From contig PBAR01000011.1 of the NCBI GenBank assembly GCA_002718285.1, positions 150,886 through 184,835 on the forward strand: DNA of 33,950 nucleotides, written 5' to 3'. This DNA is from Fidelibacterota bacterium (GTDB taxonomy: Bacteria > Marinisomatota > Marinisomatia > Marinisomatales > UBA1611). The translations under genes were made by a program, and so were the position numbers. Positions 1-33,950 of this stretch are shown here, in pieces; position 1 is the stretch's first letter; each line of letters begins with the position of its first letter. Below the pieces are notes generated by a model, which made no database searches, was not told the origin of the DNA, and saw only the letters and a list, made by a program, of their open reading frames with translations.

Positions 1-212
1 TGCATAGATCGTATTCCAGAATGACACATCGCAATTATTTCTTTCTCCTTATTCAAATTGGATATAGAATCAGGAATCTGATTCATTGGGATATGTACTG
101 CTCCATCTATAGAACAAATATTTAATTCATCAATCTCTCTTACATCTAAAAGAATAAAATCGTCATTGTTATCTATTTTATTTTTTAAATCAAAAACTGA
201 AACTTCTTTCAT
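1..212 (-). CDS. Rhodanese-like domain protein, 3' end cut by window edge
   Basis: The first 70 codons are present and the gene runs off the left edge of the window. The peptide begins MKEVSVFDLKNK, has the LLDVRE motif of rhodanese domains near residues 21-26, then a conserved-type GAVHIPMNQI stretch (residues 37-46). It reaches the active-site loop CHSGIRS, with the candidate catalytic Cys at residue 63. Single-domain rhodaneses carry a persulfide on this Cys and move sulfur or act in sulfide and thiol chemistry; the exact substrate cannot be told. The start is supported by a GGAGG Shine-Dalgarno about 4 nt upstream. It shares an ATGA overlap with the end of the upstream phosphodiesterase gene, so the two are probably translationally coupled. 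No signal peptide is seen, so a cytoplasmic location is likely. Confidence 0.85.
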   Translation of the reverse strand, partial: MKEVSVFDLKNKIDNNDDFILLDVREIDELNICSIDGAVHIPMNQIPDSISNLNKEKEIIAMCHSGIRSM

Positions 213-1003
213 ACGACCTCCAATAGTTGATAGTTATCAGTAATTATACCTAACACTTTCTTATCTAAACACCATTCTGCTGCATCAACGGAATTCACTG
301 TCCATACATTTATACCAACTGAATGACTATCACAATAATTAAATATTTTATTATCAATTAATGCTGCATCTATGTGGAGATAATCTGGATGAATCCATTT
401 AATAAAATTAAACATTCTTTTATCATCAACAAGGTATCCAACATATATACTAGGATAGAATAATCGTAAATATCCTATGACAAAAGGATTAAAACACGAT
501 ACAATAAAAGAATGTTTAATTTTACCAGATTTAAACAATTTACCAATACTGATTGCTGTTGAAAAATCAAATACTGATTTACATTTTATTTCAATATTTA
601 GATTAATATTGTCTGGCAACTTTTTTAACACATCTTTTAAGGTTGGTATTGGTTGTAAATTTTTTGGGTGACTGTACACACCTGTTTTTATCAAACTCAG
701 ATCAGATTTATTTATATTATGAACCCAATCTTTTCCGTCAGTTTCTCTTTCTAAATCCCAATTATGTGAACATATTAATGTACCGTCTTTTAGATGACAA
801 ACGTCAAATTCAATGAAATTAAAACCATATTTAACAGCATCTACAAATGATGCTGTTGTGTTCTCTGGATAATTTCTTGTGCAACCTCTATGTGCAATTA
901 TTGTTGGTTTGTTGGATTTAAAAATAATATCATGTCTTGCTTTCCAAAAATAATTATGGCGAACAATAATAAATAAAAAAAAAGTTAAAATGATAAATGA
1001 CAT
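209..1003 (-). CDS. Glycerophosphodiester phosphodiesterase family protein
   Basis: This 264-aa protein has the GDPD TIM-barrel signature. HRG lies at residues 38-40 and PENT at 46-49. The FIEFDV motif gives likely metal ligands E65 and D67, and SHNWDLERETDG supplies H80. Family enzymes hydrolyse glycerophosphodiesters to glycerol-3-phosphate and an alcohol. One small oddity is that the usual His-Asp pair of the second motif is His-Asn here. The first about 15 residues are strongly hydrophobic (SFIILTFFLFIIV), suggesting a membrane anchor or uncleaved signal, so the active domain may lie outside the cytoplasm. The start overlaps the stop of the upstream acylase gene by 1 nt (TAATG), and the stop overlaps the downstream rhodanese start by ATGA. 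It lies at the end of a run of hydrolase genes, consistent with scavenging of lipid head groups. Confidence 0.88.
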   Translation of the reverse strand: MSFIILTFFLFIIVRHNYFWKARHDIIFKSNKPTIIAHRGCTRNYPENTTASFVDAVKYGFNFIEFDVCHLKDGTLICSHNWDLERETDGKDWVHNINKSDLSLIKTGVYSHPKNLQPIPTLKDVLKKLPDNINLNIEIKCKSVFDFSTAISIGKLFKSGKIKHSFIVSCFNPFVIGYLRLFYPSIYVGYLVDDKRMFNFIKWIHPDYLHIDAALIDNKIFNYCDSHSVGINVWTVNSVDAAEWCLDKKVLGIITDNYQLLEVV

Positions 1004-3426
1004 TATTTAGGAACAAGAACTAAGTGCCTGAAATTAGGTGAACTTCTTATATCAGTTTCATCAAACTTGGTGGTGCGATATGTCCCACTATGATATAAAC
1101 TTGCTTGATCCCTATAATGGGGACTATAATGAATTCCAGACTGTCCTGTTGGTAAAATAAATTGTGTTTCATTCAAATTAGAAAAATTAACAATTCTCCT
1201 CATGGATGCTCCTGATATCTGATGGAATGGATCGCTAAAGGAATATCCACCTGCATTTGGTGTTTTGTCTGACCCGCCAGAAGGATATGGACCAACACTT
1301 AAATTAAAAATCCAATCAATAAACTTTACGCCTGAAAGCATATGTCTATGTTTTAAATAATGTGCATCTCCCCACTTCCAATTAGAGTAGTTTATTCCAT
1401 ATGTTTTTTCTATATAATTTATAGCATCTTGAAATGATGAATAAATGATTTCATCTAATGATTCTATCTTCATTCTTGTTTCAATATTATCAATCCAAGA
1501 AGATTTTTTATTATTCAGTATCTCTCTAATATTTCTATGAACAAGGTATTTTAATCCTAAAAATTCATTTAGATATTTTTCCCCAAGCAAATTAAGCTCA
1601 TCTCCATATATATTAATGGTAAAACTCCTCATAAAGGCGTGAAAAACAAGTGCGGCTTCAGAGTTGACATCTTCTATTCCATCCCAGTCCCTAATAAATT
1701 TAAAAGCTTTTCCTAAATTTCCCGTTTCATTACCCTTTTGAACGGCTAAAATATGAGGTATTATATCCAGCGCAAAACGAGAAGTCAAATCTAACTGCAT
1801 TGATTTCATATCTTCCACAGAAGCATTGAGCAGAGTGTCTAACCTTATTTTTATCTGCTCTGCTCTACTTGGATCTGCCCATAGGCCACTAATATAATAT
1901 GGAAATTCATTTCCGATTATTTTATTATTGGCGGTAGCAATATATCCTTCTTTAGGATTAAAAATATATGGCATTTCATTATAAGGAACTTTTCCTTTCC
2001 AATCATATTTTGAATCATGACCTGGCCTAGGAATCATGCTGAACCCTTCTTCTCTAATAGGAATAAAAACTGCTGGTCTCCAGCCAATATTTCCATTTAT
2101 ATCCGCGTATACAATATTTTGTCCAGGAACCCCAAAGTTTTCTACAGCTTTACTAAAATCATTCCAATTTTTCATTGTATTAACATCAATCCATGCTTCC
2201 ATTTCTTTTGTAACCCAATGACCAGTCCAAGACATTGAAACAACTTTATCTGTATTTTTTGTAAGATTATGAATATCACTAATTACTGGACCATGATGCG
2301 TTAATCTAATTGTAACAGTAGTATCGCCCCCTCCTTTTAATGGAATAGTTTCTTCCATAATTGTCATTGGCACCCATTTGCCATCATGAAAATATTCGTT
2401 TGGATTTTTTTGGTTTATTTTTTCAATAAAAAAGTCAACATCATCTACCATCGTATTGGTAAAACCCCATGCTACATAATTATTTTGTCCAATTACAGGT
2501 ACGGGAATTCCTGCAATACAAACACCTGAAACATCAAAGCGACCGCCTTTTAGATGCATTTCAAACCATCTAGGTGGTTGCGTATATGCGAGGTGTGGAT
2601 CATTTGCTAATAATGGTTTTCCAGAAGCCGTTCTCGAACCAGAGACAACCCAATTGTTTGAACCAATATTAGCATTATGATTTCCAAAAAAATCACGCAA
2701 TTTATATTCTTGTTCAATAACATTATCAAAAAAAGCCTTGAGGTGACTATAATCCACATTGACAATAGTAGGCTTATCATCTTGATATCTAGAAATTATC
2801 TCGGCAAGCTTTTCTTCGCCAAAATATGATGCAATAGCCCCATAAACAATTTCTGGCTTCCAAGAACTTTGCATTTCGTGAGCCATCATCCTTTCATATC
2901 CTGCTACAATTGTTGGATCCCATAAAGGAGGAAAAAATCCAAGTATTTTAAACTCTATTGGTAAATCTTCTTTTATTTCTTTGATGCGAAAGTTGATACC
3001 ATTGCAAAACGAATTATATATAGACCTTTTATCTGAATGCATTTCTCCTACCATTTTTTTAGCAGTATCATGAATTCTCCATGTTCGTAAATAAATGTCT
3101 GTAGATAAATATTCATTTCCAAATACAGACGCCAGTTCTCCTCTAACGCCCAATGCTACAGTTGACAACTGAAAGAGTCTTTCTCTTGCGGCTAAATACC
3201 CAGCCGCATAAAATAAATCATCCTCATTTTTGGAAAATACGTGGGGCACTCCCCATTCATCAAAAAAAACATCTACAGAAGATTTTAAGCCATCAATATT
3301 TATTTCCCCTTCATATATTGGCAATGGATGATGTAACCATCGCCAAAAAAAACCAAATCCGCCAACTATAATTAATATAGATAATAAAATAGAATTCTTA
3401 TGCCTGATCAAATTTTGTTTTCTCAT
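1003..3426 (-). CDS. Penicillin acylase family (Ntn-hydrolase) protein
   Basis: This 807-aa protein has the layout of the penicillin amidase family (peptidase S45). It has a short cytoplasmic start, a membrane segment at about residues 12-28 and an alpha-chain-like region. The self-processing junction is NIGSNNWVVSG, where S256 after G255 is the expected N-terminal nucleophile, followed by LLANDPHLAY and the beta-chain-like remainder. Members are autocatalytically cut and hydrolyse amide bonds in substrates such as acyl-homoserine lactones, N-acyl amino acids or beta-lactam side chains. The substrate cannot be read from the sequence, and the name should not be taken as evidence of penicillin use. 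It lies 22 nt after the M1 aminopeptidase gene and overlaps the GDPD gene by 1 nt. It belongs to a group of amide and peptide hydrolases. Confidence 0.9.
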   Translation of the reverse strand: MRKQNLIRHKNSILLSILIIVGGFGFFWRWLHHPLPIYEGEINIDGLKSSVDVFFDEWGVPHVFSKNEDDLFYAAGYLAARERLFQLSTVALGVRGELASVFGNEYLSTDIYLRTWRIHDTAKKMVGEMHSDKRSIYNSFCNGINFRIKEIKEDLPIEFKILGFFPPLWDPTIVAGYERMMAHEMQSSWKPEIVYGAIASYFGEEKLAEIISRYQDDKPTIVNVDYSHLKAFFDNVIEQEYKLRDFFGNHNANIGSNNWVVSGSRTASGKPLLANDPHLAYTQPPRWFEMHLKGGRFDVSGVCIAGIPVPVIGQNNYVAWGFTNTMVDDVDFFIEKINQKNPNEYFHDGKWVPMTIMEETIPLKGGGDTTVTIRLTHHGPVISDIHNLTKNTDKVVSMSWTGHWVTKEMEAWIDVNTMKNWNDFSKAVENFGVPGQNIVYADINGNIGWRPAVFIPIREEGFSMIPRPGHDSKYDWKGKVPYNEMPYIFNPKEGYIATANNKIIGNEFPYYISGLWADPSRAEQIKIRLDTLLNASVEDMKSMQLDLTSRFALDIIPHILAVQKGNETGNLGKAFKFIRDWDGIEDVNSEAALVFHAFMRSFTINIYGDELNLLGEKYLNEFLGLKYLVHRNIREILNNKKSSWIDNIETRMKIESLDEIIYSSFQDAINYIEKTYGINYSNWKWGDAHYLKHRHMLSGVKFIDWIFNLSVGPYPSGGSDKTPNAGGYSFSDPFHQISGASMRRIVNFSNLNETQFILPTGQSGIHYSPHYRDQASLYHSGTYRTTKFDETDIRSSPNFRHLVLVPK

Positions 3427-3448
3427 AAAATCGTTTTAATTATAATAC

Positions 3449-5059
3449 TCAATGTTCTTTAAGGTTAAATAAAATCCAGTTCTTAGGATCAATATCCAAA
3501 CTAGAGCTTGCAGGAATTGAAATCCCTGTTGAATTTTCGGATATATTCATTATGATAGTTTCTATATCAAATTTTCCTCGGTATTTTACTTCAACTGGTA
3601 AAATAAAACCTGATTCTGTCCACCATAATTCAATAAATTTTTTTTCTCCATTTCTATATTTTTTCGACTTCATATTTAATGTGGGATAGTCATTTTTATA
3701 TAGATACTGATCAAAAAACCAGCTGAGTTCAAGTCCGGAGTTTTGTTCCAAAATATTTATAAATTCTTGCGTATCAGTTTGGTTATTCTGTTTTCTTTTT
3801 GGCATTTTTATATATTCTGCCAAAGTATTATTCAATATTTTCTCCCCAACAAGGTAGCGAATCATATGAAGAACATAAGCCCCTTTATAATAAACATCGT
3901 TTCCTTCTATTGCATCCATTGTTGCTGGTTTTTTTGCAACAATTGGATATTTATTTGAAATGTTTTTTTTACATCTATTTTTTATAAAAGCATGATATGC
4001 CCCTAAACCATATTCTTCTTCAACATACAGGGCTTCAGCATATGTGACAAACCCCTCGTGAATCCAAAAGTCTGCCCAGTCTGATACACTAAGATAATTA
4101 CCCCACCACTCGTGACCCATTTCATGAAATAACAAAAAATCGTAACCCAGTATTTCGTTTTTATAATTATTACCATAAGAATTAATAGTCTGATGTTCCA
4201 TGCCTAGGTACGGAGTCTCTACCAGTCCAAATTTTTCATTAATCCATGGATATTGCCCAAACCGATTAGCAAAAAATTTTAGATATTTTTCTGCTTTTTC
4301 CAGTAATTTATTCGCACCGTGCCGAGACTCAGGAAGAACAAAAAACTCCATATACAATGGCTGATTTTGGATAAGCCCTCTTTGAGATACAATCTCAAAA
4401 TTTCCTATTGTAACATTAATATTATATGTGCTAATCGGGTAAAGAGATTTCCAGTGCCATGTTTCTTTACGGTTCCCATCATCCTTAATCCCTTGCAATA
4501 AACCATTTGATGCTACTTTAAGAGGTTCTGAAACTGTAATATAAACATCTACACTATCAGACTTATCACTAGGGTGTTCTTTGCATGGAAACCAAATATG
4601 TGCACCATTTTGTTGACAAGAAATAGCAATCCATGGATACCCGTCTTCACTCGTTGACCAAGTAACTCCTCCATCCCATGGTGGATTTGACGCTTCAGGG
4701 GGTTTCCCTTTGTAAGCAATTTTCAAATAGTGACTTGTATTCAAACTTAGACCAGGATTTTCAATAAAAATTTTATCGCCGCGCTGAAAAAACACCATAG
4801 ATTTTTCATTAATCCATGTGTTTGACACACTATAACTGGACAATAAGTCTATTTCAAGTCTTCGAGGTTTTTTTTTAAGTTTAAAACCGATAGTGACCGT
4901 ACCGCCGATAGTTTTTTTTAATGGGTCAACTTCTAGTCGCAATTCATAGTGATGAACATTCATAGCTGCCTGGTTTTTTGTTATTGGGCCCCCAGAACTA
5001 GTTTTCAAAGCAAAAACAATACCTAATATAAAAACTGATTTAATTAGTGTTTTTATCAT
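3449..5059 (-). CDS. M1 family zinc aminopeptidase, exported
   Basis: This 536-aa protein begins with a signal-peptide-like segment (residues 1 to about 20). The N-terminal half matches the beta-saddle domain of M1 peptidases. GMEHQ at 286-290 is the equivalent of the GAMEN exopeptidase motif. The zinc site is HEMGH at 312-316 plus E335 in WIHEGF, with the classic 18-residue spacing. The Y390/Y391-KGA stretch carries the usual catalytic Tyr. At 536 aa it is shorter than long M1 enzymes such as PepN (about 870 aa) and lacks the large C-terminal helical domain. Family members remove N-terminal amino acids from peptides. Its start overlaps the stop of the DHFR-like gene (ATGA). Placement among other peptidases suggests a role in digesting imported or periplasmic peptides. 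Confidence 0.93.
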   Translation of the reverse strand: MIKTLIKSVFILGIVFALKTSSGGPITKNQAAMNVHHYELRLEVDPLKKTIGGTVTIGFKLKKKPRRLEIDLLSSYSVSNTWINEKSMVFFQRGDKIFIENPGLSLNTSHYLKIAYKGKPPEASNPPWDGGVTWSTSEDGYPWIAISCQQNGAHIWFPCKEHPSDKSDSVDVYITVSEPLKVASNGLLQGIKDDGNRKETWHWKSLYPISTYNINVTIGNFEIVSQRGLIQNQPLYMEFFVLPESRHGANKLLEKAEKYLKFFANRFGQYPWINEKFGLVETPYLGMEHQTINSYGNNYKNEILGYDFLLFHEMGHEWWGNYLSVSDWADFWIHEGFVTYAEALYVEEEYGLGAYHAFIKNRCKKNISNKYPIVAKKPATMDAIEGNDVYYKGAYVLHMIRYLVGEKILNNTLAEYIKMPKRKQNNQTDTQEFINILEQNSGLELSWFFDQYLYKNDYPTLNMKSKKYRNGEKKFIELWWTESGFILPVEVKYRGKFDIETIIMNISENSTGISIPASSSLDIDPKNWILFNLKEH

Positions 5060-5511
5060 TTTCTATTAACTTTGTATTGGAATTGGTAAATACCGTCTTT
5101 TTCATTAACCTTAACAACCGAATTGAATAATAATGGTAATTCAGAAATTTTATCTGTAAACAAACGAATACCAGAACCAAACACATATGGATGAGGGGTA
5201 ATATATAAATGAGTTAAGAATGGGGCGAAGCGTGAATATGTTTTACCACCTCCAATAATAAAACATCGCTTTGTTAAAATACCAGATAAAATTGATTCTG
5301 GACTATGGTTCCTGTTAACAACAATAAGGTCTCTTCCTTTTAGATTATCATGAAGCACATCAAAAGTATTAGAACCCATGATTACAGGAAAACCTTTTGT
5401 TTGTTTTTTAAATAAATGGAGATCTTTGGACCAAGTAATTACCTCGCTACTATGACGAGCAATAAAACCATCAACTGTAACTGCTGCTATTAAGATAACA
5501 TCTTCTACCAT
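5056..5511 (-). CDS. DHFR / RibD C-terminal-like reductase
   Basis: This small 151-aa protein has the dihydrofolate reductase fold pattern. The N-terminus reads ILIAAVTVDGFIA, then FPVIMGSNTFDVL is the NADPH-binding MG.NT motif. FIIGGGKTY is the GGG cofactor motif, followed by LTHLYITPHP. This pattern is shared by true DHFR (FolA) and by the RibD C-terminal reductase family (YyaP/YwjB-type). With no decisive folate-binding residues visible I leave the substrate open. It is cytoplasmic (no signal). A strong AGGAG directly abuts the start codon, unusually close for a Shine-Dalgarno. It lies 3 nt after the M16 gene and overlaps the M1 gene by 4 nt, so it is co-transcribed with peptidases, an uncommon partner set for this family. 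Confidence 0.75.
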   Translation of the reverse strand: MVEDVILIAAVTVDGFIARHSSEVITWSKDLHLFKKQTKGFPVIMGSNTFDVLHDNLKGRDLIVVNRNHSPESILSGILTKRCFIIGGGKTYSRFAPFLTHLYITPHPYVFGSGIRLFTDKISELPLLFNSVVKVNEKDGIYQFQYKVNRK

Positions 5512-5514
5512 CTC

Positions 5515-8337
5515 CTATCGGTAAACCCTGGACTTTTTCCACTTTTCTATATCTTCAAAACTACTTCTTAAGTTTTGCTTGTTTTTGTGTTGTTTGGCAA
5601 ACATTATATTAGTAACCATTTTACGCGATTCTTTATTTATTGTATTAAAAAAAAGATCAGCCAAATAATTTTTATCAACTTCTTTGATAGAAGAAATAGT
5701 TTTTATATCGCGTTCGAAATCAGCGTTATGCTCAAATACAAAATCTTTTAACTTATTAGCTCGCTCAGATATACTTTTAGGTTCTCTTTCTAATTGTTCA
5801 ATTACGGAATTTTTCAATTGTGCAAATTTTTCCGTGTCCATTCCCCGAATAAATTCGGGAAGTGTGGCAATAAAATCACCCGCTCTTCTATTCAAATCAT
5901 CTGCTGGATACTCTCCTGACTGAATAGCAAAATTCATGTAGTGTGTTTCATCTCGGTCTACAGACCTTGACCAAACAATATATCCTAATTGTTGATTAGT
6001 GCGCATTTCAGTATAGAAAGGTTGTTGAACCGCCTGGCTAATTAAAAGAGCAGATGCGCGTATATTGGGGGAGTCATTTCCAAGCTCATATTCCCTCCAG
6101 AAACACGAATTGTTCACGCGTAGCACATCAACATATTGAATATCTTCTGCATTTTTTTGTTTAAGAAAGTCAAGTTCAAAAACCTGATCTTTCTTTATTT
6201 CTTTTGCACCAGTTCTTTTCTTAAAAACACTAAGAGTTTTTTTTGCATCAGCTTCATTAAAATCTCCATAAACAAAACCTTCTAAAAAAACTTTTTTATA
6301 TAAATTTTTAGAAAAACTGTACATTTCTTGCTGTGTTATAGATTTTGCAACAGGCAAAGATTCTGACCAATTGAATTTAACATTATGGTATATATCTGCT
6401 GATTTATCACGTGTTTGTTGCCAAGCATCAGAAAGAGGGAAGTTTTGGTAGTCTCTTACTATTTTATCTTTTATGGCTTCAAACTGATCTAAAGAAACAT
6501 CAAAATTCACCATATGTTCTAGCATCATTTCATAAAGTTTTATTGCCGATTCCGTATACCCTCTTACAGTTAAATATAATCCCTCATATCCCTCTACTAA
6601 TGAATAATTAAGCCCCGCCTGTTTAGCAGGATACCCCAGCTCATTCATCGATTCCTTAACGCAGGAAACATAAAATTTCAAAAGAACACGATTGCGAAGA
6701 TTCATTTTTTCTTTTGAAAACATTATTTTATAACTTACTATTCCTTTTGGCCTTAAAAATTCATGATCCTGGCCAAAATATAGTTTTACACCATCAGTAT
6801 TTACGATTAATTCAGGTTTTAACTCCCCTTTTAGTTCTCGATCGGGAATGCTTGCCTTTCTAGGAATAAAAGGATTTGGAGTGGCGATTTTAAAACTTGG
6901 GTGTGGCTTTACTGATACAAGCTCGTCATAAAAATAATTATCTTCTGAGTATCCATAAGGAGCTTTATAAAAATTTTCGACCTGGTCTGTTTCCAAACCT
7001 TTTGCAGCTAAAAGAACAAGCATGTTGTTTGGAGTAAGATTGTTAATTATCGTTTTGAAAACCCCAGAATCAGAAGAGTCATAAATATAATTAACACGAC
7101 CAGCATCTTCGAAATTGTAAAAATTTAATTCATTGGCCAAGTCTGATGCTCTCCACATGCCTTCTCCTTTGTTTGAATAAATCTCTTCAAGCCCAGCCAT
7201 CGATTTTAATTCATTATATACATGTTTCTGATAACCAGATTTTTGCATCAGCTTTATAAATCCAATAGTGGACTTAATAACATTTTTGTAATTATCTAAA
7301 CCCGTTGATGTAAGGCCAATCCGAATTGAAGCGATGCCATATTCGTTTGTGCGCGACCCGGCTCCTGCAGCCAATGTAGTAGCCCAACCATTAGATTTTA
7401 AGAAAGAAAGAAGACTTCCCTTCCCTTCATGTCCCAAAATAAACCCTAATTGGTTTCCTGGTTTTTGTTTATATAAACCTCTAGTACCAGGAATTGAAAA
7501 TTCAATAATTAAATCTCTAATATCTTTTACCGGGTCAATTTTTACCAACCTAAACGTATTTTTTTGTTCTAAAAATTTGGGATCATGGAAATTATTTTTT
7601 ACATTATTGTTTTTAATTCCAGAAAAATATTTTCTGGCCCAAGCCTCCATTTCATCTAAACTGTGAGTGCTTAAAACTGCCAGTCCCATACGGTTTGCGC
7701 TATAATGCTTATTATAAAAAGTAATCAACTCTTCTCTATCTATATCTCCAAGTGTCTGAAGGTTTCCTGTGGAAAACAACCTTTCAGGATGCCCTTCTTT
7801 AGCAAATAGGCCAGAAATTCGATATTGTCTCCATCCGTCATTCATAATATTCTTCTGATGTTCAGAGTTGACCGCGTTTACCTCCCGTTCTGTATATTTT
7901 TCAGTAAAAAGAGGACTAATAAAAAACTGGGAAAACCGATCTAATGCCCCTTCAAAACCCCCTGGCAATACCTGCAACTGATAGTTTGTATGATCACCCG
8001 CAGTATAAGCATTTGAAAAACCTCCATTGGTTTTCAAATACGAACTATATTCATCAACATCTGGATATTTTTCAGTTCCCAAAAAAAGCATATGCTCTAA
8101 AAAATGAGCTAAGCCTTGTCGGTCATCAGGGTTTTCTAATGAACCAACCATAACACTCATTGACGCAGCAGAAACATTAAAACTGGGATCTGAAAGCAAA
8201 TAAACCTTTAATTTGTTATCCAGAATGATTTTTCTTGTTTTGGACTTATCGAGCGGATGCTTTATCATCTTTTTCCCTGGGTCTTCTGCACAACTCATTA
8301 TCGTGGCAATCACTATTGCCAAGAATATGGATTTCAT
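5515..8337 (-). CDS. M16 (insulinase/pitrilysin-like) zinc peptidase, putative lipoprotein
   Basis: This 940-aa protein has the full-length insulysin/pitrilysin layout, with an active N-terminal half and an inactive C-terminal half. The inverted zinc motif is HFLEH at residues 78-82. The third ligand is E159 in EVNAVNSEH, 81 residues after H78, the spacing I recall for insulin-degrading enzyme. The N-terminus is hydrophobic and ends in IMSC (Cys16), which fits a lipoprotein signal, so the enzyme probably faces the periplasm or cell surface. Family members cut short peptides inside a closed chamber. An AGGAG ribosome site lies about 5 nt upstream of the start. The gene follows the DUF5117 metalloprotease by a 29-nt gap and precedes the DHFR-like gene by 3 nt. 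Confidence 0.93.
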   Translation of the reverse strand: MKSIFLAIVIATIMSCAEDPGKKMIKHPLDKSKTRKIILDNKLKVYLLSDPSFNVSAASMSVMVGSLENPDDRQGLAHFLEHMLFLGTEKYPDVDEYSSYLKTNGGFSNAYTAGDHTNYQLQVLPGGFEGALDRFSQFFISPLFTEKYTEREVNAVNSEHQKNIMNDGWRQYRISGLFAKEGHPERLFSTGNLQTLGDIDREELITFYNKHYSANRMGLAVLSTHSLDEMEAWARKYFSGIKNNNVKNNFHDPKFLEQKNTFRLVKIDPVKDIRDLIIEFSIPGTRGLYKQKPGNQLGFILGHEGKGSLLSFLKSNGWATTLAAGAGSRTNEYGIASIRIGLTSTGLDNYKNVIKSTIGFIKLMQKSGYQKHVYNELKSMAGLEEIYSNKGEGMWRASDLANELNFYNFEDAGRVNYIYDSSDSGVFKTIINNLTPNNMLVLLAAKGLETDQVENFYKAPYGYSEDNYFYDELVSVKPHPSFKIATPNPFIPRKASIPDRELKGELKPELIVNTDGVKLYFGQDHEFLRPKGIVSYKIMFSKEKMNLRNRVLLKFYVSCVKESMNELGYPAKQAGLNYSLVEGYEGLYLTVRGYTESAIKLYEMMLEHMVNFDVSLDQFEAIKDKIVRDYQNFPLSDAWQQTRDKSADIYHNVKFNWSESLPVAKSITQQEMYSFSKNLYKKVFLEGFVYGDFNEADAKKTLSVFKKRTGAKEIKKDQVFELDFLKQKNAEDIQYVDVLRVNNSCFWREYELGNDSPNIRASALLISQAVQQPFYTEMRTNQQLGYIVWSRSVDRDETHYMNFAIQSGEYPADDLNRRAGDFIATLPEFIRGMDTEKFAQLKNSVIEQLEREPKSISERANKLKDFVFEHNADFERDIKTISSIKEVDKNYLADLFFNTINKESRKMVTNIMFAKQHKNKQNLRSSFEDIEKWKKSRVYR

Positions 8338-8366
8338 GACTCACTCCTGTTTTATATAAAATAGAT

Positions 8367-10925
8367 TTATGTATCTAGAGCTTCTGTAATACGATATAAC
8401 AAATATTCCCTATGTCCTTTTGTGGCTTCATCTACATTATATTTTTTTGAGGAATATTTCGCAATTTTTTTCAGATTATCATATGCTGCTGAAACTGATA
8501 AGTGATCATATTTAACCTTGCCTTTGTTTAATACTATTTGGATAAGGCGCTCTGTATACTCAATTTGTAGATTGCGACGAATACTAGATACACTTGTACT
8601 TGCATCTACAGCAAAACAGGAATTAGTCAAATCTCTTAGCATATCATGTAGATTATATCTATTTCCATAGATTTCAGTATCTGATATTCGTTTCAAAACA
8701 TTTACATGAAGTAAATGATCAAATATATTTTTTTGAACATCTAAAACCTGATCATGAATCTTATGATCTTTTGTTCCGCTCCACCCTCTTCGCTCCCATT
8801 GCAAATGATTATATATATCTTTTGGAATTAGGAATGCTTGAGGGGAAAAGAGATATTTATTTAGAAGGGTCATCGCCCACTTTTGGGTTTCCCTGTCAAT
8901 TACATTAAATGGGAATTCCCTGTCCTCCTGACCCACCATTGAACGATCCATAAAAAGACCTCCAATGTATCGGGATATTATACTAGTAGAAGTACTATAC
9001 TCACGGTTAAGTATATAAAATGCGTCGGTAAATGCATGATAAGACTTTCCGTGATCTTCATACCTTTTCCTAAGAGGCTTATATAGAGAACGAATTAGAT
9101 CCATTCGTTCCTCAGCATACCCCAAAGGGTCTGAGCTCATATCATATATCATAATTCTCGGATCAACGCCTTTACCTGCGGACCTCATATCATCAGCATC
9201 ATTTCCAAATCTTAATTCTTGTTTCGTAGACTGCGCCAGGATTTGGTTCATTCTGGCTGCTTCATCCAGAGAGTTTTTTAAAGGTACAGAGTATCCATAT
9301 TCTATAGCCCACAAATCATAAGGGCCTGGAGCTGTAGAATAATATTGACCTGTCCAATTATTATGTTTGCCAATATTGACTGCATCATAATCCATAACAG
9401 AAGACATGAGTCCCGACGGTTCAGTAGCATTTCGATCATGTACTGTATTTAAGCTTCGAAAATAGCTACCATGAAAATTATGACTTAATCCTAAGGTATG
9501 GCCAATTTCGTGCATAACTAAGCTAACCATAGCCTCATAAAGAAGACGATGTTGTTCGAATGGAGAAAATTTTCCTAAAGACTTAAGTGCCATTTCCGCA
9601 AAAAGATTACCGTGCTGCTTATTTTTACCAGAAAAACAGTAGTCTGCTTTCTCATCTTTATCATTACCTGTAAGAGGTTGCCAAAGACGTTCATATTTAA
9701 CCCTGTTGGTAAAATGCACGTACTCTAACATAATATCTGCACCTAAAATCTGACCAGTTCTCGGATTCACAAAGCTTGGTCCAAGTCCCCCAAAAGCAGG
9801 ATCAGGTGAAGAAGTCCAACGCAATACATTATAGCGTATATCACCAGCATCCCAGTTTGCAGTATCAGGTTGAATTTTAACTTGAACAGCATTATTAAAT
9901 CCTGCTTTCTCGAATGCTTTATTCCAAGCCAAAACACCATCTTTTATAGCATCCCGAAATTCATGCGGGGTTGTGTTTTCAATCCACCATACGATGGGCT
10001 CTACTGGATCAGAAACAAATTGTTCAGGATGTTTTTGTACAAGATGCCAGCGGTGTATAAGGTCACGAAACGGGGTGACATCTTCAGGTTCCGTCATATC
10101 AGTAACCTGAGTTGTAAAATATCCAACACGCGGATCTTCAAACCTGGGCTGGTAATTATTCTCTGGAACAGCAATGAAGCTGTGCTGCAGCGCGACATTG
10201 ACAGACCTGGCGTCTGTTAGTCCTTTGTCAGATCCCCAGTTAGTAGGTGTTGGATTATTATATACATATTGTACAGAAATATCGGTGTTTTCAGGATAAT
10301 TTTTGATACTGGTATACTTAGATCGATTTTTTATCAATCGCCCTAGTTTAAATGGGTTTTTGTTTGGAGATCCTGGAATAATTCCGCGGGTAATTTGTTG
10401 TAATGCTTCTGTTAAAAACACATTATCAACATCAATCATGACAACGCTGTCTGACTGAGCAACAATAAATTCTGAAGCCAAAATTGCTGTGGATATATTT
10501 GCATCCGAGGCCCGGCTTAAGGGATTGTCGGGGTCAAAATAAAAAGAATGATTCTGAATTTCGAATTCTATTCGGTTAAAATATCGATTTAAAGTTATAA
10601 TTTTTGAACCTCTATATACCCCACGTAGAACACCAGAATTTCGCTGACCGTCTCGTGCATGAACAAAATAAATAAATTCCTTTCCAAGTTGATCGTTTTT
10701 TAAGACCATAGACATTTTACCAGTGGCTGTGTCCTGATATAAAGTAATTAGACCTGGAATTTCTTTTTTTCCTTTTAATCCTTCTTCCATATTTTTTATT
10801 TTTGGAGGAGAAGGTTTTTTATGGCCCGATCCTGAAATATCAGACTTTGCTGGCAGGTTTTCTTTTTGCTCCTGTGCCATAGTAAAGGAACAAATAATCA
10901 TGATTAAAGATAGAAACTTTTTCAT
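8367..10925 (-). CDS. Zinc-dependent metalloprotease of the DUF5117/DUF4953 type, exported
   Basis: This 852-aa protein starts with a clear signal peptide (MKKFLSLIMIICSFTMA, cut near residue 17). The zinc motif is VMHEIGHTLGLSHNF, with HEIGH at residues 472-476 and a third His in LSHNF: the extended HExxHxxGxxH motif of metzincins. The upstream region (GLITLYQDTATGKMSM, RGVYRGSKIITL, NRIEFEIQN) and the downstream SSVMDYD (the Met-turn region) match the large secreted metalloproteases annotated with DUF5117, DUF5118 and DUF4953, common in Bacteroidota and relatives. The natural substrate of this group is not known to me. It begins 1 nt after the lpd stop with no visible Shine-Dalgarno, so translation is probably coupled to lpd. 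It links the PDH genes to the peptidase genes. Confidence 0.88.
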   Translation of the reverse strand: MKKFLSLIMIICSFTMAQEQKENLPAKSDISGSGHKKPSPPKIKNMEEGLKGKKEIPGLITLYQDTATGKMSMVLKNDQLGKEFIYFVHARDGQRNSGVLRGVYRGSKIITLNRYFNRIEFEIQNHSFYFDPDNPLSRASDANISTAILASEFIVAQSDSVVMIDVDNVFLTEALQQITRGIIPGSPNKNPFKLGRLIKNRSKYTSIKNYPENTDISVQYVYNNPTPTNWGSDKGLTDARSVNVALQHSFIAVPENNYQPRFEDPRVGYFTTQVTDMTEPEDVTPFRDLIHRWHLVQKHPEQFVSDPVEPIVWWIENTTPHEFRDAIKDGVLAWNKAFEKAGFNNAVQVKIQPDTANWDAGDIRYNVLRWTSSPDPAFGGLGPSFVNPRTGQILGADIMLEYVHFTNRVKYERLWQPLTGNDKDEKADYCFSGKNKQHGNLFAEMALKSLGKFSPFEQHRLLYEAMVSLVMHEIGHTLGLSHNFHGSYFRSLNTVHDRNATEPSGLMSSVMDYDAVNIGKHNNWTGQYYSTAPGPYDLWAIEYGYSVPLKNSLDEAARMNQILAQSTKQELRFGNDADDMRSAGKGVDPRIMIYDMSSDPLGYAEERMDLIRSLYKPLRKRYEDHGKSYHAFTDAFYILNREYSTSTSIISRYIGGLFMDRSMVGQEDREFPFNVIDRETQKWAMTLLNKYLFSPQAFLIPKDIYNHLQWERRGWSGTKDHKIHDQVLDVQKNIFDHLLHVNVLKRISDTEIYGNRYNLHDMLRDLTNSCFAVDASTSVSSIRRNLQIEYTERLIQIVLNKGKVKYDHLSVSAAYDNLKKIAKYSSKKYNVDEATKGHREYLLYRITEALDT

Positions 10926-10926
10926 T

Positions 10927-12360
10927 TTATAACTTTTCTTTCTTGGAAAGGTACAAATCAGTTACCGTTCCTTCAACTATTTCTGCAGCCAAACCAACAG
11001 TTTCACTGAGGGTTGGATGTGGGTGTACAGTAAGACCGACATCTTCTGCATCTGCTCCCATTTCAATTGCCAAGGTTCCTTCTGAAATCATATCTCCCGC
11101 ACCAGAACCAACCATTCCCAAACCTATTATCTTTTTTGTGTCCTTATCAAAAAGTATTTTTGTTTTTCCCTGCACATCTCCAACAGCCTGCGCTCTGCCG
11201 CTGGCAACCCAGGGGAAATCGCCCTTTACATATCCTATCCCCTGCGCAGACGCTTCAGCTTCTGTGATGCCTGTCCATGCAATTTCGGGATCAGTATAAA
11301 CAACACTAGGAATCGCCCTAGCATCAAAGGCCGCAGGAAGACCACATATTACTTCAGCCGCTACTTTTCCTTCATGAGTTGCCTTATGAGCTAACAATGG
11401 ATTCCCAGAAATATCACCAATCGCAAATATATTAGGCACTGATGTTCTCATATATGCATCAGTGATTATAAACCCTTTTTCGTCTATTTTAATAGAAGTA
11501 TTATCCAATCCTAAAATATCGGTGTTTGGCTTTCTTCCAACAGCTATTAGAATTTTTTCATAAAAATTCTTCAGCATCCCCGAATCATTTTCAATTATAG
11601 CATATAAACCTTTTGAACCATCTCTTTTTATTTCAACTACTTTAGAAGAAACCATAATTTTATGAAACTGTTTCTTTAGTTTCCGTTCCAGCGGTTTTAC
11701 CAGGTCTCTGTCAGCTCCAGAAATCAGTTGTGGCAAAAACTCCACCACGCTAACCTCTGAACCCAAAGATGAATATACCTGCCCTAATTCTAGCCCTATG
11801 ATTCCTCCACCAACAATCAGCAACGACTCAGGTATTGATTTTAACTCTAGAGCTGTTTTTGACATAAGAATATCGGGATCATTTTCGGCAGTTCCAGGAA
11901 CAGGAAAAGATGCCGATGATGATCCTGCAGCAATCACACAGTTATCAAAAGAGATATTTATTATTTTATCATTATGGGATATTTGAATAAGATTGTCAGA
12001 TTGAAACTTTGCTTCTCCCTGTATTATTTGTACTTCTCTAGCCTTTGCCATTTGAGCTATGCCCGAATTCATCTTAGAGATAATATTGTTTTTATGTTCT
12101 CTGATTTTATCCAAATCAATTTTGGGCTTCGAAAACTCTACACCAATAGATGAAAGTAGCCTTGCTTCCTGAATAATTTTAGAAATGTGTAACAATGTTT
12201 TAGATGGAATACATCCCCGATTTAAACACACACCTCCAAGCTTCTTTTCTCGGTCTACCATGATAACATTTTTCCCTAAATCAGATGCTCGAAATGCTGA
12301 AGCATATCCTCCAGGACCAGACCCGACAACTAAAACATCAGCGTGTTTTTTTTCTTCCAT
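10927..12360 (-). CDS. lpd: Dihydrolipoamide dehydrogenase (E3)
   Basis: This 477-aa flavoprotein reoxidises the dihydrolipoyl groups of the E2 core and passes electrons to NAD+. Visible motifs are the FAD-binding VVGSGPGGYA (residues 11-20), the redox disulfide in GGVCLNRGCIPSK (Cys45 and Cys50), the NAD-binding GGGIIGLELG near residue 185, the second FAD motif IFAIGDISGNPLLAHKA, and the catalytic His-Glu pair in HPHPTLSE (His448, Glu453). Length is normal for the family. It lies 6 nt after aceF, so all three PDH subunit genes form one unit in the order aceE-aceF-lpd. No good Shine-Dalgarno is seen before the start. It is followed after 1 nt by the metalloprotease gene. Confidence 0.97.
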   Translation of the reverse strand: MEEKKHADVLVVGSGPGGYASAFRASDLGKNVIMVDREKKLGGVCLNRGCIPSKTLLHISKIIQEARLLSSIGVEFSKPKIDLDKIREHKNNIISKMNSGIAQMAKAREVQIIQGEAKFQSDNLIQISHNDKIINISFDNCVIAAGSSSASFPVPGTAENDPDILMSKTALELKSIPESLLIVGGGIIGLELGQVYSSLGSEVSVVEFLPQLISGADRDLVKPLERKLKKQFHKIMVSSKVVEIKRDGSKGLYAIIENDSGMLKNFYEKILIAVGRKPNTDILGLDNTSIKIDEKGFIITDAYMRTSVPNIFAIGDISGNPLLAHKATHEGKVAAEVICGLPAAFDARAIPSVVYTDPEIAWTGITEAEASAQGIGYVKGDFPWVASGRAQAVGDVQGKTKILFDKDTKKIIGLGMVGSGAGDMISEGTLAIEMGADAEDVGLTVHPHPTLSETVGLAAEIVEGTVTDLYLSKKEKL

Positions 12361-12366
12361 TAAATA

Positions 12367-13635
12367 TTATATTTTTGATGAAAAAATATTTCTGTCCTCC
12401 AGGGCAGCTGAAAACCTGGAAGTAAAAGTGACGCCCGCGGCTCCGTCTATAACCATATGGTCATAGGAAAGCGAAAAGGGCAATATATACCTTGGGATAA
12501 ATTTATTGGAGTTTTTATTATATACGGGCTCCCAGCTGCTACGAGAAACACCTATTATCGCCACCTCGGGCGGATTGATAATTGGAGTAAAAAAAGAGCC
12601 TCCTATGCCTCCAAGGCTTGATATAGTAAACGTTCCTCCTTTCATCTCATTTGGTCTTAGCTTTTTGCTTCTTGCCCTTACGCTTACATCCAACAATTCT
12701 TCTGAAAGATCTATAACAGATTTTTTATCAACATCCCGAATAACTGGAACTGTCAACCCATAAGGAGTATCAACCGCGACCCCTAAATGGTAATAATTCT
12801 TTATAACCAAATTTTTTCCACTTTGATCCAAAGAACTATTAAAAACCGGCATTTCTTTTAATACATGGACAGCAGCCTTCATTAAAAAGGGAAGGAATGT
12901 AACTTTAACATTCTTTTTTAAAGCCTTTTCTTTCAGTTCTTTTCTATACAAATCTAAATCGGTAATATCTGCAGAATCAAACTGAGTAACATGGGGAATA
13001 GACCGCCACGCACTATGAAGTTTTTTTCCAGTAATAATATTTATTTTGGTTAACTTTTTTTTCTCTATTTCTCCCCACTGAGAAAAATCTATATTGGGTC
13101 GGGGATGAGCTAAAACAGAATCAGAATCCGCGAGAGCAAGTTTTTTCTTAATGTAGACATGTAAATCGTTCTTTGTTATTCGACCTTTGGGTCCGCTTCC
13201 TTTTATAGTGTATAAATCTATTCCGAGTTCGCGGGAAAGCCGCCTCACTCCAGGGCTGGCAAAATGTTTATCTGGTCCAGAAAATGAAGTATTTAATAAA
13301 ACAGGTTCGTGCTCAGATATTTCTTCGTTTTTTGTATCAGCAACAGAATCTTCATCGTTGTTTTGTTTTGACTTTGATTCTGCTTCCATATCAGAACTGG
13401 ACAATTCTATTTTTACTAACACCTGTCCTGTTACAACTTCTTCACCTGCTTTAACAAAAACTTCTTTAACAGCACCTGACACTTCTGCCGGTATTTCCAT
13501 AGATGCTTTTTCTGACTCTAAAATTAAAATAATATCATCTGGGCCAACTGTGTTTCCTGGCTGGATAACAACTTCACTGATTTCCGCAGATTCAATTCCT
13601 TCGCCAAGATTTGGAAGTATAATTTCTTTAATCAT
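12367..13635 (-). CDS. aceF: Pyruvate dehydrogenase E2, dihydrolipoamide acetyltransferase
   Basis: This 422-aa protein has one N-terminal lipoyl domain (residues 1 to about 78) with the lipoylation Lys at K43 in ESEKASM. An acidic, flexible linker follows (about 80-118). Next is the peripheral-subunit-binding domain (about 125-163, FASPGVRRLSREL to GRITKNDL), then the catalytic acetyltransferase domain with the HMVIDG active-site motif at 393-398 (H393, D397). It transfers the acetyl group from E1 to CoA and forms the core of the complex. E. coli AceF usually has three lipoyl domains, so this is a shorter single-lipoyl version. The start is 7 nt after the aceE stop, and the context with AceE and Lpd fixes it as the PDH E2 rather than an oxoglutarate or branched-chain E2. 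Confidence 0.95.
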   Translation of the reverse strand: MIKEIILPNLGEGIESAEISEVVIQPGNTVGPDDIILILESEKASMEIPAEVSGAVKEVFVKAGEEVVTGQVLVKIELSSSDMEAESKSKQNNDEDSVADTKNEEISEHEPVLLNTSFSGPDKHFASPGVRRLSRELGIDLYTIKGSGPKGRITKNDLHVYIKKKLALADSDSVLAHPRPNIDFSQWGEIEKKKLTKINIITGKKLHSAWRSIPHVTQFDSADITDLDLYRKELKEKALKKNVKVTFLPFLMKAAVHVLKEMPVFNSSLDQSGKNLVIKNYYHLGVAVDTPYGLTVPVIRDVDKKSVIDLSEELLDVSVRARSKKLRPNEMKGGTFTISSLGGIGGSFFTPIINPPEVAIIGVSRSSWEPVYNKNSNKFIPRYILPFSLSYDHMVIDGAAGVTFTSRFSAALEDRNIFSSKI

Positions 13636-13642
13636 TGTATAT

Positions 13643-16297
13643 CTACATACTTCTGGGGTTAGGCTTTTCTGGATCTAAATTATATTTTTTCATGGCGTCA
13701 GTAACGATTTGCGTATCCAATTGATTTTCTATTGCTAATGCTCTTAGAGCGGTTAAAACTATATAGTACCTGTCAACCTCAAAAAAACGACGCAAATTTT
13801 CTCGGGTGTCGCTTCGACCAAAGCCATCTGTGCCAAGTGCGTAGTATGGGCCTGGAACATATGGTGCAATCTGCTCTGAAAGCATTTTTACATAGTCTGA
13901 TACAACAACTGTTGGAATGTTATGCGCGCTTAATGATTTTTCAATATGTGATTTTCTTTGTTTTTTATCTGGGTGCACCATATTCCATCGGTCTATTTCC
14001 TCAGCCTCTTTTCTTAATTCACTAAAAGAAGTGACATTCCAAATCCCCGGCTCAATACCCCAATCATTCTTTAATAGCCGGGAAGCTTCAATAACTTCTC
14101 CCATCAACGGACCACTACCCAAAAGACGAATTTTAGGACTTTTTGTACTATGAATTTTATATAATCCTTTTAAAACATCTTTTTCTATTCCTTCTGGCAT
14201 TTCAGGATGAATGTAGTTTTCGTTTTCAACTGTTATATAATAAATCACGTCCTTTTGTTCTTGAAACATTTCCTGGATACCCCGATGAATTACCAGAGCA
14301 ATTTCGTAGGCATATGCGAGATCATACGCTTTAACATTCGGCGTAACAGCAGCTGCCATGTGGCTATGGCCATCCTGATGCTGAAGACCTTCGCCATTAA
14401 GCGTTGTCCTTCCTGCTGTTCCTCCTAAAAGGAACCCTCTTACACGCATATCAGCAGCTGCCCAGATGAAATCCCACACGCGCTGAAACCCGAACATAGA
14501 ATAATATATATAAAATGGGACCATCGGAATCCCGTTGGTGGTATAGCTCATACCTGCCGCAATAAAAGAAGATATTGCCCCCGCCTCATTAATTCCTTCT
14601 TCTAATATTTGTCCATCTTTTGATTCTTTGTAATACAAAAACTGGTCTGAATCAACGGGGTCATATAACTGGCCCTTATGTGCATAAATACCAAGCTGGC
14701 GAAATAGTGGATCCATTCCAAAGGTTCTTGCTTCATCGGGGATTATAGGAACAACCTGTTTTCCTATTTTTTTATCACGGCATAGAATAGTAATTAGCCT
14801 CACAAATGCCATCGTAGTTGAAATTGACCTATCGCCTGTTCCGCTAAAAAGTTCTTTAAATATAGAAACATCCGGAATATCAATTTTTTCATTCGAAACA
14901 ATGCGGGCAGGTAAATATCCGCCTAAGTCTTCTCGCTTTTTTTGTAAATATTTTATCTCATCACTGTGTTTATCAGGGCTATAAAACGGAGCATTTATTG
15001 CTTCATCATCAGAAAGTTTTATATTAAACCTGTCCCTAAAATAAAGAAGCTCCTTTTCATTTAATTTTTTTTGCTGATGTGTTATGTTTCTACCTTCTCC
15101 TGCTTCACCCAACCCATAGCCTTTAATCGTTCTCGCGAGAATAACAGTAGGACTACCCCTATGATTAACTGCGCTTAAATATGCATTATACACCTTGACC
15201 GGGTCATGGCCGCCAAGCTTAAGCTTTATTAAATCATTATCGCTTATGTGAGATACCATTTCAAGCAGTTCCGGATATTTCCCAAAGAAGTGTTTCCTTA
15301 AATAAGCGCCACCCTCTACTACATATTTTAAAAAATCTCCATCCACAACTTCGTCAAAACGCTGTAAAAGTTTGTCTGATGTGCCTTGTTCAAAGAACTC
15401 ATCCCAGTCACTACCCCAAATCACCTTTATAACATTCCACCCCGCACCTCGAAATGCTCCTTCCAGCTCTTGTATAACATTCCCATTTCCTCTTACAGGA
15501 CCATCCAACCTCTGTAAATTACAGTTTATTACAAAAATTAAATTATCTAGCTCTTCCCGAGATGCAAGAGTTAGTGCTCCTTTTGATTCAGGCTCATCCA
15601 TTTCTCCATCTCCAAGGAATGCCCAGACTTTTCTACCTGTATCCTTTACAAGATTGCGATCTGTAAGGTAGTTCAAAAAACGAGCCTGATAAATTGCCAT
15701 CACAGGAGCAAGCCCCATGGATACTGTTGCAAACTGCCAAAAGGTAGGCATAAGCCATGGGTGCGGATAGGACGATAGTCCACCACCAGAAGACAGCTCT
15801 CTTCGAAAGTTTTTTAATTCAGCCTTGCCTAATCTACCTTCCATAAATGCCCTAGAATACACGCCAGGCGATGAGTGCCCTTGAAAAAAAACAAGGTCTG
15901 CTCCATGTGGATTTTCAGGTCCTTTAAAAAAATGATTAAAGCCAACTTCATAGAGAGTGGCAACTGATGCATAGGTAGAAATATGGCCTCCTATCCCATG
16001 TGATTCGTTGTTTGCCCTAACTACCATTGCCATTGCATTCCATCGAATTACTGATTTTATTTTTCGTTCTATATCCCTGTCTCCAGGAAATTCTTTTTCA
16101 AGACTGTGATGAATAGAATTAATGAAAGGTGTATTGGTGTTAAACGGAAGTCGGGCACCCTTAGATTGAGCATAATCAATTAGTTCTTCAAGTAAAAAAC
16201 GTGTTCGGTCAAACCCATGGTGTTCTAAAGCATCTTCTATAGATTCAATCCACTCTTGAGTTTCTTCCGGGTCAGTGTCCTTATATATATCCGCCAT
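13643..16297 (-). CDS. aceE: Pyruvate dehydrogenase E1, homodimeric AceE type
   Basis: This 884-aa protein matches the single-chain E1 of E. coli type in length and order. GIGGHISTYAS (residues 101-111) is an early active-site loop. The thiamine diphosphate motif runs from GDG at 229-231 to NCN at 258-260 (GDGEMDEPESKG, VINCNLQRLDG). H407 in NITHQQKK falls at the same number as the active-site-loop His of the E. coli enzyme. FGFQR, GRTTLNGEGLQHQDGHS and GTDGFGRSDTRENLRRFFEV mark the C-terminal parts. It decarboxylates pyruvate and acetylates the E2 lipoyl group. The N-terminus (DPEETQEWIESIEDALEH) aligns in character with E. coli AceE, supporting this start even though no Shine-Dalgarno is visible in the 53-nt gap upstream. 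Confidence 0.97.
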   Translation of the reverse strand: MADIYKDTDPEETQEWIESIEDALEHHGFDRTRFLLEELIDYAQSKGARLPFNTNTPFINSIHHSLEKEFPGDRDIERKIKSVIRWNAMAMVVRANNESHGIGGHISTYASVATLYEVGFNHFFKGPENPHGADLVFFQGHSSPGVYSRAFMEGRLGKAELKNFRRELSSGGGLSSYPHPWLMPTFWQFATVSMGLAPVMAIYQARFLNYLTDRNLVKDTGRKVWAFLGDGEMDEPESKGALTLASREELDNLIFVINCNLQRLDGPVRGNGNVIQELEGAFRGAGWNVIKVIWGSDWDEFFEQGTSDKLLQRFDEVVDGDFLKYVVEGGAYLRKHFFGKYPELLEMVSHISDNDLIKLKLGGHDPVKVYNAYLSAVNHRGSPTVILARTIKGYGLGEAGEGRNITHQQKKLNEKELLYFRDRFNIKLSDDEAINAPFYSPDKHSDEIKYLQKKREDLGGYLPARIVSNEKIDIPDVSIFKELFSGTGDRSISTTMAFVRLITILCRDKKIGKQVVPIIPDEARTFGMDPLFRQLGIYAHKGQLYDPVDSDQFLYYKESKDGQILEEGINEAGAISSFIAAGMSYTTNGIPMVPFYIYYSMFGFQRVWDFIWAAADMRVRGFLLGGTAGRTTLNGEGLQHQDGHSHMAAAVTPNVKAYDLAYAYEIALVIHRGIQEMFQEQKDVIYYITVENENYIHPEMPEGIEKDVLKGLYKIHSTKSPKIRLLGSGPLMGEVIEASRLLKNDWGIEPGIWNVTSFSELRKEAEEIDRWNMVHPDKKQRKSHIEKSLSAHNIPTVVVSDYVKMLSEQIAPYVPGPYYALGTDGFGRSDTRENLRRFFEVDRYYIVLTALRALAIENQLDTQIVTDAMKKYNLDPEKPNPRSM

Positions 16298-16350
16298 TTT
16301 TATATTTTAATGATCTTTAATGACAAGCCTGAATTTACTTAATATTAAAA

Positions 16351-17772
16351 TCACACTTCTATTTCTTTCCAGTCGCCTTTACTTATTTTCCAAACCATAA
16401 TGCCTGCAAACAAACCCATGTAAACAGGAAAAAGCAACCACGGTCCTACAAAACCGACTTCCAGAACTACGCCTAGAATATAGCTGCCCAGGACAACAAT
16501 GCCCCAAGTCAAACAAGACTCTACCATCGCCGGAAATAATGTATTACCAGCACCAGACAAAGCAAACCACAGAGTAAAACCAACTGCATCCAAAAACTGT
16601 ACAGCGCCAAGAATTCGCAGACCAAAAATCCCCATAGAAATAATTTGAGGGTCATTCGTAAACCAATACAGAATATATTTAGGGAATAAGATAAAACAAG
16701 TACCCATCGTTCCCATAATATACTCTGATAGGCGAATTGATTCTTTTATGCTTGCTTCTGATTTGTGAATTTTTTTCTCCCCCATATATTTTCCAACAAG
16801 AGTAGCGCAGGCCTGGCCTACCCCGAGAGCTGGCATAAATGAAGCATGCATAATCGTAAACAAAAGCTGTGTCGTTGCCAGCTCAACAAGCCCGATAAGG
16901 CCCATTATTTTATAAAAAACTGACCATCCAGCAGCAATAATCATTTCTTGTAAACCCTGAGGAATTGCCAATGAAACCTGGCGCTTCATCATACTTGTAT
17001 CTATTGAAAAAGAAAAAACACCGAAACGATCTCGAACATTGGGACGAAAAAGATAATAAGAATAGTGCGCGACAAGCCAGGCAGATGCTATCAGGGTAGA
17101 AATAGCTGCTCCCTTAACTCCAAGCGCTGGAAAATGTGTCCAATCCCAAAGATGAATTAAAAAAGAAAACCCAGGGGCCATGTCCTGAAAAAACCTGTTT
17201 AATCCTTCTGATCCATAAATGAGACCAGCATTAAAATAAACGTTAATAATATTACTTGTAACCGTAACTGTTAAATGAATCTTTGTCTTTTCAATTGCGG
17301 TAAAAAACCCTTGAAAAACAAAACTATTAGCCGAAAATAATAATGTTAAAAAAATTATTGATGAATATTCTGATGCCAAAGGAGTGGCTATATAATCATC
17401 TATAAAAAAAGGGACAAACTTGTGTGAAAATGCCCAACCCAACATAGATACAGGAAAGCTATAAACAGTCGCCATAAAAAGACCATTATGAAATGCAGTT
17501 GAACATTCATTATGTTTTTTTTGTCCAAGGCGCCTTGACGCAACCGTCTGTACAGACGTGCGAATTCCCATCACAACACTTAAAGCCCCCCAAAATAACA
17601 TCGCTCCCATTCCTGTTGCGGCAATGGCGGCCGCGCCCAACCTGCCCACCATTGCAACATCTATAAGGCTCATAAGCACACGACTTAGATTGGATAGAAT
17701 TACAGGCAGTGCAAGCGTAAAAACTTCCCGGGAAATTTCTTTATCCTTAGGGAAAATATATTTAAAAATCAT
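16351..17772 (-). CDS. MATE family multidrug/metabolite efflux transporter
   Basis: This 473-aa integral membrane protein has about twelve hydrophobic segments and the features of the MATE family: an N-terminal ALPVILSNLSRVLMSLIDVAMVGRLG stretch (about residues 18-43) and a repeated half near residues 260-300 (LAIPQGLQEMIIAAGWSVFYKIMGL region). MATE transporters export organic cations, drugs or metabolites using Na+ or H+ gradients; the cargo here is unknown. Its start overlaps the stop of the upstream 91-aa gene in an ATGA, so the two are coupled. Its TGA stop is one of several showing that TGA is an ordinary stop codon in this genome. The following aceE gene starts 53 nt downstream. Confidence 0.92.
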   Translation of the reverse strand: MIFKYIFPKDKEISREVFTLALPVILSNLSRVLMSLIDVAMVGRLGAAAIAATGMGAMLFWGALSVVMGIRTSVQTVASRRLGQKKHNECSTAFHNGLFMATVYSFPVSMLGWAFSHKFVPFFIDDYIATPLASEYSSIIFLTLLFSANSFVFQGFFTAIEKTKIHLTVTVTSNIINVYFNAGLIYGSEGLNRFFQDMAPGFSFLIHLWDWTHFPALGVKGAAISTLIASAWLVAHYSYYLFRPNVRDRFGVFSFSIDTSMMKRQVSLAIPQGLQEMIIAAGWSVFYKIMGLIGLVELATTQLLFTIMHASFMPALGVGQACATLVGKYMGEKKIHKSEASIKESIRLSEYIMGTMGTCFILFPKYILYWFTNDPQIISMGIFGLRILGAVQFLDAVGFTLWFALSGAGNTLFPAMVESCLTWGIVVLGSYILGVVLEVGFVGPWLLFPVYMGLFAGIMVWKISKGDWKEIEV

Positions 17773-18044
17773 TCGGGAAGCATTAACTCATTCAGGTCCA
17801 TTATTGTAACACTTTTTTTATTAAGATAGGAGTTTGTCTTGCTGCAAACAGGGGCAGATGTGAACACAGATACTGATATACCGGGCTCTAAACTCCAAAT
17901 TGATTTGCATTGTTCGACTATTCTGAAGCCGTCTTTCATAATAATTCTACTTTTTCGGTCTATCACAATAATAATTTCATTTTTTCTTTTATACAGTGCA
18001 GTCCTTGATGACAGCTTGTATTTTTTGGGATCAATTTTTTGCAT
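17769..18044 (-). CDS. Small conserved-looking protein of unknown function (91 aa)
   Basis: I do not recognise this protein. It is 91 aa, basic in its first third, with a beta-rich core (EIIIVIDRKSRIIMKDG, about residues 23-39) and a later stretch APVCSKTNSYLNKKSV with a single well-placed Cys. There is no signal peptide or membrane segment, so it is probably cytoplasmic. It looks real because it ends in an ATGA overlap with the MATE gene, fills the space to the divergent psuG gene, and begins the long minus-strand gene run. The IDRKSRIIMKDG phrase hints at a small alpha/beta fold, but I assign no function. The start codon at 18044 has no clear Shine-Dalgarno. Confidence 0.65.
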   Translation of the reverse strand: MQKIDPKKYKLSSRTALYKRKNEIIIVIDRKSRIIMKDGFRIVEQCKSIWSLEPGISVSVFTSAPVCSKTNSYLNKKSVTIMDLNELMLPE

Positions 18045-18097
18045 ATTAATATAAAACAGTCACTGGAAATTAGCCCTTTAAACAATCTTTACTGGCA
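18045..18097. promoter_or_regulatory. Short divergent intergenic region, possible promoters
   Basis: This 53-nt gap separates the divergent starts of the 91-aa gene (minus) and psuG (plus), so at least one promoter should overlap it. On the plus strand a TATAAA hexamer at 18050-18055 is a possible -10 box, with a poor TTGGGA 19 nt upstream as -35. The match is weak. No operator-like palindrome was seen. Confidence 0.3.
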
Positions 18098-19000
18098 ATG
18101 AAAATTCATTATTCAAAGGAAGTAGCCAAATCCCTAAAAACAAAACGTCCAGTTTTGGCATTAGAGTCTACAATTATATCCCACGGAATGCCTCATCCTC
18201 AAAACCTTGAATTTGCACAGCTCGCTGAATCTATATGTAAAGAGCGGGGAGTTACTCCTGCTACAATAGCCATAATTGGCGGAAAGGTGTTTGTTGGTCT
18301 TGAAAAAGATCAGATTAATTTTATTTCGAAAGAGTCATCTGTAAAAAAAGTTTCCAGGCGCGAGCTTGGTATTGCAGTATCTAACAAATGGAATGGGGCC
18401 ACTACTGTTTCGGCCACAATGCACCTTGCTAATCTTTCCAATATTAAAGTTTTTGCTACAGGAGGGATTGGGGGCGTACACAGAGGGGCGAAAGATTCGT
18501 TTGATATTTCGGAAGATATTTCGGCCCTCGGTTCAATTCCTATGGTTGTCATATCTGCAGGAGTAAAAGCAATTCTTGATGTTGGGCTTACGTTGGAACA
18601 GCTGGAAACCAACGGTATAACTCTGGTTGGATATAAAACCAATGAATTTCCGGTTTTTTATTCCAGAAATTCCGGTTATTACGATATCCATCAGGCCAAC
18701 TCTGCAAAACATATAGCTGAAATACACAAAAACAATATTGATGTTGGAATACATTCTGCCCTACTTGTTGCAAACCCCATTCCAAAAAAGGATGAGATCC
18801 CATCAGAAAAAATGGAAAAAATCATCTTGGGTGCTTGTTCAATCGCAGCGGGAAACAATGTTACAGGTAAAATACTAACTCCGTATTTATTAGCCGAAAT
18901 CTTCAAAAAAACTGATGGTCGAAGCTTAGACGCTAACAGATCCCTAGCGCTAAATAATGTCAGCCTGGGAACGGAAATAGCTTTAGAACTTTATGGATGA
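18098..19000 (+). CDS. psuG: Pseudouridine-5'-phosphate glycosidase
   Basis: This 300-aa enzyme cleaves the C-C glycosidic bond of pseudouridine 5'-phosphate to uracil and ribose 5-phosphate (reversibly), a step in salvage of modified RNA nucleosides. Family motifs are LALESTIISHGMPHPQN near the N-terminus (residues 20-36, with the acidic E23), TGGIGGVHRGAKDSFDIS (121-138) and VVISAGVKAILDVGLTLEQL (150-169). In the last, K157 corresponds to the catalytic Lys of the E. coli enzyme, and ETNGITLVGY follows. Length is normal. It is the only plus-strand gene and stands alone; the usual partner kinase PsuK and transporter are not in the window. It ends 46 nt before the convergent end of the selenoprotein gene, with no obvious terminator hairpin between. 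Confidence 0.96.
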   Translation: MKIHYSKEVAKSLKTKRPVLALESTIISHGMPHPQNLEFAQLAESICKERGVTPATIAIIGGKVFVGLEKDQINFISKESSVKKVSRRELGIAVSNKWNGATTVSATMHLANLSNIKVFATGGIGGVHRGAKDSFDISEDISALGSIPMVVISAGVKAILDVGLTLEQLETNGITLVGYKTNEFPVFYSRNSGYYDIHQANSAKHIAEIHKNNIDVGIHSALLVANPIPKKDEIPSEKMEKIILGACSIAAGNNVTGKILTPYLLAEIFKKTDGRSLDANRSLALNNVSLGTEIALELYG

Positions 19001-19046
19001 TAATCCTAAATTTGGTTTACGTACTTACCGTGTATGCTTTCTAAAA
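19001..19046. other. Convergent intergenic gap without a clear terminator
   Basis: This 46-nt AT-rich gap lies between the ends of psuG (plus) and the candidate selenoprotein gene (minus). I looked for a GC-rich hairpin with a T-run in either direction and found none convincing. Confidence 0.5.
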
Positions 19047-20159
19047 TTATTTTTTAATCAGGCCATTACAGGAAGAAATAGATTTTTCGACAAATTTTAC
19101 CATCTCTTTATCATCTTTTATTGTTTCGTCCATAGCTTCATTTTTAAAGTAAAGCATGTTGACCGCATTCTCGATTGCAATACCCGAACTCTCTAAAACA
19201 GCCTGGCTCTGGGCTATCGCATTTAACATGCCATCTTGATCAGAATATAATTCATCCAGCGGTCTTTCGGGATCTGCATCTCCCAGGCGATCTAGTTTGC
19301 GTTTTATATATTTCATGTTTTCCTGGAGATAGGATATATTGGTCAACGGTTTTTCTTTATCTGCAATATTTAAATCTGTCACATTTAAATATCTCCCTTC
19401 CCGACCGCATGAATATAAATATGGTCCTTCTTCAGACTGCTTCATCATCGGACGCGTCATCATAGTGCTGCCGCTAGTGTAAATCAAGTCAGCTTTGGAA
19501 AATTCGTTTGGCAGCTTCTTGTAGCTTTCTCTTGCACTATTAACCAACATTACCAAAACATCAACCTGACTACGAATCTGATCAATTACCCTGCGACCAG
19601 AAACCAAATAATCATCCACCGCTATAGAAAGGGTCGTGTCGGATACAAGGCTGGTCAAACCGATCACGCCAATTGTAAGGCCCTGGCGTTTTACTATATG
19701 ATACGGTTTAAAAACAAGTTTATTGTTGTCCGTATAGCGTAAATTGGCAGAAATAAAGGGGATAGTAGATTTGCGCTCGGACTCAATAAGAAAATCTAAA
19801 CCCGCAGACAGTTCGTATCTCCCCACATTTATCGCATCACAGCCTATTTTTTCGTATCCTTTTAAAATCGCATCCGCCCGAAATTGTTCTGATAATCGAT
19901 TGGTTTCATTGATTTCCGGTGTAGAAAAAAAAAGATCTCCAGCATCCAGAACCACTGGATTGCGTCCTTCATCTCGCATAGAGTTTATTGCAACAAGCTT
20001 TCTGGACAGACCGCCCAGAGGTTTTTTCTTTCATCCGCAGGGGTCTAATTGACCATGAACGCTTCCTGTAACAACTAAGGTGACTCTTGCCTGGGCGCTT
20101 ACAAAAGAACTGGCCCTTATTAAAAAACAAAATAAAACTACAAGGAGCCGAAGGGTCAT
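19047..20159 (-). CDS. Candidate selenoprotein: exported metallophosphatase (5'-nucleotidase)-family protein with a Cys-Gly-Sec motif
   Basis: Reading through one in-frame TGA at 20031-20033 gives a 370-aa protein. A normal reading would start at Met61 (19979) and give only 310 aa. The 60 residues gained hold a signal peptide (MTLRLLVVLFCFLIRASSFVSA) and TGSVHGQLDPCG-U-KKKPLGGLSRK, the first motif of a UshA-like metallophosphatase domain. From memory, relatives have PCGC followed by a GGL-R stretch here, so TGA stands where Cys is expected (U43). A SECIS-like hairpin lies 11 nt downstream. VVLDAGDLFF (about 69-78) keeps the second metal motif. However, the D of the D-x-H motif is Ser (TGSVH) and the NHE motif is GRYE, so phosphatase activity may be lost. 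The C-terminal third is helical and charged. The ATG directly follows the TAA of the thioredoxin-like gene, so translation is coupled. An inactivating mutation is the alternative, but the hairpin argues against it. Confidence 0.85.
20001..20019 (-). promoter_or_regulatory. Bacterial SECIS-like hairpin just after the in-frame UGA
   Basis: On the transcript, 11 nt after the UGA, UCUGGGC pairs with GUCCAGA (seven pairs, one G-U wobble) around the five-base loop GGUCU. The loop begins 18 nt after the UGA. I recall the same loop sequence and distance for the E. coli fdhF SECIS, which binds SelB. It lies inside the reading frame, as bacterial SECIS elements do. Confidence 0.82.
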
Positions 20160-20792
20160 TTATTCTTCTGCTAAGAGCTCATCAATAACGGCGGTTAATT
20201 CTCCCTCAAAGTCTTCTCCTTCATCAAACCCTTTCTTTGCCAGGCGTATAATGCGGTATTTATCAATTACGTAAAGTCTGGGAAGCGTCTTTGCTCCATA
20301 TCTTTTTTTAGCAACACCGCGATTATCATTTAAAATTGTCATGGAGATGCCTTTCTTTTCCAAAAACGGCCCCGCCTTTGGAACATTCTCTAGGCCCTTT
20401 ACGGTGCGTGTTGCTTCTGTGATATCAATAAGAAAAAATTTTATCTTATCATCTTTATATTTATCATATAGATTCTGAAGATGAGGAAGCTCTTTCATAC
20501 AGGGCTTACACCAAGTTGCAAAAAAACTTAACACTACAACATGTCGGTCAGGTTGAGTCATAGGTTTTTTAAGTCTTTTTCCTTTTTCTTCAGTCCATGT
20601 TTTCAAAAACTCAAACTTTCCAGGTCCTACCATTAGGGCCCAGGACGGAGCAAGGTCTCCTGCTTTCAGACCAGGGTCTTTTGTGGTGTCATCAGGAACA
20701 ACTGCGACTTCACCGCTTTTACCTTCCTGCGCACTGGCTGCCATTCCTAAAAAAAGAAAAATGCCTAATAATGTTTTAAGTGTTCTAATCAT
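20160..20792 (-). CDS. Exported TlpA/ResA-like thioredoxin-fold protein
   Basis: This 210-aa protein starts with a signal peptide (LLGIFLFLGMAASAQ, cut near residue 21) and carries a thioredoxin fold. VVVLSFFATWCKPCMKELP (residues 85-103) contains the redox pair Cys95 and Cys98 in WCKPC. TLPRLYVID (169-177) has the cis-Pro at 171. TlpA/ResA-like proteins reduce or oxidise thiols outside the cytoplasm, for example in cytochrome c maturation or in repair of exported Cys proteins. Its TAA stop is followed at once by the ATG of the candidate selenoprotein. I infer that it may reduce the Cys-Gly-Sec centre of that protein; the sequence alone does not prove this. The C-terminal tail is acidic (GFDEGEDFEGELTAVIDELLAEE). 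Confidence 0.92.
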   Translation of the reverse strand: MIRTLKTLLGIFLFLGMAASAQEGKSGEVAVVPDDTTKDPGLKAGDLAPSWALMVGPGKFEFLKTWTEEKGKRLKKPMTQPDRHVVVLSFFATWCKPCMKELPHLQNLYDKYKDDKIKFFLIDITEATRTVKGLENVPKAGPFLEKKGISMTILNDNRGVAKKRYGAKTLPRLYVIDKYRIIRLAKKGFDEGEDFEGELTAVIDELLAEE

Positions 20793-20817
20793 TGGTGTGT
20801 TTTGTTTCCTTATTTGT

Positions 20818-21675
20818 TTAGTTTAATACAAACATGATACGGCAGTTTTTTAACAGACTGGCTGATCGATCTGCCGATGCCAGTTTCCCAGCATCAGAAT
20901 TGCTTATGATCACATCTGTTTTTGCTGTACCTGATGCAGATGCAGCCCTCAAAATTAACGGATTCCCCTGTACCCTTGAATCTTTCTTTGCCTGTTCCAG
21001 TGTTTTAGCATATCCTACTACACCATTGGTCGCTGCATAGTCTCTGTTATACTGACCAGGCCCATAAATTATAGAACCGCTCTGGTTTAATACCTGAGGC
21101 GACATAGCAGGCCGCAACCCTAACCCGCTCCCGTCAATGATAATTCCCGTAACCCCACCAGATACGGAAATAGTTCCAGCGCCATCCTGGGATTGTATCA
21201 CAGCGGAACCTCCTCCTGTTTCAGTTACAGGGTCATAATTTAACACAGGAGCTTTTTCCGCCATGGGAAGCAAAACTCTGGAGATATCTCTCATATTAAC
21301 TTCATAAACAACTTCCACTGAAGTGTCACTTAAATATTTTGGATCACCAACTTTCCTGGCGCCCCGGATAGCGCCTTGCACCTGCGTCTTTATTACATCA
21401 TCAAACATGGCACCAGAAACGGTAGTCTCAGATGTTACATTGACCCCGTTAACAATTTCTATAAGCTGCCTCAAAGCATCCTGCTTTGCTATGCGCATTG
21501 CAGAACGCCGTGCCTGACCAGCATTGATTACGTTGGTTGGTATAAACCCTATGCCTGTAGCCTGAATAGTACGGTTTTCATAGTTAACACTACCCCTTTC
21601 AAAAATATCGCCTATAAAATTATCCTGCCCAAATAATAATGTCACAACAAAAACCATTAGGATAAAATTTTTCAT
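20818..21675 (-). CDS. LPP20-like exported protein
   Basis: This 285-aa protein has a signal peptide (MKNFILMVFVVTLLFG). Residues 39-80 (ATGIGFIPTNVINAGQARRSAMRIAKQDALRQLIEIVNGV) form the typical helix of LPP20/FlgT-like domains, which begin with ATG-G and an ARR-A-x-DA helix. EVVYEVNMRDIS (121-132) is the following strand. A second part, GIIIDGSGLGLRPAMSPQVL (about 174-193) with SIIYGPGQYN, resembles the C-terminal module I have seen attached to LPP20-type proteins in which a predicted glycine-rich loop is conserved. The function is not known; relatives are outer-membrane or surface-associated. A GAGGAG ribosome site precedes the start. It follows the FlgT/CsgG-like gene by 11 nt and shares the same first domain, suggesting a pair working together. 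Confidence 0.72.
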   Translation of the reverse strand: MKNFILMVFVVTLLFGQDNFIGDIFERGSVNYENRTIQATGIGFIPTNVINAGQARRSAMRIAKQDALRQLIEIVNGVNVTSETTVSGAMFDDVIKTQVQGAIRGARKVGDPKYLSDTSVEVVYEVNMRDISRVLLPMAEKAPVLNYDPVTETGGGSAVIQSQDGAGTISVSGGVTGIIIDGSGLGLRPAMSPQVLNQSGSIIYGPGQYNRDYAATNGVVGYAKTLEQAKKDSRVQGNPLILRAASASGTAKTDVIISNSDAGKLASADRSASLLKNCRIMFVLN

Positions 21676-21686
21676 ATTATACTCCT

Positions 21687-22778
21687 CTACTGCCCTACTT
21701 CTGCAGTAATTCTATTTCCAGTAATTCCTGTTACTTTTATTGTGAATCCATCTGGCTGTGTTTTGCTTAGTCCCATAGCCAGGTCCATTGCCTTTCCTTC
21801 AAACTCCACTTCGTATTCTGCAACGCCTTCATTTAGGCTTTTTGAAAAAGCATTTCGAACACCATCAACTGTCTGTGCTTTTAAAAATGTTTCAAACGCT
21901 GTATAGGACATAAAGTCTGCATTCTTTAAAACAATATAGCACTTGATGAAATTTGATTGTGCCGTGCTCCATTTTTCAATAAGCTGCCGGATTATCTCTT
22001 TGCCCAGCTTTCCAGCTGCTTCATTCATCGCATTCACACCGGCAGTGGAAGGAGAAATATGGGGCTTCTTTCCATGAGCATTTGGTACTACGGCAAGAAT
22101 TTCACCAGTATCTACGCGCACTATTTTACCATTAATATCTGCTTGGCCGGATGTCATATTATAAAATATGCCACCGGAAGATATTTTAGCTGTTCCAATC
22201 ACAATAATATCTGCTCCAAGCTGGCTCGCAACCTTAGCGGCGGCAGAAACATTGCCAGAAAGAGCTTCTTCATAGTCAGGTTTTCCCTTTAGCGCCTGCA
22301 CCAATTGTCGGTCAACCACATCAAACCCTTTATCATAGAAAGCACTAAGAAGCTTTGTCTCTGCAAAGTCAGTTGCAATATTATCAATCAGATTTTGTTC
22401 ACGTACAAGAAAAATAATTTTTGGCCTGTTCATAGAGTTCAATAGAGTTTGCAGCGCAGATTCATCCTGCATAACTTCATCAAGAATGGCGGTAACTTCA
22501 GCAGAAATTGTTACTTCCCAGTTTCCGTCCGGACCCTTGTTTTCATCTACCACTTTAAATGTTTTCACAAAACCCTGTGCTTTAGAATATATATTATCCG
22601 TGAGTGTTGTTGCTGTCACTACAGTTTCAGAAGATATGTATGCACCCAACCCCACCTCTACCGCATCTCTTTTTGCCTGTTCTATGGCTGCATCCTTGGT
22701 AAGGCCGTAGCCTACACCCTCAACTGTTTCCGCATACAGCGGGAAGAAAAGAACAATGATAATAAATAATTTTTTCAT
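21687..22778 (-). CDS. FlgT/CsgG-like exported protein
   Basis: This 363-aa protein has a signal peptide (MKKLFIIIVLFFPLYA). Residues 19-52 (VEGVGYGLTKDAAIEQAKRDAVEVGLGAYISSE) are the ARR/KRDA-type helix of the FlgT N-terminal domain. A strand segment NWEVTISAEV follows (86-95). Residues about 118-250 resemble the CsgG/FlgT middle domain: PKIIFLV, GFDVVDRQLV (151-160), KVASQLGADIIVIGTAKI (182-199), then a strand-rich region to VRVDTGEILAVVP. CsgG forms an outer-membrane secretion pore for curli; FlgT supports the flagellar basal body. No flagellar or curli genes are in the window, so the name is structural only. The final 100 residues hold another domain (AVEFEGKAMDLA-like strands) that I cannot name. 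It is 1 nt downstream of the TPR/SLH gene. Confidence 0.75.
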   Translation of the reverse strand: MKKLFIIIVLFFPLYAETVEGVGYGLTKDAAIEQAKRDAVEVGLGAYISSETVVTATTLTDNIYSKAQGFVKTFKVVDENKGPDGNWEVTISAEVTAILDEVMQDESALQTLLNSMNRPKIIFLVREQNLIDNIATDFAETKLLSAFYDKGFDVVDRQLVQALKGKPDYEEALSGNVSAAAKVASQLGADIIVIGTAKISSGGIFYNMTSGQADINGKIVRVDTGEILAVVPNAHGKKPHISPSTAGVNAMNEAAGKLGKEIIRQLIEKWSTAQSNFIKCYIVLKNADFMSYTAFETFLKAQTVDGVRNAFSKSLNEGVAEYEVEFEGKAMDLAMGLSKTQPDGFTIKVTGITGNRITAEVGQ

Positions 22779-22779
22779 G

Positions 22780-23922
22780 TTAAAATGTCATCCTAAGTGA
22801 ATTCTGGAATGAACGAATGCTTAGCAGGGCGTCTGCGCCTGAGACAGCTCCTGCCGGATCAAAACGGCCTGTGATCATATCAGCCTGCATAAAGCCGCGT
22901 TCAGCGCAAAGAGCCATTGCATTATAACCTGGGTGGCTACTGGGAACATCTTTAAAGCGGGAAGGGCTTTCACCAAAATACCGCATCTCAAGATCTGTAT
23001 CTCCAGTAACAACAGTTAAGATGCGTTGAATCGCCATGCAGTATTCTGCCCGGTTAACAGACTCATCAGGGTAAAAGGGTTGCCCAGGACCTCCTTCCAT
23101 GATGCCGTATTTAGAAAGCTCATTTATCCAGGTTTCTGCCCAATGGCCTTTTGAGTCAGGCGGCGCGCCTGAGCCTGATAAGCGCATCTGATCCGGTGTC
23201 TGAAAACCAGAAGCAGCGGATGTTTGTTTTTCCATAAGAACGCTTATTTTTAACTCTTCCGCAAAGAGAGCGGCCAAATCAGCTCGGGTAATTTTTTCAT
23301 AAAGTGCCACTTTTTTACCCATGGATGTTCCAGGCATTGCACGTACAATTTTCTGGCTTGTCTGCCACATTTTGTCTGCTTTACTGCCATAATCGCCCTT
23401 CATTTCCACCACCATTCGAAACTGGTTTTCCGCATCACTGAATTTATGCTGATATAGATATAGCTCGCCTGTATAGTACGTTGCGCCTTCATGGTTCTTC
23501 TTTCTTTTTAAGGCTTTTTTAAGAAGTTTTTCCGCCGCCTTATACCACTTCTTTTCCTGGTTCCTAAGATCGATCCATACCCAGGCACAAAGCGTCAAAA
23601 TATCTGCATCTTTCGGAGCTAAACCCTCAGCTTTACCTGCATGTTTTTTTGCTTCTTTTTTATTATTCATGTTTGCGTGGGCGACTCCCATTCCTGCATA
23701 TGCAGGGGCAAATTTTTTATCCAGATCAACCGCCCGCTGAAAAGACTTCAGGGCGTCCTCATACTGTTTCATTTCCACATGCCGCATACCGGCTTTGTGA
23801 TGATATTCCGGGTTGTCCATTTCGCTGGCGGGCTTCACGGCGCACCCCGGTAAATGTAAAAACAAATAAAAAACACCTGTGAAAAATATCAGCCGCTGAA
23901 TAATTATTATTATTTTCTTCAT
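22780..23922 (-). CDS. TPR and S-layer-homology (SLH) domain lipoprotein
   Basis: This 380-aa protein has a lipoprotein signal with lipobox LPGC (Cys27). Tetratricopeptide repeats span about residues 40-106 (AGMRHVEMKQYEDALKSFQ, GVAHANMNNKKEAKKH) and 126-175. From about 209 it carries SLH-like segments: EKITRADLAALFAEELKIS (209-227), then DSKGHWAETWINELSKYGIM (256-275) with FYPDESVNRAEYCMAIQRIL. A third near the C-terminus is RFKDVPSSHPGYNAMALCAERGFM. SLH repeats bind cell-wall-linked polymers in Gram-positives, and in some Gram-negative phyla they link outer membrane to peptidoglycan. A lipid-anchored TPR/SLH protein could act as an assembly or anchoring partner for the surface protein encoded just upstream. 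A GAGAAG ribosome site lies in the 15-nt gap before the start. Confidence 0.8.
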   Translation of the reverse strand: MKKIIIIIQRLIFFTGVFYLFLHLPGCAVKPASEMDNPEYHHKAGMRHVEMKQYEDALKSFQRAVDLDKKFAPAYAGMGVAHANMNNKKEAKKHAGKAEGLAPKDADILTLCAWVWIDLRNQEKKWYKAAEKLLKKALKRKKNHEGATYYTGELYLYQHKFSDAENQFRMVVEMKGDYGSKADKMWQTSQKIVRAMPGTSMGKKVALYEKITRADLAALFAEELKISVLMEKQTSAASGFQTPDQMRLSGSGAPPDSKGHWAETWINELSKYGIMEGGPGQPFYPDESVNRAEYCMAIQRILTVVTGDTDLEMRYFGESPSRFKDVPSSHPGYNAMALCAERGFMQADMITGRFDPAGAVSGADALLSIRSFQNSLRMTF

Positions 23923-23937
23923 AACTTTCTTCTCTTT

Positions 23938-26900
23938 TTATTTTAGGAGCAGCATTTTAATGGTTTTCGTAAGGCCTTTTGATCTGAACTGAGCAAAATA
24001 AACACCGGCGCCTACAGGTTGCCCGTTTTTATTTAATCCGCGCCATGCAATGCTGTGATACCCAGCTTGCATATCCGCACTTAAAAGACCTGCAACCTCT
24101 TTGCCCAGAATATCGTAAATAATTATTTCTACAGGCCCGTTCTCCGGAATCTCATAACGGACATGGGTAACCGGATTAAAAGGATTGGGGTAATTTTGTC
24201 TCAGGGCAAACTCATGAGGCACTGCAATAATATCCAGCACTTTCACCCCGCTGCTTATAACGCTCCTGTCTTTTCCGTAGCTTATGTAGTGTATGTCTAT
24301 TGCTGCGGGGTTTTTATCAAGGGATATTGTTTCCAGGATTACCTTCTTTTCCATTCTCTCTTTTAAGAATGCCTTCTCAACCAAAACAATTCCATTTTCT
24401 TTTTCTTTTTTGCTGAGCTTGATCTCGTCTTCAATTTGAGAATTGTCCGGCTGCATTATTATGTCTCTGGCTTCTGCTGGATATTTTACAGCAACTTGCA
24501 GCGCAACCGTTCCCTGTGGAGGCATGATAACAATGCCGTTTCCATCCTGTACGGCAATAAGATCCGGACCTTCCTGATTTCTTCCGGCAATCACCAGTGG
24601 TGTCGCGTGAGACCAATGCCACATTCTTGTAAAGGCCATAACATCACGAAGATCTAGTGCCCCGTCAAGTGAAACTGTAACCTGTGGAACCGTACCAGTA
24701 AACGGACCGAGCTCCCCAGTTAGATCGGTGTTATTCCATACTGTAACAAACTCGGACAAGTCCTGGATGTCAATTGTAAGATCCCGGTTATAGTCTGCCA
24801 GCAGATCTGTATAAAAAGTATAATCAAGCGTCAAAGAGTCTTTTCCAGAGTAATCATCAACAAAGGTAATAATATTGAAAGTGTCAAGACTTGCAAACGG
24901 ACCTAAAAACTCAATAGAGATTGAGCTGTCGAGCATTGTCGTGGATATTGACCCGGAAACATTTCCCGAAATTTCCACCGAACTGGACTTAACATCTTCA
25001 GAGAATGAATAGGATAATACGGGAATTCCATCCATGGGAAGGTATGATTCGTTTTCTAGCGTGCTTGTCAGCAATTCAAGGTCTATAAGATCAACGGTAA
25101 TGCCGTTTGACACAGAAATATTAGATACATTACCCGCAAAATCTGTCGCACGAACCGCTGCATAATATGTTTGTGCATTTTCAAGCAGGAGCCCTTCTTC
25201 CAGAAAGAATTCTGTATCTGGTCCTGCGGATACCCAGCCCAGCACTTCCGCTCCACCTAAATCGGTTATTCCTATGGAATACTCAAAATATTCAATACCG
25301 CTAATATCGTCACTAAACCCGGACCATGAAGAAATAAGAGTATCGGATGATGATGTAAATGCCAGATCTTCAATCTGTCCATCAATCACTTCACCGTTCA
25401 GAGGCGGTGTCAAATCAATCAGAACCCCGTCTCCGCTTACAACATCCGAAAGGTTTCCGGCAACATCCCTGGCTCTTACGTTTGCAAAATAAGCGGCGCC
25501 GTTTTGTAGACCAAGATTAAAAAGCTCATCAGAAAAAATATTCGGGTTGTCTATAACCTTCCATGAAACAATATCGTCGCTTCCTTCAACGGTCCCTAAA
25601 GATGTCTCAAAATATTCCACACCGGAGAGCGCGTCTTGTCCGCTCCAGCTGATAATAATTGTATCCGCCTGATTCATATAATCCAAGTCAAGGCCTTCAA
25701 CACCGGCAGTTTCTGATTCAATAACCCCCGTAACATCGGGAAGAACAAGATCCACAGTCAGCCCGTTTGAAAAAGAAGGCGGTCCTATATTGTCTACGCT
25801 GTCTATCCCCCTCACGCCTATATAATACTGACTTCCGTGACTGAGAGGAAGTCCCTGTATTAGTACCTGGGTTTCTAATCCGATATTTGTCCATGAGAGT
25901 ATGTTTACACCTTCCGGAGAGTCTCCCACAGCATACTCATAGTTTTTTATGCCGCTGAGGGGATCATTAAAACTATTCCAGCTTGCTTCAAGTTCAGATG
26001 AAGAAATAACCCACTCTATGTCTTCCGAAATTCCATCAGAAACATATCCTATTTCCGGACCGGTCTGATCTGAAACCACACCATTGGAGCTTGCAGTCTG
26101 AGACGCGTTTTGAGCACGGTCATAGGCCTTTACTGATAAATAATAAGCCTGTCCGCTGATCAGCGAAAGCCCGTTGAACACTACTTGCGTATCAAGAGAA
26201 ACACTGGTCCACGGAACAACATCCCATGACCCTATATTTGTTCCAGCCGCCGCATGATAATAAGAAAGGCCGCTTAGACCATCATCAAATCCTGTCCAGT
26301 GTCCTTCCAATGAGTTTCCTGATGCAGTAAAACTAATATCAGCACCCTGCCCGTCTGTTACTCCGCCGGCTACCGGCGGAGTTATATCAACTGTAATACC
26401 GTCAGTGCTTACAGCGCTGGAACGGTTTCCCGCCGCATCATATGCACGAATGCTGCTATAGTATGTTATTCCTTCTGATAGACTTAACCCAGTAATGGTT
26501 GCGCTGTTGTTTGCACCGGCATTTGTCCAGGAAACCATATTAGAATCTCCAGGGACTGTGCTGACCGCATACTCAAAGTAATCCATTTGCCGGTCTCTGG
26601 TGTCGGTTGCTGTCCAGTGTACGCTAAGAGAGTTTGTAGACGATTGCCAGTCCAGGTCTTCCTGGCTGCTTCCATCCAGAGGGATGCCCACCGTCGGAAG
26701 AAGAACATCTACGGTAATACCGTCCGATATTGCGACGGAACTTTGATTTCCCAAAACATCCGTGGCCCGCACGGAAACATAGTAGGTAGATCCACCTATA
26801 AGCTGTTGGTTTTGAAGAGTAAAAAAAGAATCTCTGGCAACAGGTGTCCATCCTGTAAACTGAGTTCCTCCTGGCGTTATTCCGATAGCATACTCATAGG

Positions 26901-29900
26901 CATTAAAAGACGGGATCCCGCTGAGGGGATCGTTAAAATGCCAGTAAGCAGAAATTGTTTCCGTTGAATTGGTCCAGTCATCATCTTCTTCGCCCAGCCC
27001 GTCAAACACGAAAACATTATCCGGCCCCTGGGTGTCTACCACAACCCCGTCTGATGATATGGGATCAGAAACGTTTCCCGCTTCATCTCCTGCTCTTACG
27101 TTTACAAAGTAAGCGACTCCGCTTGTAAGCGACATATCGCCCATGCTAAATGACGTGCTTAGACCGTTATCTACCCAATCCAGAATATTTGTATTTCCGG
27201 CAGCCGTACCTAACGAGACTTCGTATTTTGTTATTTGTGTTGCTTCTTCCGTGAAAGCAGGCCAGTTGGCAGAAAGTGCCGTGTCCGATGCTGTATATGA
27301 AATATCATCACCTGATCCGTCATTAACAACAGTTCCTGTCGGCGGAGAAATATCAATAACAACGCCGTCACTGCTCGCAACAGCAGAAACATTTCCAGCA
27401 ATATCCCATGCACGAACGTTCAGATAATAAGTCTGTCCATCAGCAAGACTCAGACCTGTTATTATATCTGTTGTACCCGTTCCGATATTGGTCCATGGGC
27501 TTGCATCTATTCCGCCAGGGTAAGTTCCTACTGAGTGCTGATAATATTCAATCCCTGAATTATCATCATGCCCACTCCAGAAAACCTGAATCTGGGTTGT
27601 GCTGTTTTGAAAATCCATGTCTATAATTTCACCTTCAAAAGGAGGGGTGTGAATATCATCGCTCCAGAAGGCTCCGGAAATATTACCATTGTTTCCGTTA
27701 TTGGTTTGATCTGTTAAAACCGATCCGGAACCGTCGCTGAAGTCCCAGTGGGCAACAAGGTTGTTAATCTCTGTCGGAGAGTGTTCTCCGGCCATGGTGT
27801 TAATTGTGTTTTCAGATAAAGCAGAATTCCAGATTGCCAGGCTGGATATATTACCGGAAAACGAATTTGTCCCCTGGCCACCCTGATCACCAATGCGCAG
27901 AGATGTGGGGTCTCCGGCCCAGCCCCCTCCATTGCTAATGGCAGGTTGAGAGCTGTAGTAAGGACCGTCTTGAACGCCGTTTACATAGAAATAAATTTCC
28001 AGCTCATTTCCAATATCCTCAACGGTTACAGCCATATGCTGCCACTGATCAAACTCATATGTAATTGTAGAGTTTATTGTTTCCCAACAACCGCTCTGAT
28101 CCCAATAAACAAGATTCTGTGCATTGTTGGGCGAACAATTATTCGGGCCGTCCCAGGTTAGCGCAAACCCATACCCGTATTGTCCTTTCATTAGAATGGT
28201 GCTTTCACCATCATGAATTGTAGGATACAGCCAAGTGGCTATAGTCAGGGCTTTTCCGCTTTCCATCGGGTTGTTAGAAACACCGTCCCCCAGATCAAGC
28301 GAGCCACTATGGGGAATTTCAACAAAACCATTTGTACCGTCAAAGACAAGAGAATAAGTGCTTTGAGCTTGCGGCTCTGTGACATATCCTTCAACAGCAT
28401 CATAGACAACCGGGGGAGTTGCATCTACGGTTACCCCGTCAGTATATACTGTGTCTGAGACTTGGGAGTCCTGATCTATGGCGCGAACACCTACGGAATA
28501 CGACTCCCCGTCAATCAGGTTGAGACCTGAAATAACCGCAGATGTATCTGTGCCGTTCGATGTCCAGGGAAGGACATTGTCCACACCATATAAAACCGCA
28601 AGTGCGCTGACCCGTATCTGATCAAAACAGGCATACCAGTCATTTCCGCTTCCGTTATCATAAGCTTCAAAAACAAAATTACCGCTCTTACCGGAGAATG
28701 ACGGCATAAGGATTCTTACCTCCTGCCACTCTGATGTCGGGGAATGATTGTGGTCTATGCTCCATAGAAGAGTTCTGTCGGGGGCACCGGAGGCCTCAAA
28801 ATAAACACTTATTCCATCTCCGTTATTAAGCATAACGCTTCCTTCGTTTGAATAGTCAATTGCGCGATAATAAAAGAAAAGGCTATCCCCTTCATTAACC
28901 GGCCCAACTTCAGGAGATATTAAGGCAGCTATGTCTCCGACAACATATACATTGACTCGAACATATCGGCTGTTATTAACCCCGTTGTTTCCCTGTACAT
29001 CAAAATTTCTTGTCGATCCATCCGATGTGAAAGATGTCTGTGTCCAGCCATCGGGAATCGACGATGAAAAGGATGAATTAAAATCTTCAGTCAAATAAGA
29101 AGCTCCAGCATCTGAAACAATATCCAGATCTCCAACAGCATATTGATAGCTAAGTATATCGTTATCTGTAAACCCCCACCAGTTAGCAGATAGAGAGCTC
29201 GTGGAATTGGACCAGGTTATGTCTGCGCCGGGACCCAGCCCGTCAACAACAGACCCGGCCTGGGGTCTTTGGCTGGAATATACTGACTCAAAGGCTCCAA
29301 GGTCAGGACTTGAACCAACCGGATCAGGGCGCGGATTTCCATATAGGTCTTTGACGGGAGCATTTATTGGTGAGCCTGCACCAATACAGGGAGAATAGTC
29401 CGATAAGCGATAATCACCGGATACCGTATCTTTAAAAACATTACTCCACCGTTCCCTGCTTAACGAAAGGTTTGTTGCTCCTCCTATATCGGGAGAAACG
29501 GCGGAGTGGGTTATGTCATAGGGGCCTTCGAAAGCCTGTTCAGAGCGGCCTTTAATTATACAATTTTCAAATTGAATAATAGAACCACTCACAAGGTCAC
29601 CACCGTTGAAAACCGAGCCGCCATAGTTTATAATTGTTGAGTTTCTTATAAGCGGGCTGCAGGAGTTATTCCAATAAAAACCGTTTTTACTGCCTTCGAT
29701 ATAATTATAAAATAAAATATTTTCCAGGATCGCATTTGCACCGTGAAACTTTATAGAATTATTGCTTTGGTTATCATAAAATCTACAGTTGGCAATTCTT
29801 GGAGCGCCGCCGGAAGCATCTACGGAAGCCGCATCATAAGAGCTTCCTGAAAAAGAAAATCCGGTAATCTCGCTGTTTGTATTGCTAAGTGTTAGTGTGT

Positions 29901-32550
29901 GTGTCGATGGTTGATTGGGAACAATGTGAGTTTCAAATGGCCCCGAAAAACTCGTCAAAACAACATTCTTGCCGCTAATATAAAAATTTTCTGTATATGT
30001 GCCTGGATAAACAAGAACCGTGTCTCCATCCATAATATCACTATTATTGATAGCGCTCTGGATTATTTGATAATCTCCAGTTCCATCTTGCTTTACCGAA
30101 AAAGAAACATTGTCTCTAATGCTGCGATTGTTTTCAATGGCCCCTATATCCGGGTTGGTCCCATTTGGCGTGGGCCTGGAGTTGCCAAAAATATCGGTTG
30201 ACGGAGCCATTATGGTTGAACCATAATAAGTGTCTGAAACAGTGCCTTTCCCAATGGCACTGCTACCGGATCTGAGGGCATAGTTGTTTTGATCAATATT
30301 TACAAAGGGGTCCGCAGATGTAAAAACATTTCCAGAAGAGCGCTTGATTTTGCTATTATCGCTGAAGGATTCACTTGTATAGTTATTGAGGAAAACAGTT
30401 CTTCCGTTGTTTATGGATATTTGCTCATAATAGGTAAAAAAGCTGTCTGCAGAACTACTATAACCTTTGTTTTGAGAAATAATTGAATTCATTATTAACA
30501 CACTGTCTAAGGCTGATGACATGTTTATATCAAGACCCATGGCATAAAGATCAGAAACGTTTTTATTGTTTGCTATTGTCGTGTTAACCACAATAGCCGT
30601 ATCAGAACCATCAAAACTTAAACCTGCGCTTGTAGTTTGAGTATTGTTGTTGCTTATGATAGTGTTGCTTATTTCAATTTTTGTAGTATGGTTGATATAA
30701 ACCGGTTGTCCGTAATATGATGTGTTATTATAAATGTTTGAATTGGTTATTTTAACCAGTCTGTTTGTTTGTGAGTTTCCGGTTACTCTAATTCCCCCGC
30801 CCGTTCCCTCATGGCCAGTGTTGTTTTTTATAGTAACATGATCCACAAATAATGTGTCCAGGTCAAATGCAAATATTGCTCCGGCAGCAAAACAGGGACT
30901 ACATGGAACATAAACATCTTCGTCAAAATTCCCACCGGTAACGGTGACCCCTGACAAATACATGCTTGCTTTGTCTTTGTCCCATGTATCAATATGAATT
31001 GTGGGGCCCTGGTTGTTACCGTTTATAACCGTGGCACTTATATAAGATGTGTCTTTAGTTGTTAAATACCGGCTTCCAATTGTAACAGACAGCCCTCGCA
31101 GCAGGGAAACATTCTCACTGTAAGTGCCCTGGGCCAATAAAACCGTATCTCCGGAAGATGCAATATCAAGAGCACGTTGAATTGTTAATAGTGGCGATTC
31201 TTCAGTCCCAATATTGGAGTCGCTTCCGGCTGTAGACACATTGATTATATTTAATTTTTCCGCGTAGCTGCTTTCCAGGGCGCCCATATCGGGTGATGAA
31301 CCTGATGGGTTGGGGCGATCAACATCATTAATATCTTTTGTTGGAGCAAGAAGAGTATTACCATCATAGTGTGCGGATGCTATTCCGTTTCCAACGGCAC
31401 CACTGAATATCCCCAGGCTGTAATCTCCGCCAGCAGAGTTAACAAAAGGGCTGGTGGTGCTAAAAAAATTGCCGCTGGATCTTTTTATTCTATCTGAACC
31501 GCTAATACCGGGGTTTACGTAGTTATTCAGCATTACTATTTTTCCGTTGTAGAATTCTACGCTACTGTACATTAAGTCGTATCGGTCTTCGTTTGAATTA
31601 TACTGATAGTTTTGCGAAACTATGTTATTCATAAACAGCACACTGTCAGAGCCGGATGACAAGCTAATTAGAAACGTTTGGCTGCTGTTTTCTATCTTGT
31701 TGTTTGCTACGGTATTATTAACAATTTTCATATGCTCAACATCATTTGAAATCGAAACCACTACAGCTGCATAACTGGATTCATTTCCTTCAACCAGGGT
31801 GTTGGTCATTTCAAAATCATCAGTGTTTATTAAAACGTTATAATAATCAGGTGATATGTTGTCAGCTATCTTTGTGTCCGCAATTTTTACATAGTTAAAA
31901 TTATTGGTGTGGACACCCCCAGATGTGCTGGTACTTTCAGTGCTGTTGTTTCTAATTACCGTATGGTCCAAAACAAGAGTGTCTCCTTGATAACCATAGA
32001 TCCCGCCGCCAATCACACAACTGGAACAGTGATAGGGGTCATCTTCATCTACATCTATTGCGCCACCGTTGGTGAGTGTTAATCCAATAAGATTTAATGA
32101 TGTGGAACTATTGTTCGTGTAAATAACCGGTCCGTTTTCATTTCCATCAATTATGGTGCTGCTAATGTAGGATGTGTCCTGAGTTGTTAGGTATTGGCTT
32201 GCCAGCGTTATGTTTGTTCCCGATGTGTGGGTAATGTTTTCCGTGTAGGTTCCAGAAGCAACCAGGACCGTATCGCCGCCAGACGTGGCGTTAATGCCTT
32301 TCTGGACAGTTAAAAACGGGGATGCTGATGTTCCCACATTAGAATCACTCCCGTTTTTGCTCACATACGCGACCGTTAGTTTTTTATTCAGGCTGTTTTC
32401 AATAGCCCCCATATCGGGAAGCGCACCTCGGGAAAGACCATTGATGTCTTTTGTCGGCGCAGAAACTGTGTTACCATCATAAAATACAGATGCGAGACCT
32501 CCCGCAATTGCATGGCTGAACGGCGTTAAGCCATAGTTGTCTTTAGACAT
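23938..32550 (-). CDS. Giant multidomain surface protein with type IX secretion tail; 3' part of a frameshifted gene
   Basis: This 2870-aa reading frame is the downstream part of a gene whose 5' part lies at 32553-33950. Domain order (approximate residues): end of beta-helix 1 with a choice-of-anchor-Q-like ending PDMGAIE (1-51); beta-helix 2 (56-425); beta-helix 3 (430-804); beta-helix 4 (806-1087). Next come an Ig/FN3-like module that holds an inserted choice-of-anchor-J-like domain (1152-1320), a LamG/concanavalin-like domain (1398-1630), eight more Ig/FN3-like modules of about 105-110 aa (1634-2485), an Ig-like domain, a dockerin-like Ca-loop segment with DYNRDLTIDIQDL (about 2582-2645), and a 90-aa sorting tail beginning FALRQNYPNPFNP (2781-2870). 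The beta-helices are pectin-lyase-like but no catalytic residues are assigned; adhesion or glycan binding is more likely. The Met at 32550 is not a real start: homologous sequence continues upstream in this frame and there is no ribosome site. Confidence 0.9.
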   Translation of the reverse strand: MSKDNYGLTPFSHAIAGGLASVFYDGNTVSAPTKDINGLSRGALPDMGAIENSLNKKLTVAYVSKNGSDSNVGTSASPFLTVQKGINATSGGDTVLVASGTYTENITHTSGTNITLASQYLTTQDTSYISSTIIDGNENGPVIYTNNSSTSLNLIGLTLTNGGAIDVDEDDPYHCSSCVIGGGIYGYQGDTLVLDHTVIRNNSTESTSTSGGVHTNNFNYVKIADTKIADNISPDYYNVLINTDDFEMTNTLVEGNESSYAAVVVSISNDVEHMKIVNNTVANNKIENSSQTFLISLSSGSDSVLFMNNIVSQNYQYNSNEDRYDLMYSSVEFYNGKIVMLNNYVNPGISGSDRIKRSSGNFFSTTSPFVNSAGGDYSLGIFSGAVGNGIASAHYDGNTLLAPTKDINDVDRPNPSGSSPDMGALESSYAEKLNIINVSTAGSDSNIGTEESPLLTIQRALDIASSGDTVLLAQGTYSENVSLLRGLSVTIGSRYLTTKDTSYISATVINGNNQGPTIHIDTWDKDKASMYLSGVTVTGGNFDEDVYVPCSPCFAAGAIFAFDLDTLFVDHVTIKNNTGHEGTGGGIRVTGNSQTNRLVKITNSNIYNNTSYYGQPVYINHTTKIEISNTIISNNNTQTTSAGLSFDGSDTAIVVNTTIANNKNVSDLYAMGLDINMSSALDSVLIMNSIISQNKGYSSSADSFFTYYEQISINNGRTVFLNNYTSESFSDNSKIKRSSGNVFTSADPFVNIDQNNYALRSGSSAIGKGTVSDTYYGSTIMAPSTDIFGNSRPTPNGTNPDIGAIENNRSIRDNVSFSVKQDGTGDYQIIQSAINNSDIMDGDTVLVYPGTYTENFYISGKNVVLTSFSGPFETHIVPNQPSTHTLTLSNTNSEITGFSFSGSSYDAASVDASGGAPRIANCRFYDNQSNNSIKFHGANAILENILFYNYIEGSKNGFYWNNSCSPLIRNSTIINYGGSVFNGGDLVSGSIIQFENCIIKGRSEQAFEGPYDITHSAVSPDIGGATNLSLSRERWSNVFKDTVSGDYRLSDYSPCIGAGSPINAPVKDLYGNPRPDPVGSSPDLGAFESVYSSQRPQAGSVVDGLGPGADITWSNSTSSLSANWWGFTDNDILSYQYAVGDLDIVSDAGASYLTEDFNSSFSSSIPDGWTQTSFTSDGSTRNFDVQGNNGVNNSRYVRVNVYVVGDIAALISPEVGPVNEGDSLFFYYRAIDYSNEGSVMLNNGDGISVYFEASGAPDRTLLWSIDHNHSPTSEWQEVRILMPSFSGKSGNFVFEAYDNGSGNDWYACFDQIRVSALAVLYGVDNVLPWTSNGTDTSAVISGLNLIDGESYSVGVRAIDQDSQVSDTVYTDGVTVDATPPVVYDAVEGYVTEPQAQSTYSLVFDGTNGFVEIPHSGSLDLGDGVSNNPMESGKALTIATWLYPTIHDGESTILMKGQYGYGFALTWDGPNNCSPNNAQNLVYWDQSGCWETINSTITYEFDQWQHMAVTVEDIGNELEIYFYVNGVQDGPYYSSQPAISNGGGWAGDPTSLRIGDQGGQGTNSFSGNISSLAIWNSALSENTINTMAGEHSPTEINNLVAHWDFSDGSGSVLTDQTNNGNNGNISGAFWSDDIHTPPFEGEIIDMDFQNSTTQIQVFWSGHDDNSGIEYYQHSVGTYPGGIDASPWTNIGTGTTDIITGLSLADGQTYYLNVRAWDIAGNVSAVASSDGVVIDISPPTGTVVNDGSGDDISYTASDTALSANWPAFTEEATQITKYEVSLGTAAGNTNILDWVDNGLSTSFSMGDMSLTSGVAYFVNVRAGDEAGNVSDPISSDGVVVDTQGPDNVFVFDGLGEEDDDWTNSTETISAYWHFNDPLSGIPSFNAYEYAIGITPGGTQFTGWTPVARDSFFTLQNQQLIGGSTYYVSVRATDVLGNQSSVAISDGITVDVLLPTVGIPLDGSSQEDLDWQSSTNSLSVHWTATDTRDRQMDYFEYAVSTVPGDSNMVSWTNAGANNSATITGLSLSEGITYYSSIRAYDAAGNRSSAVSTDGITVDITPPVAGGVTDGQGADISFTASGNSLEGHWTGFDDGLSGLSYYHAAAGTNIGSWDVVPWTSVSLDTQVVFNGLSLISGQAYYLSVKAYDRAQNASQTASSNGVVSDQTGPEIGYVSDGISEDIEWVISSSELEASWNSFNDPLSGIKNYEYAVGDSPEGVNILSWTNIGLETQVLIQGLPLSHGSQYYIGVRGIDSVDNIGPPSFSNGLTVDLVLPDVTGVIESETAGVEGLDLDYMNQADTIIISWSGQDALSGVEYFETSLGTVEGSDDIVSWKVIDNPNIFSDELFNLGLQNGAAYFANVRARDVAGNLSDVVSGDGVLIDLTPPLNGEVIDGQIEDLAFTSSSDTLISSWSGFSDDISGIEYFEYSIGITDLGGAEVLGWVSAGPDTEFFLEEGLLLENAQTYYAAVRATDFAGNVSNISVSNGITVDLIDLELLTSTLENESYLPMDGIPVLSYSFSEDVKSSSVEISGNVSGSISTTMLDSSISIEFLGPFASLDTFNIITFVDDYSGKDSLTLDYTFYTDLLADYNRDLTIDIQDLSEFVTVWNNTDLTGELGPFTGTVPQVTVSLDGALDLRDVMAFTRMWHWSHATPLVIAGRNQEGPDLIAVQDGNGIVIMPPQGTVALQVAVKYPAEARDIIMQPDNSQIEDEIKLSKKEKENGIVLVEKAFLKERMEKKVILETISLDKNPAAIDIHYISYGKDRSVISSGVKVLDIIAVPHEFALRQNYPNPFNPVTHVRYEIPENGPVEIIIYDILGKEVAGLLSADMQAGYHSIAWRGLNKNGQPVGAGVYFAQFRSKGLTKTIKMLLLK
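23941..24210 (-). other. Type IX secretion C-terminal sorting domain (90 aa) of the giant protein
   Basis: The tail opens with FALRQNYPNPFNP, continues with VRYEIPENGPVEIIIYDILG and GYHSIAWRGLNKNGQPVGAG, and ends VYFAQFRSKGLTKTIKMLLLK. This is the beta-sandwich tail (type A) that directs cargo through the type IX secretion system and is usually removed on attachment to the cell surface. It implies that the host has Por/Spr-type secretion genes elsewhere. Confidence 0.9.
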
Positions 32551-33470
32551 GTCTAAGAACGGGTCCGCCTCTGTAAAAATATTCCCGACTGATCTTTTGA
32601 CTCTCTGTCCTGCCCAACATGGTAATACAGACCTGTGTAGTTATTTATTAACACCACTTTACCGGTAGAAAATCCCATATCGCGATTATTTACATCATAA
32701 ACTTCATCGGAGTTGTCCCACGAAGAGTTTTGGGCAACGATAGTGTTCATGATCAATATACTGTCCAAGCTGGAGCTGGTAACTACATAGAGCCCGTCTG
32801 TGCACCCTTGACAATCATTTTTATTATTAGCGATAGTACAGTTTATAATTTGTATTTCATCAGAGTATATATTTGCAGCCCCATAACCTTTGGTTGTGTT
32901 TCCTTCAATCAGTGTGTTTGTCATTTTAAACCACTTGGCACCACCAACATTAAGGCCGCCGCCTTGAGTGTCCGGTTGTCTGTTATCAGATATTTTTGAA
33001 TTTTCAATTCTCACATAATCAACCCCACTAGTATAAACCCCTCCTGATGTACCACAACAATCTTCACTCGTATTGTTTCTAACAACCACATGATCTATTA
33101 TAAGAGTGTCTAAGCCCACTACATGAAGACCCCCTCCATAATATTCACCTTTTGCACCATTTGTCAGGGTAAGCCCAACAAGATTCAGAGACCCTGAATT
33201 CATATGCATGTATAAAACGACATCGTCAGCATCTCCATTAATGATTGTGCTGCTGATATAGGATGTGTCCTGAGTTGTCAGGTACAGACTTGCCAGTGTT
33301 ATGTTTTTATCGCTTGTACAGGTTATGTTTTCTGTATATATCCCTGAAGCCACCAAAATAGTATCACCATTTATTGCTGCGTTAATAGCTCTTTGGATCG
33401 TCAAGAACGGTGAAGATTCAGTTCCGTTATTTGAATCAGAACCGGTTTTTGATACATGCCAAACAGGACC
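29290..33470 (-). repeat. About 1.1-kb beta-helix module repeats
   Basis: Related modules follow each other, each opening with SKxGSDSN.GT..SP.LT.Q and a GDTVL/ILVASGTYTENI stretch and closing with a choice-of-anchor-Q-like DI.G..RP.P.GS.PDMGA.E phrase. Some parts are similar even in DNA: the word ggatgtgtcctgagttgt occurs at both 32170 and 33260 (1090 nt apart), and a diverged copy lies near 31046. The fourth module (about 30140-29290) is more diverged and shorter. Confidence 0.8.
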
Positions 33471-33950
33471 GCCAGAAAAATCGAAGACCCGTACATGACC
33501 AGATCTACCGCCGTTACCATCGTTATCGGGTGCTCCTATGGCTACGCGGTCACCCGATGAATTGATCGAAACAGATTGACCTGAGTGGTCATAAGAGGCT
33601 TCTCCATCAATGTCCATTTTAAGCCGGGTCCAGCTCCCGCTGCTATATTCATAAACACGTACGTGACCAGAGTTATTGCCATTACCATCATTATATTTTA
33701 CACCTATGGCTACGCGGTCACCCGATGAATTAACCGAAACAGATTGGCCTGAGTAGTCAGCAGAGGCTTCTCCATCAATGTCACTTCCCATCTGGGTCCA
33801 GCTCCCGCTGCTATATTCATAAACACGTACGTGACCGGAGTTGGTTCCATTACCTTCGTTATCGGGTGCTCCTATGGCTACGTGGTCACCCGATGAATTG
33901 ATCGAAACAGAGTAGCCTGACTCGTCACCAGAGGCTTCTCCATCAATGTC
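32553..33950 (-). CDS. 5' part (partial) of the giant surface protein: FG-GAP-like repeats plus first beta-helix
   Basis: The frame is open from the right window edge; the apparent Met at 33791 is internal, since the upstream 53 codons give the same repeat. It encodes three 56-aa tandem repeats (DIDGEAS..SG.SVS.NSSGDRVAIGAP..), which resemble FG-GAP/integrin-type beta-propeller blades. These are followed by WHVSKTGSDSNNGTESSPFLTIQRAINAA and a pectin-lyase-like parallel beta-helix. The frame then goes wrong: NNYTGLYYHVGQDR is followed by an unrelated tail and a TAG at 32553-32555. The other frame continues the expected RVKRSVGNIFTEADPFLDMS, matching the RIKRSSGNFFSTTSPFVN of the next module. 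This and the following frame are therefore one gene interrupted by a 2-nt shift. The signal peptide must lie beyond the window. Confidence 0.85.
   Translation of the reverse strand, partial: DIDGEASGDESGYSVSINSSGDHVAIGAPDNEGNGTNSGHVRVYEYSSGSWTQMGSDIDGEASADYSGQSVSVNSSGDRVAIGVKYNDGNGNNSGHVRVYEYSSGSWTRLKMDIDGEASYDHSGQSVSINSSGDRVAIGAPDNDGNGGRSGHVRVFDFSGGPVWHVSKTGSDSNNGTESSPFLTIQRAINAAINGDTILVASGIYTENITCTSDKNITLASLYLTTQDTSYISSTIINGDADDVVLYMHMNSGSLNLVGLTLTNGAKGEYYGGGLHVVGLDTLIIDHVVVRNNTSEDCCGTSGGVYTSGVDYVRIENSKISDNRQPDTQGGGLNVGGAKWFKMTNTLIEGNTTKGYGAANIYSDEIQIINCTIANNKNDCQGCTDGLYVVTSSSLDSILIMNTIVAQNSSWDNSDEVYDVNNRDMGFSTGKVVLINNYTGLYYHVGQDRESKDQSGIFLQRRTRS
32601..32606 (-). other. (AG)3 run, site of the frameshift in the giant surface-protein gene
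   Basis: On the coding strand the sequence reads gac-agagag-tcaaaag. Removing one AG unit gives GAC AGA GTC AAA AGA TCA (D R V K R S) and joins the two reading frames exactly as the homologous modules predict. A dinucleotide slip, in the cell or in sequencing or assembly, explains the break. Confidence 0.75.
33469..33950 (-). repeat. 168-bp in-frame tandem repeats (56 aa)
   Basis: The coding-strand word gacattgatgga begins at 33950, 33782 and 33614, an exact 168-nt period. The units share long near-identical stretches (for example the codons for SSGDRVAIG and SGHVRVYEYSSGSWT). The last unit decays after about 145 nt into the beta-helix region. The array continues past the window edge, so the copy number is unknown. 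Confidence 0.9.

What the first reader, a model, noticed from the sequence alone, without database searches (positions are those of the whole stretch)
19047..20159. Unannotated selenoprotein: metallophosphatase-family protein with a Cys-Gly-Sec motif
An in-frame TGA at 20031-20033 interrupts an otherwise open 371-codon frame. The 42 codons before it encode a signal peptide and the start of the domain (TGSVHGQLDPCG). The codons after it continue the same domain (KKKPLGGLSRK). From family memory the TGA replaces the second Cys of a CGC motif. The upstream ATG is exactly adjacent to the previous stop codon, as expected for a real start. To my knowledge this family is not among the classic bacterial selenoproteins, so it may be a new one.
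Basis: partly seen in the sequence, partly recalled or inferred. Interest (0 to 1): 0.93.

Follow-up and report, generated by a model that had tools for sequence, protein, structure and literature searches.

The report
Marine selenoprotein built on nucleotidase fold
A gene of an uncultured marine bacterium, cut short in databases at an apparent stop codon, almost certainly reads that codon as selenocysteine; it is a new branch of a selenoprotein family reported in 2008, on a scaffold that has lost most of its ancestral enzyme site.

Summary
An in-frame TGA (20031-20033, minus strand) splits an otherwise open 371-codon frame. The same TGA follows Cys-Gly in the window and 44 of 44 close homologous loci, down to about 32% identity. 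Just downstream lies a hairpin meeting the published bacterial SECIS criteria; two of its codons (GGC, GGT) are invariant in 45 of 45, and one pair of third-codon positions covaries without a mismatch. Twelve Cys-Gly-Cys homologues use a codon other than GGC there in 11 cases. Most relatives' genomes tested carry selA, selB and tRNA-Sec. In 199 genomes of the phylum, 117 of 123 with a TGA-bearing match have selA, against 2 of 18 with only an uninterrupted one. Selenocysteine is the best explanation (about 0.95).

A new family is not supported: Sec-containing UshA-like proteins (CxU) were published in 2008, and NCBIfam models them (NF041198). The window protein is a below-cut-off relative (206.8 of 275 bits), in a short Neomarinimicrobiota subfamily whose metal-site residues are largely lost. 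Neighbouring rhodanese and MauE, or TlpA, genes suggest periplasmic thiol or sulfur chemistry (inferred). The window's own genome is not held.

The parts
19047..20159 (-). Selenoprotein gene (UshA-like, Cys-Gly-Sec), 370 residues with Sec43
20031..20033 (-). In-frame TGA, read as selenocysteine 43
   Evidence: TGA in 44 of 44 close homologous loci; Cys in 12 uninterrupted homologues
20037..20039 (-). Codon of Cys41, partner of Sec43 in the CGU motif
   Evidence: C in 45 of 45 Sec rows and 12 of 12 Cys rows
20001..20019 (-). Bacterial SECIS hairpin: 7-bp stem, apical loop GGUCU at 20008-20012, 18 nt between UGA and loop
   Evidence: fold -11.5 kcal/mol; covariation; synonymous-codon controls; published criteria
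20091..20159 (-). Probable signal peptide (about residues 1-23)
   Evidence: sequence only; low-confidence N-terminus in the model; no signal-peptide program was run
19047..19979 (-). 310-aa truncated frame that gene callers report for this gene and many relatives
   Evidence: 86 of the 120 listed relatives are 309-312 aa long (my count)
20160..20792 (-). Adjoining upstream gene: TlpA-like secreted thioredoxin (WCKPC), likely redox partner
   Evidence: Pfam AhpC-TSA/Redoxin, below-cut-off ResA/DsbE-like matches; same gene upstream in L001 and L005

Best explanation
The gene encodes a secreted selenoprotein. The UGA at codon 43 is decoded as selenocysteine by SelB and tRNA-Sec, directed by a SECIS hairpin that begins at the 12th base after it (strongly supported, not shown by experiment). 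The protein is a 370-residue calcineurin-like/UshA-type domain in which the ancestral two-metal hydrolase site is largely lost (shown by alignment), while a Cys-Gly-Sec motif is strictly kept in the loop that follows the first metal-binding strand. Inferred: Cys41 and Sec43 form a reversible selenenyl-sulfide or persulfide centre working in the periplasm, re-reduced or fed by partners encoded next to it: the TlpA-like thioredoxin in the window and its two syntenic relatives, a membrane-anchored rhodanese plus a MauE/DoxX membrane protein in most other branches. It belongs to the wider UshA-like CxU selenoprotein kind described in 2008, as a short subfamily of Neomarinimicrobiota.
Against: The window's own genome is not held, so its selA, selB and selC are inferred from relatives; G006 lacks all three over cut-off, G002 tRNA-Sec and G011 selB. 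Only 24 of 45 downstream segments reach the published -7.5 kcal/mol limit (15% of recodings), although the window does; its shuffle z is only -1.63. Mean energy does not separate Sec (-8.0) from Cys rows (-8.5). The outer stem pair is unpaired in 30 of 44 rows, and two of five covariation measures (pairs changed on both sides, further pair types) do not exceed shuffles; RNAalifold finds just three pairs. Six TGA genomes lack a selA hit and G174 also shows a TAA, perhaps because they are drafts; the position of the TGA was not read for most of the 123. The Fisher p value (2e-14) ignores relatedness. No peptide or selenium data. The redox or sulfur role rests on motif and neighbourhood alone: 10 of 45 loci lack those neighbours (five of them at a contig end), and none was found beside 17 fetched Cys or motif-less forms, whose flanks are short.
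Confidence: 0.92

Rival explanations
1. UGA is read as tryptophan (code 4 type). Some database relatives show CGW at this position.
For: P0039, P0049, P0060, P0065 and others carry W.
Against: Each of the 44 genomic loci examined has TGA, never TGG; TGA ends 6 of 19 window genes; the 12 uninterrupted homologues with the motif have Cys, not Trp.
Confidence: 0.02
2. A pseudogene or a sequencing error: the TGA is a nonsense change and only the 310-aa part, or nothing, is made.
For: Databases list the 310-aa form.
Against: The same TGA in 45 of 45, with conserved residues on both sides and covarying third codon positions.
Confidence: 0.01
3. Sec is inserted, but the protein is still a metal-dependent phosphoesterase or thiosulfohydrolase-like hydrolase, with Cys and Sec as metal ligands or as nucleophile.
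For: UshA/SoxB fold; Asp75 kept in 45 of 45 and motif-1 His in 35 of 45 Sec rows; SoxB is among the NCBIfam matches, far below its cut-off.
Against: Positions of the other canonical ligands are replaced in Sec rows: motif-1 Asp to N/S in 45 of 45, GNHE Asn in 44 of 44 and His in 43 of 44 filled rows, the SH His to Asn in 42 of 42 filled rows, no GGH in 41 of 41 filled rows. Six canonical homologues keep all of them.
Confidence: 0.2
4. Sec is inserted, and the CGU motif sequesters or carries a metal or metalloid (such as copper or mercury) rather than doing redox chemistry.
For: CxC/CxU pairs can bind soft metals (recalled). Asp75 and often His35 remain of the ancestral site.
Against: Neighbours are thiol or sulfur proteins (TlpA, rhodanese, MauE), not metal transporters, in 35 of 45 loci.
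Confidence: 0.2

Closest known systems
UshA-like (seleno)protein, COG0737 CxU family (GOS selenoproteome paper 2008, PMC2398784); NCBIfam NF041198 UshA_like_PCGU
   Same: UshA-type domain, PCG(U/C) motif, Sec or Cys at the same motif position; homologous over residues 6-367 (E 5e-61)
   Different: Scores 206.8 bits against a cut-off of 275 and matches only positions 2-381 of 519, so about 140 C-terminal model positions are unmatched; none of the eleven other Neomarinimicrobiota family proteins tested reached the cut-off. Whether the 76 GOS sequences include this branch could not be checked.
UshA-like selenoprotein family 2, NF049981 (CxxU)
   Same: Sec in an UshA-like domain
   Different: Different motif (CxxU in the review's table); only 28.1 bits against a cut-off of 140
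5'-nucleotidase UshA / CD73
   Different: Metal ligands and catalytic His mostly replaced; no C-terminal substrate domain; CGU motif added
SoxB thiosulfohydrolase
   Different: 44 bits against a cut-off of 550; the metal site is not kept

Membership tests
Bacterial selenoproteins (Sec-UGA with bSECIS) | In-frame UGA at a position conserved as Cys in homologues | tested here: met
   TGA in 45 of 45 Sec rows; CGC in 12 of 18 uninterrupted loci read, the other six being five motif-less paralogues and one partial sequence
Bacterial selenoproteins (Sec-UGA with bSECIS) | bSECIS: loop of 3-9 nt, stem of 4-16 bp, G in the first two loop positions, 16-37 nt from UGA, MFE at or below -7.5 kcal/mol (PMC13188914) | tested here: met
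   Window: loop 5 nt (GGUCU), stem 7 bp, spacing 18 nt, -11.5 kcal/mol. Across the family 45 of 45 have the hairpin, 24 of 45 also the energy
Bacterial selenoproteins (Sec-UGA with bSECIS) | selA, selB and tRNA-Sec in the same genome | tested here: inconclusive
   Own genome not held. Relatives: tRNA-Sec 9 of 11, selB 9 of 11, selA 10 of 11 over cut-off; selA in 117 of 123 TGA genomes
Bacterial selenoproteins (Sec-UGA with bSECIS) | Selenium or Sec shown in the protein | not testable with these tools
   needs mass spectrometry or 75Se labelling
NF041198 UshA_like_PCGU (equivalog) | Score at or above the curated cut-off of 275 bits | tested here: not met
   206.8 bits for the window; 160-237 bits for ten other Sec- or Cys-motif proteins and 123 for one motif-less paralogue, some of them cut to the matched stretch
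NF041198 UshA_like_PCGU (equivalog) | PCG(U/C) motif in an UshA-like domain | tested here: met
   DPCGU in the window; homology over positions 2-381 of 519; that PCGU defines the model is read from its name
UshA/5'-nucleotidase metallophosphatases | Two-metal site: NDxH, GD, GNHE, SH, GGHxH (ligand roles recalled) | tested here: not met
   In Sec rows only the GD Asp (45 of 45) and often the motif-1 His (35 of 45) remain
UshA/5'-nucleotidase metallophosphatases | Fold of the catalytic domain | tested here: met

The most novel reading that the evidence does not exclude
A whole marine phylum uses selenium in a periplasmic sulfur or thiol relay built on a dead nucleotidase: the UshA-type domain has lost its metal site and carries a Cys-Gly-Sec centre that exchanges electrons or sulfane sulfur with a membrane rhodanese and MauE, or with TlpA. 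Sec and Cys versions track presence or loss of the Sec machinery. This would be a selenium-dependent pathway not yet described.
Probability: 0.3. Interest if true: 0.7.

Novelty: new member of a known kind. Interest (0 to 1): 0.42.

Why it matters
The gene is cut short in public databases: 86 of the 120 relatives listed are 309-312 aa long and appear without a name, as a hypothetical protein or under a nucleotidase-family name. A correct call restores the signal peptide and the conserved motif of a protein found widely in the marine phylum Neomarinimicrobiota (Marinimicrobia, SAR406). A 2016 survey (PMC5029168, passages) listed three SAR406 genomes as having SelD but no other known selenium trait or selenoprotein; this gene and the selA, selB and tRNA-Sec found here suggest that such listings may reflect draft genomes and a missed selenoprotein (not tested on those genomes). 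The linked rhodanese, MauE and TlpA genes make the function directly testable.

Tried and rejected
Rfam has no match in the window, and ARAGORN finds no tRNA gene in it. Pfam gives nothing for the read-through protein at E 0.001, while NCBIfam and the fold do. I looked for over-cut-off NF041198 members elsewhere to compare architecture: none at E <= 1e-60 in 201 genomes of the phylum of G205 or 398 genomes of the phylum of G207, and none over the cut-off in 9 genomes. The searches rang in no control, so they show no absence; the C-terminal part of NF041198 stays uncharacterised here. RNAalifold on the alignment gives only the inner three pairs; I claim the seven-pair hairpin for the window, not for every member. 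Mean downstream folding energy does not separate Sec (-8.0) from Cys (-8.5) rows, so energy alone is no evidence. A paper search for selenoprotein + metallophosphatase found nothing and would have misled: the known family goes by the name UshA-like.

Counts: the TGA and uninterrupted genome tallies use only the matches printed, whose list was cut ('more matches are not listed'); handles were copied by hand and rechecked. G051 (selA E 2.6e-22) was dropped from the selA set. Three short rows (L041, L043, L047) were left out of the tree. Of the 18 'uninterrupted only' genomes, the CGC motif was read in 12; six were taken from the 'none' label alone. Five fetched paralogues (L072-L075, L078) lack the motif and L079 is a partial sequence; their genomes are counted by their TGA form. 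Neighbour families were named by Pfam for 8 proteins of three loci, one further TlpA-like protein, and carried to the other loci by blastp clusters.

Full report
Observation. The frame 19047-20159 on the minus strand is open over 371 codons apart from a TGA at codon 43. The ATG abuts the TAA of the preceding gene. Of 6 in-frame TGA read-through candidates in the window by a simple length rule, the other five lie antisense to larger frames.

Conservation of the codon. A protein search found 397 relatives; 86 of the 120 listed are 309-312 aa long, as if begun after the TGA (my count). Some full-length ones show Trp there; those I read lie on short contigs, and a gene caller's choice of code 4 is the likely reason (inference). 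DNA settles it for the genomes: a scan of one genome per species gave 56 loci, of which 44 (L001-L043, L047) are close relatives, and all 44 have TGA after Cys-Gly. The other 12 are remote nucleotidase-type relatives; 11 gave an alignment over the position and none of these has a Cys or stop codon there. By record title the 44 are Neomarinimicrobiota (Marinimicrobia), an FCB-group bacterium or unnamed bacteria.

SECIS. The 54 bases from the TGA align without gaps in all 45. The window's segment folds to a 7-bp stem with loop GGUCU, 18 nt after UGA, at -11.5 kcal/mol (shuffle z only -1.63). It meets the four criteria printed in PMC13188914 (passages read). Codons 6 and 7 after UGA are GGC and GGT in 45 of 45 and codon 8 is CTG in 40 of 45, while downstream in these genes GGC makes 15% and GGT 38% of Gly codons and CTG 13% of Leu codons. 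The pair of columns 18 and 30, both third codon positions, is GC 21, AU 15, GU 5, CG 4 with no mismatch. Over the seven pairs, 79.5% of cells pair (shuffled mean 74.8%); cells paired, cells with a change on both sides and covariation score exceed all 500 shuffles and all slid versions, but the number of pairs changed on both sides (2) and of further pair types (7) do not exceed the shuffles (378 and 349 of 500 as high). The outer pair is unpaired in 30 of 44 distinct rows and the next in 15. On a tree built without the region (quick method), column 18 needs 9 changes, column 30 needs 9, and the pair state only 10; six independent A/G contrasts go the same way 5.5 times on average and never the other way (median p 0.031, range to 0.125). 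In 12 Cys homologues GGC occurs in 1. A SECIS-like hairpin occurs in 45 of 45 Sec genes and in 41% of 4500 synonymous recodings; with the energy limit it is 24 of 45 against 15%.

Machinery and alternation. The window's genome is not held. Among 11 genomes of relatives, tRNA-Sec exceeds the cut-off in 9 (each with a match over 60 bits), selB in 9 and selA in 10; among the 14 control genomes 5, 2 and 1 exceed it. ARAGORN names tRNA-SeC(tca) in the two loci tested. G001, the genome of L001 (68% identity, the nearest of the loci), has all three; G006 has none over cut-off. In 199 genomes sampled from the phylum, 190 have a match to the family profile (weak, remote matches included) and 147 a selA match at E <= 1e-20, 144 over the cut-off (E. 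coli the only control that rings). Of 123 genomes with a printed TGA-bearing match 117 have selA; of 18 with only an uninterrupted one 2 do (Fisher p 2e-14, relatedness not corrected; the printed list was cut, and the place of the TGA was not read in most). Reading 18 uninterrupted loci showed CGC in 12, five paralogues without the motif and one partial sequence. Sec, Cys and motif-less labels need 4 changes on the tree, but some Cys rows have long branches and uncertain places.

Neighbourhood. In 26 of 45 loci a membrane rhodanese and a MauE/DoxX protein both lie on the same strand within three frames, MauE in 30, rhodanese in 28, a SUI1/YciH gene in 23. In the window, L001 and L005 a TlpA-like thioredoxin with WCKPC lies directly upstream. 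35 of 45 have at least one of rhodanese, MauE or TlpA; in five of the other ten the contig ends at or shortly after the gene. Beside the 12 Cys and 5 motif-less forms fetched, none of these neighbours was found by tblastn at E <= 1e-6 (flanks of a few kilobases at most), which tells against a universal link; one partial paralogue (L079) has a TlpA match. A redox or sulfur-transfer role is the most likely reading but is not shown.

Relation to known work. PMC2398784 (passages) lists 'COG0737, UshA-like', motif CxU, 76 Sec and 92 Cys sequences in GOS samples; PMC9312934 and PMC13188914 (passages) repeat it, the latter with NF041198 and a second family NF049981. In PMC1088965 the terms UshA, COG0737 and nucleotidase do not occur. 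The window protein is homologous to NF041198 but below its cut-off, as are the other members tested. Searches for 'selenoprotein' with 'metallophosphatase' (0 papers), 'Marinimicrobia' (2 papers, passages seen of PMC8318568 only), 'UshA-like' (3), 'rhodanese' and 'MauE' (0), for NF041198 (1 relevant of 9) and for selenocysteine with names of the phylum (15 of 125 listed) showed me no paper that describes the Neomarinimicrobiota branch or this gene neighbourhood; that is limited to the held open-access library and to what I saw of it. PMC5029168 (passages) lists three SAR406 genomes under orphan SelD.

Verdict. The selenoprotein call is right, with about 0.95 confidence. The family is not new; the subfamily is below the cut-off of the existing model, widespread in its phylum, short, and built on a degraded hydrolase site. 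Function remains inferred.

Noticed in passing
L072-L075, L078 (class seen in G003, G032, G138, G175, G190): A paralogue class, in genomes that also have a TGA form, that has lost both Cys41 and Sec43 (for example GSLQPQKARLDSLGGLARR); it forms one clade beside Sec-bearing rows.
   Followed up: partly
L076 (G033): A CGC form in a selA-bearing genome that still has the GGC-GGT codons of the SECIS loop, partly keeps the metal-site motifs (GGH, SH-like His) and scores highest of those tested on NF041198 (237 bits): perhaps a recent Sec-to-Cys change or an intermediate.
   Followed up: partly
L004:5656-5979, L026:5586-5921 and 21 other loci: A SUI1/YciH translation-factor gene lies just upstream of the selenoprotein gene in 23 of 45 loci; whether this is linked to UGA recoding or coincidental is unknown.
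   Followed up: no
PMC5029168 Table 1: Three SAR406 genomes are listed as orphan-SelD organisms; selA, selB and tRNA-Sec are common in the phylum here, so incomplete genomes and a missed selenoprotein may explain the listing.
   Followed up: partly
window 23938-32550 and 32553-33791, minus strand: A 2870-aa repetitive surface-type protein with a C-terminal sorting-tail-like end directly follows a 412-aa frame of similar repeats; they may be one gene split by a frameshift or sequencing error.
   Followed up: no
P0039, P0049, P0060, P0065, P0101, P0113: Database proteins that show Trp at the Sec position, on short contigs: probable code 4 gene calls that could mislead selenoprotein searches.
   Followed up: partly
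window 20818-23922, minus strand: Two secreted proteins (285 and 363 aa, the latter with weak FlgO/LipL46-like matches) and a TPR-SLH protein upstream of the TlpA gene are syntenic in L001 and L005.
   Followed up: no
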